A DNA stretch of 64,000 bases from Candidatus Litorirhabdus singularis (lineage in GTDB: Bacteria > Pseudomonadota > Gammaproteobacteria > Pseudomonadales > Halieaceae). Below, piece after piece: positions 1 through 64,000 of the stretch (the first letter of the stretch is position 1; the number at the start of each line of letters is the position of its first letter). Location: assembly GCF_026262625.1 (NCBI RefSeq), contig NZ_SHNN01000003.1:186001-250000 (forward strand), given 5' to 3'. The notes below the pieces were generated by a model. That model searched no databases, had not been told where the DNA came from, and was given only the letters and a program-made list of their open reading frames with translations. The translations under genes were made by a program, and so were the position numbers.

Positions 1-1
1 C

Positions 2-1117
2 CCGGTGCACTGGCATCAGCACCCCGCCGGTGGCGGTTATTGGGCGATCAGCAAACATGCCGACATCCTTGCGGTATCGCGCGACCATAAGAGCTTTTCC
101 GCGCAACAGGGTTTTGTCATGGTGGACGACCTGCCCGCTGAGATCCTGCCCATGGCACAGGGCCAGCTCTTAGGTATGGACCCGCCCCAACACGGCCCCA
201 TTCGCCGCGCTGTGATCACCCGCTTTACCTCCAAAATGCTGGCCAACCTCGAGCCACAGATTCGCAGCATTACTCAATCAATCATGGCGAATGCACGCGA
301 CATCGGTGAGGTCAATTTTGTCGAGTCACTAGCCGGCGACCTACCCACCGCAGTCATCGGCTCTATGCTTGAGATCCCTACCGATATGTGGCCACAGATC
401 AGGGCTTGGTCAGATATGCAGACTTCCGGCGATGACCCCGACCTGGGTGGCTCACCAGAACAGATTAATCAGGCTTCCGTAGAGATGGGCACCTACGGCT
501 ACCAGCTAGCTACCGAGCGTAAAGACCAGGGCGGCGATGATCTTATCTCGTTATTAATCAACACCGAGGTCGACGGCCATCAGGTCGACGAAATGGAGTT
601 CGCCAGCCTGTTTATCCAAATCACTGTGGCCGGCAATGAAACTACCCGCGGACTCATCAGCTCCGGCATGCACCAGTTGATGCAGCAACCCGAGCTGTAC
701 CAGCAGCTGCAGGATAACCCGTCAATGATACCCGGAGCGGTAGAAGAAATGCTGCGCTGGACTTGCCCGCTACACTATTTCCGCAGAACGGCGACCTGTG
801 ACACCGAAATCCGCGGACAGAAAATTGCCAAAGGTGACAAGGTCGTTATGCTCTATAGCTCTGGTAATTTTGACGAAGAGGTATTTACCGACCCCATGCG
901 CTTTGATATTGAGCGCAACCCCAACCCGCACCTGTCATTTGGCCACGGCATTCATCTGTGCCTGGGCGCCAACCTGGCGCGCATGGAGGCCCGCATATTC
1001 CTTGAGGAATTCTTTAAAACCTTTTCCGGCATCGAAATGGCCGGTGACACGGCTTATATTCGCTCCAACAGTATTCACGGTTTCAAGCAGATGCCGGTGC
1101 GATTGTTGCCGCGCTAA
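2..1117 (+). CDS. cytochrome P450 (5' end outside window)
   Basis: Class I-type bacterial cytochrome P450, a heme monooxygenase that hydroxylates a hydrophobic substrate using electrons from a ferredoxin/reductase. The reading frame is open to the window edge and the first GTG reads as an internal valine in a typical PVHWH segment, so the N-terminus is missing. Counting from that codon, the I-helix oxygen-binding motif AGNETT is at residues 209-214, the ExxR pair at E248/R251, and the heme loop SFGHGIHLCLG has its cysteine ligand at C319. The overall pattern resembles the CYP125/CYP142/CYP124 group of sterol and terpenoid hydroxylases; that assignment is inference. An SDR gene follows 140 bp downstream on the same strand. 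No ferredoxin gene is visible in the window. Confidence 0.93.
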   Translation, partial: PVHWHQHPAGGGYWAISKHADILAVSRDHKSFSAQQGFVMVDDLPAEILPMAQGQLLGMDPPQHGPIRRAVITRFTSKMLANLEPQIRSITQSIMANARDIGEVNFVESLAGDLPTAVIGSMLEIPTDMWPQIRAWSDMQTSGDDPDLGGSPEQINQASVEMGTYGYQLATERKDQGGDDLISLLINTEVDGHQVDEMEFASLFIQITVAGNETTRGLISSGMHQLMQQPELYQQLQDNPSMIPGAVEEMLRWTCPLHYFRRTATCDTEIRGQKIAKGDKVVMLYSSGNFDEEVFTDPMRFDIERNPNPHLSFGHGIHLCLGANLARMEARIFLEEFFKTFSGIEMAGDTAYIRSNSIHGFKQMPVRLLPR

Positions 1118-1257
1118 CTTCTATGGCCTTCGGCATTACAGCTTAAACCAATCAAAGACCAAAGCTCCCCACGGTTCTGCCAGCGGCCCGACTGAGCTAT
1201 GCTTAGCTGGTTATCACATAGCGTGCAGACCGGCGCATTGACTGAGGAGTAATTATT

Positions 1258-2001
1258 GTGGAAAGACTAGCGGGTAAAGCGGTACTGCTGACCGGTGGCG
1301 CCAATGGTATGGGTGAAATGCACGTACGCAGACTGGTTGCCGAAGGTGCCCGAGTGCTGTTTACCGACGTCAATGTCGAGGCCGGACAGGCTCTGGCCGA
1401 GTCAGTCGGCGAGCGCGGCATATTCGCCCAACAGGATGTCAGTCAGGAAGCAGACTGGGTGCGCATTGTCGAACTGGCGGTCGCAGAACTGGGCGGCATC
1501 GATGTACTCATCAACAACGCCGGCATTCATTCTTTTGGCAGTCTGGAGGAAGAAAACGTAGAGCGGCTGCGTCAGGTACTGGACGTAAACGTAGCAGGCA
1601 CCTGGCTTGGCATACAGAAAGTTGCTCCTATAATGCGCGCCGATGGCGGCGGCTCCATTATTAACCTGTCTTCCATGGCAGGCTACGTGGGCATGCCCCA
1701 CTACACCGTATATTCAAGCTCGAAGTGGGCGGTGCGCGGCATTACCAAGTGCGCAGCCAGCGAATTGGGCGCAGACAACATCCGCGTAAACGCGATACTG
1801 CCAGGCGCCATCGATCAGACCGGCATGTTTAATAGCGCAGAGGCAGAAGCTGCCATGGAACGGCTGAGCACCAGTACGCCACTAGCAAGAGTGGGCGAGC
1901 GCGATGAGGTCTCATCGCTGGTGGTGTTTCTCGCATCCGACGAATCTGCCTTTATTACCGGCGCCGACCACCTGATAGATGGCGGCAATAGTCTGAGCTG
2001 A
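1258..2001 (+). CDS. SDR family oxidoreductase (hydroxysteroid dehydrogenase-like)
   Basis: Classical short-chain dehydrogenase of 247 residues, probably oxidising a secondary alcohol with NAD(P). The cofactor-binding motif TGGANGMG is at residues 12-19, NNAG at 86-89, and the catalytic Tyr-x3-Lys pair at Y152/K156 after a conserved Ser near 138. It starts with GTG, preceded at good spacing by GAGGAG. The sequence style matches the 3-alpha/20-beta-hydroxysteroid dehydrogenase group, but substrate cannot be fixed within SDRs. It follows the P450 gene and converges with the carotenoid oxygenase gene, fitting hydroxylation followed by alcohol oxidation. Confidence 0.9.
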   Translation: MERLAGKAVLLTGGANGMGEMHVRRLVAEGARVLFTDVNVEAGQALAESVGERGIFAQQDVSQEADWVRIVELAVAELGGIDVLINNAGIHSFGSLEEENVERLRQVLDVNVAGTWLGIQKVAPIMRADGGGSIINLSSMAGYVGMPHYTVYSSSKWAVRGITKCAASELGADNIRVNAILPGAIDQTGMFNSAEAEAAMERLSTSTPLARVGERDEVSSLVVFLASDESAFITGADHLIDGGNSLS

Positions 2002-2034
2002 TTGTCACATCAGCTCAAGATATAGCACCACTAC

Positions 2035-3363
2035 TTAATAGTTCTCGGGTATCCAGCTGCCATGAAAGCCCATTGGTACCCGCGCTGGCAGATGCACAGT
2101 GGCTAACGCCCCGCGACTGAGGTCGGCGGCGTCCATGATCACAAGCTCGCTAGTGCCCGCTGCCTTATCGAACACATAGCTGAGCAGCCATCCATCATCT
2201 TCTGCACTGCCATCCGGGTCGGCCACAAACACAGCTTCACTGCCCTCGCGTCCGGCACCCAACTCAAACACCTGACTGCTGTCATTGGCGAGATCGAACT
2301 TGATATAGCGTTCGGCAAGCGGGCCGACATCGGATAAACCCGCCACATAACCATAGCGATGCTTTAGACCTACCAGGCTGTCATTAAGACGCGGAAACTC
2401 GGTAGAGCGGTCATCCAGTTGGGTCTCAGTGACGGTACCCTTGTCCTGATCAATCACCCAGCGGTATAACATCGCTGGACTCTCAACCCGAGCCGCCATG
2501 ACGTTGGCCTTGCGACAGACATCGATAACAATCTGATTGCCCTCTTCGTAGGCATTCAGGGGATGAAAAACATAGCAGGGGTCGATCTCATACCACACTA
2601 CATCGGCATCGCATCCCTCTCGTGGCATCACACCCAGGCGCGCTCCATAGGAAGGGTCCCACTTAATGGGCAGGCCGCTATCAGCCATGTTCTCCACGTC
2701 CCAAACGGCGGGGAGATCCATCCAGATTACATAGTTACGGGTGATGTTGAAGTCGTGAATCATGGTCGCGCCGGGCACGGTAATTTCTTCGCTTTGCACC
2801 AGTTCGCCACTCGCCGACACCCGGTGATAAGTCAGATAGGGCGGAAAAATGCCGTAGCCAAAGAACAACAGCTCGCCAGTCTCAGGGCAAGTTTTAGGGT
2901 GTGCCGTCATTGGCGTATTGAGCTTACCGGCAAAATCCCAGGGACCTTCGGTTTCCAGCTCAGGCGTCAACGCAAAAGGCAGGTGCGCTTCTTCCAATGC
3001 CAATATCTTGCCTGCGTGATGGATAATGTGGGTATTGGCGGCAGACTTCTGCAAATCCATGATTGCCTCAATGGGGTCCGCACCGGAGTCCGCAAACAAC
3101 GGGGTACGCACATAACGATTGCGATACCAATTGGCTTTGCCATCCTCCAACTCAACCCCATGAATCATGCCATCGCCCAGAAACCAGTGGCTGGACCAGC
3201 CAGTTTGTGGATTAGGCCCATTGCGCAGCATTCGCCCGTTCAGCGCACGCGGAATTTCACCAGTGACTTTAAGCTCAGTAGCTGTAACTTCTTCAAAGGT
3301 AGGCGCGAAATTATCTTTTAGATAAAACGGCAGATTCTCAGGCATGACTTCTGGCTTATTCAT
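2035..3363 (-). CDS. carotenoid oxygenase family protein
   Basis: Member of the carotenoid cleavage oxygenase family (RPE65/CCD/lignostilbene dioxygenase fold), non-heme Fe(II) enzymes that cleave alkene bonds of apocarotenoids or stilbenes. The 442-residue protein has the four expected iron histidines: H155 (TAHPK), H203 (MIHDF), H267 (VFHPLNAYEEG) and H434 near the C-terminus (GFHGSW). Length is close to family norms. An upstream in-frame ATG exists, but the start at 3363 is chosen because AAGGAGAG lies just before it. Substrate is unknown. The nearby P450 and SDR suggest a role in isoprenoid-type catabolism, which is inference. Confidence 0.92.
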   Translation of the reverse strand: MNKPEVMPENLPFYLKDNFAPTFEEVTATELKVTGEIPRALNGRMLRNGPNPQTGWSSHWFLGDGMIHGVELEDGKANWYRNRYVRTPLFADSGADPIEAIMDLQKSAANTHIIHHAGKILALEEAHLPFALTPELETEGPWDFAGKLNTPMTAHPKTCPETGELLFFGYGIFPPYLTYHRVSASGELVQSEEITVPGATMIHDFNITRNYVIWMDLPAVWDVENMADSGLPIKWDPSYGARLGVMPREGCDADVVWYEIDPCYVFHPLNAYEEGNQIVIDVCRKANVMAARVESPAMLYRWVIDQDKGTVTETQLDDRSTEFPRLNDSLVGLKHRYGYVAGLSDVGPLAERYIKFDLANDSSQVFELGAGREGSEAVFVADPDGSAEDDGWLLSYVFDKAAGTSELVIMDAADLSRGALATVHLPARVPMGFHGSWIPENY

Positions 3364-3457
3364 GGGCTCTCTCCTTGCGTTCCTCACATGATGGCGGGAA
3401 TCGACAGGCTGCCAGCATAAACCAGTTTTACGAAGACCGGTAGCTCACCCGAGGAAT

Positions 3458-3871
3458 CTACTCGGGGCTCATCATGGCGTACAAATAAGCGGTGTCAAAG
3501 ACCTCCCAGGTCTCGGCAATTCTGCCCGCCTCAAGACGAAACAGGCTGTGGTACTGATTCTTGTATTCATCACCTCTGGCAGTAATCGCACTCAGGGTGA
3601 ACAACATGCTGACGCGATCTCCCTCTGCCGTAAACGCCTGATAATCAAAGCGCAGGGTCTGCGGCTGGTAATAGTCAGAGACCACGCCACTGAATAACGC
3701 CAGCACCTGCTCGCGGCCGACACAAGTGGCCACGGAGACGTTCGACTGCGGAATATGCCACACGACATCCTGTGTAAAAAAGGGTTCAAGATCAACCTCC
3801 TCACCCTTGAACTTGCGCTCCAGGCTCGACTGAAAAGACTTTATAAGTGACTTATTTTCCGCTTCGCTCAT
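3458..3871 (-). CDS. SnoaL/NTF2-like protein
   Basis: A 137-residue protein with the look of the SnoaL-like NTF2 fold: a short helical N-terminus, then alternating strands with conserved segments such as DVVWHIP and a central RVSMLFTLSAITARG strand pair. Such folds act as isomerases, hydratases, cyclases or binding proteins, so no reaction can be assigned. Its ATG overlaps the stop of the upstream sulfotransferase gene (ATGA), so the two are translationally coupled. This overlap decides the start over an in-frame codon 24 bp upstream. Confidence 0.8.
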   Translation of the reverse strand: MSEAENKSLIKSFQSSLERKFKGEEVDLEPFFTQDVVWHIPQSNVSVATCVGREQVLALFSGVVSDYYQPQTLRFDYQAFTAEGDRVSMLFTLSAITARGDEYKNQYHSLFRLEAGRIAETWEVFDTAYLYAMMSPE

Positions 3872-5040
3872 CGCTGGGACGCCTGAGACAACCACTCTTG
3901 CTGATCATAGAAAGAAAATCTCTCTCGCACCTGCGCCTCACTCATACCGAACTGGTCCAACCGGTGCTGATGTTTACCGTGTTTGTTTTGCGGATGCGCA
4001 TCCATATGCGACTGCAGACATCCACGCACGTCGCTATCGAAAGGCAAATCAAAATGAGCATATATGCGCTGCGCGGTATCCATCGAATCAGACACCAGAC
4101 AGTCATGTTCATAATCGGTAAAACGTTGCTGCGGCAATATCCGCCGATCCTTAAGCCCGCGCTCCAAAGAACGGGCATACCACTCCATTACCAAAGGACC
4201 AAATTTTTCGGCATCGACCTGGTCCGCATTGCCACCACACATATAATTACTGAGAATCATCTGCGTCATTGAACAGATAGATGAGGTAACACTCACGACA
4301 TCGCGATGCCCCCACAGAATATTGGCATCGGGAAACAGATCCAGCAGGACTGGCAGCGCCCACATATGTGCCGGCGCCTTTAGTAGCCAGCGCGTACCAG
4401 GCCGCTGCCACTGTAATAACTTCAGGTAGTTGCGGTATTCCGTATAAAGACGTGTCAGGTCATGATTCTGGAACCAGCTGCTATAGGGTTCCAGCATAAT
4501 CTCCCAACCGGTCTGCACACCGTCAAAAGAATAGGCATGCATCATGACGCACTCTTCCGGTAAATCAGGGTGGGCATAGTGGATTTTGTCAAACTCTGGA
4601 TTACGGTTGGCTTCCATATACTCCACCATGCCGACATGGCGCGGGTCCGGAGTGCCACGCTGCCATCCCGGTAACGGCTCGGGACAATGAATTTCCCAAA
4701 GCAACAATGACTTGGTGGCGGGGTCGGCATTCAACAAATTCACCATTGCCGACGTTCCGGTGCGCGGTAAACCTGTTACAAACATCGGCTGCTTGAGTTC
4801 AATATCGAGGATTTCGGGATGCTCATCAAACGCTTGCTGCATCTTCAAGCGTGTGACCAGTCGACCCAGCGTAGTTTGACTGCAGGCTTGACGACTACCC
4901 TCATCAACAACATTTTTGTCGTAAGTCTCTAGCAGCACCTCCAAACCTTCTCGAAAGCCAGCATCACCAAAGTGATCAAGACCAGTCTGTGCCCGTGCCG
5001 CATCTATCAGTGAATTTGCATCAAACAAGTTCTTGCTCAT
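3868..5040 (-). CDS. sulfotransferase family protein
   Basis: PAPS-dependent sulfotransferase-type protein of 390 residues (Sulfotransfer_3-like). The 5'-phosphosulfate-binding loop is TGLPRTGTSA at residues 89-98, and the 3'-phosphate region is in the LKAPAHMWALP...WGHRD block in the middle. This family transfers sulfate to alcohols, including sterols and lipids. It is first in a two-gene unit with the SnoaL-like gene (4-bp overlap). The start has GGAG upstream. It is one of three divergent sulfotransferase genes in the window. Acceptor substrate cannot be told. Confidence 0.88.
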   Translation of the reverse strand: MSKNLFDANSLIDAARAQTGLDHFGDAGFREGLEVLLETYDKNVVDEGSRQACSQTTLGRLVTRLKMQQAFDEHPEILDIELKQPMFVTGLPRTGTSAMVNLLNADPATKSLLLWEIHCPEPLPGWQRGTPDPRHVGMVEYMEANRNPEFDKIHYAHPDLPEECVMMHAYSFDGVQTGWEIMLEPYSSWFQNHDLTRLYTEYRNYLKLLQWQRPGTRWLLKAPAHMWALPVLLDLFPDANILWGHRDVVSVTSSICSMTQMILSNYMCGGNADQVDAEKFGPLVMEWYARSLERGLKDRRILPQQRFTDYEHDCLVSDSMDTAQRIYAHFDLPFDSDVRGCLQSHMDAHPQNKHGKHQHRLDQFGMSEAQVRERFSFYDQQEWLSQASQR

Positions 5041-5151
5041 TGTGGCTCCGGGAAATCATTTCTGCGAAAGCAGCTCTGTGCGTAAACCGCTACCATCGTC
5101 TTCAAATTATCAGGCTACTCATTTTGTGCCAAACATCATCAAACGACAGAC

Positions 5152-5178
5152 AAAAAAATGCCAGCGAAAGCTGGCATT
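5152..5178 (-). terminator. Rho-independent terminator after the AlgP-like gene
   Basis: Read on the minus strand, a perfect 9-bp stem AATGCCAGC / GCTGGCATT with a TTTC loop runs directly into seven Ts. It lies about 35 bp after the stop of the Lys/Ala-rich gene and is the clearest intrinsic terminator in the window. Confidence 0.9.
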
Positions 5179-5211
5179 AATCTTCTAACTTGAAGCAACG
5201 AGTTTAATCTA

Positions 5212-5826
5212 TCATGCGGACTTGGGCTTAGGTGCTGCCTTCTTCTTTGCCGCGGCCTTCTTCTTTGGTGCCGCCTTCTTCTTAGGTGCAGCCTTTTTCT
5301 TTGCAGCTGCTTTCTTTTTCGGTGCAGCTTTTTTGGGCGCAGCTTTTTTGGGCGCAGCTTTTTTCTTTGCCGCAGCCTTCTTCTTCGGAGCAGCCTTCTT
5401 TTTAGCTGCTGTCTTTTTCTTAGCCTGAGCCGCCGCAGCTTTTTCTACAGCCGCTGCCGCCCGGTCTGCAGCCTTCGCCTTTTGCTGCTCAAGCATCACA
5501 TCGGTTCGCAAAGGCACCAATCGCTCAACAGCGTCTGCTAACACTTGTGCGATCTTACCAGCGGTATCGCCCATGTGCCGCGCCTGCGCTCGCAATTCTT
5601 CCAACTTCTTTTGGTTCTCGCTGGTAGGCTTGCCCTTGAGCGAGCTACGAGCTTTTTTCAGCCGTGCATTCGCTGCCTTTTGTTTTTTGCGCGCCGCAGC
5701 CAGTTCGCGCTTACCGCGTTCAACCCGCTGCTGTGCATCCTTCAATAAACGCGCGCGAATCTTCTCGACTTCACTATTCGCTTTTTGTGCAAGCTTGACT
5801 GCCTGCGCCAGTTCTTTCTCTAACAT
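5212..5826 (-). CDS. AlgP/histone H1-like Lys-Ala-rich protein
   Basis: A 204-residue two-part protein. Residues 1 to about 130 are charged, helical and heptad-like (AAARKKQKAANARLKKARSS), probably a coiled coil. The last ~70 residues are almost entirely Lys, Ala and Pro in units such as AAPKKKAAAKKK, like the C-terminal tails of histone H1 and of Pseudomonas AlgP. Known AlgP-type proteins bind DNA non-specifically and may affect nucleoid structure and gene expression. The usual longest-frame start is a GTG lying inside AGGAGTG; that AGGAG is the ribosome-binding site for the ATG at 5826, 8 nt away, which is therefore preferred. The DNA is a run of near-identical codon repeats, prone to length change. 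Confidence 0.85.
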   Translation of the reverse strand: MLEKELAQAVKLAQKANSEVEKIRARLLKDAQQRVERGKRELAAARKKQKAANARLKKARSSLKGKPTSENQKKLEELRAQARHMGDTAGKIAQVLADAVERLVPLRTDVMLEQQKAKAADRAAAAVEKAAAAQAKKKTAAKKKAAPKKKAAAKKKAAPKKAAPKKAAPKKKAAAKKKAAPKKKAAPKKKAAAKKKAAPKPKSA

Positions 5827-6002
5827 GTTCCGCACTCCTGAAAGGGTTGATACCGCAACTGTTGATACCGCACCTACAGTGTAGGAAAGAATTCACCAAT
5901 TGCCCAGCGGCAATTGCTATTCTAAGTGCAGCATTAATTACATTTATTGAGCAGCATCAATCTAACACAAGACACGCTGCCGCGAAAAAACGGAGAGAGA
6001 TG

Positions 6003-6956
6003 ATGAGCTACCCGATAGATACCGAACTAACAGCGATACTTGAATATATTCCAGCATCTGACTTTTCTGACCCGGTTGCGACGAGAAAAAACATGAAGGA
6101 CATGATGCAATTGTTTGGCAACGACACCGATGAAAGTGGTATCAACATTACCGATACCACTATACCCGGCATGTCCGGTGCACCCGATATACCACTGCGT
6201 ATTTACAGACCAGAGGAATCGGACGCTATTACTGCGGGCCTTTTGTATATACACGGCGGCGGCTTTGCGGTGGGAGATCTCGACAGCGAGCACAGTGGTG
6301 TAGTCTCAATGTGTCGTTCTCTAGGCATCGTGATCGTGTCTGTAGACTACCGACTGGCACCTGAAGACCCTTATCCAGCTGGACTTGAAGATTGCTATAC
6401 GGCATTACAATGGGTCCACCAGCAAGCAACGACCCTGGGCATTGACGCTACACGAATCGGTGTAAGAGGCGGCAGTGCCGGCGGTGGTCTGGCCGCTGCG
6501 CTGGCGCTGCTAACCCGCGACCGAAGCGGTCCATCACTGTGCTTTCAATTTTTGGGCATTCCGGAACTAGACGATCGACTGAGCACGGTAAGCATGATTG
6601 AGTTTACCGATACACCATTGTGGCATCGCGGCAATGCCATTCTCAGCTGGCAGTATTATCTGGGCGACAAGTACCAGCCAGGCGCTGAAGGAGTCCCCTA
6701 TACCGCTGCTCCTGCGCGCGCCGACATTGAGGATCTACGTGGACTGCCGCCGGCCTATGTATCGACCATGGAATTTGATCCACTGCGCGATGAAGGCATC
6801 CAATACGCGCTAAAACTTTTACAGGCTGGCGTTGCCACCGAGCTCCACAGCTTCCCGGGAACTTACCACGGCTCAGAAATGGTACTTGAGGCTGCGGTCA
6901 CCAAACGCGGCAATGGCGAAGGTTTGGAGGCGCTGCGCCGGGGACTTGGTTTATAA
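6003..6956 (+). CDS. alpha/beta hydrolase, HSL-type esterase
   Basis: Hormone-sensitive-lipase-type carboxylesterase of 317 residues. The oxyanion-hole motif HGGG is at 84-87, the nucleophile serine S158 sits in GGSAGG, and the likely acid and base are D259 (EFDPLRDEG) and H289 (TYHGSE). The family's usual GDSAG motif here has Gly in place of Asp, and the usual HGF near the catalytic His is HGS; both are mild departures. GGAGAG lies before a double ATG at 6000/6003 and the second has the better spacing; a longer frame upstream lacks a ribosome site. It probably hydrolyses short-chain esters; substrate unknown. Confidence 0.87.
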   Translation: MSYPIDTELTAILEYIPASDFSDPVATRKNMKDMMQLFGNDTDESGINITDTTIPGMSGAPDIPLRIYRPEESDAITAGLLYIHGGGFAVGDLDSEHSGVVSMCRSLGIVIVSVDYRLAPEDPYPAGLEDCYTALQWVHQQATTLGIDATRIGVRGGSAGGGLAAALALLTRDRSGPSLCFQFLGIPELDDRLSTVSMIEFTDTPLWHRGNAILSWQYYLGDKYQPGAEGVPYTAAPARADIEDLRGLPPAYVSTMEFDPLRDEGIQYALKLLQAGVATELHSFPGTYHGSEMVLEAAVTKRGNGEGLEALRRGLGL

Positions 6957-7065
6957 TAGAGTCAGCCGGATGGCCGCTATTGTCAGTTCAGATTGACCGC
7001 TGCCACCTATAACTAACCGTATCGTCAACGCTATACTTTGCGACCCAACGCGGAGATTGACCACT

Positions 7066-8640
7066 ATGTCTGACAGCATTCACCACCCCCCCTTAATGGC
7101 CGACCTACTGATCAACGGCCTCAATCGTTACGATGACGAGCCCTGTTTATATTTGGGCGATAAGGTTGCCAGCTACCGCGACGTACGCGAGTCCACCAGT
7201 CAAATGGTGCAGGCGCTGCAGAGTTCAGGACTCAGCCAAGGCAGGAAAATTGCCGTTATATCTGCCAATAGACCCGAAGTGCTTTCCAACATTGCCGCCA
7301 TGCAGCTCGCCGGCTGCATCGGCTCACCGCTGCACCCAATGGGCTCACTCGATGATCACAGTTACGTCATCGAACACGCTGAAATCGACGCACTGGTATT
7401 TGATACCACAGTATTTTCGCCCCGCGCAGAGGAACTCAAACAACGTTTTCCCGATCTTATATTGCTGGGTTTCGGACCCAATGACGTCGGCGCAGACTAT
7501 CTGGCACTAGCCGCTAGCTTCGAGCCGCAGCCACTGGTGGCACCGGATGTGGATCCGACGGACATCTCATCGATCACTTACACCGGCGGCACCACTGGAA
7601 AACCCAAGGGAGTTCTAAGCACCTACCGCGCCACCTCCTATATGACCATGATACAGATGGCGGAATGGGAATTTCCCGCAGACCTGCGCATGCTTATTGC
7701 GACACCACTGTCACATGCCGCTGCGGCGTTCTTTGTGCCTGTATTGCAGAAGGGTGGCGCTTTCTATGTCATGCAGGGTTTTAGCCCTGATGAATTTTTT
7801 GACATGGTGGAAACACACCGCATCACCGCAACGATGCTGGTACCCGTCATGCTCTACTTCCTGCTCGACTCGCCACGCTCAGCTCAGGCTGATATGTCGA
7901 GCATGGAAACTATATTCTATGGCGCTTCTGCGATGAGTCCCGCACGCCTGACCGAAGGCATCAACAAGTGGGGCAAGGTTTTCTACCAGTTCTTTGGCCA
8001 GTCAGAGGCACCCATGGTGTTGGCCAATATGAAAAAGTCCGAGCACGACCTGAGCAAACCCGAGCGCCTAAGCTCCTGCGGCCGCCCCGCTCCCTGGATT
8101 CATCTCGCCTTACTCGACGATAACGGTAATGCAGTGGCTGCTGGCGAACCCGGTGAAATTTGTGTGCGAGCACCGTTGGTTATGCATGGCTACAAGGATA
8201 TGCCCGAGCAAACCGAAGAAGCCATGGCGGGAGGCTGGCTGCACACAGGTGATGTTGGCCGCCTGGATAGTGAAGGTTTTCTTTACATAGTGGATCGCAA
8301 GAAGGATATGGTAGTCAGCGGCGGCTTCAACGTTTTTCCGCGCGAAGTAGAAGATGTGTTGTCCGGACATGAGGCGGTAGGTCAGGTAGCGGTTATCGGT
8401 GTACCGGATGAAAAGTGGGGAGAAGCCGTCAAGGCGGTTGTGGTGCTTAAGCCCGGCTTTGAGAGCAGTGAGGAACTTACGCAAGCATTGATCGACATGG
8501 TTAAAGCTGCGAAGGGTTCAGTGCAGGCGCCCAAATCGATCGACTACGCCGACGCTATTCCGCTGACGGCGGTTGGCAAACCCGATAAGAAAACCCTGCG
8601 CGCCGCGTACTGGAGCGATTCAAGCCGCGGTGTGGGCTGA
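7066..8640 (+). CDS. acyl-CoA synthetase (AMP-binding enzyme)
   Basis: ANL-superfamily acid:CoA ligase of 524 residues that activates a carboxylic acid via an acyl-adenylate. The phosphate-binding A3 motif YTGGTTGKPKG is at 172-182. The A7/A8 hinge block GWLHTGDVG...VDRKKDMVVSGGFNVFP and the C-terminal lysine motif GKPDKKTLR are intact. CGGAG lies 10 nt before the ATG at 7066, ruling out an upstream TTG. It stands alone on the plus strand and ends in a hairpin shared with a convergent gene. It differs in sequence from the other two synthetases of the window. The acid could be a fatty, steroid side-chain or aromatic acid. Confidence 0.93.
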   Translation: MSDSIHHPPLMADLLINGLNRYDDEPCLYLGDKVASYRDVRESTSQMVQALQSSGLSQGRKIAVISANRPEVLSNIAAMQLAGCIGSPLHPMGSLDDHSYVIEHAEIDALVFDTTVFSPRAEELKQRFPDLILLGFGPNDVGADYLALAASFEPQPLVAPDVDPTDISSITYTGGTTGKPKGVLSTYRATSYMTMIQMAEWEFPADLRMLIATPLSHAAAAFFVPVLQKGGAFYVMQGFSPDEFFDMVETHRITATMLVPVMLYFLLDSPRSAQADMSSMETIFYGASAMSPARLTEGINKWGKVFYQFFGQSEAPMVLANMKKSEHDLSKPERLSSCGRPAPWIHLALLDDNGNAVAAGEPGEICVRAPLVMHGYKDMPEQTEEAMAGGWLHTGDVGRLDSEGFLYIVDRKKDMVVSGGFNVFPREVEDVLSGHEAVGQVAVIGVPDEKWGEAVKAVVVLKPGFESSEELTQALIDMVKAAKGSVQAPKSIDYADAIPLTAVGKPDKKTLRAAYWSDSSRGVG

Positions 8641-8659
8641 AGCAGAGTTAAAACTCAGC

Positions 8660-8681
8660 AGTGCTGGCCCGGGCCAGCACT
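8660..8681. terminator. palindromic hairpin between convergent genes
   Basis: A perfect 22-bp GC-rich palindrome with half-site AGTGCTGGCCC lies 20 bp after the synthetase stop and touches the stop codon of the convergent GST-like gene. It can form a strong hairpin in transcripts from either side but has no T-run, so bidirectional termination or RNA end protection is an inference. Confidence 0.5.
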
Positions 8682-9441
8682 AGAACTCCAGCGGCAGCTT
8701 GAGCCACGTGTCGAATATGTAACGACGGTGCTCCCACACAATATCGCGTGCTTTATCATGACTGGGGTGATGTTGAGAAAAGCCGGCACGCATGCTGCCG
8801 GGCATGGGAAGTTCAGCCTCTGGCAAAGGATTGATCATTATTGCCAGCATCACCGCCGCGTATAGATCCAGCGCCGTTAGGGAGTCGCCAATAAAGTAGC
8901 GCGAGCCTCGCGCCTGCTGCTGCTCTAGCAGGTCACTACATAGCTCGAGCAATTGACCTACCCGCACATATGAAGCTTCCACCTCAGCCTCACTATAGCC
9001 ATACTTCGCCGCCAGTAACGCTAATACCGGAGAGGCCTCAGGCCCGCCAGAGGCCGCGATAGACTGCAGACGCCGGTCCCAGGCGAAACCACACTCACCG
9101 GCGAATTCGCGCAACAGGCCAAACATAGCAACGCGCTGCGAAGCATCTTCTGGTATCAGTCGTGGCTCTGGCTGCAGTTGTTCCGCCTGCCACAACATCG
9201 CCTCCCAACTGATACGAATGCGCTCATCATTAAATGCGGCTACCGGGGCACTGTTCTGTCCACTCCAAGCAAGCAGCTCCGCATTCTCCTGGCCCATCAA
9301 CTGGGCAACGGGTTTGTATTCAAGACTTTTGACGTGATAGATCGCTTTTACACACTCACCCCAAGCACCCGGCACACCTGCGACCAACACCAGACGCAAG
9401 CCATCGGCGCTGCGCCCCTCTTCCAGGCTCAAGTACTGCAT
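8680..9441 (-). CDS. glutathione S-transferase-like protein
   Basis: A 253-residue protein of GST/thioredoxin-like layout. The N-terminal part (LVLVAGVPGAWGECVKAI) is followed by the helical C-terminal domain, with the GST-typical block SRYFIGDSLTALDLYAA near residues 180-200. The usual N-terminal Cys/Ser-Pro active-site pattern is not obvious, so catalytic use of glutathione is uncertain. The start at 9441 is chosen because GGGGAG precedes it; the longer frame would run into the upstream gene. It lies 35 bp after the LLM oxidoreductase gene, probably in one operon, and could serve as a lyase, isomerase or detoxification step. Confidence 0.8.
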   Translation of the reverse strand: MQYLSLEEGRSADGLRLVLVAGVPGAWGECVKAIYHVKSLEYKPVAQLMGQENAELLAWSGQNSAPVAAFNDERIRISWEAMLWQAEQLQPEPRLIPEDASQRVAMFGLLREFAGECGFAWDRRLQSIAASGGPEASPVLALLAAKYGYSEAEVEASYVRVGQLLELCSDLLEQQQARGSRYFIGDSLTALDLYAAVMLAIMINPLPEAELPMPGSMRAGFSQHHPSHDKARDIVWEHRRYIFDTWLKLPLEF

Positions 9442-9476
9442 AGTTTTCTCCCCGCTGCCAACCCGTTCCAACAGAT

Positions 9477-10358
9477 CTAGCGTGTCTCGATAATGTCGAC
9501 AAGACGGTCTATCTCGCACAGTTCCGCGGTAACGGGTGACAGCATTGCCTCTTCGCATCCGGCCGCCTCAATATTGTCCAATGCCTCACGCACAGCATCA
9601 GGCCCGCTACGATGCTGCGAGTCGGCCATCCATTTGGCAATGTCTTCACCCGCAATCAGCAGATAGTTGTAAACGTAGTCGTATAGCTTCTGTTGCCCAC
9701 CTTCGGCCAGCGTAAACCAACAACCGCCCATGTGGTAAGGCACAGTGTCACGACCTGCATCAGCCCAAGCCTTGTCCGCCATACCTAGCGTATTGGCGAG
9801 TTCGTCTTTTTCGCCATTACCGGAGAAGGCGAAAATACCGTCTGCCCATTGCGCGCTGCGCGCAATCCCCTTCGGCCCCATAGCACCGGTCAGAATTCGC
9901 GGCCCACCTTCCTGCACCGGCACCGGCCCCACCGGATCAACACCTTCAAACGGCGGATTCTGTGCCCAGATACTGCGCATGGTCGCCACCTGCTCATCCA
10001 TTTTGGCGTGGCGCCCACCATAGGTCGCCCCAACCGCTTTGTAATCCAGCGGTCGGCCGCCATAGCCAACAGTCACCGTCAGCCTGCCACCAGACATCAC
10101 ATCCAGAGTCGCGATCTCTTTGGCCGCTCGCACCGCGTTATGCATGGGCAGCACATAGAGCGTCGTATTGATCTCGATACGCTCGGTAACCGCCGCCGCA
10201 GATGCCAGCAATATACGCATATCGTAGGTCGGCCCCAGAATACGCTCGCCACAGGACAAACTGTGAAAAGGACCCTGATCGATATGCCGAAACCAGGCGT
10301 GATAGTCGTCACGGGTCAAACCCTGCTTCATATAGGGCAAACACAATCCGATTTTCAT
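9477..10358 (-). CDS. LLM class flavin-dependent oxidoreductase
   Basis: Luciferase-like monooxygenase-fold protein of 293 residues; these TIM barrels use FMN or F420. Typical features are the N-terminal strand KIGLCLPY, the TERIEINTTLYVLPMHN block and the conserved AKEIATLDVMSGGRLTVTVGYG block around residue 80-100. AGGAG precedes the ATG. Related proteins are found in cholesterol and other hydrophobic-compound catabolic clusters, but individual reactions are poorly known. It is followed by the GST-like gene and preceded by an acyl-CoA synthetase gene on the same strand. Flavin type cannot be told from what is visible. Confidence 0.88.
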   Translation of the reverse strand: MKIGLCLPYMKQGLTRDDYHAWFRHIDQGPFHSLSCGERILGPTYDMRILLASAAAVTERIEINTTLYVLPMHNAVRAAKEIATLDVMSGGRLTVTVGYGGRPLDYKAVGATYGGRHAKMDEQVATMRSIWAQNPPFEGVDPVGPVPVQEGGPRILTGAMGPKGIARSAQWADGIFAFSGNGEKDELANTLGMADKAWADAGRDTVPYHMGGCWFTLAEGGQQKLYDYVYNYLLIAGEDIAKWMADSQHRSGPDAVREALDNIEAAGCEEAMLSPVTAELCEIDRLVDIIETR

Positions 10359-10430
10359 AGTTTCTCCTGTATTGGTTTAGCCCTGCAGCAGGTATTAGGC
10401 ACCAGCCTGCAGCGCTGAAATAATTGGCGA

Positions 10431-12044
10431 CTAGCGCTTGAGTTGAAAGTCGGTACTGGTGCGATCCCAGACCCCGGGTTTGAGAGCCCGATCTCGCAGC
10501 TTATACTTTTGCACTTTGTTGGTAGGCGTAAACGGCAGCTCTGAGACAAACTCAATATAGCGCGGTACGCAAAAATACGGTGCGTTGTCATTAACATAGC
10601 GAGCCAGCTCATCGGCACTAGCTCCGACGCCATCATTAGCTACCACATCCAGCTTGATCTCATCTTCGCTGTCCAGTTCATCGGCGCGAATAGCATACAC
10701 AGCAGCCGACTGCACCGCTGGATGCTGCATCACAATACCCTCAATCTGCACAGAAGAGACATTCCGACCTTTGAACCGAATAACGTCCTTTTTCCTATCG
10801 ACAAAAAAGTAATCGCCGTCCTCATCGCGTATACCGAGGTCCCCGGTATGATACCAACCGTCAATGTAGGCAGCGGCCTCGGTGTCAGGGTTTTCAAAGT
10901 AGCCGTTGAAGATCTGGTACGGTTCCGTCTGACGCACACAAAACTCTCCCACTTCACCCGTGGCTGCGGCAATACCATCGGCATTGACCATCTTGAGTTC
11001 GATACCTGCTGACAACTCTCCCAGGGCGTTCGGCTTCCATTGCTTGGCGGGCGTATCCTTGCGCGACAGCAGCAGCATCACTTCACTCTGCCCAAATCCC
11101 TGCAAATTACCTTCAATACCGAACCGTTCGCAAAACGGCCGCATTAACGGTTCTGGCATCGGCACCATATTGGCCATGCGCAGCGGATTCTCTGCATCGT
11201 CTTCCCGGGGAGGCTGCTTCCAGAGAAAAATGTGCATGGCCCCCAGCGTCATCGTCTGAGTGGCCCCGTAGTGTCGCAGCCTGTCCCAAAAATCGTGCAC
11301 TGAGAACGCCGGGTCAATAGCGCAGGCTATACCGCCAACCATAGCCCGGTAGACGTTAGCCACCCAGCTGGCCGAGTTATAGAGCGGTAAACAGTTATAG
11401 GCGACGTCACCTTCACGAAGTTCGAAATTACGATTGTTGTGAATCGCCGCCCTAACCCAGACATTGTGGCTCTGCATTACGCCTTTCGCCTTACCGGTCG
11501 TGCCCGACGTCCACATAACCGCACAGGTATCACCGTAGTGGATATGGCTCATATCAGGCTCTGAGCAGTCATCCGAGATAAGATCAGTAAGTCCAAGCGC
11601 TCCGGCCGGCTCTTTACCTTTCTCCAAATCCACGACCACCAGGGGACCAAAGGCCAGGTGCTCACGCACCTCCAGCAGCCGCGGTAGCAACGCGCCCTCG
11701 GTAATCAAAATACTGCCGTGACTGTCGGCAATGGTTTCGCGTAACCAGTTGCCTCGATAGTCGGTATTAATAGGGACCCAAATGGCCCCCACTTTGCTGC
11801 AGGCCAGCGCCAAAAACACAAACTCGACGCTGCTGTTGAGAAAGAAAATGACTCGATGACCGGCGCCAGCACCCCGCGCACGTAAACCGTGAGCCAGCTG
11901 ATTTACGCGGGTGTTAACTTCACTATAGCTATAGCTCTGATCCTGCCAGAGCAGAAACGGCTGATCACCAATGGCATCGGCATGCAGGGCCAGAATAGTG
12001 CCCAGACGGCGGTTACCCGGATCGGAAAAATCTATCTCATGCAT
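10431..12044 (-). CDS. acyl-CoA synthetase (AMP-binding enzyme), paralog A
   Basis: ANL acid:CoA ligase of 537 residues. A3 motif TSGTTGKAKG is at 179-188, with GWYHTGDLG, VDRKKDVIRFKGRN and the terminal PTNKVQKYKLR following. It shares long blocks (GAIWVPxNTDYxGxWL, CAVxWTSGTTGxxKGVMQSHNVW) with the synthetase at 27212-28819, so the two are paralogs of the group often labelled carnitine/crotonobetaine-CoA ligase-like. In steroid degraders such enzymes activate side-chain carboxylates. It is 3 bp downstream of the Rieske oxygenase gene, in the same operon. Substrate is inferred only from context. Confidence 0.92.
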   Translation of the reverse strand: MHEIDFSDPGNRRLGTILALHADAIGDQPFLLWQDQSYSYSEVNTRVNQLAHGLRARGAGAGHRVIFFLNSSVEFVFLALACSKVGAIWVPINTDYRGNWLRETIADSHGSILITEGALLPRLLEVREHLAFGPLVVVDLEKGKEPAGALGLTDLISDDCSEPDMSHIHYGDTCAVMWTSGTTGKAKGVMQSHNVWVRAAIHNNRNFELREGDVAYNCLPLYNSASWVANVYRAMVGGIACAIDPAFSVHDFWDRLRHYGATQTMTLGAMHIFLWKQPPREDDAENPLRMANMVPMPEPLMRPFCERFGIEGNLQGFGQSEVMLLLSRKDTPAKQWKPNALGELSAGIELKMVNADGIAAATGEVGEFCVRQTEPYQIFNGYFENPDTEAAAYIDGWYHTGDLGIRDEDGDYFFVDRKKDVIRFKGRNVSSVQIEGIVMQHPAVQSAAVYAIRADELDSEDEIKLDVVANDGVGASADELARYVNDNAPYFCVPRYIEFVSELPFTPTNKVQKYKLRDRALKPGVWDRTSTDFQLKR

Positions 12045-12047
12045 AGT

Positions 12048-12980
12048 CTAGGCGTAGAATTGGTTAGCCCACTTACGGAAGCGCGAAATAGGTCCATCGC
12101 CATCGCAAAAATTCGGTTGTTCACGGTATAGCTTGTTTTCCCAGATTGGAACATCATCACCAAATTGCCGGTTAACCTCAGCCACAAAGGCCGCACCTAT
12201 GCGGTCGACCTTTTCGTCCCCCTCTTCGTTGCGGTAGTAAATATGAAAATGCTGCTCAACATTATCCTCATCCACCGCTACCGTGGTTCCTACCATACAC
12301 ACATCCACCAGGGTCTGGTAGCGGGTCACAGAGAAGCCAAAACCCATGGTATCCGTATTCAAAGTGCCTTCTACAGTGCCTTTGGAACTGGGGAAATGCT
12401 GAGTACTGCGCATGATCATTGACGGGCCTTCAAACCGAAAGTCACCGTACTCAGCATCACCCGGGTGATTGTGGATGGTCACAAAATGCGCGCCATCAGC
12501 GGTGTTTTCAGCCATTTCCTGTAGCGCTGTACGTACCTTGTGTACGCGACTGAATGGGCCCTTCCAGGCTTCATCCTCAGCCTCGGGAATGTTTGGCAAA
12601 TCAAACAGCGGGGCAACATCCCCCGGGTGATACCACGCCATAATGACGCCATAGTGTTCCTGTGTAGGGTAAGTGCGCAAACACGCGCTTTCATTAAGCT
12701 TTTTGGCGTAATCAATCTCTGCCACCGCACCATCACCGTTATAGCGCCAGTGGTGAAAGGGGCACTCCACCAGATTGCCCTTAACCCGGCCACCCACACC
12801 AATATGCGCACCCAGATGAGGGCAGTAGGCGTCCTGCAGGTGCGCCGCACCGTCTTCGCCACGCCACAAAATCAGGTCGCGCCCAAAATAACGCACGGTA
12901 TGCAGTTCAGAGGTACCGACTTCAGCGGAATAACCCACATGAAACCAGCCATAGGGTAATGGAAAAGGAAACCGACTCAT
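12048..12980 (-). CDS. Rieske 2Fe-2S oxygenase, KshA/DAF-36-like
   Basis: Terminal oxygenase of 310 residues. The Rieske cluster ligands are C53/H55 (CPHLGAH) and C73/H76 (CPFHHW). The mononuclear iron site is NTADGAHFVTIH, with N159, D162, H165 and H170. The ending, with IWENK..., the DGP turn and the RKWANQFY tail, matches the 3-ketosteroid 9-alpha-hydroxylase KshA and the cholesterol 7-desaturase DAF-36/Neverland lineage. KshA opens steroid ring B in bacteria, so this is the strongest pointer to steroid-like substrates. A reductase partner (KshB) is not in the window. The ribosome site AGGCAG is weak. A 24-bp palindrome lies about 60-85 bp upstream. Confidence 0.9.
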   Translation of the reverse strand: MSRFPFPLPYGWFHVGYSAEVGTSELHTVRYFGRDLILWRGEDGAAHLQDAYCPHLGAHIGVGGRVKGNLVECPFHHWRYNGDGAVAEIDYAKKLNESACLRTYPTQEHYGVIMAWYHPGDVAPLFDLPNIPEAEDEAWKGPFSRVHKVRTALQEMAENTADGAHFVTIHNHPGDAEYGDFRFEGPSMIMRSTQHFPSSKGTVEGTLNTDTMGFGFSVTRYQTLVDVCMVGTTVAVDEDNVEQHFHIYYRNEEGDEKVDRIGAAFVAEVNRQFGDDVPIWENKLYREQPNFCDGDGPISRFRKWANQFYA

Positions 12981-13040
12981 GACAACTGCCTGTGATAAAC
13001 GCGTGCGGCCAGCTTAGCCAGACGCCGCACATTCTTCAAC

Positions 13041-13064
13041 AAAACAATTCAATTGAATTGTTTT
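13041..13064. promoter_or_regulatory. 24-bp perfect palindrome, candidate operator
   Basis: Half-site AAAACAATTCAA is followed at once by its exact reverse complement. It lies in the 119-bp gap between the P450 gene (ending 13100) and the start of the Rieske oxygenase gene (12980). The length and AT-rich symmetry suit a TetR- or MarR-type repressor; no such regulator is adjacent. A cruciform or weak terminator role is possible but there is no GC-rich stem. Confidence 0.6.
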
Positions 13065-13099
13065 TGGGTTAACAAATTGAGCCGCAGCGGTTTCTGAGC

Positions 13100-14341
13100 C
13101 TAGCGAAACTGATAACGCACCGGCATCGACTTGAGACCACCGACAAAGTTGGCGTGAACCCAGGTTGGCTCCGTCGTCATTTCCATGTGCTTCAGACGCG
13201 GCAGCAGCTCACGATAAAAACGCGCCACTTCCATGTTTGCCAGATGCTGCCCCAAACACATATGTGAGCCATAGCCAAACGCCAGATGCAGTTTGGAATC
13301 GCGTTTCAGATCGAGTTCATTAGGGTTGGCAATCACCTCCGCATCACGATTAGCGGCGGGAAACCACAACGCTATATTGTCACCTGCCTTGATCTTCTTA
13401 CCACGCAACTCCAGATCATCGGTCGCCGTACGCACCATATGCCGTACTGGCGAAACCCAACGCATCAGCTCCTTGGACGCTTCCATATCCATATCTGGAT
13501 TATCGCGCCACTCGGACATTTGTTCAGGGTTATCCAACAGTGCCTTCATACCGGCACCGAGCACGGCGGAGGTGGTGTCATGGCCGGCGCTGGCGGCAAT
13601 AATAAAATAGCTCATCTGGTCCAGAGGGTTCATCGGCTCGCCGTCTACTTCGGCATTAGCCAGCACCGTGGCCAAATCATCGGTGGGGTTTTTCTTGCGA
13701 TCGGCGATCACTTCTTCAAAGTAAGCGGAAAAAGCCAGCAGTGTTTCCATGCTCTCACCATCCAGGCTCTGACGCTGCAAATCAGGGTCCTGATTACCGA
13801 ATAACTCCTGCGTGAGGCGCAGCATAGTAGCCTCAGACTCACGCGGGAGACCCAGTATCGACATAATAATACGCAGTGGATAGAGTAAGGTGATGTCCTT
13901 GACGAAGTCACACTCGTCGCCCATCTCCTGCATCTTATCGACATACTCTTTACACATGGCCTGAATCTCGACATCGAGCTTTGCCACCGAACGCGGCAAA
14001 AACCAGTCACGACTGACACGGCGCAACTTCAGATGCTTCGGCCGATCCATGTGAATCAGCGTCTCCAGACCATTACGCGTTCCGAACTGTTCCAGCAATG
14101 GCTCCTCAAAGGCCTTGGGGAACAAAATGGTGCGCGGGGCGCTAAGAAATCGATCGTTGTTACTGCCGACAAACTTGATATCTTCGTATTTCGATAGTGA
14201 CCAGAACGGGTCAAAACCCTCTGGCTCAACCCAGGTCACCGGATCGTTCTCACGCAGGTAATCAAACAGCCCATGCATGGTGGTTTCGTGACCCATGATC
14301 TCCGGGTTTACCAGATCAATATTTTTGTATTGGCGACTCAT
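13100..14341 (-). CDS. cytochrome P450
   Basis: Complete bacterial P450 of 413 residues. I-helix AGHDTT is at 252-257, ExxR at E291/R294, and the heme loop AFGYGSHMCLG has ligand C362. It is similar in layout to the partial P450 at the window start but clearly different in sequence. The ATG at 14341 lies 1 nt after the stop of the upstream alcohol dehydrogenase gene, so the two are probably coupled; a longer in-frame extension is discarded as overlapping that gene. Together they could hydroxylate a substrate and oxidise the alcohol formed, a common pairing for terpenes and sterol side chains. Confidence 0.93.
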   Translation of the reverse strand: MSRQYKNIDLVNPEIMGHETTMHGLFDYLRENDPVTWVEPEGFDPFWSLSKYEDIKFVGSNNDRFLSAPRTILFPKAFEEPLLEQFGTRNGLETLIHMDRPKHLKLRRVSRDWFLPRSVAKLDVEIQAMCKEYVDKMQEMGDECDFVKDITLLYPLRIIMSILGLPRESEATMLRLTQELFGNQDPDLQRQSLDGESMETLLAFSAYFEEVIADRKKNPTDDLATVLANAEVDGEPMNPLDQMSYFIIAASAGHDTTSAVLGAGMKALLDNPEQMSEWRDNPDMDMEASKELMRWVSPVRHMVRTATDDLELRGKKIKAGDNIALWFPAANRDAEVIANPNELDLKRDSKLHLAFGYGSHMCLGQHLANMEVARFYRELLPRLKHMEMTTEPTWVHANFVGGLKSMPVRYQFR

Positions 14342-14342
14342 C

Positions 14343-15527
14343 TCAGCTTTCCTTGGCCAAGAGCTGACGCAGCACGCCATCGCAGTCATCATTTTCCATG
14401 TAATAAGGTGACGAATATCCATTGGCTTCAGCCACGGCACGGTCACGTATCGCCACCATATCCTCAGCGCGCAGTTGCTCGCAGGTAGTCGGTATACCCA
14501 CCTGCTGATTTAAGTCGCGTACCGCCGCAATAAACTCTTCTGCAGATTTCTTACCGATCAACACCGCGAGTTCAGTCAGCTTGTCGCGCGCGTCTGGCAA
14601 GGACATTTCCAACACGAATGGCAGTACCATCGCGTTAGCCAGCCCATGAGGAACACCGTACTCGGCGCCCAGCTGGTGTGCGATGGCGTGGACATTGCCA
14701 ACGTTGACCTGATTAATTGCCTGACCCGCCATATAGGCTGCATGCGCCATACCATCGCGAGCATCAATATCGCTGCCCTGGCTATAGGCCACCGGCAGCT
14801 GCTTAAAGATAATACGAATAGCCGCGCGCGCTTTATCCCGCGCATCACCTTTGTCCCACACACTGATATAGGCTTCAATAGCATGGGTCAACGCGTCCAT
14901 ACCGGTCGCCGCTGTGATATGAGGCGGCAGCCCGGTCAGCAGCGTCGGGTCGATACAAGCGGCATCAGGCCCCAGATTGGCGCCCGCAATAATTGATTTC
15001 TGGTGCGTCTGACTATCGGAGATGACCGCGCCGCGGGTAGCCTCAGAGCCCGTGCCTGAAGTGGTCGGTAGCGCAAACAAGGGCGGAATCGCATTCGGTG
15101 CCTTACCCATACCCACCAGATCGCGGGGGTCGCCAGGGTGAGTCACCATCGCTCCAATAATCTTTGCCGCATCCATGGAGGAGCCTCCACCAATAGCGAG
15201 AATGCCGTCGCAGCCATTCTCCTGATAAACCGCGTGCCCCTGTTCGACAATATCAAAGGTGGGGTCTGGCAGTACCGCATCAAATACCACGGTCTCGGTA
15301 TCAGTACCTTCAAAGCCAGCCAAAGCTTGTCCAACGATGCCCAGCTCAACCAACGGCTTGTCCGTCACCACCAGAATTTTGCGCACGCCGTTACGGGAGA
15401 TGTACTGACAGAGCTGCTTGGAACTGCCCTCCCCGGCAAATAGCATATAGGAAGCACCGCCCATGAAATTCATCATGAAACTGGCAAACTTGAGAAACAG
15501 GCCGTGCTTGCACTTTGCGAATGACAT
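14343..15527 (-). CDS. iron-containing alcohol dehydrogenase
   Basis: Group III (Fe-dependent) alcohol dehydrogenase of 394 residues. The NAD-binding GGGSSMDAAK is at 113-122. The metal ligands are D211 and H215 (DALTHAIEAY), H280 and H294 (HAIAHQLG...VPHG), with spacing as in FucO-type enzymes. It acts in the cytoplasm, oxidising an alcohol to aldehyde or the reverse. GAGGTGG precedes the ATG at 15527; the upstream in-frame ATG lacks this. It sits between the TIM-barrel gene and the P450 in the minus-strand operon. Confidence 0.93.
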   Translation of the reverse strand: MSFAKCKHGLFLKFASFMMNFMGGASYMLFAGEGSSKQLCQYISRNGVRKILVVTDKPLVELGIVGQALAGFEGTDTETVVFDAVLPDPTFDIVEQGHAVYQENGCDGILAIGGGSSMDAAKIIGAMVTHPGDPRDLVGMGKAPNAIPPLFALPTTSGTGSEATRGAVISDSQTHQKSIIAGANLGPDAACIDPTLLTGLPPHITAATGMDALTHAIEAYISVWDKGDARDKARAAIRIIFKQLPVAYSQGSDIDARDGMAHAAYMAGQAINQVNVGNVHAIAHQLGAEYGVPHGLANAMVLPFVLEMSLPDARDKLTELAVLIGKKSAEEFIAAVRDLNQQVGIPTTCEQLRAEDMVAIRDRAVAEANGYSSPYYMENDDCDGVLRQLLAKES

Positions 15528-15645
15528 TATTTTCCACCTCAAAAACGAAAGGCTGACATTATGGAACGCCGCTGCGAGCTTCACCATAGCTGCCTATAGT
15601 CAATTTTGGCCACAAGCGCCGAAGACAAACTCGTCGGGCTGGATA

Positions 15646-16461
15646 CTATTCTCGAAAAGGCCGTTGTAGCGTTTCATGCAGATATTGCGCGCCATCGTCG
15701 AGACTCATGGCTTTGACTTTATTACTGAACATTTCCGTACCGATGGGGCAGGCAATCCCCATATCACGCCACAATTGCAGCATCCGTGGCCAGTCGACCA
15801 CTCCCTCGCCCGGCGCGCAACGATAACCCAGCGTCTGCTCCATAATGTCTTCATCAGGCTGCTCTGGCAGCGCATCTGCTACTTGAATAAAGTGCACTTT
15901 GTCTCCGGGCAGCTGGGCCAGCGCGTCGTAATCCATCCCCGCACGGGTAAAGTGCCAGGTATCAATAACAAACCCGAGGTTGTCCTCTGCCACCGTATCA
16001 ACCAGCTGCAGAACCGCCTGCGGATTGGGGAGTGCTGACCAGGGCAAAAATTCCAACCCCAGTTTGACCCCTTGCGCTCCCAGCTGCTGACACTGCACCC
16101 GCAAATTGGCGGCGGCACGGGCAAAGTCAGGAATCTCGGGTGTCATACAGCCGACCATCACCAACTCGGGTTCAAATACCTCTGCGGCCGCCAGCATCAC
16201 ATCCAGTTCCTCCAGATGCTCGCCATTGCTGGCGTGGGTCCAAGCCGTCATAAATTCCAGCGAGGTAGCCCGCATCCCGTGTTGATCCAGGACCTCACGC
16301 ACTGCCTCCAGACTTCCCAGTTCTTTGCGGCCGACGTCGATACTCATTAACCAGAAAGAGAGCTCGGTAAAACCAGCGCGGCTGGCTGCAGCAATATTGT
16401 CACTGAAACTGGCGCCATCCGGCAGGCAGGCGTAACAAAGCAGGTCGGTACGGTCGAACAT
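15646..16461 (-). CDS. sugar phosphate isomerase/epimerase-like TIM barrel
   Basis: Xylose-isomerase-like TIM-barrel protein of 271 residues (AP_endonuc_2 type). Recognisable strands carry the metal-site residues: GLEFLPW, FVIDTWHFTRAGMD, KVHFIQVADA and GTEMFSN. This fold covers isomerases, epimerases and dehydratases of sugars and cyclitols; in catabolic operons it may isomerise a ring intermediate. The start at 16461 is preceded by GGAG; a 19-residue extension lacks a site. It is the first gene of the long minus-strand run. Confidence 0.85.
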   Translation of the reverse strand: MFDRTDLLCYACLPDGASFSDNIAAASRAGFTELSFWLMSIDVGRKELGSLEAVREVLDQHGMRATSLEFMTAWTHASNGEHLEELDVMLAAAEVFEPELVMVGCMTPEIPDFARAAANLRVQCQQLGAQGVKLGLEFLPWSALPNPQAVLQLVDTVAEDNLGFVIDTWHFTRAGMDYDALAQLPGDKVHFIQVADALPEQPDEDIMEQTLGYRCAPGEGVVDWPRMLQLWRDMGIACPIGTEMFSNKVKAMSLDDGAQYLHETLQRPFRE

Positions 16462-16534
16462 GTCAATCTCCAGTTGAGTGAGTGCTGACGCATCAGATAG
16501 CCGCCAAATATAGAACATTCGGACCAGAACCGAC

Positions 16535-16573
16535 AGAGCCGCCTGGAAGAGCCGCCTGGAAGAGCCGCCTGGA
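16535..16573. repeat. three tandem copies of a 13-bp unit
   Basis: The unit AGAGCCGCCTGGA occurs exactly three times end to end in the divergent intergenic region between the TIM-barrel and VOC genes. Nothing shows a function; it may be slippage, or it may space or bind a regulator of the divergent promoters. Confidence 0.9.
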
Positions 16574-16592
16574 ACAGCCCTTCAGGGTTTTT

Positions 16593-16629
16593 TAATACGA
16601 TTGTATTATTTTTATGAAATGTCTATAGT
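16593..16629 (+). promoter_or_regulatory. candidate sigma70 promoter with overlapping inverted repeat
   Basis: Inverted repeat TAATAC-GATT-GTATTA (16593-16608) overlaps a possible -35 TTGTAT (16601-16606), which is 17 bp from a good -10 TATAGT (16624-16629). It sits 25 bp before the VOC gene start. The layout is that of a promoter repressed by a dimeric regulator; the -35 match is only moderate. Confidence 0.5.
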
Positions 16630-16653
16630 GACCAAAAATCGGAGAGCGCCGCC

Positions 16654-17109
16654 ATGAATACCTCTGTGCAACAGCAACTGAATTTACCACCGATGGATCA
16701 GGTAGGTTTTGTCTATAAGGATCTGGACGCCGCCATCGCCCAATACGGCCCCATGTTTGGCCCCTTTGAGGTACAGGAATACGGCAGCTTCGATTACACC
16801 TATCGCGGCCGTTCGGAACCGGCCGAGCTACGAATCGCGTTTGGAAAAAGCGGTGACATAGAAATAGAACTGATTCAGTGGGTCTCTGGGCACAGCCCAC
16901 ACAGGGAGTTCATTGAAGCCGGCAATGAAGGTATGCATCATCTGCGATTTCTGGTCGATAACGTGGACGCCATGGTTGAGCAGGCAGCCGCCTTCGGCTG
17001 GCATTGCATCTGGTATAACCAGTTTGCGCCGGGTTTGGCCATGGCTTATATGGAACGTGAAGGCGACCCACTGCTCATCGAGTTTTTCGAAAACCAGCAG
17101 GCTACATAG
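16654..17109 (+). CDS. VOC (glyoxalase/dioxygenase superfamily) protein
   Basis: Vicinal-oxygen-chelate fold protein of 151 residues with two beta-alpha-beta3 modules: MDQVGFVYKDLDAAIAQYGPMFGPF at the start and GMHHLRFLVDNVDAMVEQAAAFG in the second half. Family members are lyases, epimerases or dioxygenases that bind a divalent metal. Length and sequence style fit the methylmalonyl-CoA epimerase/glyoxalase-like branch. GGAG precedes the ATG. It is followed after 2 bp by an SDR gene, so the two form a plus-strand operon. Substrate unknown. Confidence 0.85.
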   Translation: MNTSVQQQLNLPPMDQVGFVYKDLDAAIAQYGPMFGPFEVQEYGSFDYTYRGRSEPAELRIAFGKSGDIEIELIQWVSGHSPHREFIEAGNEGMHHLRFLVDNVDAMVEQAAAFGWHCIWYNQFAPGLAMAYMEREGDPLLIEFFENQQAT

Positions 17110-17111
17110 CC

Positions 17112-17903
17112 ATGGATAGCAGTATCTTCAAAAACCACTATGGACCGGCAGCGGTCATCACCGGCGCCTCCTCAGGCATTGGTTACGCGTTTGCCCAACG
17201 TCTGGCCGCGATCGGCTTTGACCTGGTACTGGTTGCACGCCGTGAAGACCGACTGCAACAGTTAAAGCAGTCGCTGCAGCAGTATCACGTTAAGGTGCAG
17301 CTGTGCGTTGCCGACCTCACCACAGAAAGCGCCGTTGATGCCGTATTTAGCGCCTGCCAAGGCATGGATATCGGCCTGCTGGTCAGCAATGCAGGCTTTG
17401 GCCTGAAGGGGGCCCATCAAGACAACGACCCGGCCACCATGCAGCGCATGCTGACGGTTAATTGCAACGCGCCGATGCAGCTCAGCCACCGCTTTGCACC
17501 GCAACTGGTGGCACGCGAACGTAGCGGAATTATTATCACCAGCTCTGTCGAAGGCCTGATGGGTTTCCCCTACTCCGTGCCCTATGCAGCCAGCAAAGCT
17601 TTCACCAACAGCCTGGCCGAAGGCCTCTGGGGTGAATTGTCACCTCAGGGCGTCGACGTGCTCGGACTGTGCCCGGGTAGCACTGATACAGAGGCACACG
17701 CCCTGCAGGGGATTGATCAATCAAAGCTGGAAGGCATGATGAGCGCCACCGAAGTGGCGAGTCTGGCATTGGAGAACATTACCGAAGGGCCAATCTACAT
17801 TGCGGGTGAACAGAATCAGCAGATGTTTGCCAGTATCACCGAGATGCCAAGACGCGACGCACTGCTAATGATGGCCCAGACCATGCAGGAGTCGTTCAAG
17901 TAG
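17112..17903 (+). CDS. SDR family oxidoreductase
   Basis: Short-chain dehydrogenase of 263 residues. GASSGIG is at 18-24, SNAG at 92-95 (usual NNAG), and catalytic Y158/K162. It resembles the DltE/YqjQ-like 'ketoacyl reductase' type with an arginine pair after strand 2 (VARRE), which suggests NADPH preference. It starts 2 bp after the VOC gene. Its 3' end overlaps the 3' end of a convergent SDR gene by 8 bp. Confidence 0.9.
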   Translation: MDSSIFKNHYGPAAVITGASSGIGYAFAQRLAAIGFDLVLVARREDRLQQLKQSLQQYHVKVQLCVADLTTESAVDAVFSACQGMDIGLLVSNAGFGLKGAHQDNDPATMQRMLTVNCNAPMQLSHRFAPQLVARERSGIIITSSVEGLMGFPYSVPYAASKAFTNSLAEGLWGELSPQGVDVLGLCPGSTDTEAHALQGIDQSKLEGMMSATEVASLALENITEGPIYIAGEQNQQMFASITEMPRRDALLMMAQTMQESFK

Positions 17904-18753
17904 GCTCGGTAAACTCCGTGGCAGGCTCATGCGGCAGACCATTGATGACCGCCGTGCCCCAACTCATCATATCGATCGCTGCTGGTCGACTGGCGAGGTA
18001 ATCGGCGGGCAATCGAGCCCGATTGTCTTCTCCCGCCACCCACAAAGGCCCCTCGCCCAAATGCATCAGGCCTTCTTGCGCCGCCTGATCGCAGGACATC
18101 GCACCGCCTGGCATAAAAGCCTCGAAGTCCACGTGGGCGTGGCTTGGCGTGTTCGTGGCACCCAGCACCAGACACATAGCATCAACTCCGCTGGGCTTCA
18201 GGTCATGCCACAGACCTTCCGCTAACATCTGGTCAAACGCTTTACTGGCAGGATATATAGACAGCCAGGCTGACCCAGCCATAGCCGCCATAGAAGACAG
18301 CAGCATAAGTCCGCCGCGACCGCGTTCGACCATCGCTTTGGCAAAATGATTACACAGCAGCGCCGGCGTGCGGCAGTTCAAGTTAATCATGAAGTCGAGA
18401 TCGTCAACGCTCCACTCGGTGTAGCGGGCATACTTGACTGCCGAACCGACGTTGTAAATGAACAAGCCCACCTCTAACTCCGCGCTAAACGCCTGTATTC
18501 GCTGCAGCACATCGGGCTGAGTAAGATCGGCAGACAGATACCTCACCTCGATATCATGTTCCCGCTGAAGGCTATCTGCCAGTTGCTGCATGGGTTGCTC
18601 GCGCCGCGCCACCAGCAACAGATTAAGACCTGCTGCCGCCAACATTCTGGCAAAAGATTCCCCTACTCCCTCAGAGCCACCGGCAACTAGCGCCCAGGGG
18701 CCATATTTGTCCGCGAAACCGGCAGGCAAATCTGCTGTGGCCGTCATACTCAA
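17896..18753 (-). CDS. SDR family oxidoreductase
   Basis: Short-chain dehydrogenase of 285 residues, related in style to the convergent SDR (VARRE after the second strand). The glycine motif is GGSEGVG at 25-31 and the NNAG position reads YNVG, a departure; the catalytic Tyr-x3-Lys is in SIYPASKAF. An NADPH-dependent reductase or dehydrogenase is likely. It follows the class V aminotransferase gene by 27 bp on the same strand. Substrate unknown. Confidence 0.88.
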   Translation of the reverse strand: MSMTATADLPAGFADKYGPWALVAGGSEGVGESFARMLAAAGLNLLLVARREQPMQQLADSLQREHDIEVRYLSADLTQPDVLQRIQAFSAELEVGLFIYNVGSAVKYARYTEWSVDDLDFMINLNCRTPALLCNHFAKAMVERGRGGLMLLSSMAAMAGSAWLSIYPASKAFDQMLAEGLWHDLKPSGVDAMCLVLGATNTPSHAHVDFEAFMPGGAMSCDQAAQEGLMHLGEGPLWVAGEDNRARLPADYLASRPAAIDMMSWGTAVINGLPHEPATEFTEPT

Positions 18754-18780
18754 CTCCTACCAGTGATCAAACCGGAACCC

Positions 18781-19959
18781 TCAGGACGCGGAAGCGTAAA
18801 CCGCATTGGCCGCTGCCACTGCTTTGCCGCCAGCCAGACTCAGGCCCTGACCAATTAGCGTGTTTTCCAGTGCCGCCAGACACAAACGCACGTTACCGGG
18901 GTTGCTGGCATAGCCCATCAGGCCGATGCGCCAGACCTTACCGGCCAGCGCTCCAAGACCCGCACCAATTTCAAGATTGTAATCCTGTAACAAAGTGGTC
19001 CGCAGTGCAGCGTCATCAACACCGTCAGGAATACTCACGAGGTTGAGCTGGGGCAACCGACTCGCGGCTTCAACTACCAGTTGTAGCCCCATGGTTTCCA
19101 GACCCGCTTTAAGTGCCTCGTGATTGCGCGCGTGACGCGCCCAGCTGGCCTCTAAACCTTCTTCTTGCAGTATGGTCAGAGACTCGTGCAGCGCGTATAA
19201 CGCGTTAATAGGCGCGGTATGGTGATAAGCCCGCTTGGCACCGCCGCCCCAGTAGCCCATCACCAGGTTCATATCCAGAAACCAGCTTTGTACTGGCGTC
19301 TGGCGCGACTGAATAACATCTACCGCGGCCTGACTGAATGTTACCGGTGATAACCCCGGCACACAGGACAAACACTTCTGCGTGCCAGAGTAGACCGCAT
19401 CTGCGCCCCAGCCATCCACATCAACTTCTATACCCGCCAGTCCGGTCACGGTATCCACAATCGACAACATGCCAGCCGCACTGGCCATTTGACACAGAGC
19501 GTAGGCGTCACTTTGCACACCGGTAGAGGTCTCGGCGTGCACAAAGGCCAGCAGCTTGGCGTCTGGATGCGCAGCAATCGCCTGCGCCACCTTGGCGGTG
19601 TCAACTGCGCTACCCCACTCGTCTTCCACCATAATCGCTTCGCAGCCGGCGCGAGTGACATTTTCTTTCATACGCCCACCGAATACGCCGTTCTGACAGA
19701 TAATGGCTTTATCACCCGCCTCCAGCAGGTTCACGAAGCAGGCTTCCATGCCAGCGGAACCCGGCGCCGATATCGGCAGCGTCAGTTCGTTACTGGTCTG
19801 AAACGCGAATTGCAGTAATTGCTTGATCTCATCCATTAACTGGATAAAGGCCGGATCCAAATGGCCGATGGTCGGGCGCGCCAGGGCTCCGGTAATACGA
19901 GGGTCAACGTCGGAGGGCCCGGGGCCCATCAGTACACGCCGGGGCGGATAAAAACTCAT
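18781..19959 (-). CDS. class V aminotransferase (alanine/serine-glyoxylate type)
   Basis: PLP enzyme of 392 residues with fold type I of the AGT/serine-pyruvate group. Start block GPGPSDVDPRI and substrate loop GSAGMEACFVNLL are typical; the Schiff-base lysine is K195 in SGTQKCLS. It probably transfers the amino group of Ala or Ser to glyoxylate, as in photorespiratory-type or purine/glycine metabolism. It is the first gene of a two-gene minus-strand unit with the SDR. Link to the surrounding catabolic genes is unclear. Confidence 0.92.
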   Translation of the reverse strand: MSFYPPRRVLMGPGPSDVDPRITGALARPTIGHLDPAFIQLMDEIKQLLQFAFQTSNELTLPISAPGSAGMEACFVNLLEAGDKAIICQNGVFGGRMKENVTRAGCEAIMVEDEWGSAVDTAKVAQAIAAHPDAKLLAFVHAETSTGVQSDAYALCQMASAAGMLSIVDTVTGLAGIEVDVDGWGADAVYSGTQKCLSCVPGLSPVTFSQAAVDVIQSRQTPVQSWFLDMNLVMGYWGGGAKRAYHHTAPINALYALHESLTILQEEGLEASWARHARNHEALKAGLETMGLQLVVEAASRLPQLNLVSIPDGVDDAALRTTLLQDYNLEIGAGLGALAGKVWRIGLMGYASNPGNVRLCLAALENTLIGQGLSLAGGKAVAAANAVYASAS

Positions 19960-20142
19960 AGGGAATACCTCAAAATCTGTGGCCGATCAGTTTACCTAAT
20001 TGGCTCTGCCACGTCAGCTGATCAACGCATAACGCTAAACACACAACTGGACGTTAATCAGGACGGCACGTAACATTGCGGCATACTATTGTCGGCGGGC
20101 CTCACCCGCCACCAAGCCCATTCCAGTCAGGAGTTGCCAGAG

Positions 20143-20328
20143 ATGGCGGATGTCGTACCTTTTAAGAAACCCAGTCTCAAGGAAAAACACCGGGGCAATA
20201 CACTGTGCCGCAATGGCCACCACAAATGGGCGATCGAAAAAGCCAATCAGTTTGACGTCAAGTACGGCAAGCTAGTCACCATTTACAAGTGCAGCCGCTG
20301 TGGCACACTGCGCAACGAACTAACCTGA
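20143..20328 (+). CDS. small zinc-ribbon-like protein
   Basis: A 61-residue basic protein with a CRNGHHKW segment and a C-terminal YKCSRCGTLR, giving one Cys/His pair and a CxxC that could bind one zinc. AGGAG lies 9 nt before the ATG at 20143; the longer frame lacks a site. It is not a named family to me. Such small zinc ribbons often bind nucleic acid or act as adaptors. It is flanked by the aminotransferase (divergent) and MarR (convergent) genes. Confidence 0.75.
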   Translation: MADVVPFKKPSLKEKHRGNTLCRNGHHKWAIEKANQFDVKYGKLVTIYKCSRCGTLRNELT

Positions 20329-20342
20329 ACGCCACGCCAGCT

Positions 20343-20762
20343 CTAGCTGGCTAATATCTGCGTCAGCTTCTGCAAGTCGCTCACCTGCTCTTTATTCAGT
20401 CGCTGCAGCTGCCGACTCGACATCTCATCAAAACTGACCGCAGCTTCTGCATAAATGCGGCCACCCCCCCTGCTCAATTTGACCAGACTGGAACGGGCAT
20501 CGCGCGGGTTGCGCTGCTTCAGCACCAACCCGGTTTTCTCCATCGGCATTAGCATACGGGTCACACCCGATGCCGTGCGCCCCAGAGCACCGGCCAGATC
20601 AATGCGACGCATGCTCTGGCCGGGTGCCTCCGCCAACAGGTGTAACACCACAAATTCTGCCAGACCCAGCCCGTGCACCGCGCCCAGGCCATTATCGATG
20701 CGCCCGGTTAACTCGCCCACGGCGCGCGATAGCGCCAGCACTGTTTGCGCTTGTGTATTCAC
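20343..20762 (-). CDS. MarR family transcriptional regulator
   Basis: Winged-helix regulator of about 139 residues: dimerisation helix, recognition region MRRIDLAGALGRTASGVTRMLMPMEKTGLV and the wing QRNPRDARSSLVKLS with the family's conserved D-x-R. MarR proteins are usually relieved by small hydrophobic or phenolic ligands. A GTG at 20762 with AAGGTGG 8 nt upstream is preferred to an ATG at 20789, which has no ribosome site and lies against the operator palindrome. Autoregulation is likely; the other target genes are not obvious. Confidence 0.88.
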   Translation of the reverse strand: MNTQAQTVLALSRAVGELTGRIDNGLGAVHGLGLAEFVVLHLLAEAPGQSMRRIDLAGALGRTASGVTRMLMPMEKTGLVLKQRNPRDARSSLVKLSRGGGRIYAEAAVSFDEMSSRQLQRLNKEQVSDLQKLTQILAS

Positions 20763-20790
20763 TGTTACAACCACCTTATATATTTGCATA

Positions 20791-20834
20791 ATACTTGATC
20801 TATCAAGTATCTATCCATAAACCAAGAGAGTCAA
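20791..20834 (-). promoter_or_regulatory. MarR promoter with overlapping palindromic operator
   Basis: On the minus strand TTGACT (20834-20829) is 17 bp from GATACT (20811-20806). The -10 lies within a perfect inverted repeat ATACTTGAT-ct-ATCAAGTAT (20791-20810). This 20-bp form is typical of MarR operators and its position over the -10 implies repression of the MarR gene itself. Confidence 0.7.
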
Positions 20835-20871
20835 GCGACAATGATCTCTGGTCGAAGGATTTGGCGAGCTG

Positions 20872-21045
20872 TTATCGGCGCTCAGCGATGAATAAACGTA
20901 TCTGCAACATAAGAAGCGTGCCGCATAAGGCGAGCATCCCGACATTGACAGTCAATGCCAGCGGACTCATCTGCGCCGCGCGAATCAATAGCGTCGCAGC
21001 CGGCGCGAGCGCACCGAGGACCGCAATAAATGAGGCGGCATACAT
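20872..21045 (-). CDS. small hydrophobic protein, two predicted membrane segments
   Basis: A 57-residue frame running ATG to TAA. Residues 3-23 (ASFIAVLGALAPAATLLI...) and about 28-50 (LALTVNVGMLALCGTLLMLQ) are each long enough to cross the membrane, with a basic end IRLFIAERR. Third-position composition and hydrophobic continuity favour it over the overlapping plus-strand frame. No good ribosome site is visible. Its start lies about 12 bp from a repeat element, so it may be a remnant of a larger membrane protein cut by that insertion. Function unknown. Confidence 0.45.
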   Translation of the reverse strand: MYAASFIAVLGALAPAATLLIRAAQMSPLALTVNVGMLALCGTLLMLQIRLFIAERR

Positions 21046-21056
21046 AGCTTAGCTTA

Positions 21057-21190
21057 AGGGGTCAGAGCCCTTTTTTGAGCGTCCGCTTCGAGGTTTGATC
21101 TCAACCGGTCGTTAGCTCTGCCCTAGATCTGATCCGCCCTGCCGTCCGCTTTCGCCTATCAACGGCCATATATCCTCATGACGTCCAGAG
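21057..21190 (+). repeat. structured intergenic repeat, copy a
   Basis: Begins GGGGTCAGAGCCCTTTTT, then GAGCGTCCGCTTCGAGGT, a variable part, CGTTAGC, GATCCGCCCT and CCGCTTTCGCCTAT. These blocks recur in the same order near 22010 and 23463. It stands between the small membrane ORF and the first orphan lipoprotein gene. Borders, especially the right one, are approximate. Confidence 0.7.
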
Positions 21191-21370
21191 CCATGAAATC
21201 GGCGCCTTATGCCATCCTCATTTTAAACCCAGCTGGGTATTGTGGCTCAATTAGGGAAAATTATTTGGGAGTTACTAATGGGCTGGCTTGAGAATCGGCG
21301 CGTAAGGCGCGAATGGCAAAGAAAGGTGGAGAGAATCTTTAGCGGCACGGATGAACCAAGAAATAAGACC

Positions 21371-21934
21371 ATGAAGGCTTCACATTTCATCTGCGTCACT
21401 ACCCTGGCAGTCGCATTATCTGCATGTGCGCCCAACGCTGAGAAATCTCCAGTTGGCGCCGAGGAGCAAGGGGTAGCTCAGGGGAGAACATTAATCGTTG
21501 ACGGTAAGGCACGGGAAATTCCTGAGGGCGCAGACGTAATTTCTTGGAAGTGCCGTGAGTATGGTAGCCGCGATTCCAAGGATGAAGTTCTTGTCGAAGT
21601 TGGCCGAGCATCGTTTGCAAGCCTTGTCAAAACGCGCGATGAATATCAAGAACTGGACGAGTCGGATAAAGACTCACTTTCGAAAATTTTAAAAGCATTG
21701 GAGGACCACACCGCATTCGTTCTTTATGACGGAACGAATGAGGGAGAACTTGCCTTCTACAGTCGTGAGGGTCTCGACCAGAATTGGTATTGGGGTAGTC
21801 TTGGGGAAGAGGACCAAAAATATCGATACGCAATCGTTATAAAGCCGGATGGTAAAGGCCTGTACTACGACTTCTCTACCGCCAAAGATGGTGTCAAGAA
21901 TAGGGCTGATGACGTTTTTAAATGCAGCAGGTGA
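21371..21934 (+). CDS. orphan lipoprotein
   Basis: Predicted lipoprotein of 187 residues: signal peptide MKASHFICVTTLAVALSAC with lipobox LSAC (Cys 19), then a charged, Glu/Asp-rich domain. I do not recognise a family. The frame is open for 43 more codons upstream (from 21242, basic WLENRRVRREWQRK segment), but that would bury the signal peptide, so 21371 is preferred although its ribosome site is weak. It stands alone, bounded on both sides by copies of the intergenic repeat, and looks like acquired or cassette-like cargo. Confidence is high in export, low in function. Confidence 0.7.
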   Translation: MKASHFICVTTLAVALSACAPNAEKSPVGAEEQGVAQGRTLIVDGKAREIPEGADVISWKCREYGSRDSKDEVLVEVGRASFASLVKTRDEYQELDESDKDSLSKILKALEDHTAFVLYDGTNEGELAFYSREGLDQNWYWGSLGEEDQKYRYAIVIKPDGKGLYYDFSTAKDGVKNRADDVFKCSR

Positions 21935-22004
21935 ACATACATGTTCTCTAACTTGACGTAGCTGTATCTTCTCTGCCCAAAGCGGAGAGAGAATAGTCGC
22001 TAGT

Positions 22005-22110
22005 TTAGTTCCGCTTCGAGGTGATAGTAGTCGTTAGCAGAGTCCTGGAATCCGATCAGCCCTAATGTCGGCTTTCGCCTATTCTGGGACATACTGCTCA
22101 CCCGTTTCTA
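22005..22110 (+). repeat. structured intergenic repeat, copy b
   Basis: Shares with copies a and c the ordered blocks CCGCTTCGAGGTG, TCGTTAGC, GGAATCCGATC, CCTAATGTCGGCTTTCGCCTAT, but lacks the GGGGTCAGAG end. The remainder of this 341-bp gap holds one GC-rich hairpin (GCCTCTGCC / GGCGGAGGC, 22149-22172, one mismatch) and no gene I can support. Confidence 0.7.
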
Positions 22111-22275
22111 ACAGATAAACTAGCTTACGCATCAGAGCTAGACTTGACGCCTCTGCCACGTTTGGCGGAGGCGACCAGTCGCTCGCCAGCGGTGGTTGGA
22201 AGCGAAGAGGCCGTGGTATGCATCAATTTTATTGCCAGGGACACTGGTTCATTTGGTCCGATAATTCCATGCATT

Positions 22276-23217
22276 CTATTGTTGTAGAGCTTTTCTTAGT
22301 TGCTCAAATGCCTCTGCGTCTTTTTTGCTGAAGTTGAATTTTGTGCTAGTGGTTTCCACTAGTTTTTTTTTGCCAGATTCGCCTAGTGCATGGATAGTGA
22401 TTGATATTGGATAATCCGTATTGGTAGCTATGCTGGTTTGCGGGCATTGAAAAAATGTAGAACTATTGCTGCCAATCTGTTTTGTAACCTCGCATTGTTG
22501 TTTATGGTCAGGTGCTTTGAAGAAAACTGTTACATCTAGAGGCGTGCTGGATCCATTTGCCAAATTTAGAGCTAACGCGGGTCCGGTCCCTGGAAATGCC
22601 ATCATTCCGCCGCTAGTGATACTGACCCATTGTGATGAGAACTGATAAGCAGTCGGACGTGTACTGCCGCTACTTACTATTGAGGAATTAGTTTCAACAA
22701 GATCAATGCCATATGAGCTTTTAACTCTTTCGGCAATGTCGCCCTGAGCAATATCCACTTTATAGCGAATATTTGTGTAAATGGTAATTAGGCCCGGTGG
22801 AAATTCAACAACTATCCTGCCAATATAAACCGGTTTGTTTGGTTGAACAGAAAAACTCAGCTCTATCTTCTTCTTCGCAGAATAGCCAAAACCGCTTTGG
22901 CTCAATACGAAGAAAGTGTAACTACCCGCAGGCATAGATAAAGCAAATATCTTTTCTTCGCCATCTCGATTTGCAATGACAGAATACTCATCTGGGAACA
23001 TGCCTGAATCATTGTCATTTTTGGCGATGAGCTTCCATTCTGTTCGACCAAATGGATCGTCACCACCTCTTATTATTAGCGAGCCTATAGCTATACCTTC
23101 ATTTGGTGAAAGAGATTTCAAATCTTCAGGCGATAACTTGGAAGGTGTTGCGCAACTGTTGAGAAGAAAAACAATAAGAAGCATTGAGCAAACTCTGAGT
23201 GAGTTATCAGATTCCAT
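22276..23217 (-). CDS. orphan lipoprotein, low-GC gene
   Basis: Predicted lipoprotein of 313 residues: signal MESDNSLRVCSMLLIVFLLNSC with lipobox LNSC, then a mostly beta-rich periplasmic part (SYTFFVLSQSGFG, KPVYIGRIVVEFPPG) recalling carboxypeptidase-regulatory-like or DUF2846-like domains; this is a guess. Codon use is visibly more AT-rich than in neighbouring genes, a sign of transfer. It lies between repeat copies b and c and on the opposite strand to the other orphan lipoprotein. No ribosome-site doubt: GGAGAAAG precedes the ATG. Function unknown. Confidence 0.75.
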   Translation of the reverse strand: MESDNSLRVCSMLLIVFLLNSCATPSKLSPEDLKSLSPNEGIAIGSLIIRGGDDPFGRTEWKLIAKNDNDSGMFPDEYSVIANRDGEEKIFALSMPAGSYTFFVLSQSGFGYSAKKKIELSFSVQPNKPVYIGRIVVEFPPGLITIYTNIRYKVDIAQGDIAERVKSSYGIDLVETNSSIVSSGSTRPTAYQFSSQWVSITSGGMMAFPGTGPALALNLANGSSTPLDVTVFFKAPDHKQQCEVTKQIGSNSSTFFQCPQTSIATNTDYPISITIHALGESGKKKLVETTSTKFNFSKKDAEAFEQLRKALQQ

Positions 23218-23462
23218 TTCTTTCTCCTATTTCGTGCCTGGCGAAAAATAGGGACTTTAATACTTTCATCATGTTCATGACGCGTCCCCACTTTCGGTGC
23301 ATCTAATCAACTTTGAGCGTAACTCTCCTTCATATGGAACTAGTTGATCTGGAGTAATATTACCGTATTAAAAGTAAGACTATTTTGCTGCTGCCGGCAG
23401 CTTGGCTATAATGATAGGGAATAAGAAAATGTCGGTCGAGGCCGCCATAAGAATGAGCTAAT

Positions 23463-23640
23463 GGGGTCAGAGCCCTTCTTTGAGCGTCCGCTTCGAGGTG
23501 AAAGCGGAAGTTTTCGCTGAATATATCGCATGGCTGAAAGGGCTCGTTAGCCAAGCCCTTGAATCCAATCCACTGTAATGTCGGGCATCAGTAATCGGGA
23601 CAGACCTACATTTTGGAACCCATAAAAGGGCTCTGACCCT
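23463..23640. mobile_element. MITE-like element, repeat copy c, with 14-bp terminal inverted repeats
   Basis: Perfect terminal inverted repeats GGGTCAGAGCCCTT (23464-23477) and AAGGGCTCTGACCC (23626-23639) enclose about 175 bp with no coding sequence. Inside are the blocks shared with copies a and b and a hairpin TCCGCTT / AAGCGGA (23487-23508). Sequences like GGGGTCAGAGCCC are familiar from intergenic repeats near REP-associated transposases in Proteobacteria, but no transposase is present here. The rest of this 436-bp gap (23218-23462) has no supported gene. Confidence 0.65.
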
Positions 23641-23653
23641 ATCTGATGCGCCA

Positions 23654-24223
23654 TCATTTCTCGGCAAGGTGGTAGTCATGAATCTGATCGGGAGTAATCT
23701 CACGCTGTAAGATACCCTCAAAACCACCGGGCGGCGCGTAGCTGTCTTCGAATTGCACCAGCCCATCATTATCAAAGCCCCAAATGATGACCAGCCGACT
23801 TTGATACAGGTATAACTTCTCGGCATCGGCGTCTGCGTGACCCATCATTTGCAGCACCGCTCCAGGGTAGGCCATCTTGATGACGCCCTCCTCCATAATA
23901 TGATCGCGGTCGGCAATAATTCGGTCGGACTTGTGCTCTATGCGGTGCAAACCCGACTCGACAATCATACGGTAGTAATCGGCAACGCCGGCTTTACCCT
24001 GCGGGCTGTTAGCAGCATCCGCCGCCGGGTCGCCAGAATAGGAATGATAGCTGGCCTGCGGGGACACGGTGGCCATAAGTTGCTCGAAATCAGCCGCCGC
24101 TTCATAGCGGGCATGATTAATCACGATCTGCATGTGAGCCCTGATCTGTGGGTCTGGTTCGACCGCCATGCGTGATTCCATCAAGACCCAGTTACGTCGC
24201 GGATCTATAATATAATCGCTCAT
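23654..24223 (-). CDS. SnoaL/NTF2-like protein
   Basis: A 189-residue protein with the SnoaL-type alpha+beta layout: NHARYEAAADFEQLMATVSPQASYHSY near the N-terminus, GKAGVADYYRMIVESG, then strands with LVIIWGFDNDGLVQFEDSYAPP. The family contains polyketide cyclases, steroid isomerases and inactive binding folds; no reaction can be assigned. The start at 24223 is preceded by AGAGGGTG. It is divergent from the nucleoside transporter gene and abuts the MITE-like element at its 3' end. Confidence 0.8.
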   Translation of the reverse strand: MSDYIIDPRRNWVLMESRMAVEPDPQIRAHMQIVINHARYEAAADFEQLMATVSPQASYHSYSGDPAADAANSPQGKAGVADYYRMIVESGLHRIEHKSDRIIADRDHIMEEGVIKMAYPGAVLQMMGHADADAEKLYLYQSRLVIIWGFDNDGLVQFEDSYAPPGGFEGILQREITPDQIHDYHLAEK

Positions 24224-24331
24224 AAGAACACCCTCTGCGTTGGCAAGTAGTAGTGCCCCAGAACCGCAGATAGCGGTATATTGAAGCCCTGATAACAACT
24301 CAAGCTACAGCAGCCAGAAGGCGCTTACCAG

Positions 24332-25567
24332 ATGTCACAGGCTATACCCGGTCTCGCCATTATCATTTTTCTGGCCTGGCTTACTTCTTCAAACCGTCGC
24401 GCGTTTCCACTGCGACTGGTAATCGTCGGTTTTGGTGTGCAGCTACTGCTGGCACTGGCGTTCCTCAAACTACCAGTTCTGCAAGAGCTGTTATTACTGA
24501 TCAACAAAGCCGTACTCAGCGTCGAAGCGGCTACCAACCAGGGTACGCAGTTGGTGTTTGGCTTTGTGGGTGGCGGTCCTGCGCCCTATGCAATTACCGC
24601 TGCACAACACAATATGGTGCTAGCATTTCGTGCCCTGCCCATTGTAATCGTCTTCGCCGCGCTCAGCGCTTTGCTCTGGCACTGGCGTATCATCCCGCTA
24701 CTGGTAACCGGGTTTGCGCGCCTGCTGGCGGGCACACTGGGCCTCAGCGGCGCGGTCAGTGTTGGCAGCGCTGCTTCCGTTTTCGTCGGCATGGTGGAGT
24801 CGCCCCTGCTGATTAAACCCTATCTCGCCAAGATGTCGCGGCATGAACTGTTTGTGCTGATGACCTGTGGGATGGCTACGGTTGCCGGTACCGTGATGGG
24901 TTTGTATGCGGGCATTCTAGCTAGCGTGCTGCCACAGGCACTGAGTCATATCCTGGTTGCATCACTGGTGTCAGCGCCGGCGGCGATTATGCTTGCCGCT
25001 ATTATGGTGCCTGCCGAAACCGATGCGACACCAGCGGTCATGGATATGTCCTCGCCCTATCAAAGCAGCATGGATGCGCTGGTCAGCGGCACTGGGGAAG
25101 GCGTAAAGCTGTTCGGCAATATCATCGCCATGCTCATCGTGTTCGTTGCACTGGTGTATCTGGCGGACCAAGTGCTCGGATTAATACCCACAGGCGGTGA
25201 GCCTCTGAGTCTTATCGGAGTCGCAGGGAAATTATTGGCCCCGCTCGCCTACCTGCTAGGAATCCCCTGGTCAGAGGCGCAGTACGCCGGGGAGCTATTG
25301 GCCACCAAAGTCTTTATTAACGAGTTGGTGGCCTATTTGCAGCTAGCAGGTAGCGATTCCCAGCAGCTGAGCGCACACAGCCAACTGATTATGACCTACG
25401 CACTGTGTGGCTTTGCCAACTTTGGTTCTTTGGGGATAATGTTGGGAGGTCTGACAGCTCTGTGCCCGCAGCGTCGCGACGATATTATGCAACTGGCACC
25501 GCGGTCAATTTGGTCGGGACTGCTGGCAACCTGTATGACCGGAGCGCTGATCGGTCTGGTAGCCTGA
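24332..25567 (+). CDS. NupC-type concentrative nucleoside transporter
   Basis: Concentrative nucleoside transporter (CNT family) of 411 residues, an inner-membrane cation-nucleoside symporter. It is hydrophobic throughout with about 8-10 membrane segments. The N-terminal block LVFGFVGGG, the pore repeat GLSGAVSVGSAASVFVGMVESPLLIKPYL, and the later KVFINELVAY and CGFANFGSLGIMLGG match the two CNT core repeats. It stands alone on the plus strand. It ends 2 bp from a convergent SnoaL-like gene. Confidence 0.93.
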   Translation: MSQAIPGLAIIIFLAWLTSSNRRAFPLRLVIVGFGVQLLLALAFLKLPVLQELLLLINKAVLSVEAATNQGTQLVFGFVGGGPAPYAITAAQHNMVLAFRALPIVIVFAALSALLWHWRIIPLLVTGFARLLAGTLGLSGAVSVGSAASVFVGMVESPLLIKPYLAKMSRHELFVLMTCGMATVAGTVMGLYAGILASVLPQALSHILVASLVSAPAAIMLAAIMVPAETDATPAVMDMSSPYQSSMDALVSGTGEGVKLFGNIIAMLIVFVALVYLADQVLGLIPTGGEPLSLIGVAGKLLAPLAYLLGIPWSEAQYAGELLATKVFINELVAYLQLAGSDSQQLSAHSQLIMTYALCGFANFGSLGIMLGGLTALCPQRRDDIMQLAPRSIWSGLLATCMTGALIGLVA

Positions 25568-25569
25568 CA

Positions 25570-25965
25570 TTAGAGATCCGTGCGCAGGGGTTCAGTGGCC
25601 TGCATAATCAACGAGTGGAGCTCGCCGCCGTTAAACAGTATTTCGATATGCTTTATCTCACCGTTTTCTATCCGAAACCGCGTGGCAATACGCATCACCA
25701 CGTCCATGCCGTGTAGTTCCAGACAAAACCTGGCGTCAACATAGGGATCTTCTACCACCCAAACGAGGTCAGTAATCGCCTTATTGGCAAGATAAGCATC
25801 TCCGGCCAGTAGCTCTCGAAGCTGTTGGGCGTTACCACCCGTCTCCCAACCCATTTCCATACGCACGCAGTCTTCGGCAAACAAAACCTCATCGGGCTTG
25901 TGCTCCAGTAAACCCTGAAATAAATAAGTGCTGGCTATTGCGATCAGTTCATCACGTGTCGACAT
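25570..25965 (-). CDS. SnoaL/NTF2-like small protein
   Basis: A 131-residue protein of the NTF2-like fold, with LFAEDCVRMEMGWETGG early and GMDVVMRIATRFRIENGEIKHIEILFNGG late; the latter is a common ending of the SnoaL/DUF4440-type fold. GGAG precedes the ATG. It lies between the convergent transporter gene and an upstream hydrolase gene on the same strand (49 bp gap). Function unknown. Confidence 0.78.
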   Translation of the reverse strand: MSTRDELIAIASTYLFQGLLEHKPDEVLFAEDCVRMEMGWETGGNAQQLRELLAGDAYLANKAITDLVWVVEDPYVDARFCLELHGMDVVMRIATRFRIENGEIKHIEILFNGGELHSLIMQATEPLRTDL

Positions 25966-26014
25966 AATCTAACTCCGTTGCCTCCCTATGCTGTTGCGGC
26001 ATGTATTCATTACC

Positions 26015-26956
26015 TCACTGCTGTGTGACAGCAAGCTCATTCAAAAAACGTACGATTGTCTCAGTCACTTCACCGCGATGGGTCAGCGGCATAAAGTGAT
26101 CCGCACCTTTAATAGTATGCAATCTCGCCCGCGGCAAAATGCGCGCCAATAGCTGGGCATGGTAATACGGCACCGATGCATCAGCTGTACCATGCACGAT
26201 CAGCGTAGGCGCCCTGACGTCATCTAAAGGCAGGTCGAGAGCCGTGAACTGCTGCAAATCATTCTCAAACCCCGCGGACCGCTGTGAAGGCGGCCACATC
26301 GCCCACATCATATCGAAGAGTTCACGAGTTGCCTGCGGACTAACCAGCACTCGCTGCTGATTATCAGGGTCTGGCAACATCATGCGCACCAGATCTTGCT
26401 CGCCGAGCAGGTTGCGCGCGGTGGACAGTGTCAGCCACACACCGAGGTCACTGCTCAACCATGCGGATAGTGGATCCAGTGTTATGCTGTCGACAACCGT
26501 CTCGAGCATCACCAAGGCCACTACCCGATCAGGATATAGCCCGGCAAAGGCCAACGCGGAAGGGCCACCACCAGACAAACCAACGACGACCGCATAGTCA
26601 ATATCCAATGCATCGAGCAATGCCGCATACGCGTCAGCCTGCTCCTCCGGCGAACGCCCCGAGGCAAGCGGCGTACGCAGGTAACCCGGACGCGAGGGTG
26701 TCAATGTGCTCAAGCCGGGTACGCCGGGAAAGCCTAAAGCGTCGTAGCCACCAGGCGTGCCATGGATAAATAGCAACACCGAATCTGAATCACCCTCAAA
26801 ATGATACTCAACAGGACCCACTCTGGTGTCAATAACCTGACTCCCGGCAACTAGTCCTTCGCGGCGCTCACCACTGAAATCAGCATAAGCCCACCAGGTA
26901 CCCAAGGCGCCGATACCAGAGACCAATAGAAGACCCAGGATAATTTTGTTTAGCAT
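26015..26956 (-). CDS. alpha/beta hydrolase, membrane-anchored or exported
   Basis: Serine hydrolase of 313 residues. Residues 4-25 (KIILGLLLVSGIGALGTWWAYA) form a signal anchor or uncleaved signal peptide. The oxyanion strand LLFIHGTPGG is at 61-70, the nucleophile elbow GLSGGG has S128, and a later Asp (HGTADASVPY) and His (GADHFMPL) complete the triad. It probably cleaves an ester or amide in the periplasm. It may be co-transcribed with the small SnoaL-like gene. Substrate unknown. Confidence 0.87.
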   Translation of the reverse strand: MLNKIILGLLLVSGIGALGTWWAYADFSGERREGLVAGSQVIDTRVGPVEYHFEGDSDSVLLFIHGTPGGYDALGFPGVPGLSTLTPSRPGYLRTPLASGRSPEEQADAYAALLDALDIDYAVVVGLSGGGPSALAFAGLYPDRVVALVMLETVVDSITLDPLSAWLSSDLGVWLTLSTARNLLGEQDLVRMMLPDPDNQQRVLVSPQATRELFDMMWAMWPPSQRSAGFENDLQQFTALDLPLDDVRAPTLIVHGTADASVPYYHAQLLARILPRARLHTIKGADHFMPLTHRGEVTETIVRFLNELAVTQQ

Positions 26957-27158
26957 CGCTTCTACCCCAAAAACCGTGATTTCGACCGCCTCGCTGCGGC
27001 GAACCCAGCATCACCCCGCAACACCGGAAGCAGAGGTGCAAGATAGCATACCTGCCGGCAAAACCGCTCCAGTCAGACGCTCATACGGACTAGAGCTGAT
27101 GGCTTTTTCTGGTACTATCTTTACTCAATTGATCCACCGTTTACGCTTCTATTTTTTC

Positions 27159-27192
27159 TAACAGAGCGCGACTTTTCTGTAACAGAGCGCGA
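27159..27192 (+). repeat. 13-bp direct repeat pair, 21-bp period
   Basis: TAACAGAGCGCGA occurs at 27159-27171 and 27180-27192, each preceded by a T-rich stretch. The 21-bp period is two helical turns, as for tandem activator sites. It lies 20-53 bp before the GTG of the acyl-CoA synthetase gene. Confidence 0.6.
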
Positions 27193-27211
27193 TCAGGGAG
27201 ATTCAACAACA

Positions 27212-28819
27212 GTGAAAGTACTCGACTATGACGCAACAGAACAGCGCCATTTAGGCCGCGCCATTGCACGTCAGGCAGCGGAGAATGGCGACTGCACTTT
27301 CATCATGTTTGGTGAGGAGCGCTACACCTTTGCCGAAACCAACGCCAAGGTAAACCAGCTGGCGGCGGGCCTTGCTGAAGCGGGCGTAGGCGCGGGTGAT
27401 CGCATTGCATTTTTTATGTCCAGCTCTCCCGAGGTTATTTTCCTGGTGCTGGCCGCCAACAAGATCGGTGCCATATGGGTACCGGTGAACACCGACTACA
27501 AAGGTGCATGGCTGGAAGACACCATCAATCGCAGCCGCCCGACACTGGTTTTTACCGATGCCAGCCACGCCGAACGTCTTGCTGCGGTGCAGGCCGATCT
27601 GGCGGGTCTGCCTATTGTCGTGCTGGGCGACCCGGGGCCACTGAAAGGTTGCCGCAGCTTTGACTCGCTCTATGCAGCGGATGCCGCTGAGCCCGACATG
27701 TCTGCCTTCAAATACAGCGATACCTGCGCCGTGCTGTGGACTTCGGGTACCACCGGACGCTCCAAAGGCGTGATGCAAAGCCACAATGTGTGGTTCAACG
27801 CCTGTCTCTCGGCTACCGCCCAATACAAGACTCAGGCTGACGACGTCATTTTCTGTGTACTGCCTATGTACAACTCAGCGGCATGGGTTACTTCTATCTT
27901 CAGAGCTCTGCTGGCTGGCGTGCCTTTGGCCATTGACCAGTCCTTCTCGGTAAGCAACTTTTGGGAACGCGTCAGCTATTACGGGGCGACCCAGATATTC
28001 ACCTTAGGGGCCATGCATATGTTCCTGTGGAATTCACCGGAAACGCCCAATGATGCCGATAACAGCTTGCGTAAAATTCAGGCTGTACCCATGCCACACG
28101 ATATTATTGAGCCTTTCGCCAAGCGCTTCGGGGTTGAGGTACTGGGCCAGGGGATGTCGCAAAGTGAGGCTATGATGATCGTCAACCAATACGCCGGCGG
28201 TCGCACCAGCTGGCCACCGGGCAGCTGCGGCGGCCCCACGCATTTGGTCGACATTAAGCTAACCGATGACGATGGCAATGAGGTCGCCATTGGTGAACAC
28301 GGCGAATGCTGGATCAAGCCCAAGCAGGACTACGCCATATTCAACGGCTATTTTGATGATCCAGAAGCCACCGCCAATGCCTATGAAGGGCAATGGTATA
28401 AGACCGGAGATCTACTGAAGCGCGACGCCGATAATGTCTTTTACTTTGTCGACCGTAAAAAAGACGCAGTACGCTTCAAAGGCCGCAACATCTCTACCTT
28501 CGAAGTTGAAATGGTCGCTCGCAAACACCCCGCGGTATTGGATTGCGCGGCGTTCGGCATCGCTAGTGAACATTTGGAATCCGAAAACGAAATAAAGCTC
28601 GACATTATCCTGCGCGACGGCCACAACCCCGAGCCTGAGGAAATTGCTCGCTTTATCAACGATAACGCACCCTACTTTTTTGTACCGCGCTATATCGAGT
28701 TCGTCGCCGAGCTACCTTACACGCCCACCAACAAAATCCAGAAATACAAGTTGCGCGACAAGGGGCTTACCGCCACTACCTGGGATGCCAATCAGGCTGG
28801 ATTCAAGGCCACCCGCTGA
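27212..28819 (+). CDS. acyl-CoA synthetase (AMP-binding enzyme), paralog B
   Basis: ANL acid:CoA ligase of 535 residues, paralogous to the enzyme at 10431-12044. A3 motif TSGTTGRSKG is at 177-186, with QWYKTGDLL, VDRKKDAVRFKGRNIS and terminal PTNKIQKYKLR. It starts with GTG after GGGAG. It is monocistronic, with a direct repeat pair upstream, so unlike paralog A it is controlled on its own. The two may activate different side-chain or fatty acids of the same pathway; this is inference. Confidence 0.92.
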   Translation: MKVLDYDATEQRHLGRAIARQAAENGDCTFIMFGEERYTFAETNAKVNQLAAGLAEAGVGAGDRIAFFMSSSPEVIFLVLAANKIGAIWVPVNTDYKGAWLEDTINRSRPTLVFTDASHAERLAAVQADLAGLPIVVLGDPGPLKGCRSFDSLYAADAAEPDMSAFKYSDTCAVLWTSGTTGRSKGVMQSHNVWFNACLSATAQYKTQADDVIFCVLPMYNSAAWVTSIFRALLAGVPLAIDQSFSVSNFWERVSYYGATQIFTLGAMHMFLWNSPETPNDADNSLRKIQAVPMPHDIIEPFAKRFGVEVLGQGMSQSEAMMIVNQYAGGRTSWPPGSCGGPTHLVDIKLTDDDGNEVAIGEHGECWIKPKQDYAIFNGYFDDPEATANAYEGQWYKTGDLLKRDADNVFYFVDRKKDAVRFKGRNISTFEVEMVARKHPAVLDCAAFGIASEHLESENEIKLDIILRDGHNPEPEEIARFINDNAPYFFVPRYIEFVAELPYTPTNKIQKYKLRDKGLTATTWDANQAGFKATR

Positions 28820-28996
28820 TTCTCCCTGCTACCACTAGCAGCAGGCAATAAGCGGGCGCCCGCAGTAAAGCCGCGCCCAGAGACAGATACCACAGCACTA
28901 GATCAACTCGCCCCGCGTCTGGCAGCAGAGCGGCGCAAGTCGACTAACACTTAGTACTTTGGTTGTAGATATTTGCAAATAACGGTCGGCTTATCT

Positions 28997-29022
28997 ACTA
29001 TTAATACGACCTCCTTAATAGT
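28997..29022 (+). promoter_or_regulatory. inverted repeat upstream of the MBL hydrolase gene
   Basis: Perfect 8-bp arms ACTATTAA / TTAATAGT are separated by 10 bp and end 12 bp before the ATG at 29035, overlapping the likely leader. The left half contains TTAATACGA, also present in the inverted-repeat promoter region at 16592-16600. Candidate operator or small hairpin; weak evidence. The rest of the gap 28820-28996 shows nothing I can assign. Confidence 0.4.
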
Positions 29023-29034
29023 GAGAGCACCCAG

Positions 29035-30309
29035 ATGCGCACCCCCCTCTACAAGTCGCGGCCTGTCGGCCCCCACTCCGCCCGTTTTGGCGGAGAACGC
29101 ATCAACGACTTTATTGTCATGTCCGAGGGCAACTCCAATACTTATCTGCTGGAGACGCCGGCGGGTAATATCCTGATCAACTCGGGGATGGGCTATGAAG
29201 CACCTGTGCACGCGGCTAATTTTCAGGCGCTGGGTAATGGCGCGGCGATAAAGTACCTGATTACCACCCAGGGGCACGTCGATCACGTCGGCGGCGTACA
29301 GTACTTTCGCGACCAGCACCCTGGACTGCAATACATTGCCCAGGCCAACAATCCTGAGCATCAGGAGTATGACGCACGCCTGCAGGCATTTCGCGGCCAG
29401 CGCTCCGCCTTTCGTTTCATGGAGGCTTTCAAGCAGGATTTCGCGTACTACGCTGAGCAGGGCTACACCGGCATTAACGCGCAGGATACGCCAACGGCTG
29501 ATATTCTGTTTGAGGAGCGCCACGAGTTATCACTGGGAGGCCTGGACCTGGTACTGATTGCTGCCGCCGGTGCCGAGACCAACGACTCGCTGATTGTTTG
29601 GCTACCGCAACACCGTATTGTATTGACCGGCAACCTGTTCGGCTGTCCGTTTGGCCACTTCCCCAATCTGGTGACCATCCGCGGCGACCGTTACCGCGAT
29701 GCCCTGACCTGCGCTGCAGCTGCCGATAGTGTACTAGAGCTAAACGCAGAAATGCTGCTCTATGGCCACCACGAGCCGGTTGTCGGTGGCACATTGATTC
29801 GCTCTGAAATTAGCACCTATCGCGATGCCATTCACTATGTGCATGACGAAGTGGTCAAAGGTATGAATGCTGGAGAACCGTTGCATCAGCTGCAACAGGA
29901 CATCCAACTACCGGCGGAGCTCGAAGTGGGTCAAGGCTACGGCAAGGTCTCCTGGAGTATTCGTGCAATTTGGGAGAACTACGCGGGTTGGTTCAAGCAT
30001 GAATCCACCACCGAGCTCTACAGTGTTCCACCCACCGCTGTATACGCAGACCTATTGGAACTGGCTGGAGCGGGTCCGCTGCTGGACAAAGCTCGCGAGA
30101 AACTGGCGGCTGGACTGTTGGAGGAAAGTCTGCATCTGCTGGATATTCTGCTTAGCGTCCAAGCTGATAATACAGAGGCTAAAGAACTGGCCGTTGCTGT
30201 ACATCAGGCCCTGCTCGAGAGCGCAGACAACTTCTGGCTCAACGGCTGGCTGGAAAACCAGATCAAGCTACTGCAGGGTGGCAGTACCGCCCCACTCGCT
30301 TTCAAATAG
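29035..30309 (+). CDS. metallo-beta-lactamase-fold hydrolase, alkylsulfatase-like
   Basis: MBL-fold protein of 424 residues. The metal motif reads Q79-x-H81-x-D83-H84 (TTQGHVDHVGG), with Gln where most family members have the first His. LYGHHEPVVGG supplies a later His. The C-terminal 150 residues (WENYAGWFKHESTTELY and the helical LDKAREKLAAGLLEESLHLLDILL region) match the dimerisation domain of BDS1/SdsA1-type alkylsulfatases. The SCP2-like third domain is absent. No signal peptide, so cytoplasmic. Sulfate-ester hydrolysis is plausible given the sulfotransferases nearby, but a lactonase or another esterase is possible. Confidence 0.85.
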   Translation: MRTPLYKSRPVGPHSARFGGERINDFIVMSEGNSNTYLLETPAGNILINSGMGYEAPVHAANFQALGNGAAIKYLITTQGHVDHVGGVQYFRDQHPGLQYIAQANNPEHQEYDARLQAFRGQRSAFRFMEAFKQDFAYYAEQGYTGINAQDTPTADILFEERHELSLGGLDLVLIAAAGAETNDSLIVWLPQHRIVLTGNLFGCPFGHFPNLVTIRGDRYRDALTCAAAADSVLELNAEMLLYGHHEPVVGGTLIRSEISTYRDAIHYVHDEVVKGMNAGEPLHQLQQDIQLPAELEVGQGYGKVSWSIRAIWENYAGWFKHESTTELYSVPPTAVYADLLELAGAGPLLDKAREKLAAGLLEESLHLLDILLSVQADNTEAKELAVAVHQALLESADNFWLNGWLENQIKLLQGGSTAPLAFK

Positions 30310-30326
30310 AGTGGTCGGCGCGCGGC

Positions 30327-31721
30327 CTAGAAAACCCGAAACCGACGCTGTACATGGGCTTGGCGCACGCCTATCACCTGACGGCGTTGCTCCAGCGTAA
30401 GCACCGGCATGTCATCCGGAAAGCAGTCCTGAATATCCGCAAAGGCCACCTTGCGACAGCTAATAGTCGGCCAGTCAGCCTTCGGCGGCAGTTCAGGATA
30501 AGCCCAACGATGCGATAAATAGCCACTAGGCAGTCCGGTAGTATCTATCCAGTTCTGCACGCCGGGGTCACGATGGGCAACCACCCAGCGCTGAATACTA
30601 TCGTCGCCCATATGCATCTGCGCCAAATTGAGACTGCTTTGATGATTCGCGTAGTCAGGTGACTCGCCCCATAGATTGCCCAGGTGCATGCTGCTGTAGA
30701 TCGGATCGCCGCTGAAACTTGCCTCCACGTAAAGCGCCTCGTCCGGTTCAAGCTCAAAAATTCCCCCGGCGTAAATATTGGTGCTCATGCCACCGCCGGT
30801 ATCAGCAGATGCAGCATTGGGCGTGTTATAGGCGTTCACTGGCATAAAGTACGGACTGTTATTGACGTTCTCATGGCTGCCATTGCAGTTCAGCACTTTG
30901 TCATAAAAGTTTAGCCAGAAATGCATTTGACCGCGCACCACCGCGCCCATACGTCGCAACTGCGCAGCCGACTGCTCAGGCGTCTGCGCTGGTGGATGCT
31001 CGCCAATATTGTCTAATGGTGTGATCGAGAGATGGATCGGGTCTTCATTTTCCCAGTCGTAGAACAGCTGTCGTCCGGACACATAGTCTGCATAACGTGG
31101 CTCATCATCTTCTGCGTCGCCGCGCGGCGGTTTAGACGTGCAGATGAAATTACCCTCGTATGACTGTGGCCGCTCGGGTGCCAGCAGCACTTCAAAATCA
31201 CCATTGCCGGCGACCTGCAGACGACTGGAGTCCAAGGTGCCAAACCCCGTGCGAAACCCGGGCATGAGTTCGGCCAGATTGCCTGTGTCACCCGCCATAG
31301 GGCCGCTGGCAGATTCAAAAATAAGATACTGCGGTGCTTTACCGCCGCCAGCTGAGCGCGGCTCACCGCGCCAATGGGAGAAATCGCCAGCATTGCCCTT
31401 GATCAGATAGCGCTGACGACCATCTATCGCCGCATAAAAATAGATGGCGTCGCTGTTATCAATCGTCGATTTATTGAAAATGGACAGCGCATTACGAAAA
31501 GCAGGAAAATTGACGTCCTCGTGAAACGCTCGCTCAATACCGTGATGCACGAAGCCAGCCAGATAGCGATAACCTTCGGCCAACACCCGCGGCGATGCCG
31601 AGGGCGGAAAGTAAGCCGGATCATCAATCGCGTTGCGAGCGCTCTGCAGCTCGCCGATCAGATCATCCCAGGCGGATCGTAATTCGTCGCGTGCCTGCTG
31701 CGTCGCTTCAATTTCTGTCAT
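30327..31721 (-). CDS. DUF1214 domain-containing protein
   Basis: A 464-residue cytoplasmic-looking protein. The N-terminal part has ARDELRSAWDDLIGELQSAR and LAEGYRYLAGFVHHGIERAF. The C-terminal part has strands typical of DUF1214 proteins (DEALYVEASFSGDPIYSSMHLGNLWG). Such proteins are common in catabolic clusters of steroid and hydrocarbon degraders, but their biochemical role is not established. It lies 2 bp after the DUF3604 gene on the same strand, so the two are co-transcribed. Confidence 0.8.
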   Translation of the reverse strand: MTEIEATQQARDELRSAWDDLIGELQSARNAIDDPAYFPPSASPRVLAEGYRYLAGFVHHGIERAFHEDVNFPAFRNALSIFNKSTIDNSDAIYFYAAIDGRQRYLIKGNAGDFSHWRGEPRSAGGGKAPQYLIFESASGPMAGDTGNLAELMPGFRTGFGTLDSSRLQVAGNGDFEVLLAPERPQSYEGNFICTSKPPRGDAEDDEPRYADYVSGRQLFYDWENEDPIHLSITPLDNIGEHPPAQTPEQSAAQLRRMGAVVRGQMHFWLNFYDKVLNCNGSHENVNNSPYFMPVNAYNTPNAASADTGGGMSTNIYAGGIFELEPDEALYVEASFSGDPIYSSMHLGNLWGESPDYANHQSSLNLAQMHMGDDSIQRWVVAHRDPGVQNWIDTTGLPSGYLSHRWAYPELPPKADWPTISCRKVAFADIQDCFPDDMPVLTLEQRRQVIGVRQAHVQRRFRVF

Positions 31722-31723
31722 GA

Positions 31724-33634
31724 CTAACTACCCTCGTTAACTAGCAGTTTCTGACCATTACTGGCTCGATACCAAATGGGTGAGGACCAGGCCCGCTCCT
31801 GAATCACCGGACGATGATCGGCGGCACAACATTCCTCTAGACCGTGACCAATAGTGCGCGGGTCACCGCAATCCACGCCGTTAGCGACACAGATACGTTG
31901 GCTCCAGCGACAGGACGGATTTTCTATCACGCGCGAGTAATACCAGGCGTCCGCATCCGCATCAAAATCCGGGTCGCTCCACACGGCGCACAAGGTGGCA
32001 TGACCGGTGCCACTGGTGGCACAGCTGGTCGTATCGACGCTGGCGCCGTTATTGGCACTGCCAACGACGTCGTAGACTTGCTCGCGAGGTTGGCCGCCAC
32101 TGTCTAACCAACCTTTGATTATTTGTATGCGCTGCAACGGCATACCCTCTGCACCAGCAACACCCGCGTCGGCCTGCGCCGATACCGCAAACACGGGAGA
32201 CGCTGCCGAGCGCGGCGGCAGGTCGCCGCCCATGGGCACGCCGTCAGCGTAACCGCGGGTTACAAACTCACTGCTCTGACAGATATCCTCAGGATAACTC
32301 CAGCCTCCAAAGAAGCGGGTAATAATTCGCGGACCGCTGGTACCGTATGTCTCGCGTCGCTGCATGGCATCGAAGAGTGAATCGCGATCATTCTGCTCCG
32401 CCCACACCACAGCCAGCCCACCGGGACTGTAATCCAGCTTATCGGGTAGGCCAGGCGGCATTCGGTCTCCAGCTGGAACGCCGGCACCACCGTGGCCGAG
32501 AAAATCGTCTTCGACCGCCGCGCCGGGTGTCCCAAGATGAGTGTCGGTACTGGCTATAACACCGTATTTATAGGGATTTACGCCCAGTTCACGCTCAATC
32601 GCCAGGCCGTTGGTAAGCACGTCTCGCACAAAGCCTGCGCTGCGCATGGGCGGTGCACCCGCCGGTCCCAAACGTCCAGAACGCAGTTGCTCGAAGCCAC
32701 ACAACTCATCACTGGTCTCACCGAACTTGAAGTAGCATTCGGAAGAACCTTTGTGTTGCATGATCTCTACCAACGGCTCGTATTTTTGACGCAAGCTCGC
32801 ATACGCCGCATCTATAGGTGCACCGCCGGCATCTTCACGGGTGAACATATCACCCAGACTGACATTCGAGTTGTGCGGAATTGTCAGCGCTTCACAGCCG
32901 GACCCGCTGCCATTGCAGTCGCGTTCAAGCGCCGCCCACAATAATTCCGGTGCCGGTTCGTTGATGAATGAAGGTGGCACTGCTGGCACTTCGCTATTAC
33001 GAAACATGACATTGCGGTGCCAGTTACCGCCGCTGGGCCCCATACCTGTCCATTCGTATCCTACAAACGTAGTAAAGCTGCAGTCGCTACTACGATCGTA
33101 GTGATCTTCTGCTGCCTGCTGGATTTCGCGCCAGGGGGGTTGCAGTGCCTGAGCACAGATCCCGGTAGTCTTGTCGCCGCAAAACGGCAGGCGGTCATTG
33201 GTATAGGAAGCATAAGCGTTAAACAGGTAAAAGGCGCCGCGCGACCAATGCCGGTAAACCAGACACTCCCAGGCATCATAACCTTCCAGTTCCGGACTGT
33301 TGCAGATATTGACCTCACCGATCAGCTCAGCGTGGTCCGACAACATCGTGAAATCCAGCGGCCGTGACAGCTGCAGCGAACGCCGTGCCTTGCCATCGCT
33401 GGTCCAGGGCTGCAGCCCTATACGTTCACCGCGGGCAAACCGGTAAGCCTGGTCCGGTGTGGTACGAGTACCCTGAGTGCTAGCATCCAGCGAATAACGG
33501 GTATGCACATGGGTGTCGCCAAAAAACGCCTGACGCAAGGGGTCGTAGTGACTGCAATCTTCGCCGTAGGCCGAGACGCTGAGGCTGGTTAATAACAACA
33601 CAATAAAACAACGTCGCCACAGGAGAAAAATCAT
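31724..33634 (-). CDS. DUF3604 exported protein (PHP-like), paralog 1
   Basis: A 636-residue protein with signal peptide MIFLLWRRCFIVLLLTSLSVSAYG. The mature part begins with the metal-site-like GDTHVHTRYSLDAS and goes on to DFTMLSDHAE, TIPHNSNVS and GVIASTDTHLG, the pattern of DUF3604 proteins, which look like PHP-type metallohydrolases. Many Cys residues in the mature protein suggest disulfides. The start is uncertain: ATGs at 33664 and 33709 are in frame. It is upstream of the DUF1214 gene and downstream of the TonB receptor, so a periplasmic step on an imported compound is plausible. The true substrate is unknown. Confidence 0.85.
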   Translation of the reverse strand: MIFLLWRRCFIVLLLTSLSVSAYGEDCSHYDPLRQAFFGDTHVHTRYSLDASTQGTRTTPDQAYRFARGERIGLQPWTSDGKARRSLQLSRPLDFTMLSDHAELIGEVNICNSPELEGYDAWECLVYRHWSRGAFYLFNAYASYTNDRLPFCGDKTTGICAQALQPPWREIQQAAEDHYDRSSDCSFTTFVGYEWTGMGPSGGNWHRNVMFRNSEVPAVPPSFINEPAPELLWAALERDCNGSGSGCEALTIPHNSNVSLGDMFTREDAGGAPIDAAYASLRQKYEPLVEIMQHKGSSECYFKFGETSDELCGFEQLRSGRLGPAGAPPMRSAGFVRDVLTNGLAIERELGVNPYKYGVIASTDTHLGTPGAAVEDDFLGHGGAGVPAGDRMPPGLPDKLDYSPGGLAVVWAEQNDRDSLFDAMQRRETYGTSGPRIITRFFGGWSYPEDICQSSEFVTRGYADGVPMGGDLPPRSAASPVFAVSAQADAGVAGAEGMPLQRIQIIKGWLDSGGQPREQVYDVVGSANNGASVDTTSCATSGTGHATLCAVWSDPDFDADADAWYYSRVIENPSCRWSQRICVANGVDCGDPRTIGHGLEECCAADHRPVIQERAWSSPIWYRASNGQKLLVNEGS

Positions 33635-33822
33635 ACAAGGATGTCCGCAAGATTTCTTAAGCATAGAGTATAGAGCCGATAGCGGTTGAATGTGCATCCT
33701 ACAGCGCATAGCGCTGCCAAACTATTGAACCGGCGGCAGACATGTTACGTCCGAGCGCAACCCAGAGAGCGGCAGAATGAATTCTCCCGTGCAGTGAGCA
33801 ACGCTCACCCTAATCATCAGGC

Positions 33823-33850
33823 AAAAAAATGGCAACCCGGAGGCTGCCAT
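33823..33850 (-). terminator. Rho-independent terminator after the TonB receptor gene
   Basis: On the minus strand ATGGCAGCC-TCCG-GGTTGCCAT (9-bp stem with one G-T pair) runs into seven Ts, about 50 bp after the receptor stop. It separates the receptor from the DUF3604/DUF1214 pair. Confidence 0.85.
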
Positions 33851-33897
33851 CTAACGTTGTTTACAGGCCACCCGCGGGCGGCTGCCACAGCTCCGCG

Positions 33898-36192
33898 CTA
33901 GAAGCGGTAGCTAGCAGTTACCCCGTAGGTGCGCGGTGGCGTCAAGGTCAGCTCGTTGTAAGCATCACTTGCGGCGCGCTTCGCCAACACACCGTCTTCG
34001 TCGGTCATATTCTTGCCGAACACCTGCACACTCCAGGTATCACTGCGCAAGCCGGTATACAGGTCGAGCGTGGTGAAGCTGTCGGCCTCAAAGCGAGCCT
34101 CGATATCTCCAGGGACTTCGGTCTTTCCACGATAAACCACCAGGCCACTGAGATACGCATCTGCCCCAAACAATAACTGCGGGAATACATACTCAGACTG
34201 TAAGGTGCCAAAAAACTCGGGCTGCTCGCTGGCCTGCTCACCACTGGCGTCACAGGTATTAAAGCGATTACCCGCATCCACCGGAGGACCATTAGGATCG
34301 GTACAGGGGACCTCACCGTCGGTGAACTCTACCTTGGCATAGGTTGCCGAAGCAAAGAGTGACCAATTATCAGTGATCAACATTTTAAGCTCGCCCTCAA
34401 GACCAAGTTGCTCCGCCTCATCGACATTTACATAAGGTCGATTGCCGGCTATCTCTACGTCACCACTGGTAACATTGTAAGCTTCAAAACCCACCTGAAC
34501 CTGATAATCCTCATACAAACTGTAGAAGAAAGCTGCCGAGTAGCGCGCCCTGCCGTCAAGGAAATTACCCTTCATCCCCAGCTCAAAGCTTTCTACGGAC
34601 TCACCGGTGTAATTATTGAGGTCGCTATCTGGATCTTCGGGTGTCGCCTGAAATATACCAGTGGTATCAAAGTTAGGCGCTCCAGGACGATAACCCCGGT
34701 CCAGCGTACCGTACATGTTTAAGGCATCGCTAAACTGATGCGCTAACTTGATAGTGCCGGTCCACTCTTCCTGCTTGTCTTGGTCGCCTATAAAACAGGG
34801 GGAAGCACTGCCATCGGGACAGGGGAAAACACTGGGAATCGCAACTGTCGGGTCAGTCAGTTCGCCGCCTGGTTCCATCACTGCGCCCAGCAGAAAATCA
34901 CCATCAATGATATTGGCGCTCTCAGATTCAAACTCGTTATAACGTAGGCCTACTGTCAAAGAAGTGTCATCGGTGAGATTGAAAGTATTGTGTGTAAAGA
35001 TAGCTGAGGTAGTCGTGGCAGTGGGAATATCGAGAAATATCTGGAATACCCCAACGCCTTCAATGACCTGATCCACCCGCACGTCGGTCTGCGCCGCAGC
35101 ATCGGAGTAATAGGCACCCACTGTCCACTCCCAGCGATCATCAAAGGCAGCACTGCTGATGCGCAGTTCATGCTGGAAATTATCGTTTACACTTCCGCCG
35201 TATGTACCAGCGTTGTACAACACCACACTGGGGATATCGGTGTTGTCGTTGTCATTGCGGGTGTCGTACTCTGAAGTCAGTAAGCCGGTAAACCAACTAA
35301 CATCGATGTCACCCAAAGCCCAGTCCAACTTAAAAGTATAAAAGTCATCTTCTTTCTCGTTCATGACCGAGGGGGCATCACCTATTGCGTAACGGTCATC
35401 AGCCTGCACATTATAGTTGGCCAGATCAGAATCAATAGTCTCCACGATCCGGTGCAAGTCAGAGTCGTCAGTTTCAACACGGTGATAGCCAAACAGCATG
35501 CTCAAATCGTCAGTGGGCTCCCACAACAATTTTATACGGAAGGCATCTCGACCCCGTTCATCAGTTTCGTTACGGACAATATTTTCAATCCCGCTTTCGC
35601 GCTTGTCTGTTAAGGCGGCAATTCGAATCGCCAATTTGTCTTTAATAATAGGGACACTAACAGCTCCCTGCAGGTTGTAACCTGAAGGATCCACGACACT
35701 GCCCTGCACATAGCCGTTGACCTGAGTGAGGTCAGGATCGGCAGTCTTCATAATCATCGCACCGGTGGGTGAAGGCTGTCCGTACAAGGTGCCCTGAGGT
35801 CCTCGCAGAATTTGTACGCTGTCCATGTCGTACATACCGCCCAGCGCTGTCGCTGCCTGCGACGCCATGTAATAATCATCCAGATAAGTACCCACACGTG
35901 CGGGGGCTGCCTGCTGACTAAAGGTCCCGACACCTCGCAGACCCACACCTGTGTTGGTGTCACCCTCAAAACGTATATCCAGACCAGCGGTTAATTTACC
36001 CAACTCGTCCGCCTGAAACACAGAAAATTCTTCGATCTGCCGGGCGCCGATAACATTAACTGCCACCGGGGCTTCCGATAGCAATTCATCTTTTTTCTGT
36101 GCAGTAACAATAACTTCTTCCAGTTGCGCAGCTGCAAATCCGGAGTGCAATGTTGCAACCGCCACAGCGATTGCCAGGGGAGTGCGTCTCAT
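33898..36192 (-). CDS. TonB-dependent outer-membrane receptor
   Basis: A 764-residue outer-membrane transporter. Signal peptide MRRTPLAIAVAVATLHSGFAAA is followed by a TonB box-like LEEVIVTAQKK, a plug domain to about residue 160 (VQILRGPQGTLYGQPSPTGA) and a 22-strand-type barrel ending in the C-terminal aromatic VTASYRF. Receptors with this IVTAQKR-type start, frequent in marine sphingomonads and gammaproteobacteria, import large hydrophobic or plant-type compounds; the substrate is inferred from the catabolic neighbourhood only. It has its own terminator downstream. Confidence 0.95.
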   Translation of the reverse strand: MRRTPLAIAVAVATLHSGFAAAQLEEVIVTAQKKDELLSEAPVAVNVIGARQIEEFSVFQADELGKLTAGLDIRFEGDTNTGVGLRGVGTFSQQAAPARVGTYLDDYYMASQAATALGGMYDMDSVQILRGPQGTLYGQPSPTGAMIMKTADPDLTQVNGYVQGSVVDPSGYNLQGAVSVPIIKDKLAIRIAALTDKRESGIENIVRNETDERGRDAFRIKLLWEPTDDLSMLFGYHRVETDDSDLHRIVETIDSDLANYNVQADDRYAIGDAPSVMNEKEDDFYTFKLDWALGDIDVSWFTGLLTSEYDTRNDNDNTDIPSVVLYNAGTYGGSVNDNFQHELRISSAAFDDRWEWTVGAYYSDAAAQTDVRVDQVIEGVGVFQIFLDIPTATTTSAIFTHNTFNLTDDTSLTVGLRYNEFESESANIIDGDFLLGAVMEPGGELTDPTVAIPSVFPCPDGSASPCFIGDQDKQEEWTGTIKLAHQFSDALNMYGTLDRGYRPGAPNFDTTGIFQATPEDPDSDLNNYTGESVESFELGMKGNFLDGRARYSAAFFYSLYEDYQVQVGFEAYNVTSGDVEIAGNRPYVNVDEAEQLGLEGELKMLITDNWSLFASATYAKVEFTDGEVPCTDPNGPPVDAGNRFNTCDASGEQASEQPEFFGTLQSEYVFPQLLFGADAYLSGLVVYRGKTEVPGDIEARFEADSFTTLDLYTGLRSDTWSVQVFGKNMTDEDGVLAKRAASDAYNELTLTPPRTYGVTASYRF

Positions 36193-36461
36193 ATTAGTAA
36201 CCTCAGTTTTTTTTATCTTGCGAGTAAATCAGGGCACCATCCTCAAAGGGACGATCACTAGATTAACGACAAGGTTTCGCCAGCAGTAGTACAACATTTA
36301 CATGGGAAACCAATTTTTATATATTTTAGTTAGTCCATCTTTCCGAGTTTATTGAACCATCTTGGTTTTACGGCCGGAGCATTCTGCGCCACCGGCACCT
36401 CGCGCGCATCACCCATATTGGTTACAGGCCAAGCACTCAAGTATTCGGCGAATACATTGCA

Positions 36462-37304
36462 CTAGTCCAACTGAGCAGCCAACAGCCCGTCGCCCAGTAC
36501 TGTCTGACCATCGAGGCTCATTACCGGCCGTTGTAGTGCATGCAAAAGGCGTCGGCTGAAACAGACCTGCCCACAATGACGTTGGGTACACAATTCCAAC
36601 GCGGCCTCCACCATCACCTCCAGCGGCTCAACCATATCGGGCCGACGCTCGGCGATATCGCGGACGTACTCAGCTCCCGGGGTCAACACAATCGCTTCTG
36701 GCGCCAGTGTATTGATGCACAACCCTGCCGCAGTCATTTCGTGCGCCAACGCCTCGGTGTAGCGATCCAGTGCGGCCTTGCTGGCACCATACGCACCGAT
36801 CACGTGGGCCGCCTCCGGTCGATCGGGGTAAGGAACTTGCGGCTGATTGCTAGTGGCACTGCTGATATTCAGTATCCAGCCTTGCCCGCGTTCCCGCATG
36901 CCCGGAATCACCTGTTGTGCCAGCTCTACCGGCGCATTAACGTTAACTTCAAACATCAGGTTGCGGTCGGCAGTTGTCAACTGACTGGGCATACCCATAC
37001 GCGCCATGGCCGCGTTGTTGACCAGAATGTCCAGCGGACCGAAGTGCGATTCAGCGCGCTCAACAAGGTCGGACCGTGATTGCGAATCTGCCAGGTTCGC
37101 GACTTCAGCTACAGCATCTGCACCGCTGGCCTGAAGATCGGCAACCGCCTGTTCCAGAGTGCCGGGTAGCTTACCGTGTACCCCCAACCGCGACGCGCTG
37201 AGTATCACTCTTGCGCCCTCAGCGGCGAAGCGGGTGGCGATTGCCAACCCAATACCGCGACTAGACCCTGTGATAAGCGCAACTTTCCCTTCAAGAAGAT
37301 TCAT
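36462..37304 (-). CDS. SDR family oxidoreductase
   Basis: Short-chain dehydrogenase of 280 residues: GSSRGIG at 13-19, NNAAM in place of NNAG, and a Tyr-x3-Lys in IGAYGASKAAL. The start ATG lies within the last codons of the upstream sulfotransferase gene (14-bp overlap), preceded by AAGAGGC. The C-terminal 70 residues are longer than in the smallest SDRs. Coupled translation suggests the enzyme acts with the sulfotransferase, perhaps making the alcohol to be sulfated. The 269-bp region upstream of the TonB gene, 36193-36461, holds no gene I can support. Confidence 0.88.
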   Translation of the reverse strand: MNLLEGKVALITGSSRGIGLAIATRFAAEGARVILSASRLGVHGKLPGTLEQAVADLQASGADAVAEVANLADSQSRSDLVERAESHFGPLDILVNNAAMARMGMPSQLTTADRNLMFEVNVNAPVELAQQVIPGMRERGQGWILNISSATSNQPQVPYPDRPEAAHVIGAYGASKAALDRYTEALAHEMTAAGLCINTLAPEAIVLTPGAEYVRDIAERRPDMVEPLEVMVEAALELCTQRHCGQVCFSRRLLHALQRPVMSLDGQTVLGDGLLAAQLD

Positions 37305-38463
37305 GATCTGCCTCTTTCTCTGCCGCAACAGTCACAGATGGCCGTGGCCATTCATAGCGCTGATACAACGTTTCCAGTTCGGTTTCTATACGTTGCAGTG
37401 ACAAGTCATAATCATCAATGCTGTATTCAAATTTGCTGTTGTGAGTGCGCTCGCGATCTGCCTGTGCCGCTAACCAGGATTCATAGACTGGGGTCATCGT
37501 CATGCCCAGTGCTGCGTAGACTGCATTAACAGTTGCCTGCGGATCCGTGGTCAGGTCACGATAATCGACAAACATTTGCGGCGTATCAGGATGACGCGCC
37601 AAGACCCGATGCGGGTTGTGAAAGTGCTCAAAGGCGATATCCGTCAGTAAGTCCAGCGAAGTACCATAGTCCTCGCGGGTCCACCCTCTGGACCCCCAGG
37701 CCACTTCTACCAGCTTTAGCACACTGGGAATACACTGCACGGGATCACGCACCATCACCAGGATGCGAGCATCGGGGAATGCCTCTATCAATGCCTCTAC
37801 CCATCCACTCATCACCGGGTTTTTGGCCAAATGCACCTTGTCGCCGCCGTTGAGCAACAGCTGCCTTTTCATGAGCTCACGATAGTGATGTAGCCAGCGC
37901 TTGCGTTTCTGGGGCATCTGATCGACATGAAAGATGTCGATCACGTCCATCATTGGTATATCCAGAGACCACTGTTGAGTAACAAAGGCCGCCGTCATGG
38001 CAAAGCAATCTTCCTCTGAGGCCCATAGGCTCATGTAATGCATATGCCGGTAAGGACCAAAGGTTTTATCATCCCAGGCTACCAATTTGCGCCTGCAGGC
38101 ACCGCCCAAACACCGCTGATCGAGCCAACCCAAACCGCGAATGATTTTTTTCTCCAGCAGCGAGGGAAAGAACATTTCCCAATACAAAGGATAGCTAAAA
38201 CGCTCTTCATCAGCCGCCAACAGACGGTGTAATAGAGTCGTGCCACTGCGACCGTGTCCGACAATGAATACCGGCGCGCGCATCTGCTGGCTCCATAGAC
38301 GCGGAAAAAACACATAGTCGAGCAGAAAGAAAACTGCATGAATCGTACTTACTAGAGGTACGACTACCAAAAGGCGCAGCAGCATCTTGGGCTTGGAGGG
38401 ATAATCCTGCAGCTTCCAGACATGGCGCAACACTCGCCAGTAATAATCAAAGTCAAAGTACAT
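37291..38463 (-). CDS. sulfotransferase family protein with membrane segment
   Basis: PAPS-dependent sulfotransferase-type protein of 390 residues. A hydrophobic helix at about 29-52 (LRLLVVVPLVSTIHAVFFLLDYVF) suggests membrane association, unlike the other two sulfotransferases of the window. The phosphosulfate loop GHGRSGTTLLH is at 69-79 and the 3'-phosphate region is in LVMVRDPVQCIPSV. The ATG at 38463 has GGGAAACC upstream; a 28-residue extension lacks a site. It is first in a pair with the SDR gene. Acceptor is probably lipid or sterol-like (inference). Confidence 0.87.
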   Translation of the reverse strand: MYFDFDYYWRVLRHVWKLQDYPSKPKMLLRLLVVVPLVSTIHAVFFLLDYVFFPRLWSQQMRAPVFIVGHGRSGTTLLHRLLAADEERFSYPLYWEMFFPSLLEKKIIRGLGWLDQRCLGGACRRKLVAWDDKTFGPYRHMHYMSLWASEEDCFAMTAAFVTQQWSLDIPMMDVIDIFHVDQMPQKRKRWLHHYRELMKRQLLLNGGDKVHLAKNPVMSGWVEALIEAFPDARILVMVRDPVQCIPSVLKLVEVAWGSRGWTREDYGTSLDLLTDIAFEHFHNPHRVLARHPDTPQMFVDYRDLTTDPQATVNAVYAALGMTMTPVYESWLAAQADRERTHNSKFEYSIDDYDLSLQRIETELETLYQRYEWPRPSVTVAAEKEADHESS

Positions 38464-38645
38464 AGTGGTTTCCCGGATTACGCCCCAGTCTAACGCAGCA
38501 GGCTGGCCCGGCAACCCGGTCAGCCTAGCTTTCTGCACCAGCCGCATCTGAGTGCAAAAACATACTCGCGTAGATAGCGGTGCGCACTGATTCTGTCAAC
38601 TCAAGGTTTCTTGTTATCATGCGGCTTCCTCCAAGAGGCATTGCC

Positions 38646-40226
38646 ATGCGCCAACTACTGATATTGTGGATTCTTGCACCGCTGTTGCTCACTACGGCCT
38701 GTGCCGTCAACCCGGTAACCGGCGAGCGAGAATTATCGCTGGTGTCTGAGCAGCAGGAAATTGCTATCGGCGCTCAGCAGTACGGACCGTCGCAGCAATC
38801 CCAGGGCGGAGCCTACGTGCTTGATGCCGGTCTGCAGGCCTATGTCAGTGACATCGGCCACCGTCTGGCAGCAGTAAGCGATCGGCCTGACCTACCCTAT
38901 GAATTTGTAGTCCTGAATAATTCTATACCCAACGCCTGGGCCCTGCCCGGCGGTAAAATTGCCGTCAATCGCGGCCTGCTGGTTGAACTTGATGACGAAG
39001 CCGAGCTGGCCGCCGTCATAGGCCATGAAATTGTTCACGCCGCAGCTCGTCATGGGGCGTCGCAAATGAGTAGTGGCGCGCTGACCGGATTTACCGCGCA
39101 ATTGGCGACTATAGCGGCAGCCAGCGTTGGCTTTGGCGATATTGCTAATTCCGCGTCGCAGGCAGGCAGTGCCGCCTTCATGGCCAAATATGGACGTGAT
39201 GACGAACTGGAGTCCGACAAATATGGTATCCGCTATATGTCAAAACTTGGCTACGATCCTCAGGCAGCAGTATCGCTGCAGGAAACCTTTGTACGCATGA
39301 GTGGCAAACAGCAGCAAGATTTTGTTAGCGGCCTGTTCGCCAGCCACCCGCCCTCCCAGGCGCGAGTTGATGCCAACCGCGTGCATGCGCGTGAGCTGCC
39401 GCCAGGGCAACGCTACCGTGAACGCTATCAGCAGCGCATAGCACAGCTTAAGCGCGACGCTCCGGCTTATGCCAAGCTCGATGAGGCGCTAACTGCGCTC
39501 GGCGAGGAACAACCACAAAGAGCCATTAACCTGCTGGACGCCGCCTTGAAAATTCAACCCAATGAAGCGCAGCTCTGGGAGACTCGTGGCCACGCCTGGA
39601 ATATGCTCAAAAACAGTGACAACGCAGTCAAAGCCTACAGCACCGCCATTGCCAAAAACCCCGCTCAGTTTAGCCCCTACCTCTACCGGGGTATCACGCA
39701 CTATCGACGCGGAGAAACCGAGCTGGCCGAGCAAGATCTCCTCGCCAGTAATCAGAAATTACCCACCGCTGTCTCTGCCTACTATCTGGGCGAAACCAGC
39801 CTGGCTAACGATGATCAACAGCAGGCGCTCAGCTATTTCAACCAGGTGGCACAAGGCGGCAATAAAGAGCTGTCGCAGCTTGCGCAGGTGCGTCTAGCCC
39901 AGCTAGAGATGGCAGCGCAGCCCGGCAAATACATCGCTACTGCGCCCTACGTCGGTAAAGACGGCTATTTGTACATTGCCGTGCGCAACAATAGTAGCCT
40001 GACCGCTGCAAACGTGAAGCTGGAGCTGATTCAGATTGATAGCAGCGGTAAGGCTATTGCGCGCGAACGTCTGCAAAATACTCTGCAGCTAAATAGTGGA
40101 GAGCGCGTCGATATAAAAACCCGTACGGGGCCGCTATCCAATACCGCAGCAGCCAGCCAGTTTCGCAGCCAGGTGATTAATGCCGAGCCGGTCGTCGTTG
40201 AACTGGCCGCCGCCGATAACCGCTAG
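38646..40226 (+). CDS. M48 family metalloprotease lipoprotein with TPR repeats
   Basis: A 526-residue predicted lipoprotein (lipobox LTTAC, Cys 19). The Zn protease domain has H127-E-x-x-H131 (HEIVHAAARHG) and the third ligand Glu 189 in DDELESDKYG. TPR-like helices follow (about 290-400), then a C-terminal beta-rich domain. It is close in layout to BepA/YfgC-type periplasmic proteases that maintain outer-membrane assembly, though the extra C-terminal domain is longer. AAGAGG precedes the ATG. It is monocistronic. Confidence 0.9.
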   Translation: MRQLLILWILAPLLLTTACAVNPVTGERELSLVSEQQEIAIGAQQYGPSQQSQGGAYVLDAGLQAYVSDIGHRLAAVSDRPDLPYEFVVLNNSIPNAWALPGGKIAVNRGLLVELDDEAELAAVIGHEIVHAAARHGASQMSSGALTGFTAQLATIAAASVGFGDIANSASQAGSAAFMAKYGRDDELESDKYGIRYMSKLGYDPQAAVSLQETFVRMSGKQQQDFVSGLFASHPPSQARVDANRVHARELPPGQRYRERYQQRIAQLKRDAPAYAKLDEALTALGEEQPQRAINLLDAALKIQPNEAQLWETRGHAWNMLKNSDNAVKAYSTAIAKNPAQFSPYLYRGITHYRRGETELAEQDLLASNQKLPTAVSAYYLGETSLANDDQQQALSYFNQVAQGGNKELSQLAQVRLAQLEMAAQPGKYIATAPYVGKDGYLYIAVRNNSSLTAANVKLELIQIDSSGKAIARERLQNTLQLNSGERVDIKTRTGPLSNTAAASQFRSQVINAEPVVVELAAADNR

Positions 40227-40238
40227 CAGCTGACCCGG

Positions 40239-41495
40239 TTAGCTGTTTTCGGCCTCCCGCGGCACCGGAAAGGCCTCCATATAAGCGGCAAACCGCTGAT
40301 AAAGCTCAGCCCGAGTTATCCCGAAGTCGCCTTCAAGATCATACTGGATTTTGCCCAGGTGCCCGCGCTGGTGTTGGTCACTATAGGCCTGAATTTCGGC
40401 GCGGGTAGACGCGTCAAAGCTTAACCCGGCCTTGGCATATATCTGCTCCAGCACACCGAAATCATCTTTCATAAATTCATCGAAGTGGACCTGAACCACT
40501 TGCTCCGCGGGCAAGGCGTGAATACCCGCCGTAACTCCCTGCAGCAGCGCCTCCTGAATGCGCAGCGCCTGCGCGCTGACTTCGTCCAGATCGACCGGAT
40601 CACGACTCATACGCGCGGTATAACTGAGCATAGTCACCCAAGAGGTAAAAATGCCGACCGGGTCACGATGGGTCACCACATAAGTGGCGTCGGGGAATAC
40701 GTTGTGCAGTACCGGTAGAAAAGCCAGATGCTGAGGGCTTTTGAGTACCCAGCGCCGCGGTCCGCGCAACCACTGCAGGGCCTTCAGCACACGCTTTAAA
40801 AATTCATAGTGCGGCGTCTGGTCCTGGCCATAATAATAATCTTCCCACTGCGGAATATTAGCCAGATTGGCCTGCAGCAGAGTACTGGCATCCAGAAACT
40901 GCAGCTCAATCTCTTCATGGATACTGTCATTGCGCACATCGTACATATTCTGGAAGTACGGCATCATCGCGTCCTGCATCGCCAATTGTGCCAGCCCATT
41001 GGCATAACGCTCATCTTCTGCGTCGCCCTTGAGGGTGGCCTGGCTGGGAATCGGCTCCAGGGATTCCCAGTAACGCAGCGAGCGTAAGCGGGTATCTGCG
41101 GAAATCAGGTTCAGTAAGTGGGTAGTACCTGAGCGCGGTAAACCGGCAATAATGATCGGGGCTTCTATCTCCTCGGCTTCAATCTCGGGATGCTCCAGAT
41201 ACAACGCCTCCAGCCGACTCCGTTGTACCAGATGGCGCTGCAGGTACATGGCAATCGTCATACGCCCCATGGCGCTGAGATGGCTGTCTGTAGCCACAGC
41301 AGAGAGAAACACTTGTACCCGCTCGCGCAAACCCGAGTCTTCATAAAACGGCACATCACACTGCTCACGAGCCGCCGCCAATACCCCGTCAAGCGTCAGG
41401 TCCACGGGCACGGCAGCTACGGCATCCAGCAGTGCCTGTGCCTCAGGGGTGTATTCGGGAGCAGCAAGGTCCGTAAGGCGGATAGTGTCAGTCAT
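40239..41495 (-). CDS. sulfotransferase family protein
   Basis: PAPS-dependent sulfotransferase-type protein of 418 residues, the third in the window and related in layout to the one at 3868-5040. The phosphosulfate loop IAGLPRSGTTHL is at 116-127; the 3'-phosphate region follows the LKSPQHLAFLPVLHNVFPDA block (VTHRDP). The longer frame starting at 41624 overlaps lipA and is discarded; the ATG at 41495 has only a weak ribosome site. It lies downstream of lipA on the same strand. Acceptor unknown. Confidence 0.86.
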   Translation of the reverse strand: MTDTIRLTDLAAPEYTPEAQALLDAVAAVPVDLTLDGVLAAAREQCDVPFYEDSGLRERVQVFLSAVATDSHLSAMGRMTIAMYLQRHLVQRSRLEALYLEHPEIEAEEIEAPIIIAGLPRSGTTHLLNLISADTRLRSLRYWESLEPIPSQATLKGDAEDERYANGLAQLAMQDAMMPYFQNMYDVRNDSIHEEIELQFLDASTLLQANLANIPQWEDYYYGQDQTPHYEFLKRVLKALQWLRGPRRWVLKSPQHLAFLPVLHNVFPDATYVVTHRDPVGIFTSWVTMLSYTARMSRDPVDLDEVSAQALRIQEALLQGVTAGIHALPAEQVVQVHFDEFMKDDFGVLEQIYAKAGLSFDASTRAEIQAYSDQHQRGHLGKIQYDLEGDFGITRAELYQRFAAYMEAFPVPREAENS

Positions 41496-41556
41496 TTTAG
41501 TTGGGTCCGATGGGGAGGAGCGCGCTAAAAACTGCAGAGAGGTGGCGCTGATACCT

Positions 41557-42564
41557 CTAGATATTGACCACGGGTATCTGACCAGGCAGTCCCAGATTAT
41601 TCTGCTCGAGGATGCGGTCGGCACGATAGCTTGAGCGCACGAGCGGGCCGGAGGCTACCTCAGTAAATCCTAATGCCAGCCCCTGCTCTCGGTAAGCCGC
41701 GAAGGTATCCGGATGCACCCACTCAGCCACCGGCAAATGGTTTACTGTGGGACGGAGATACTGCCCCAGTGTCAAAATGTCCACCTTGTGAGCGCGCAGA
41801 TCACGCATACATTGCAATATTTCATCCGGCGTTTCACCCAGACCCAACATCAGGCTCGACTTGGTCAGTATCTCCGGGCGGTGGGTTTTGGCGAAGGCCA
41901 GAACATCCAAAGTCTGTTGATACCCTGCTCGAGGATCCCGCACCCGGTAAGTCAGGCGTTCGACTGTCTCCACATTCTGGGCGAACACCTGCAAGCCAGA
42001 GTCGACTACCGTGGCCACATCGGCTTCCACGCCGCAAAAATCTGGCGTCAACGCCTCGACTGCGGTACCCGGGTTGAGCTCACGAATAGCTTTCACACAG
42101 GCGGCATAGTGCGCCGCGCCACCATCATCAAGGTCATCGCGGTCGACCGAAGTCAGCACCACATAACGCAAATTCATCAACTTGACCGAGCGAGCACAGT
42201 TCGCGGGTTCCTGCGGGTCCAGCCAACCCTTGGGGTTGCCCGTATCCACGGCACAGAAACGACAGGCGCGGGTACAAACGGCACCCATCACCATTATTGT
42301 GGCGGTACCGTTACTCCAGCATTCACCGATATTGGGACAATGACCTTCCTCGCAAACAGTAGCCAAGCGATGCTCGGAGACAGTTTCCTGCACGGCACGG
42401 TACTTTTCGCCGCGCTCAATACGCATCCGCAGCCATGGCGGCTTGCGTTGATTGGGTACTTCGCGGTCGGCATTGGGCTTAATGCCGTCCTTGATCGCGG
42501 AAAAGCCCTGCGGCGTGCTGAATTTGACGCCGCTGCCGGGACGCTTGTTGTTCGCTTCACTCAT
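41557..42564 (-). CDS. lipA: lipoyl synthase
   Basis: Radical SAM lipoyl synthase of 335 residues. It inserts two sulfurs into octanoyl groups on the lipoyl domains of 2-oxoacid dehydrogenases and the glycine cleavage system. Auxiliary cluster cysteines are C71, C76 and C82 ([12 protein letters not shown]); the SAM cluster is C97, C101 and C104 (CTRACRFC). The C-terminal arginine-serine pair (VRSSYRAD) is present. No lipB is adjacent. It is a housekeeping gene in the middle of accessory metabolism. Confidence 0.97.
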
Positions 42565-42598
42565 GAATCTATTCTAACGGGAAATGCTCGCCAATACT

Positions 42599-43528
42599 CT
42601 AGCTCGCCTCGGCTAATTGACGACCCAGCATCACATCTCCGGCTATGGTCGTGCGATTGATAAGCCGCTTCACTCCAGGTTTGGTACCCGACGTGCAATG
42701 CATAGCGCGCCAGTTATCCCAAAGCACCATGTCACCCTGCTGCCATTCATGAAAATAATGAAACTCAGGCTTGCGGGTATGGGCCACAAGCTCCCTTAGC
42801 AGCTCGTCTGCCTCACTATCATTCATCCCGGCCCGTTCAGGATCAATGACCCGATCCAGGAACTGTTCGACGATTTCCAGCAGGTTGGCACCAGTTACCG
42901 GGTGCTGCACTACGATAGGATAGATGGCATCTGGAAAGTCCGGAAACCCCATATCACTGGGTTTCTTGGGTGAGTCGGGGCCGGGTTCATAGTCCTCAAC
43001 ATCAACAAAGCGCATCTGACGACGCTGCATATTGAACTGATAAGCTACTTCCAAACCAGCCAGCTTTTCCTTTAAGGCCGGAGCAAGCGCGTCATAGGCT
43101 TTCTGCAGGTCGCCAAAGCCGGTCAAACCATCCTCCGAGGCTACCACCACCGCACGCAGCAACGCTCCGTGATTAGGCTTGCCGGTATAGTGCAGGTCCT
43201 TGTGCCAGTCGAGACGACCAACGATCTCCTGCCCCTTATAGAACGCTGTTTGATACTTATCTTTGTCGCCGCCATTTTCCAACACAAACAGTTCCGGATA
43301 GTCCAGTGATGTGGTGGTCGCCAGCGGGTGCATCTCCAGCGGCCCAAAAATGCGACTGAATTCTATTTGTTTTTCAGGCGTCACTTCCTGGCCACGAAAC
43401 AGCAAGATGCCGTGCTCATACCAGAGCGCCTTCAGTTCTGCCTGCAACTGCGGGGTCATGGGAGCATTGATATCAAAGCCAGTGACTTCGGCGCCTACGC
43501 TATCGAGCAATCGTGTCTGTAAACCCAT
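42599..43528 (-). CDS. TauD/TfdA family dioxygenase
   Basis: Fe(II)/2-oxoglutarate-dependent dioxygenase of 309 residues. The metal triad is H109 and D111 (WHKD) and the distal H277 (AMHCTS); a 2-oxoglutarate-binding Arg follows (RLINRTT). The family hydroxylates taurine, alkyl sulfates, 2,4-D and others; the substrate is not evident. With sulfotransferases and an alkylsulfatase-like protein nearby, a sulfate-ester or sulfonate role is possible but unproven. It stands downstream of the class II aldolase gene, 38 bp away. Confidence 0.9.
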   Translation of the reverse strand: MGLQTRLLDSVGAEVTGFDINAPMTPQLQAELKALWYEHGILLFRGQEVTPEKQIEFSRIFGPLEMHPLATTTSLDYPELFVLENGGDKDKYQTAFYKGQEIVGRLDWHKDLHYTGKPNHGALLRAVVVASEDGLTGFGDLQKAYDALAPALKEKLAGLEVAYQFNMQRRQMRFVDVEDYEPGPDSPKKPSDMGFPDFPDAIYPIVVQHPVTGANLLEIVEQFLDRVIDPERAGMNDSEADELLRELVAHTRKPEFHYFHEWQQGDMVLWDNWRAMHCTSGTKPGVKRLINRTTIAGDVMLGRQLAEAS

Positions 43529-43566
43529 TGTCGTCTCCTTTAATCTTGCTACGGTGCGCTTGCAAA

Positions 43567-44337
43567 CTAGTCCAAGATGCCAGGATCAGCGCGTAATTCA
43601 CGCCGCGCCATGGCTTCAAATTGAAACGGAAAACCGTTGGCATCGGTTATTCCTACCTGCTTCACCACAGTATCTGGTAATGGCACGCCACCACCAATAG
43701 CTTCCGCATACCAAGCGCGCTGGCTACGCCATTCGAGGGTCAAAACGCGCAAATGCGCCTGACGCAGATCCTTCGCTACCACCAGCGAACCGTGATTTGC
43801 CAATAGCGCCCAGCTGGCATCACCCAACGCATCCACCGCAGCCTGAGTCGCATCGGTATCTTCGAAAGTGCCGTCGTATTCATCAAACAATAGCAACTCA
43901 CCGGGTACATGAGCGCCAGTCTGATCAATAATCGGCGGCACCCGCTTGGCATTGGCCCAGATACCGCTCCAGTGCGCATGATTGTGAATCACAACATGTG
44001 CGTCCGGTCGCTGCTGATGCAGCTGTATATGCAAGCCCAGCGCCGGAGTAACATTCCAGTCGCCTTCGATGATATTACCCTGCGGGTCCAGTGTAAGAAT
44101 GTCGCTGGCGGTCAACTCATCCCAAGCCAACTCCCACGGATTCACCAAGATATTGCCGTTATCCAGACGATAGGTAATATGCCCTGCAATGTGCTCGTTC
44201 CAGCCCTCGTTAAAAATCATTCGACACAACAAAGCCACCTTGGCCTTATCGCTCATAGGCGGCAGCAGCTCACGACGACCGGGGCGCGGCGCAAACCGAC
44301 GCACCATGGCCTCATTTAGTCCCTCATACTTTTCCAT
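43567..44337 (-). CDS. class II aldolase/adducin family protein
   Basis: A 256-residue protein of the class II aldolase/adducin fold: GHITYRLDNGNILVNP, the metal histidine pair in VVIHNHAHW and a later His in LLANHGSLV. It is a Zn-type lyase in the FucA/AraD family or an alternative decarboxylase. Aldol substrate unknown. A gap of 38 bp separates it from the dioxygenase gene, so they are probably one unit. Confidence 0.9.
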   Translation of the reverse strand: MEKYEGLNEAMVRRFAPRPGRRELLPPMSDKAKVALLCRMIFNEGWNEHIAGHITYRLDNGNILVNPWELAWDELTASDILTLDPQGNIIEGDWNVTPALGLHIQLHQQRPDAHVVIHNHAHWSGIWANAKRVPPIIDQTGAHVPGELLLFDEYDGTFEDTDATQAAVDALGDASWALLANHGSLVVAKDLRQAHLRVLTLEWRSQRAWYAEAIGGGVPLPDTVVKQVGITDANGFPFQFEAMARRELRADPGILD

Positions 44338-44366
44338 ATTTACTCTACTCCTGCTAGCAACTGCGC

Positions 44367-45278
44367 TCAGCCTGCCAAGACAGCTGCGGCTACTTCATTG
44401 ATCATGGGACCGACCAGACCACGATCATAGCCCAACAGCTCAGTGTCTACTGCATCTGGTTCATAACTTACCGTAACGCCAACGCCGGCAAACATAATCA
44501 CATTTGGCAGCAGCGGGTGGTCATCGTCGCGCACCTCAAACTCGCGCGGCTTACCGGCAGCCGCGGCCCAGGTCTCGAGATAATCCTTCCAGCTATAGTT
44601 TTCATCACCGACCAGATACGCCTTGCCAGATTCCCCACGCTGCAGCGCGCCGACTATCGCCTGGGATAGCGATGTGGTGGTGATGTGATTAGTACCACCG
44701 GGCGGCGCAAAGAGTGGCAGGTCGGGAAGGTTGCCCATGACGTAATGCACCAGTCCCCCCAGATGCGGAATATCGAGGCCGGGCAAGTGCCCCAGTACAT
44801 AGGGAGCATTCAGGCTACAAACGCTAAAGCTATCATCCGCCAGCGCCCGCGCGCCCTCATCGGCCAGGTGGCGCGACTTCACATACGCATTGACTTCAAT
44901 TTGCTGCGGCGCCACCTGCGGGTAAAAACTGCCAATATAAACCGCTCGTGGAATGCCCGCCGCTTTGGCCGCGGCAAAGAAACGCGGCACAGCCTCGCTG
45001 TTGCTGCGGCTGTAAAATTCTTCCTCTGTTACGGAACCATCCTGCGGCATATAACGGATATCAACGGCGGCGGCAAAAACCAGCGCATCGAAACCTCGCA
45101 GTCGCCCGTCGCTGCAATCGTCATCAATATAGTTGCCCGGTATAAAATCAAATTCCGCCAGCCCCGGCACTGAGCTGCGCTTGCGCGCCATTAGCGTAAC
45201 GGCATGACCCTGCTGCGCCAACTGCAGCGCTGCATGACCACCGATAAGCCCGGTGCCACCTACAATTAATACTTTCAT
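44367..45278 (-). CDS. NAD-dependent epimerase/dehydratase family protein
   Basis: Extended-SDR-fold protein of 303 residues. The Rossmann motif GGTGLIGG is at 7-14 of the chosen start, preceded by AGGAG; a longer frame is not used. The catalytic Tyr-x3-Lys is less clear (NAYVKSRHLAD may provide it). It probably acts as a dehydrogenase, reductase or isomerase of a small substrate. It lies 29 bp before the aldolase gene on the same strand, so likely forms one unit with the aldolase and dioxygenase. Confidence 0.85.
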   Translation of the reverse strand: MKVLIVGGTGLIGGHAALQLAQQGHAVTLMARKRSSVPGLAEFDFIPGNYIDDDCSDGRLRGFDALVFAAAVDIRYMPQDGSVTEEEFYSRSNSEAVPRFFAAAKAAGIPRAVYIGSFYPQVAPQQIEVNAYVKSRHLADEGARALADDSFSVCSLNAPYVLGHLPGLDIPHLGGLVHYVMGNLPDLPLFAPPGGTNHITTTSLSQAIVGALQRGESGKAYLVGDENYSWKDYLETWAAAAGKPREFEVRDDDHPLLPNVIMFAGVGVTVSYEPDAVDTELLGYDRGLVGPMINEVAAAVLAG

Positions 45279-45481
45279 TGAGCTCTCCTGATACCGCATG
45301 TAACAGCCATACGGCCGCCTCGAATCTACCAACGATTATGCCCTATACAGCGGCAATGGCTGCATCGCAGCGGTTTGAATAGCTGCATCCTACGACACTA
45401 ATTCCTCGCCGCAGCCGTTATAGAAGGTCAACTGACCACTAAGCGGACAGGGTTTGCCGCTTCAGTAAGCGAGCAGCCGCA

Positions 45482-47206
45482 TCAGAAGGGAAACACCAGG
45501 GGAATCAATATCAGCACCGCCGCGGAATAAACCAGAGACATAGGCACACCGGCACGAAAATAATCAGCCAACCGATAACCGCCCAGGTTTTGCACCATCA
45601 GGTTGGTGGCGTAGCCGTAAGGCGTAAGAAAGCTGGCACTGGCGCCATAGGCAACAGCCATCACAAATGGCATATGGCTCAGCCCGTAGCTTTCGGCCAG
45701 CCCAAAAGCAATCGGAAAACTGAGTGCGGCAGCGGCGTTATTAGTCATCAGCTCCGTCAACACCAACGTAAATAAAAATATACAGGCGATGGCGGCATGC
45801 GGCCCCAGATCAGCTAAACCGGAATGCAGCCCCTCGGCCATCAACGCCACCAATCCCGAGTTATTCAGCGCCTGCGCCAATGTCAGCGCCGAGGTAATAA
45901 TCAGACACAACTCAAAGGGGAATCGGCGCCGCAGCTCTTCCACCTTGATAACGCCAACGGCGAGCATACCCACTAGCAGCAACGCTAAACCCTTGATCAA
46001 TGGCAGCACGCCCAGCGTTGCTAGCAGGATCACACCTAGCAAACTCAGTGAGATGAAGTAGTTTTCAAAACGGGTGGCACTGGCGCCTACTACCTCGTCA
46101 TCAATAACGATAAAATTCTTGTCGAGGTTTTTGCGCTCGTAGAAATCGGGGCCCACGGCCAGCATCATGCTGTCACCGGCCTGAATAGTAATGCTACCGA
46201 GCTTGCCCGAGAGCCGTTTACCACCGCGGCGCATGCCGACAACGGCAGCATCAAACAGCGAGCGAAAGCCGGTATGTTTAAGTGTCTTGCCTTCGATGGA
46301 AGCATTAGGCACCACCACCACTTCAATCACGTTGCGGTTGAGCAGGCCTTCTTCCAACGCAAACAAACTGAGACCGTTGAATTCCTCCAATACCCCCACT
46401 TGCTTAACATCACCAGAAAAAATCAGTTTGTCACCGGGCTCGATATGCTCGCTTGGCGACACCGGCGATATCAGGTGTCGCCCTCTTACGATCTCGACCA
46501 GAAACAATTCTTCCAGATCTCGCAGCCGATTCTCTTTAACACTCTTGCCGATAAGCGAGGAATCCTCGTTGACCTCCGCCTCAATAAGATATTCATTAAA
46601 GTTCACCTTCTCGATGGCGTTATCGGGCAGCAATCGCGCGCTGACAAACATCATCACCATGCCCAGACCGGTTACGCTGGAACCAATAATCAGGAAGTCA
46701 AAAAACGCCAAGCCCTGCCCCGTCATGTCTTCGAGAAAACTACTGACGATCAAATTGGTGGAGGTACCAATCAGCGTCATAGTGCCGCCCAGAATCGCCG
46801 CATAGGACAGTGGGATCAGCAACTTGCTTGCGGCGTGATGGCGATTACTGCGCACCGCATGAGCCAGCGTCGCGACCACGGCGGTGTTATTGAGAAACGC
46901 TGAAAACAGTGCGGTAACAAAGCTAAGCCGAAACAGGCTCAGCCCATAATTCTTGGTGATAAGGCGACCGGAGACTAACTTGAGCCAGCTCATTTTCTCC
47001 AGACCAACTGACACCAGCAGCAGCAGCAGCAGAGTGACAAGGCCCGTATTGGTGGCTTTGGACAACACCTCTTCCGTGTCGACCAAACCCACAAAATACG
47101 CCGCCAGCATAGCACCCGCAAATACTTTGGATGCCTTCCAATCGGTGAAGATCAGGCTAGCGAATAGGGCTAAAAAAAGCAGCGAAATGAAAATTTGTTC
47201 CAGCAT
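45482..47206 (-). CDS. SLC13/DASS-type anion transporter with two RCK C-domains
   Basis: A 574-residue inner-membrane protein: a hydrophobic N-terminal half, two cytoplasmic TrkA_C/RCK-type domains at about 205-370 (ending VLEEFNGL and SMMLAVGPDFY), then a second hydrophobic half. The conserved FLNNTAVVATLAHAV, LIGTSTNLIVSSF and LTELMTNNAAAALSFPIAF segments are DASS signatures for carboxylate or sulfate. Many bacterial members with RCK domains transport sulfate; this would suit the sulfur-ester theme. It is monocistronic. Confidence 0.92.
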   Translation of the reverse strand: MLEQIFISLLFLALFASLIFTDWKASKVFAGAMLAAYFVGLVDTEEVLSKATNTGLVTLLLLLLVSVGLEKMSWLKLVSGRLITKNYGLSLFRLSFVTALFSAFLNNTAVVATLAHAVRSNRHHAASKLLIPLSYAAILGGTMTLIGTSTNLIVSSFLEDMTGQGLAFFDFLIIGSSVTGLGMVMMFVSARLLPDNAIEKVNFNEYLIEAEVNEDSSLIGKSVKENRLRDLEELFLVEIVRGRHLISPVSPSEHIEPGDKLIFSGDVKQVGVLEEFNGLSLFALEEGLLNRNVIEVVVVPNASIEGKTLKHTGFRSLFDAAVVGMRRGGKRLSGKLGSITIQAGDSMMLAVGPDFYERKNLDKNFIVIDDEVVGASATRFENYFISLSLLGVILLATLGVLPLIKGLALLLVGMLAVGVIKVEELRRRFPFELCLIITSALTLAQALNNSGLVALMAEGLHSGLADLGPHAAIACIFLFTLVLTELMTNNAAAALSFPIAFGLAESYGLSHMPFVMAVAYGASASFLTPYGYATNLMVQNLGGYRLADYFRAGVPMSLVYSAAVLILIPLVFPF

Positions 47207-47380
47207 AGATCTCTACGTTTTTATAAGCTTGCAGCCGCAAGAGCGCCGCCATAATAACCCGTTAGCAGCAGCCGGTGAAAAATGTTTTGCGGTGTAGTTC
47301 ACAGAGATGAACATAAGAACCAGGTGTTCTAGACACCCATACCACAGCGAACAGCGCTAAGGCCTATCTGCAGGCTACAG

Positions 47381-47779
47381 CTAGTTATCCAGGGCACCCT
47401 GTTCGATCCAGCGCCGCACCAGCTCCAGATTATTATCGGGCCAGCGAAAGTAGGGCATCAACCAGCCCTCGGCACCCAACTGCAGGTGCTCACCGGTCAG
47501 CTTCTTCCACAGATAACTCTGATCCGGCGACCCTGGTCGAACCCGCATCATTTGCGGGTAAGCAAAGGCCGGCACATCAATCAGGTTTCCCAGGGTGTTG
47601 CCGGGCTCGATAACCAGATAGCCGTAGCTGTCTTCACGCATATGGCAGTAACTACACTCACGCATCAATAGCGGCAGCACCTGCTCGCTAAAGCTGACCG
47701 ATTCGACATCATCCGCTGACCAAACCGGCTGCCCTAGTAAGAACAGAAAACCGGCAACTGCTGTTTTGACATAATTCAC
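47381..47779 (-). CDS. small exported c-type cytochrome-like protein
   Basis: A 132-residue protein with a signal peptide (MNYVKTAVAGFLFLLGQPVWSA) and one heme motif CSYCH (C42, C45, H46), like single-heme cytochrome c domains often labelled planctomycete-type; the ending WIEQGA fits that group. It starts with GTG overlapping the stop of the KstD-like flavoprotein gene (GTGA), with AGGAGG 7 nt upstream, which settles the start against a longer frame. A Met axial ligand is possible at WLMPYF. It is a likely electron acceptor of that flavoprotein in the periplasm. Confidence 0.85.
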   Translation of the reverse strand: MNYVKTAVAGFLFLLGQPVWSADDVESVSFSEQVLPLLMRECSYCHMREDSYGYLVIEPGNTLGNLIDVPAFAYPQMMRVRPGSPDQSYLWKKLTGEHLQLGAEGWLMPYFRWPDNNLELVRRWIEQGALDN

Positions 47780-49542
47780 AAGGTTTCCTCCTGCGCGCCC
47801 ATGGATTGCCGCAAAGCCACCTGTTGGCCAGCAATTTTGCCGAAAGTCAGCGCAGAGCCAATAGTAGCTCCCGCAGCCCAATAAGCGTTCGCGGCCGGAT
47901 GTGCCATACAATTGCCTGCGGCATAAAGACCTGAAATAGGTTTATTCTGGTAATCCAGCACCTCGGCCTGAGCATTAACTTTAGGACCCCCATTGGTCCC
48001 CAGCAGACCCGGCGCCAGAATGATCGCGTAATAGGGCCCCTTTGCTTGCAGCGGGTAGAGTGTGGCATTCAATTCTGACTGGGGTTCCCACTGGGTACCC
48101 TGCTTGGGTGGCGTGTAATTACTCCAATCCTGATCCTCGCGATAGTTACCGCGCCCAAAATCCGTATCAACGCCCGCTCGTGCCATATTATTGAAGCGCT
48201 CTACCGTAGCCTGTAACTGGTCTGAAAAAGCATCCTCAAGCTCAATACCACCGGTATGGCTGGCCAAAGTCGCCAGTCGCTCCTGAATGCGCTGTGACAG
48301 TTGTTCAAGAGTATCGCCAACAATGACATAGGGCGCTGCTTCCGGCAGTGGGGGTATTGGATGATTGCCCGCACGAAGATCAGCGGTGCGCTGGTCGTAG
48401 ACCATAAACGTCAACAGGTGCGGGTAACCCGCAGCGCTGGCGTCAAAGTTGTACAGTTGGCGCACGCGGTCGTTGTAGCCGCGCTTTTCATTCACACAGC
48501 GTTTACCACTGCGGTCCACCAGCAGCATACTGTCGCCCGGCGGCCAATACACTACCGCTGGCACCGCCTTATAGCGCAGCGTATCCTCCAACACCACTTG
48601 TCCGCGCCACGCGCCTGCCATATTCGCCAACTGCGCACCCACCGCACCGGCAATCGGTATGAAATCGCCTTCATTGGTTGGCACGGCACAAGTGCCAAAC
48701 ACCGGATCCATTTGATATTGGCGCAAATATTCCTGATTGTGACTGTAGCAGCCAGTAGCAAACACCACCCCGCGCTGGGCACGAATAGCCACTTCCTGGC
48801 CGTCGTCATTGCGTGCCAGCAGGCCAATCACTGCTCCGGCCCCATCGAGCACCAGCTGCTCTGCCCGATGTCGCATCACCAGTGTGCAGCCTTCGGCCAA
48901 CAGCGCCTGACGCATGGTATCAACCACACCCTTGCCGGCGGCAAAGCGACCATCGCTGTCGATAGGCTCAAGCCCGCGTCCACGTGGCACCTGATTCCAG
49001 GGCGAGTGGTCAAAGTAATCCGGGGTGTACTTGCCGTTGGTCCATATTTTCGCAGCGCGAAAACGAAACGCCTTCCACGCCATCATTTCGTCTACCATGC
49101 TGGCGCCGTTATCGTAGAAAGCGGCCAGTAGTTCAAAGGTATTCGTATCCAGGCCCAGCTGCGGGTGTTCCGGCTGAAACAAATGCGGGTAGGAATACTG
49201 CGCCATGTATTGCAGGCAGGCGCGTCGATCATCATCGACACCTCGACTGCGTAATTCGAAATTATTGGGAATCCAGATATGACAACCGGACTTGGCGGTG
49301 GTGCCACCCCAGGCCGAACCCTTCTCAATAACTGTAACCCGAGCGCCCGCTTTGGCGGCGTAAAGAGCAGCCGTCCCGCCGGCTGCACCTGAACCGCAGA
49401 CCAACACATCGGTTTCGATATCCCAGGATCGCTGGGTACTCGCATCACTAGTAGTCGCGCAACCACCAAGACTGGCCGCAGCGAGCCCAGCGCCACCACC
49501 CAGCAACAGCGAACGCCGCGATAAGTTCTTTTCATCCGTCAT
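47776..49542 (-). CDS. Tat-exported FAD dehydrogenase, KstD/fumarate reductase-like
   Basis: A 588-residue flavoprotein. The N-terminus has a Tat signal (SRRSLLLGG at 8-16) and a possible lipobox (LGGC, Cys 28). FAD-binding GSGAAGG is at 50-56, then EKGSAWGGTTAKSGCHIWIPNN, and the C-terminal GLYAAGNCMAHPAAN...GATIGSALTFG. These match the 3-ketosteroid delta1-dehydrogenase/fumarate reductase flavoprotein fold. Cytoplasmic KstD introduces a double bond in ring A; here the enzyme is exported and coupled to a small cytochrome c, so electrons probably leave through it. The substrate could be a steroid-like or another enone. Confidence 0.9.
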   Translation of the reverse strand: MTDEKNLSRRSLLLGGGAGLAAASLGGCATTSDASTQRSWDIETDVLVCGSGAAGGTAALYAAKAGARVTVIEKGSAWGGTTAKSGCHIWIPNNFELRSRGVDDDRRACLQYMAQYSYPHLFQPEHPQLGLDTNTFELLAAFYDNGASMVDEMMAWKAFRFRAAKIWTNGKYTPDYFDHSPWNQVPRGRGLEPIDSDGRFAAGKGVVDTMRQALLAEGCTLVMRHRAEQLVLDGAGAVIGLLARNDDGQEVAIRAQRGVVFATGCYSHNQEYLRQYQMDPVFGTCAVPTNEGDFIPIAGAVGAQLANMAGAWRGQVVLEDTLRYKAVPAVVYWPPGDSMLLVDRSGKRCVNEKRGYNDRVRQLYNFDASAAGYPHLLTFMVYDQRTADLRAGNHPIPPLPEAAPYVIVGDTLEQLSQRIQERLATLASHTGGIELEDAFSDQLQATVERFNNMARAGVDTDFGRGNYREDQDWSNYTPPKQGTQWEPQSELNATLYPLQAKGPYYAIILAPGLLGTNGGPKVNAQAEVLDYQNKPISGLYAAGNCMAHPAANAYWAAGATIGSALTFGKIAGQQVALRQSMGAQEETL

Positions 49543-49682
49543 CTGAACAGCCTGCAATAATCAACGCGAGCTAGACTAACACTGTGATCAGGCGTGGCGC
49601 TGGACGACACGGGTTTTAGGCTCTGTAGTAGTAATAACTAAACTACCCATGTGCAGAATATTGTTAGTATGACGACACATTA

Positions 49683-49697
49683 ATCGAGGTTCTCGAT
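49683..49697 (+). promoter_or_regulatory. hairpin over the ribosome-binding site
   Basis: ATCGAG-GTT-CTCGAT forms a 6-bp stem that contains the GAGG ribosome site and ends 1 nt before the ATG at 49699. It could limit translation of the DUF3604 gene; the stem is short and may be chance. Confidence 0.35.
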
Positions 49698-49698
49698 C

Positions 49699-51567
49699 AT
49701 GCGAATAATAGCCCCTACCGCCCTTAGCTTGCTCCTGTGCACCCCACTGCTGGTCAATGCCAGCGAATATTCACCCTATGTCGACGAAGACTTCCCTCGC
49801 AATCTGTACTGGGGCGATACTCACTTGCATAGCTCATTCAGTATGGACGCCAGCATCATGGGCAACGCCGCCCTGCCACCAGCGGCGGCATTCCAGTTTG
49901 CTCGCGGCGAAACGGTCACCGCCAATAACGGAATGCGGGTTCGCCTGCAGGTACCGCTGGATTTTCTGGTCGTAGCGGACCACGCTGAACACATGGGCAT
50001 TTTGCCCAAGTTGCGTGAGGGAGCAGCTGATATTCTTGCTGACCCCATCGGCCAGAGGCTTTACGAAACGCTGACCAACAACCCGGATGGCAGCAGTCTA
50101 TTAATGGGCGAGTTACTGAAATCGACCAGCGCCAATAGTCCCATCATTGCCAATGATGCTATCGAACGCAGCGTCTGGGAGGAATCAGCCAGCACCGCCG
50201 ATGCCTTCAACGATCCTGGCACATTTACCACGCTGATAGGCTACGAGTGGTCTTCGATGCCAGGCGCCGATAACCTCCACCGCGTTGTTGTATTTGCCGA
50301 TGCCGCCGACAAAGTCACGCAGATAAAACCGTTTTCTTCTTTTGACTCAGAGCAGCCAGAGAAGCTCTGGGCGTTTCTGGCGGACTACGAAGCGAAGACC
50401 GGCGGCCGCGCACTGGCCATCCCGCACAATAGCAATATCAGCAATGGCCGCATGTTTGCTGTGGAAGACTCTGATGGCCAGCCCTTTAATCGTGAATACG
50501 CCGTACAACGCATGCGCTGGGAACCGATTATTGAAGTCACGCAGATCAAAGGTGACGGCGAGGCCCACCCTTGGCTCTCGCCCGACGACGAATTTGCCAA
50601 CTTCGAAACCTGGGACTTTGGTAATTTTGGCGCCCTGGAAGGCGACAACAAAGAAAACTATATGCTCCAACATGAATACGCCCGCTCGGCGTTGAAACTG
50701 GGATTGCAGCAACAGGCATTACTGGGTGTCAATCCATTCAAGTTTGGCATGATCGGTAGCACCGATTCACACACGTCATTAGCTACCGCCGCTGAGGAGA
50801 ACTTCTTCGGCAAATCAAGCACGGTGGAGCCCGGCAGCAACCGCACTTATGGCAGCGCCAGTTCGGTCGCCAGTAAATCCGGTAACGTGATGTTCATGCC
50901 GTGGGAATACGCCGCCTCAGGCTATACCGGGGTGTGGGCCCGCGATAACACCCGCGAAGAACTGTTCGCAGCACTGCAACGCAAGGAAGTTTACGCAACT
51001 ACCGGCTCACGCATTGCGGTGCGCCTGTTCGGCGGCTGGCAGTTCAGCGCTGCTGACATCAACCGTCCCGACCGCACCCGCCACGGCTATGCCAGTGGGG
51101 TACCCATGGGGCAGGACCTGCCGACGGCCAGCGGCGAGCAACCCGGATTTATGGTGTACGCCAGTAAAGACCCCAACGGCGCCAACCTCGACCGCATTCA
51201 GATCGTCAAGGGATGGCTGGATACTGAGGGTGAGCTGCACGAGCAGGTCTACAATGTAGCGGCCTCAGATCAGCGTCGCATCCGCAGGAATAAGGTAAAA
51301 CCACTTAAGTCTACGGTGGATGCAGCCAGCTATAGCAATAGCATTGGCGAAGCGACGCTGGCCGCGTTCTGGGAAGATCCCGACTTTGAACTTGAGCAAA
51401 GCGCCTTCTACTATGCCAGAGTCATAGAAATACCCACACCACGCTGGCCGGCCTATGATGCCGCGCGTCTGGGCGCAAAAATTGATGCCGCAGTGCCACT
51501 GGAAGTACAGGATCGAGCCTATACTTCACCTATCTGGTATACCCCCGCGACTGACACACGGCGTTAA
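49699..51567 (+). CDS. DUF3604 exported protein (PHP-like), paralog 2
   Basis: A 622-residue protein with signal peptide MRIIAPTALSLLLCTPLLVNA. GDTHLHSSFSMDAS opens the metal-binding region; DFLVVADHAEHMG, AIPHNSNISNGRM and GMIGSTDSHTS are further conserved blocks. It is a clear paralog of 31724-33634 but lacks most of that protein's extra cysteines. It is divergent from the FAD/cytochrome pair and is followed after 13 bp by a SnoaL-like gene. A periplasmic metallohydrolase role is inferred from the fold. Confidence 0.9.
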   Translation: MRIIAPTALSLLLCTPLLVNASEYSPYVDEDFPRNLYWGDTHLHSSFSMDASIMGNAALPPAAAFQFARGETVTANNGMRVRLQVPLDFLVVADHAEHMGILPKLREGAADILADPIGQRLYETLTNNPDGSSLLMGELLKSTSANSPIIANDAIERSVWEESASTADAFNDPGTFTTLIGYEWSSMPGADNLHRVVVFADAADKVTQIKPFSSFDSEQPEKLWAFLADYEAKTGGRALAIPHNSNISNGRMFAVEDSDGQPFNREYAVQRMRWEPIIEVTQIKGDGEAHPWLSPDDEFANFETWDFGNFGALEGDNKENYMLQHEYARSALKLGLQQQALLGVNPFKFGMIGSTDSHTSLATAAEENFFGKSSTVEPGSNRTYGSASSVASKSGNVMFMPWEYAASGYTGVWARDNTREELFAALQRKEVYATTGSRIAVRLFGGWQFSAADINRPDRTRHGYASGVPMGQDLPTASGEQPGFMVYASKDPNGANLDRIQIVKGWLDTEGELHEQVYNVAASDQRRIRRNKVKPLKSTVDAASYSNSIGEATLAAFWEDPDFELEQSAFYYARVIEIPTPRWPAYDAARLGAKIDAAVPLEVQDRAYTSPIWYTPATDTRR

Positions 51568-51580
51568 TGGAGCTAAACCT

Positions 51581-52084
51581 ATGAGTGATTCTGAATGGCA
51601 TGAGTTGCGCGCACAACAGGCCATACGCGATACCCTGTACCGCTACTGCCGCGGCCTTGATCGCATGGACAAAGCTATGGCCTACGCCGTATTCAGCGAA
51701 ACCTGTCAGGTGAATTACCATGGTATGTACACAGGCAGCGGCCATGGCTTTGTGGATTGGGTCTGGGAGGCGCATGCCGGCATGCAGCGCCACTCTCATC
51801 AAATCACCAATTGCCTGATTGAAGTTGATGGTAGCCGCGCCACCAGCGAGTCCTATGTGACAGTCGCCCTGTGGACCAAACCACCCGAGACTCAGGAGAT
51901 AGTGTGTAAAGGTCGTTATCTGGACCGCTGGCAGTGTGACAACGGCCACTGGAGTATTGTCCAGCGAGAACATGTGTTGGACTTGCAGTCCACCAACGGC
52001 GTACCTGATATCTCAGCACCCAACTCCGTCGGTAGCCGCGACAGCCAAGATGCTTCCTATGGCTTCAGTCGCTTTAAATCCTGA
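51581..52084 (+). CDS. SnoaL-like (ring-hydroxylating dioxygenase beta-like fold) protein
   Basis: A 167-residue protein starting WHELRAQQAIRDTLYRYCRGLDRMD, the common N-terminus of SnoaL_4-type proteins. DKAMAYAVFSETCQVNYHGMYTG and RATSESYVTVALW follow. Similar proteins with unassigned roles recur in steroid and aromatic clusters. GGAG lies 8 nt before the ATG. It is 13 bp after the DUF3604 gene, in one unit. Confidence 0.85.
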   Translation: MSDSEWHELRAQQAIRDTLYRYCRGLDRMDKAMAYAVFSETCQVNYHGMYTGSGHGFVDWVWEAHAGMQRHSHQITNCLIEVDGSRATSESYVTVALWTKPPETQEIVCKGRYLDRWQCDNGHWSIVQREHVLDLQSTNGVPDISAPNSVGSRDSQDASYGFSRFKS

Positions 52085-52093
52085 ACGAAAACT

Positions 52094-52531
52094 CTAGCCG
52101 GCCACCAGCGGCCGAAACATGGGTAGCTTAAGGTTATCCCCGCGCGGCACAAAACACACTTCAACAGGCATGCCGATACAAGCCGCCTCCGGCTCACACT
52201 CAATCAAGTTGGAGAGCATATGCCAGCCCTCCTCTAATTCAATGATAGCGCCAATATAAGGCGCGTCGAACTCGGGTCGTTGCGGCCGGTAAATCACCGT
52301 AAAGCTGTACAACACTCCGGTCCCACTGCTGGCAACCCAGTCCAACTGCTGAGAGAGACAGTTAGTACAGGCGAGTTCAGGTATAAACACATAGTGGCCA
52401 CAGTCCTGACAGCGCTGCACCAGCAACTCATCACGCTGACAACCCTCCCAATGGGGCCGTGACAAATCAGTTATTGTCGGCACCGGCAGACCCGGTGTAT
52501 TCAGCTTGTCCAGATCACCGTAGGTACTCAT
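52094..52531 (-). CDS. DUF35 OB-fold/zinc-ribbon protein, thiolase partner
   Basis: A 145-residue protein of the DUF35 family: a rubredoxin-like zinc ribbon with C41, C44, C55 and C58 (CQDCGHY...CTNC), then an OB-fold (GTGVLYSFTVIYRP, GAIIELEEGWHMLSNLIE). DUF35 proteins pair with thiolase-fold enzymes; in steroid catabolism ChsH2's DUF35 domain binds the aldolase Ltp2. Its ATG overlaps the stop of the thiolase-like gene by 4 bp, so the two are coupled and probably form a complex. Confidence 0.92.
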   Translation of the reverse strand: MSTYGDLDKLNTPGLPVPTITDLSRPHWEGCQRDELLVQRCQDCGHYVFIPELACTNCLSQQLDWVASSGTGVLYSFTVIYRPQRPEFDAPYIGAIIELEEGWHMLSNLIECEPEAACIGMPVEVCFVPRGDNLKLPMFRPLVAG

Positions 52532-53688
52532 GTCGGCTCCCTCCCCATTAGCATCACATCGCAGAACAATGCCCCGGAACCACCATTAGAGGCTATCGCT
52601 ACATTAGCGTCCGGCACGGTCAACTCGGCTGGCAACTGACCGCTGAGTTGCTCATAGCCAGAGATCACCTTCTGTAGCATCTGTAAGGTGCCCGCATGAC
52701 TGAACGAAAGGGTACCGCCGTTGGTGACAACCGGGAACTCGCCATCGACTGCAATGCGGCCGTCCATAACGAAATCTCCGCCCTCGCCTTCCGCACAGAA
52801 ACCAAAGGCTTCGAACTGCCGAATAATCTCAAAAGAAAAGGGGTCATAAAATTCGCACACATCGACATCTGTTGGCCGCAGTCCCGCCATCTCGAAAGAG
52901 CGTTCGGCTGCGCGTCGCCCTACCCATCCGTAGGTATCCCAAACCGGCGCCCGGGTATAGGCCATGCCCTGCCGATCGGTCCCGCCGCCGAGTATATGAA
53001 TGGGAACCACATCCAGGTCGCGAGCACGCTCCGCGGTAGTCAACATCAGACCGCCTCCGCCTTCACTATTGATGCAGCAATCCAGCAAGTGAAACGGCGA
53101 GGCTACCATTCGCGAAGCCAGCACATCTTCAGGTGTGACCTCACCCCGATCGTAAAAACACCCCTTGGGATTTTTGTTGCCGTTACGGCGAATAGTGGCT
53201 GCGACTTCCGCCAATGCCTCCTGTCGGGTGCCATACAAATGCATATGGCGCTGAGCGCAAAAGGCAAACTCAGCGGCGGTGTATAAGCCCCAGCATTCTG
53301 AAAACTCATGAGTAGGTCGGGTCCAGGGTGACGTCGCTTCGCCATAGCTATACTCACCCGCCTGAGCGTGGGCAATCATTATCATCTCGGCCTGGCCTGT
53401 GGCAATCGCGCCGGCTGCTTCCAGCACCGCAGCAATACCCATAAACTCATTACCACACCAACGCGGCTGGCCGCCCAGCAACTGTATGGTCTCGCGGCCG
53501 TTAAGCCCCCACACCGGCGTACTTACATTGACCCCATCGACCTGATCGGCACCGACGCCGGCGCGCTCCAGCAAGGCTGGAATCACCTCCAACATTAATG
53601 ACATGTCATTGGCGCCTTCCAGGCGACGCGCCTGCTGGGTGTTATAGCTGGCAATGATCACTACATCCTGAAGCGGATTTCGACTCAC
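52528..53688 (-). CDS. thiolase-fold protein, SCP-x/Ltp2-like
   Basis: A 386-residue thiolase-superfamily protein. The N-terminal GGxxG region reads QPRWCGNEFMG, without the usual CxSG nucleophile motif; a lone C78 lies just before it. The conserved Tyr in EFYDPFSFEI (Y281) and the C-terminal NGGTLSFSHAGT are present. Ltp2-type aldolases also lack the thiolase cysteine and work with a DUF35 partner to remove the steroid side chain's last three carbons by retro-aldol cleavage. The adjacent DUF35 gene supports this; an acyl-CoA thiolase or ketoacid role is the alternative. Confidence 0.88.
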   Translation of the reverse strand: MSRNPLQDVVIIASYNTQQARRLEGANDMSLMLEVIPALLERAGVGADQVDGVNVSTPVWGLNGRETIQLLGGQPRWCGNEFMGIAAVLEAAGAIATGQAEMIMIAHAQAGEYSYGEATSPWTRPTHEFSECWGLYTAAEFAFCAQRHMHLYGTRQEALAEVAATIRRNGNKNPKGCFYDRGEVTPEDVLASRMVASPFHLLDCCINSEGGGGLMLTTAERARDLDVVPIHILGGGTDRQGMAYTRAPVWDTYGWVGRRAAERSFEMAGLRPTDVDVCEFYDPFSFEIIRQFEAFGFCAEGEGGDFVMDGRIAVDGEFPVVTNGGTLSFSHAGTLQMLQKVISGYEQLSGQLPAELTVPDANVAIASNGGSGALFCDVMLMGREPT

Positions 53689-53985
53689 TGTGTTCTCCTG
53701 ATAGCACGCAGCGGTCTACTGCGTTTCGTAAAATAGAAGCATATCACTGTCTGTAATCACCTCAGAGAACCGGAATCGACAAAAGAGGGTATAGCACAAG
53801 AATCTGACCAACATTACATGGCGCCTGTCGATCACACTGCCCCGCCTAGGGGAACACACGTTGATGGACAAAGCTTCTATACGCTACAAACCCGCGCATG
53901 CTAGACTCGACGCTGCAGACAGACACAGATCTGACGCTGGTAACAAGCCCGCCACAAGTTTTTAATCATATCCAGAACCGACAGC

Positions 53986-56900
53986 ATGCGCGCTAAGCAG
54001 CAGATTTTTCGTGTCCGACGCGAATACAACCAATGGGTGAACAACCAGACCCTGGAAGACTACGCCCTGCGTTTTACCGCCAAGAGCGCTCGCCGCTGGA
54101 GTAGCTGGCAAGTCTCGATGACCGCACTGGGCGCAACGGCTTTCCTGGCTCTGGAAGCCATCGGCGGAGCAATTACACTCAACTACGGTTTTACCAACGC
54201 TGTCTATGCCATGCTGGCAGTGGGCGCAGTCCTGTTTGTAATTGGCCTCCCTATCAGCTATCACGCTGCGCGACAGGGTCTCGACATTGACCTGCTGACC
54301 CGTGGCGCCGGATTCGGCTACTTGGGATCCACCGTCACCTCGCTGATATATGCGTCTTTTACCTTCATCTTCTTCGCCATTGAAGCAGCCATTCTCGCCA
54401 TGGCGCTCAAGGCTTTGCTTGGCATTCCCCTCTACATTGGCTACGTACTGTGCTCAGTGGCTGTGATTCCGATTGTGACCCATGGCATCACGGCCATTAG
54501 CCGCTTTCAGGTTGGCACCCAAGGCCTGTGGCTGGCACTACAGCTACTGGCCTTGCTGGCAATTGCGATGTTCGAGCTGTCCCGAGTAGAAGACTGGACC
54601 CAGTTTCAAGGTCTTCAACCAGCACCAGAGCCAGGCTTCAACCTGCTATTATTTGGCGCTGCTTCTGCCGTGTTGTTTGCCTTTGTCGCCCAGATTGGGG
54701 AGCAGGTGGACTACCTGCGTTTTCTACCGGCCCGGGAAAGTACCGGCAAACTGGCTTGGTGGAGTGCCATGATCTGTGCCGGCCCAGGCTGGATTTTTAT
54801 CGGCATCATCAAGATGCTGATTGGATCTTTTCTGGCATGGTTAGCCTTCAGCGGAGGTAAGCCTTTCGCAGTAGCTACCGACCCCACCTACATGTATCAA
54901 ACGGTCTACGGGTACTTCACCCAGTCTCCGACGCTGGCTCTGATACTGGCGGGCACCATGGTCATCATTTCGCAGATGAAGATTAACGTTACCAATGCGT
55001 ACGCCGGATCCATCGCCTGGTCGAACTTTTTCTCGAGACTGACTCACAGCCACCCTGGTCGAGTAGTGTGGCTGGTATTCAATGTACTCATTGCACTGCT
55101 GCTGATGGAGCTGGGCATTTATCAGGTACTTGAGAATATACTCAGCGTCTTCGCTATCGTCGCCGTCAGCTGGCTGGGCACTATTGCCGTTGACCTCAGC
55201 ATCAATCTTCAGCTCGGGCTAAGACCACAAAAAATTGAGTTCAAACGTGCCCATCTGTACGACGTCAATCCGGTCGGAGTAGGCTCGATGCTAGGCGCGG
55301 CGTTTGTAGGATTGGTCTGCTACAGCGGCTGGCTGGGCCTGGAGGCACAGGCCCTGGCACATTTCTTGACACTGATTACCACGGTCATACTTGCCCCCGC
55401 TATCGCCTGGCTGACCGGAGGCCGCTATTACATTGCGCGTGAATCAATTGAGCTGGCGGAGCTTGAAGAGCCCTGCCGATGCTGCATCTGTGAAAACCGT
55501 TTCGAATCCGAAGACATGAGCTATTGTCCGGCCTACGCAGGAGCCATTTGTTCACTATGCTGCTCACTGGACAGTCGCTGTATGGACTCCTGCAAACCCG
55601 GGGCGCGCTTCTCAAGGCAGATCGTTCATTGGCTGGGGAAAATCATGCCGGAGAAAGTTGTTGCCCTGGTCGACTCACGCATGGGTCACTATCTGGCAAT
55701 TCTCAGTTGCATTGCCGGTATCAATGCAGCACTTTTAACCCTGGTGTACTACCACATTGATCCTAGCGAAGCGGCAGTTGCGGAGCTGCTAAGCGAGATG
55801 CTGTGGACTCTGTTTTTCGTGTTCATGATCATCGCTGGCGTTATCGCCTGGTTATTCCTGTTGTCTCAGGAAAGCCGTCTGGTTGCAGAGGAGGAGTCAC
55901 AGCGCCAAACCCAATTGCTTATGCGCGAGATACAGGCTCACGGTGCTACGGACCGTGAGCTGCAAAATGCCAAGGAGAATGCCGAAGCGGCCAACCTGGC
56001 CAAGAGCCGCTATCTGGGAGGTATCAGCCACGAGCTGCGCACACCGCTGCAATCCATTCTTGGCTACGCGCAGATTCTGGGTCGTGATCCGGAGATTCCG
56101 GATGCACGCCGCGACTCTATCGATATCATCAGGCGCAGCGGTGAATACCTCAACGACCTGATTGATGGGCTACTGGAAATTTCACGTATCGAAGCCGGAC
56201 GCCTGGATATCCAGAGAGAGCAGGTTGACCTGCATACGCTACTGGCAGAGCTGGTCGATATGTTCAGGCAACAGGCCAACGCCAAGTCAATCGATTTCAA
56301 TTATCGCTGTTCGCCTGCGTTGCCACGCTTTATCAATAGCGATGAAAAACGACTGCGGCAGATTCTTATAAACCTACTGAGCAACGCCATCAAATTCACT
56401 GACACAGGCAGTGTCAGCTTTGATATTAAATATCGCAGCCATGTTGCGGAGTTTATTGTCGAGGATAGTGGCCGCGGCATCGCCAGCGCCGACCGCGACC
56501 GGATTTTCCAACCGTTTGAACGGGTACACCGCAGCGGCGCGCCTTACACCCCAGGTACCGGGCTCGGCCTGACCATCGTGCGACTGCTGTCGGAGATGAT
56601 GGGCGGTGATGTCAGCCTCAACAGCCAGCCAGGTGTAGGCACTCGCTTTGTCTTGCAGATGATGCTGAGCCGTATCGATCAACCCAGCCTGCCAGCACCG
56701 CCCAAGCGTCCGGTCATCGGCTACCATGGTGCTCGGCAACACGTCATGGTCGTCGATGATGAGCCACACCATCGCCAAATACTGGAGCAGTTACTGACAC
56801 CGCTAGGCTTCAATGTGCAAGAGGCTGCTGACGCAGCAGCCTGTCTGTCAGGTCGCAAAGACTGCCAGCCGGATCTATACCTACTGGATATCGCTATGCC

Positions 56901-57378
56901 CGGAACCGATGGTCTCGGTCTGGCAAAAATACTGCGCTCCTCTGGCGATAAAGCCGCCATTATCATGATATCGGGTAATGCACACCGCCGCCGCGAGATC
57001 ATCAACAGCAATTCCATGACAGAGGAAGCCGAGCGAGTTTACCACGATGACTTTATGACCAAACCCATACGGCTCGATGCGCTGTTGGCGCGCATTGGCA
57101 AACTGCTGCAGATAAAATGGGTGTATGGGGCAGTCGACAACAGCGCGCAGACGCCCGCTGTGCTAGACACGGACTCCGTTCACATTCCGGCGTCACACCC
57201 CAGCATAGTGCAGCTCAAAACCTACGCAGAACTGGGTTACCTCAAGGGGGTTCGCGAACAACTGACTGAACTGGCGGAACACGGAACTATCGAAAAACAC
57301 GCTATCGCGCATATGCAGCAGCTGGCACGCGATGCACAACTGGAGAAAATGGTGGAATTTTTGGAACGCTCAGCATGA
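53986..57378 (+). CDS. NCS1 permease-histidine kinase-receiver fusion sensor
   Basis: An 1130-residue hybrid sensor. Residues 1-480 are a full-length permease-like domain with about 12 membrane helices, similar to NCS1 cytosine/allantoin/hydantoin permeases. Residues 497-536 are Cys-rich (C497, C499, C500, C502, C514, C522, C525, C526, C532, C536), a likely metal-binding module. Two more helices follow (about 567-590, 606-626), a coiled linker, the HisKA box with H682, the ATPase domain with N-box near 796-800 and a DSGRG box, a receiver with D968 and K1026, and a helical tail. Like CbrA, it joins a transporter to a kinase. The gene converges with the urease operon and overlaps a response regulator gene. 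The ligand is probably a nitrogen compound (inference). The start has a weak ribosome site. Confidence 0.93.
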   Translation: MRAKQQIFRVRREYNQWVNNQTLEDYALRFTAKSARRWSSWQVSMTALGATAFLALEAIGGAITLNYGFTNAVYAMLAVGAVLFVIGLPISYHAARQGLDIDLLTRGAGFGYLGSTVTSLIYASFTFIFFAIEAAILAMALKALLGIPLYIGYVLCSVAVIPIVTHGITAISRFQVGTQGLWLALQLLALLAIAMFELSRVEDWTQFQGLQPAPEPGFNLLLFGAASAVLFAFVAQIGEQVDYLRFLPARESTGKLAWWSAMICAGPGWIFIGIIKMLIGSFLAWLAFSGGKPFAVATDPTYMYQTVYGYFTQSPTLALILAGTMVIISQMKINVTNAYAGSIAWSNFFSRLTHSHPGRVVWLVFNVLIALLLMELGIYQVLENILSVFAIVAVSWLGTIAVDLSINLQLGLRPQKIEFKRAHLYDVNPVGVGSMLGAAFVGLVCYSGWLGLEAQALAHFLTLITTVILAPAIAWLTGGRYYIARESIELAELEEPCRCCICENRFESEDMSYCPAYAGAICSLCCSLDSRCMDSCKPGARFSRQIVHWLGKIMPEKVVALVDSRMGHYLAILSCIAGINAALLTLVYYHIDPSEAAVAELLSEMLWTLFFVFMIIAGVIAWLFLLSQESRLVAEEESQRQTQLLMREIQAHGATDRELQNAKENAEAANLAKSRYLGGISHELRTPLQSILGYAQILGRDPEIPDARRDSIDIIRRSGEYLNDLIDGLLEISRIEAGRLDIQREQVDLHTLLAELVDMFRQQANAKSIDFNYRCSPALPRFINSDEKRLRQILINLLSNAIKFTDTGSVSFDIKYRSHVAEFIVEDSGRGIASADRDRIFQPFERVHRSGAPYTPGTGLGLTIVRLLSEMMGGDVSLNSQPGVGTRFVLQMMLSRIDQPSLPAPPKRPVIGYHGARQHVMVVDDEPHHRQILEQLLTPLGFNVQEAADAAACLSGRKDCQPDLYLLDIAMPGTDGLGLAKILRSSGDKAAIIMISGNAHRRREIINSNSMTEEAERVYHDDFMTKPIRLDALLARIGKLLQIKWVYGAVDNSAQTPAVLDTDSVHIPASHPSIVQLKTYAELGYLKGVREQLTELAEHGTIEKHAIAHMQQLARDAQLEKMVEFLERSA

Positions 57379-58286
57379 ATATAGCAACAAAAGACAGTGG
57401 GATAGTGCTGATCGCCGATGACTCGCCTGAAACTCTGGGTATGCTAAACGAGGCACTGGAACAGTCCGGGTATATGGTTCTGGTTGCTCTGGAAGGCCGC
57501 CAGGCGCTTACTATCGCCGAGAAAATCACCCCCGACATCATACTACTGGACGCGATCATGCCCAAGTTAGATGGCTTCGAAACCTGCCGCAAGCTGCAGA
57601 CCATACCCCAACTGGCAGAGGTTCCGGTGATTTTCATGACCGGGCTAAACGACACCGAAAGTATCGTCAGAGCGCTCGACTGCGGGGCTGTCGACTACCT
57701 ACAGAAACCCATTAACCCAGACGAGCTGATCGCACGCATGCGAGTACATCGACATAACGCCAGCAAGGCTACCAGTGCGCGCAGTGCACTGGACAGCACC
57801 GGCCAACATCTGTTCACCATCAATGTCGAAGGCCGCATCGTCTGGGCCACACCACAGACCATCGCCTTGTTCAATATCGCCAGAGTCAGCGACACCTGGA
57901 AGGATCAGGAGCTACCCAGCCAACTGTTGCAATGGCTTAATCACCAGCCACGGCCCAATCAATCGATCGAACTTAGCGGCCTGGAGCACCCACTGCAGGT
58001 CAGGTATCTCGAACGTTCTGACCACGGTGAGGTTTTACTGAAGCTGCTGGATGGAGCCGTGCCATCGGGGCCCGAGCGTCTGCGCAAAGCTCTACCGCTG
58101 ACCGGCCGCGAATCAGAAGTGCTGTACTGGATAGGCAATGGCAAAACCAATCGGGAAATTGCTCTGATACTCGACAACAGTCCGCGCACTATCAACAAGC
58201 ATCTGGAACAGGTGTTCCGCAAACTTGAGGTCAGCAATCGCACTTCAGCCGCAGCCATCGCCCTGAAAATTATGGCAACAGAGTGA
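57375..58286 (+). CDS. LuxR-family response regulator
   Basis: A 303-residue regulator: receiver domain with D15, D16, phosphoacceptor D59 and K111, a middle segment of about 100 residues with PAS-like GRIVWATPQTIALFN, and a C-terminal LuxR/GerE helix-turn-helix (LTGRESEVLYWIGNGKTNREIALIL...NKHLEQVFRKLEV) near 236-300. ATGA overlap with the hybrid kinase shows coupled translation, so it is the likely partner. Target genes are not shown; the convergent ure genes or uptake genes are candidates. Confidence 0.94.
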   Translation: MNIATKDSGIVLIADDSPETLGMLNEALEQSGYMVLVALEGRQALTIAEKITPDIILLDAIMPKLDGFETCRKLQTIPQLAEVPVIFMTGLNDTESIVRALDCGAVDYLQKPINPDELIARMRVHRHNASKATSARSALDSTGQHLFTINVEGRIVWATPQTIALFNIARVSDTWKDQELPSQLLQWLNHQPRPNQSIELSGLEHPLQVRYLERSDHGEVLLKLLDGAVPSGPERLRKALPLTGRESEVLYWIGNGKTNREIALILDNSPRTINKHLEQVFRKLEVSNRTSAAAIALKIMATE

Positions 58287-58300
58287 ACCCGAAACGCGCC

Positions 58301-58936
58301 TCAGGCGCTAGCGTGTGCCGCTGGCGCAGCTAGCATTCCCTCGCGGATGATAAAGTCGATGATAGTGGTCAGGCCATCTCCACTTTTGAGATTGGAAAAC
58401 ACAAATGGCCGCTCCTTACGCATCAAGCGAGCGTCGCGGTCCATGACCTCCAGCGAGGCTCCCACCAATGGCGCTAAATCGGTTTTGTTAATCACCAGCA
58501 GGTCAGAGCGGGTAATACCCGGCCCGCCTTTTCGCGGAATCTTGTCACCCGCACTGACATCAATTACATAAATAGTCAGGTCAGATAGCTCCGGGCTGAA
58601 AGTCGCACTGAGATTGTCGCCGCCACTTTCCACAAACACCACGTCCAGATCACCGTGGCGAGCCATCAGCTCATCAATCGCCGCCAGATTCATAGAAGCA
58701 TCTTCACGAATAGCCGTATGCGGACAACCGCCGGTTTCAACACCAATAATACGATCGGGACTAAGCGCACCATGGCGAGTCAGGAACTGCGCATCCTCCT
58801 GTGTATAAATATCATTAGTGACAACCGCTATCTGGTACTCATCGCGCAACACGCTGCACAGGGCTTTCAGCAACGCCGTCTTGCCGGAGCCCACTGGGCC
58901 ACCAACACCTACTCGTAAAGTTTGTTTCGTTTTCAT
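58301..58936 (-). CDS. ureG: urease accessory GTPase UreG
   Basis: A 211-residue SIMIBI GTPase that powers nickel delivery to urease. The P-loop GPVGSGKT is at 13-20; nickel-binding and switch region [19 protein letters not shown] follows, with Cys-Pro-His. G-motif NKTDLAP is present. It is the last gene of the urease operon, 39 bp after ureF, and its 3' end is 15 bp from the convergent response regulator gene. Confidence 0.97.
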
Positions 58937-58975
58937 CTATCTTCTCCTCAGATTTCTGTGCGGCGATTGCGCGAT

Positions 58976-59647
58976 TCAACTGCGAAACAACCTTGAATAT
59001 TGGGTTTCATGCCAGACGCTGGCGAGCGCCAGACCGGGCAGCGAGGCACCGATATCCCGATCCTCTAAAACCATGGCAGCATCAACCGCTGCTGGCAGTT
59101 GTTCTGACAGCTGACCCAGCAGTATTTGAGCGGCACTCTGTCCCAACGGTACCAGTTTTGTTGCCGCCGCTACTTGATTCTCCAGCCATGCCCAGGCGTA
59201 GCCATGACAAGCGGCTCGTGGGCTTATCGACCACGCATCACAGGCTATCGCAAAACCAGCGGCAAATACCGGCGTCTGTAAAGGTGGTTGAGGCAACTCA
59301 AGCTGATTAAGCAAACGCACCAGGGCCTCGCCCATCGCCGTATCAGTTAACCGCAGCTCGGCGGTTTCACGACACGCCAACAAATAGTCATTCCAGTACT
59401 GCACGGCGCTGATATCACGTTCTTCCTGTGCTCGTTGCAAGCGCAAAAGCAGCGGCAAGTCCACTCGGGCGAGGCTGTAATTTAGCTGATCCAGCAACCA
59501 ATCGTGAGTCGCTTCCCGGTCTTGCAGCCAACCCTGCTCAACCGCATTTTCAAGTCCCTGCGAAAAGGCGTAACCACCCACCGGCAGCGCTACGCTACTC
59601 AATTGCAGCAGCCGCAGCAGAGCGCTGTCAGTCGTGGTGATGGCCAT
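58976..59647 (-). CDS. ureF: urease accessory protein UreF
   Basis: A 223-residue helical accessory protein that gates UreG in the activation complex. Family marks are LPVGGYAFSQGLENAVEQG near the N-terminus and the LVPLGQSAAQILL region. AGGAG precedes the ATG at 59647; the longer frame reaches further into ureE. It overlaps ureE by 20 bp, so coupled translation is likely. Confidence 0.95.
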   Translation of the reverse strand: MAITTTDSALLRLLQLSSVALPVGGYAFSQGLENAVEQGWLQDREATHDWLLDQLNYSLARVDLPLLLRLQRAQEERDISAVQYWNDYLLACRETAELRLTDTAMGEALVRLLNQLELPQPPLQTPVFAAGFAIACDAWSISPRAACHGYAWAWLENQVAAATKLVPLGQSAAQILLGQLSEQLPAAVDAAMVLEDRDIGASLPGLALASVWHETQYSRLFRS

Positions 59648-60095
59648 GACCAGCTCCTGCATAGGCGCCGGCTTCGGGCACAAACACTAACTCCTCGTGA
59701 CTGACCTGCAAACCAAGTTGCCGCAACATTTGCTCCAGCACCGGATCTGGCGTCATTAGCAGCCAGCGCTCACCCACCTGAATTTTGACATGGCGATTAC
59801 CCAGGTGATAACAGGCACGGGCAAAAATCTGCCAATCACTGCAGCTACCGCGTACCACCATTTCGCTAGCGCCTGCGACTTCAAACAAGCGACCACACTC
59901 ACTTTCCAGAAGCTCACCCAGAGCCAGGGTTTTCCCGCGTTCCAAAAAGATGCGCAGTTCGGCACCAGTCTCTGTCCGCACCTTGAGCCGACCACGCTCG
60001 CGCTGCAGGTGATCAAGTACTACCCGATCGTGAACTGTCGCGCCTGGCTCGGCCGGGCGGCGACGTTGAATTTCAAAGCTTTGCGTAATGTTCAT
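59628..60095 (-). CDS. ureE: urease nickel metallochaperone UreE
   Basis: A 155-residue nickel chaperone, with an N-terminal peptide-binding domain (RRRPAEPGATVHDRVVLDH) and a C-terminal metal-binding domain (ACYHLGNRHVKIQVGERWLL). The His-rich tail is short (GAGHGHHHD), so it holds fewer nickel ions than the long-tailed forms. GTG at 60101 is an alternative start 6 bp upstream; neither has a good ribosome site, consistent with coupling to ureC. Confidence 0.95.
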   Translation of the reverse strand: MNITQSFEIQRRRPAEPGATVHDRVVLDHLQRERGRLKVRTETGAELRIFLERGKTLALGELLESECGRLFEVAGASEMVVRGSCSDWQIFARACYHLGNRHVKIQVGERWLLMTPDPVLEQMLRQLGLQVSHEELVFVPEAGAYAGAGHGHHHD

Positions 60096-60102
60096 AGGCA
60101 CG

Positions 60103-61806
60103 CTAAAACAAGCAGTAGAGCTGCGCCAACGGCAGCACTTGCGCAGGTTCGCAGGTTAACAGTTCACCGTCAGCGCGAACCTCATAGGTCTGTGAGTCGA
60201 CGGTGATACTGGGCTTCCAGGCATTATGCACCATGTCGGTCTTACCGATAGTGCGGGTATTGCGGCAGGCTACCAAACGCCGGCCCAGCCCTAGCTTAGC
60301 GGCTAGATCGGTTTCCAGCGCTGCTGCTGAAGTGAAAGTCACAGCAGTGGCGCGGGGAGCTTCACCAAAAGCACCGAACATCATCCGGTAGTGCACCGGT
60401 TGCGGTGTAGGAATCGATGCATTGGGATCGCCCATGGGGGCGGCAGCGATGAAACCACCTTTGATAATCAGGGCCGGCTTGATAGCAAAAAATGCCGGTT
60501 TCCAAAGCACAATATCCGCCAGCTTGCCTACTTCAATCGACCCGACCTCATGGTCAATACCATGAGCAATGGCTGGATTAATCGTATACTTGGCCACGTA
60601 ACGGCGCGCCCTGAAATTATCCATTTGCGGAGTATCTTGCTCCAGCGCACCACGCTGCTGTTTCATCTTGTGCGCTGTTTGCCAGGTTCGGGTAATCACC
60701 TCACCGACTCGGCCCATCGCCTGCGAGTCAGAAGCGATCATACTGAATGCTCCAAGGTCATGCAGAATATCCTCGGCGGCGATGGTCTCTTTGCGTATGC
60801 GCGAATCCGCAAACGCAACATCCTCAGGAATCGAGGAATCCAGATGGTGACATACCATCAGCATATCCAGATGCTCATCCACGGTATTGACCGTGTAAGG
60901 ACGCGTCGGGTTGGTCGACGAAGGCAGCACATTTTCCTCGGCGCAGGCTTTGATAATATCCGGCGCATGGCCACCCCCGGCGCCCTCCGTATGGTAAGTG
61001 TGTATGGTGCGACCTTTGAACGCAGCAAGCGTGTCATCAACAAAGCCGGACTCGTTGAGAGTATCGGTATGAATCGCTACTTGAACATCAAATTCCTCCG
61101 CCACGCTTAGGCAGGTATCGATAGAAGCCGGCGTGGTGCCCCAGTCTTCATGCAGTTTCAGACCACAGGCACCGGCGAGAAGTTGCTCTTCCAGCGGCAG
61201 CGGTTGACTCGCATTACCCTTGCCCAGAAAGCCAAGATTCATCGGCATAGAGTCTGTCGCCTGCAGCATGCGCGCTATGTTCCATGGACCCGGCGTACAG
61301 GTGGTAGCGTTGGTGCCAGTGGCCGGCCCGGTGCCTCCGCCGAGCATGGTAGTAATACCGCTCATAAGCGCCTCTTCAATCTGCTGTGGGCAGATAAAGT
61401 GAATGTGGGCATCGATACCGCCAGCGGTCAGTATCTGGCCCTCACCGGCAATGACCTCGGTCCCGGCACCAATCAAGATATCAACGCCATCCTGAATATC
61501 AGGATTGCCCGCCTTGCCTATGGCTGCTATGCGGCCGTTCTTGATACCTACATCCGCCTTCACAATGCCCCAGTGATCAAGGATTAGCGCATTGGTAATC
61601 ACAGTGTCGACGGTGTCGGCACAGCTCGCCTGCCCCTGGCCCATGCCATCACGAATCACCTTACCGCCGCCAAATTTTACTTCATCACCATAGCGGGTGA
61701 AGTCACTCTCCACCTGAATAAACAGATCAGTATCAGCCAAACGTACCCGGTCGCCTGTGGTCGGACCAAACATAGAGGCGTAGGAACGTCGATCCAATGT
61801 AGTCAT
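60103..61806 (-). CDS. ureC: urease alpha subunit UreC
   Basis: The 567-residue catalytic subunit, hydrolysing urea to ammonia and carbamate. All nickel-site residues are present at the Klebsiella positions: H134, H136, carbamylated K217, H246, H272 and D360, with H320 and C319 of the mobile flap. The family length is normal. It overlaps ureB by 4 bp and precedes ureE by 8 bp. Confidence 0.99.
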
Positions 61807-62141
61807 TGTGAATCTCCGGATACTGCCGTCGTCACGGGCAGTGGCCCCATAATTTCACCGCGAAAACCAAACACCCGGCGGTCCCCCGCATAGGCGACCA
61901 GCTCCACTTCACGGTCTTGGCCCGGCTCAAATCGCACGGCGGTGCCGGAAGCAATATTCAAACGAAACCCAAGAGCCTGCTCGCGATCGAATATCAGCGC
62001 GGGATTGGTTTCATAAAAATGATAATGTGAGCCGACCTGCACTGGTCTGTCACCGCTATTCTCGACACGCAGTGTTAGCGTCTCGCGACCCTCATTGAGT
62101 GTGATATCGCCTTCAGCGACCAGAATTTCACCCGGTATCAT
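61803..62141 (-). CDS. ureB: urease beta subunit UreB
   Basis: A 112-residue urease subunit with the family's start [19 protein letters not shown] and [10 protein letters not shown] block. It is separate from ureA, as in most bacteria, and overlaps ureC by 4 bp (ATGA). It contributes to the (alpha-beta-gamma)3 holoenzyme. Confidence 0.98.
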
Positions 62142-62156
62142 GCTGTCCCTCGCGTT

Positions 62157-62459
62157 TCAGTTAATTGGATTGTGGACAGTGACCAACTTGGTCCCGTCAG
62201 GAAAAGTTGCCTCAACCTGAACTTCAGCAATCAAGTCGGGAACCGCATCCAGCACCTGCTCGGCACTGAGAATGGTCCGACCATAGCTCATCAGTTCGGC
62301 AACGGTCTTGCCGTCACGGGCACCTTCCATTATTTCCAGCGTCAGGTACGCAACCGCTTCCGGGTAGTTCAGGCGCAAGCCACGCTGAAGACGTCGCTCT
62401 GCCAACAAGCCTGCGGTTACCACCAGCAGCTTGTCCTTTTCTCTTGGCAATAGTTCCAT
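62157..62459 (-). CDS. ureA: urease gamma subunit UreA
   Basis: A 100-residue gamma subunit with [17 protein letters not shown] start and the typical [21 protein letters not shown] ending. It lies 15 bp before ureB and 34 bp after ureD. Confidence 0.98.
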
Positions 62460-62493
62460 AGTTCATTCCGTATTCGCTGCAAGTTTGCAGATA

Positions 62494-63366
62494 TTATGTA
62501 TACCAGATACGCGGCACACTGGCAGGCCGTTGCATAACCAGCGGACGCAGGACCTGCCACCAGTCGGTAAAAAGCTTGCGCGCCTGCGCCGCGCTGCTAC
62601 CGAGGTAGCGACCAAGCACGAAGTCTCCGTTAAGGCCCAAAGCTGCCTCGCGCTGCAGTCCAGCCGCGCCAATCATCGCACGTAGAGTGTCCAGGGTCAG
62701 CGTAGACGGCGCCGTCACCGGACCAATCAAGAAAAAACCGGCCACCGGCTGGCCTTGCAACCCCACTTTGGAATCCAGCAGAGGCAAGTCCGCGGCAGTC
62801 AACTTCAGCTGCTCGATAAACACCGGACGCCCGTCAAGAAAGACCGCATAGCGCTGCCTGAAACTGCCATCATTAAAGCGAGAGGCGCTGGCCGGTAATC
62901 CGAAGCAGGTAATTTCCCAAGCCCCGAAGTGCGCGCCCGGCGCCAAGTTAACAGTTGTCTCAAGCTCCACTCTGGCGCCGTCATAGACAATACTCTCTTG
63001 CGGAAACCACTCGACCGCGGCGTCAGTGTCCACTTCAATATGTACGTTCTGAACCTGAGCATCACCACCTTGGCGCGCTCTATACATGCGCCCAGCCCCG
63101 GGCGTTGTCAGCAAAGCCGCACTGGCTGCGCCTGCATGAATACTGATCTCAAGCCGATCCCCGGAAACCAGTCCACCCGGAGGATGCAGCGGATAGACAT
63201 GGGCCCAATTCGGGCCCTCTGGATAAAAGGGCTTTTGTACGTACAGCGGACCGACGTGGTGGCAACTACTCAAACGACTTCCGCGGTCGGTGCGGGTAAA
63301 CTTCAGCGCCAGTTCTGCATGCCAGTGTTCCTGATGAATCTTATCCAGAGCGGATTCAGCCCTCAT
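62494..63366 (-). CDS. ureD: urease accessory protein UreD
   Basis: A 290-residue accessory protein (UreH/UreD), the scaffold that binds apo-urease with UreF and UreG. Family blocks are KPFYPEG, VYPLHPPGGLVSGDRL, TTPGAGRMYR and WFPQESIVYDGA. It overlaps the small exported-protein gene by 11 bp, so the operon begins at or before that gene. Confidence 0.96.
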   Translation of the reverse strand: MRAESALDKIHQEHWHAELALKFTRTDRGSRLSSCHHVGPLYVQKPFYPEGPNWAHVYPLHPPGGLVSGDRLEISIHAGAASAALLTTPGAGRMYRARQGGDAQVQNVHIEVDTDAAVEWFPQESIVYDGARVELETTVNLAPGAHFGAWEITCFGLPASASRFNDGSFRQRYAVFLDGRPVFIEQLKLTAADLPLLDSKVGLQGQPVAGFFLIGPVTAPSTLTLDTLRAMIGAAGLQREAALGLNGDFVLGRYLGSSAAQARKLFTDWWQVLRPLVMQRPASVPRIWYT

Positions 63367-63553
63367 GATCGCCCGCAGCCAGCGGCGCCATACCTGCTTC
63401 GAATAACGATCGCCAGACGGCCGCGATCATAATCGCTCCGACTACTGCGGCAACGCTATAAAGTGGGTCAATACCCTCACCATGATGCGCCTGCGCCAGC
63501 GAAGGTACCATCGCTGTCGATAATCCTGCTGCTATACGCCGAAATGAAATCAC
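63356..63553 (-). CDS. small exported protein, urease-linked, His-His N-terminus
   Basis: A 65-residue protein with a cleavable signal (MISFRRIAAGLSTAMVPSLAQA), so the mature protein would begin HHGEG, followed by one membrane-length segment (LYSVAAVVGAIMIAAVW) and an acidic tail. Many HupE/UreJ nickel permeases begin their mature form with a similar His-rich start, but those have six membrane segments. Gene position before ureD with an 11-bp overlap indicates a urease-related job, perhaps nickel binding; this is inference. I do not recognise a named family. Confidence 0.75.
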   Translation of the reverse strand: MISFRRIAAGLSTAMVPSLAQAHHGEGIDPLYSVAAVVGAIMIAAVWRSLFEAGMAPLAAGDHEG

Positions 63554-63653
63554 CTGCTACTCCTATATTGCCTGTCGCCATTGGCGCACTATGCAATGCT
63601 CCAGTTTGTGAGCCGCCGGCGTTCATCTACCGGTAGCAATTTTTCGAGTCTGA

Positions 63654-64000
63654 CTAGACCGCCAAGTGGCGATTTACCAGTTCATCGCTTAGTAAATCCA
63701 TGTTGCCAGATGCTACCACACGGCCCTTCTCCATTAACCGAAACTCCTGCCCGACGCGACGTGCGAAGGCGAGTTTTTGCTCTACGAGTATTACAGTAAG
63801 GCCCTGCTCCTTATTCAGCTTCAGCACCACATCGCCGATCTGACGCACGATATTGGGCTGGATACCCTCATTGGGTTCATCGAGAATCAAAACCTGCGGA
63901 TCAAGCACCAAGGCGCGACCGATAGCCAGTTGCTGCTGCTGGCCACCTGACAGGTCGCCGCCACGGCGACTGAGCATATCGTTGAGCACCGGGAACAGCT
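63654..64000 (-). CDS. urtE: urea ABC transporter ATP-binding subunit UrtE (C-terminal part)
   Basis: C-terminal ~114 residues of an ABC ATPase; the rest lies beyond the window. ABC signature LSGGQQQQLAIGRAL and Walker B LILDEPNEGIQPNIV, with the EPNEGIQP wording specific to UrtE, the branched-chain-type urea importer. The frame continues upstream through an internal valine GTG, so no start is in view. The urt genes precede the ure operon on the same strand, with about 100 bp to the small exported-protein gene. Confidence 0.92.
   Translation of the reverse strand, partial: LFPVLNDMLSRRGGDLSGGQQQQLAIGRALVLDPQVLILDEPNEGIQPNIVRQIGDVVLKLNKEQGLTVILVEQKLAFARRVGQEFRLMEKGRVVASGNMDLLSDELVNRHLAV

Follow-up and report, generated by a model that had tools for sequence, protein, structure and literature searches.

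An NCS1-type transporter fused to a hybrid histidine kinase: a candidate urea/short-chain-amide receptor in Candidatus Litorirhabdus singularis

Introduction

Several histidine kinases carry a transporter domain at the input end. In CbrA, CrbS and RpuS, an SLC5 domain is joined to the kinase through a cytoplasmic linker domain, STAC; CbrA has been termed a transceptor (PMC13022988), and CrbS is a hybrid kinase whose partner, a LuxR-type regulator, works through an imperfect inverted repeat (PMC5715377). Ks-Amt5 reuses an ammonium transporter (Amt) domain as a histidine-kinase receptor, attached to a kinase described as DHp and CA only, without STAC or receiver, and has lost transport function (PMC5764959). 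Short-chain amides regulate an amidase operon via AmiC/AmiR (PMC13209695), a pair made up of a negative regulator that binds the ligand (AmiC) and an antiterminator that binds RNA (AmiR), with neither a transporter fold nor a kinase. In Methylophilus, fmdCABDEF and urtABCDE-fmdA genes are induced by formamide and urea, and the available portion of that report mentions no kinase (PMC10781810). Ectopseudomonas guguanensis G3 has a hybrid kinase and a LuxR-type regulator next to its urtABCDE operon; the transporter domain, Cys module and operator described below do not appear in the accessible text (PMC13296017). This kinase is probably a member of the family studied here.

Here we analyze a locus in a 64,000-nucleotide stretch of the Candidatus Litorirhabdus singularis genome (the window; contig NZ_SHNN01000003.1, positions 186,001 to 250,000). 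Its kinase resembles CbrA, CrbS and RpuS in joining a transporter domain via a linker to a histidine kinase, but the transporter is NCS1-type rather than SLC5, a Cys module stands in the place of STAC and the system is tied to urea/amide genes. A palindrome associated with it is unlike both the ACTU matches listed for the CrbS-type system in the available part of PMC5715377 and the RpuR direct repeat as given in that of PMC9100948. For genes of the Methylophilus kind, which adjoin many homologues of the kinase, we propose a two-component system and an operator.

Results

Architecture and distribution of the fusion

An earlier, sequence-only reading had described a permease fused to a Cys-rich module, a histidine kinase and a receiver, with a coupled response regulator, and the two ORFs bear this out (Table 1). 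HisKA, HATPase_c and receiver domains all score above their Pfam cut-offs, making the protein a hybrid histidine kinase. The regulator combines a receiver with a GerE helix-turn-helix and is thus of the NarL/FixJ (LuxR) type; its ORF overlaps that of the kinase by 4 bp, and a regulator match comes next after the kinase in 82 of 88 loci. Pfam gave no SSF (SLC5) or Amt match in the window protein and no domain over cut-off between permease and HisKA.

Table 1. Features of the locus (window coordinates unless stated otherwise).
Feature	Coordinates	Strand	Remarks
NCS1-type permease / Cys module / hybrid histidine kinase fusion	53986..57378	+	ATG, 1130 aa
NCS1-like permease domain, ~residues 1-488	53986..55449	+	Proposed urea/short-chain-amide receptor; profile-profile match to NCS1
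Cys module, residues 497-537, 8 family-wide Cys	55474..55596	+	Cys spacing, conservation, weak treble-clef/RING-like model
Two further hydrophobic helices, ~residues 568-628, between Cys module and kinase	55687..55869	+	Read by eye from sequence
HisKA, residues 672-738, with SHELRTP	55999..56199	+	Pfam
HATPase_c, residues 786-892	56341..56661	+	Pfam
Receiver (Response_reg), residues 920-1037	56743..57096	+	Pfam
Cognate response regulator, 303 aa	57375..58286	+	ATG; Pfam Response_reg 11-122, GerE (LuxR) HTH 241-296
ureDABCEFG, proposed target genes	58301..63366	-	
urtE (urea ABC transporter ATPase), 3' part	63654..63989	-	Cut by window edge
Palindrome before porin-urtABCDE-ureDABCEFG cluster	C14:256659-256676 (contig coordinates)		Beyond window end

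The fusion is widespread in Proteobacteria. Counting the source genome each time, and including a few unfused or contig-end-cut matches, relatives occur in 8/140 genomes of the family, 18/369 of a class sample and 52/398 of a phylum sample. The earlier reading depended on such conservation, and a fusion kept in relatives is no chance join. One relative has GGDEF-EAL in the place of the kinase. The hydrophobic helix pair preceding the kinase is poorly conserved (0.34). Viral contigs scanned with two peptide patterns yielded no relative.

Kinship of the permease domain

The NCS1 label given in the earlier reading stands by profile comparison but not by Pfam: the search that recovered the HisKA, HATPase and receiver domains returned no PF02133 (Transp_cyt_pur) match over cut-off, and the NCBIfam cytosine permease model matched at E 3e-7 with 29.5 bits, far under its cut-off of 326. 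Compared profile to profile (hhalign), the family matches canonical NCS1 proteins with probability 99.4 and E 5.7e-22 (columns 8-414). Removing two rows of the NCS1 alignment that had originally been found via the window protein (L009 and L010) gave probability 99.1 and E 1.5e-18 (columns 9-458); the matches cover 377-406 columns. An SLC5 alignment of three rows only gave E 0.63 and probability 0.1. Comparison with these two folds thus supports an NCS1-type rather than an SLC5 domain. The unfused urease-operon permease of Klebsiella pneumoniae, 39% identical to the permease domain, passes PF02133 (37.7 bits vs a cut-off of 23.5).

Ten residues of the membrane domain (E133, Q236, E239, Q240, D242, R245, K332, N334, N337 and Y339) never vary among the 92 family sequences scored, which span fused and unfused proteins and urease and formamidase contexts; T126 is kept in 90. 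R245 and Y339 match Arg216 and Tyr285 of CodB, which are conserved NCS1 positions. The window protein differs from CodB and Mhp1 in its fused kinase, its Cys module and a lysine, Lys332, that is invariant in the family and close to the sodium site of TM8. We rejected a reading of Lys332 as part of the Na2 site, because the TM8 register changes with the alignment program (T278 with hhalign, N275 with MAFFT). An AlphaFold2 model of residues 1-634 from six sequences reached a pLDDT of 38, and the pocket residues are therefore assigned by alignment.

The Cys module

The ten cysteines counted in the earlier reading are present, at residues 497, 499, 500, 502, 514, 522, 525, 526, 532 and 536. Eight are family-wide, and 89 of 91 relatives' ORFs preserve the exact spacing C-x2-C-x11-C-x7-C-x2-CC-x5-C-x3-C. 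With a mean identity of 0.70 over 83 proteins, the module is the best conserved of the segments compared. It is not peculiar to the kinase, since it recurs in all three unfused permeases seen; in two of these it is reduced to two CxxC motifs. The idea that the module predates the fusion found no support: in a tree built without L152 and without the cut copy in L087, the unfused rows group together (SH-aLRT 99) and nest inside the fused ones, with a root that rests on CodB, on a branch of 10.

Modeled alone, the module gave one model of five with a pLDDT of 75.9 and four of 44.7-54.5. The top Foldseek matches are mostly RING, PHD and FYVE zinc fingers; none of 185 reached E <= 0.001, so this likeness is a hint only. 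The module is probably a structural zinc finger.

Gene neighborhoods

The gene pair had been read as facing the urease operon. This holds in the sense of convergent 3' ends: ureG lies on the opposite strand with its low end at 58301, 14 bp from the regulator gene, making the pair convergent with the ureG end of ureDABCEFG. Beyond the window end, urtEDCBA and a porin gene extend the ure cluster on its upstream side, presumably as one transcript from porin to ureG. The control point is likely the far-end promoter of this cluster, outside the window.

The suggested link to urea use is supported by the loci of relatives. The genes for urt, formamidase or urease occur in 74 of 90 loci, with at least two urt genes in 63. 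In 57 loci a urea/amide gene, which in one of them is the unfused permease, diverges from the kinase within 1.6 kb. Unfused permeases lie 3' of ureG in K. pneumoniae and in one further genome (G378), and an unfused paralog in G362 (L093) fills the usual urt place ahead of formamidase and amidase. This context points to urea and short-chain amides as ligands. The tally omits kinases cut by contig ends (G137, G085), L012 (the contig of L081) and the unfused L018; it keeps L113, a distant permease of 27% identity, and the unfused L104, and counts one G348 kinase in two overlapping regions (L087, L088). Among the 16 loci that miss the urea/amide criterion are L113, three short contigs (L094, L143, L152), two loci holding urtA alone (L015, L154) and L081, whose urtA is on a separate contig; for the other nine, named in the Discussion, the fetched DNA shows no such link and speaks against a general tie to urea and amides.

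A palindrome upstream of urea and amide genes

Motif discovery in divergent promoters (54 regions shorter than 900 bp, 48 after removal of near-copies) yielded the palindrome ATACGTCA-NN-TGACGTAT. The best-of-three Gibbs score was 999, vs 428-446 in block shuffles, with the high score coming from one of three seeds at each width. A scan of 89 loci totaling 1.72 Mb, with the training regions among them, found 68 sites of at least 18 bits, vs 0-2 in five Markov controls, and these sites mostly adjoin urtA, fmdA or the kinase. In the source genome, outside the training set, the porin gene at the head of the porin-urt-ure cluster has a site of 24.9 bits 103 bp upstream; the exact TACGTCANNTGACGTA of this site is the only one in 4.83 Mb. 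A second candidate at window position 50496 (19.2 bits, inside the ORF 49699-51567) is compatible with chance, as 50 Markov replicates of the surrounding 76 kb gave maxima of at least 18.6 bits in three and of 21.8 in one. Six urease-divergent loci have weak palindromes (L100, -2.7; L124, -1.6; L132, 12.2; L122, 13.7; L134, 17.2; L129, 18.3 bits).

The palindrome also co-occurs with the kinase. At a cut-off of 15 bits, chosen after the family scores were known, it lies upstream of urtA in 9 of 12 kinase-bearing genomes vs none of 39 kinase-free urtA loci, counts that are uncorrected for phylogeny. Within the family the figures are 6/6 with the kinase and 0/16 without, and within the class 3/6 and 0/23; for urtA loci with at least 1250 bp upstream they are 9/10 and 0/35. 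Three of the 39 kinase-free loci offered only 0, 7 and 128 bp of upstream DNA, and one of the three kinase-bearing class genomes lacking a site at the scored urtA locus offered only 497 bp. The distance from urtA is 1288-1514 bp for all nine sites, which puts them close to the limit of the ~1500-bp scan, so a more distant site in a kinase-free locus would escape.

Discussion

The architecture, NCS1 relationship, conservation, gene context and co-occurrence of palindrome and kinase, all established by computation, make it likely, in our judgment, that this protein is a urea/short-chain-amide receptor derived from an NCS1 transporter, acting in a two-component system that activates urea/amide genes. 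The permease domain would bind urea or a similar short-chain amide, such as formamide or acetamide, and the HisKA kinase would receive the resulting conformational change through a Cys module that we place on the cytoplasmic side and through the additional pair of membrane helices. A phosphoryl group would then reach the LuxR-type regulator, either relayed or modulated by the internal receiver. Once phosphorylated, the regulator would bind the palindrome 103 bp upstream of the porin gene and activate urea uptake and hydrolysis via the porin-urtABCDE-ureDABCEFG cluster. The ligand, the direction of the signal, binding by this regulator, and activation rather than repression are steps that we infer.

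A related reading, which we regard as rather unlikely, is that formamide, acetamide and similar short-chain amides are what the receptor senses, with urea a secondary or gratuitous ligand in urease contexts. Formamidase is indeed found in 44 of the 90 loci, vs at least two urease genes in 17; an aliphatic amidase is a neighbor at L021, and second palindromes lie 71-114 bp from the fmdA match in six loci (L105, L107, L110, L114, L115, L116). No formamidase, however, accompanies urease and urt in the stretches fetched for the window and for L083, L084 and L085, which are among its nearest relatives, and the invariant residues are the same across contexts.

It is improbable, we think, that nitrogen state or transport flux, and not one ligand, is the signal for the permease domain, with metal or redox input via the Cys module as a part of it and the palindrome operon as one of several targets. 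The strong conservation of that module would fit, as would nine loci with no urea/amide link in more than 12 kb fetched each (L016, L020, L088, L090, L092, L095, L097, L102, L103) and genome G236, where GGDEF-EAL and PAS-kinase outputs occur without a urea neighbor. Yet a module reduced in two unfused permeases need not be a sensor, and the sites of at least 18 bits are mostly found by urtA, fmdA or the kinase.

Another regulator might instead use the palindrome, which would then accompany the kinase through shared ancestry of whole clusters. Counts uncorrected for phylogeny favor this view, but it seems to us quite improbable. Sites stay by urtA even where the kinase is 2-6 kb off (L139, L153, L154, L157) or, in G018 and G137, on a different contig, whereas the kinase-free G038 and G045, with urtA 82% identical, have no site in the scanned stretch. 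Sensing of cytosine, hydantoin or allantoin, which are among the ligands named in the earlier reading and are those of characterized NCS1 proteins, with urease proximity incidental, is very improbable despite the NCS1 kinship and the sub-threshold cytosine permease match, as none of the 90 loci has a homolog of E. coli CodA, HyuA, AllB or AllC (E 1e-8, 40% length) and the window protein has Thr126 and Phe129 at the positions of CodB Gln105 and Trp108 (for the CodB roles, the available part of PMC9379551).

Returning to a receptor for urea or short-chain amides, a broader proposal, which we hold tentatively and at somewhat less than even chances, is that the NCS1 permease and Cys module form a portable receptor cassette that still transports. 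The cassette would be plugged into hybrid, plain and PAS kinases and a GGDEF-EAL c-di-GMP enzyme, left free in urease and formamidase operons, and would signal via a dedicated operator present in records from Gamma-, Alpha- and Betaproteobacteria, a Klebsiella plasmid among them. Many plasmids of Klebsiella carry relatives: matches occur in 342 records of this genus, at least one being the unfused chromosomal-type permease, and the one plasmid read carries kinase, regulator homolog and palindrome beside urt and an AmiF-type formamidase. A similar urt-AmiF cluster has been proposed to aid K. pneumoniae in the urinary tract, with no regulator named in the accessible text (PMC13060141).

In the literature that we found, transporter-fused kinases carry SLC5 or Amt; NCS1 was not found there in this role. 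With the NCS1 version and its conserved Cys module, such kinases gain a third transporter fold and a linker of a second kind. Our literature search turned up no system in which a histidine kinase is said to sense urea or short-chain amides, and the system in the window could therefore explain urea/formamide induction in many Proteobacteria, with an operator that makes the regulon predictable. If the cassette reading is true, these proteins would represent a new type of transceptor in bacteria, one that is a candidate for sensing urea directly.

Results

The kinase and regulator ORFs overlap by 4 bp, and ureG, on the opposite strand, ends 14 bp past the regulator. Upstream of ureD, urtE to urtA and then a porin gene continue on the same strand, so the window covers the 3' portion of a cluster that reads porin-urtABCDE-ureDABCEFG. 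Pfam matches HisKA, HATPase_c and receiver domains in the kinase, as the sequence-only reading had proposed, REC and GerE in the regulator, and no domain at E 0.1 in kinase residues 1-584.

Features discussed, with coordinates in the window or in fetched loci (L numbers)
Location	Strand	Feature	Reading
Window 53986-57378	+	Kinase ORF, 1130 residues	
Window 57375-58286		Regulator ORF	
Window 50496-50513		19.2-bit palindrome match within ORF 49699-51567	Plausibly due to chance
Window 61371-61653	+	Rfam 5_ureB_sRNA (RF02514) match, 103 bits, antisense to ureC	Probably reflects conserved urease coding sequence, not a genuine antisense RNA
L018:9947-11554		Unfused NCS1-type permease after the K. 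pneumoniae urease operon, annotated 'cytosine permease'	By context, transport of urea or an amide is more likely
L023:6400-7557	-	Porin gene 5' of urtA, heading the urt-ure cluster; weak ExtI likeness (79 bits, cut-off 150)	Possibly equivalent to FmdC, an amide/urea porin
L093:11593-13443	+	Unfused 8-Cys paralogue in genome G362, divergent from the fused kinase	Candidate free urea/amide transporter
L102:8356-12030	-	Permease-Cys cassette fused to PAS-GGDEF-EAL (c-di-GMP enzyme) in genome G236	

Gene context was compared across 90 loci, comprising all sample matches minus two cut by contig ends, plus nine named loci and our own. Two or more urt genes are present in 63 of these, formamidase in 44 and two or more urease genes in 17; 74 of the 90 carry at least one of these signatures, which bears out the proposed link to urea use. 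For seven of the other 16 there is an explanation: the contig is short, urtA stands alone or on a separate contig, or the permease is a distant one. In 57 loci a cluster gene and the kinase are divergent and no more than 1.6 kb apart, the partner being urtA in 49, ureA in six, fmdA in one and an unfused permease in one. In the usual arrangement, urtABCDE-fmdA-fmdB, sometimes with an aliphatic amidase, is divergent from the kinase. In G362, formamidase and amidase follow the unfused permease, no urt genes occur in the 20 kb fetched, and the free permease seems to replace the importer function. A search of the 90 loci gave no homologue of E. coli CodA, AllB, AllC or HyuA, which argues against the cytosine, hydantoin or allantoin ligands suggested earlier.

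Although the Pfam NCS1 model does not match the window kinase, several observations place its transporter domain in NCS1, as had been claimed. The permease 3' of ureG in the K. pneumoniae urease operon is 39% identical to the window kinase over residues 19-529 and itself passes the Pfam NCS1 cut-off (37.7 vs 23.5 bits). Profile comparison of the kinase family with nine NCS1-like proteins, one of them CodB, gave probability 99.4 (E 5.7e-22, 377 columns) and, when repeated without two alignment rows originally found via the window protein, 99.1 (E 1.5e-18, 406 columns). The counterparts of CodB Arg216 and Tyr285, residues described in excerpts of PMC9379551, are R245 and Y339, which are kept in 92/92 sequences. 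Comparison with three SLC5 proteins of the same genome gave probability 0.1 (E 0.63), an alignment of only three rows against which canonical NCS1 likewise fails (0.8).

The fusion is conserved well beyond this organism. With our own genome included, matches occur in 8/140 genomes of the family sample, 18/369 of the class sample and 52/398 of the phylum sample, as well as in 532 plasmid records. Klebsiella contributes 342 of these records, at least one of which has an unfused permease. Frames of at least 1100 residues account for 82 of 91 ORFs, and three are unfused. Three others (L141, L149 and L022) have 894-913 residues; L141 and L022, the two of these on which Pfam was run, have no receiver. 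Among the eight relatives with Pfam domain calls, PAS domains precede the kinase in L103. The c-di-GMP enzyme of L102 replaces the kinase, with no urea genes within the 20 kb fetched. A regulator match lies 3' of the kinase in 82/88 loci. Genome G348 carries two complete kinase-regulator pairs ~10 kb apart (L087, L088), only one of which adjoins urt-fmd; the second may have a different ligand.

In 89 of the 91 ORFs from relatives, eight Cys residues keep a fixed spacing. The remaining two, unfused permeases of urease operons, have just two CxxC; the third unfused permease, in L093, has all eight. Searched for by itself, the module turned up in 16/274 class genomes, in frames whose lengths match the permease family (that of G137 is cut by a contig end). 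Among the 83 proteins of more than 1080 residues (window protein included), the Cys module is the most conserved of the segments compared: its mean identity to the window protein is 0.70, versus 0.59 in the membrane part, 0.53 in HisKA-HATPase and 0.34 in the pair of extra helices. The single acceptable model weakly resembles treble-clef zinc fingers, and a structural zinc site would be the simplest reading; the module may also act as a sensor.

Motif discovery in 48 divergent regions, by Gibbs sampling constrained to palindromes, returned ATACGTCA-NN-TGACGTAT as a candidate operator for the regulator. Total scores were 999 (width 18) and 921 (width 16), each reached by one of three seeds, versus 421-446 in block-shuffled controls. 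Sites of at least 18 bits occur in 37/48 training regions, and eight regions score below 14 bits. The 89 loci scanned (1.72 Mb, training regions included) contain 68 sites of at least 18 bits, against which five Markov controls gave 0-2; all 68 fall outside the genes that the reference set matched. Of the 68, 21 sites in 18 loci come from outside the training set; seven of these loci nearly duplicate training regions or are closely related to them, and eleven do not fall into this group. In six of the latter (L013, from the marine relative Neptuniibacter, and L015, L139, L153, L154, L157), the site lies 165-204 bp from a urtA match, with kinase or regulator 1.7-6.4 kb off; the others are L014, L089, L094, L096 and L127. 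Our own genome, which was not used in training, has the site CTACGTCAAATGACGTAG at C14:256659-256676, 103 bp before the porin gene begins, and none upstream of the kinase itself. The degenerate pattern is not enriched in its 4.83 Mb (20 matches vs 34 for the reversed pattern), and the porin-upstream site is the only one of the 20 with both exact half-sites.

Palindrome and kinase also co-occur at urtA loci. In the family, scores at urtA loci lie between 15.9 and 24.9 bits for all six kinase genomes and do not exceed 11.8 bits for 16 kinase-free ones. In the class sample, 3/6 urtA loci with the kinase reach at least 15 bits versus 0/23 without (21 genomes). Of the three exceptions, the scored urtA copy in G169 is not the kinase-adjacent one, and the region on the kinase side scores 14.9 bits; G151 offers only 497 bp upstream of urtA and its kinase contig is cut, with a 29.9-bit site before the kinase; and no urea genes flank the kinase of G131 within the fetched stretch. 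Pooling family and class gives 9/12 with the kinase versus 0/39 without (Fisher p 7e-8, phylogeny ignored), and when only loci with 1250 bp or more of upstream DNA are counted, the figures are 9/10 versus 0/35 (p 1e-8, phylogeny ignored). The distance of the positive sites from urtA is 1288-1514 bp, so the scan would overlook any site lying further out at kinase-free loci.

Discussion

The permease domain is most likely a receptor for a carbamoyl/amide group. In TM8, a Lys close to the sodium site is invariant, which hints that sodium may not be used. Among transporter-linked systems, CbrA is described as transporting (excerpts of PMC13022988) and Ks-Amt5 as not transporting (excerpts of PMC5764959). 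Excerpts of one genome paper place two-component genes next to a urtABCDE operon (PMC13296017), and formamide import has been suggested for urt genes beside formamidase (PMC13209695). In open-licence literature, represented mostly by titles and the starts of abstracts, we identified no description of an NCS1-kinase fusion or of the palindrome operator. Relative to known transceptor kinases, the transporter fold, the linker and the proposed regulon appear to be new.
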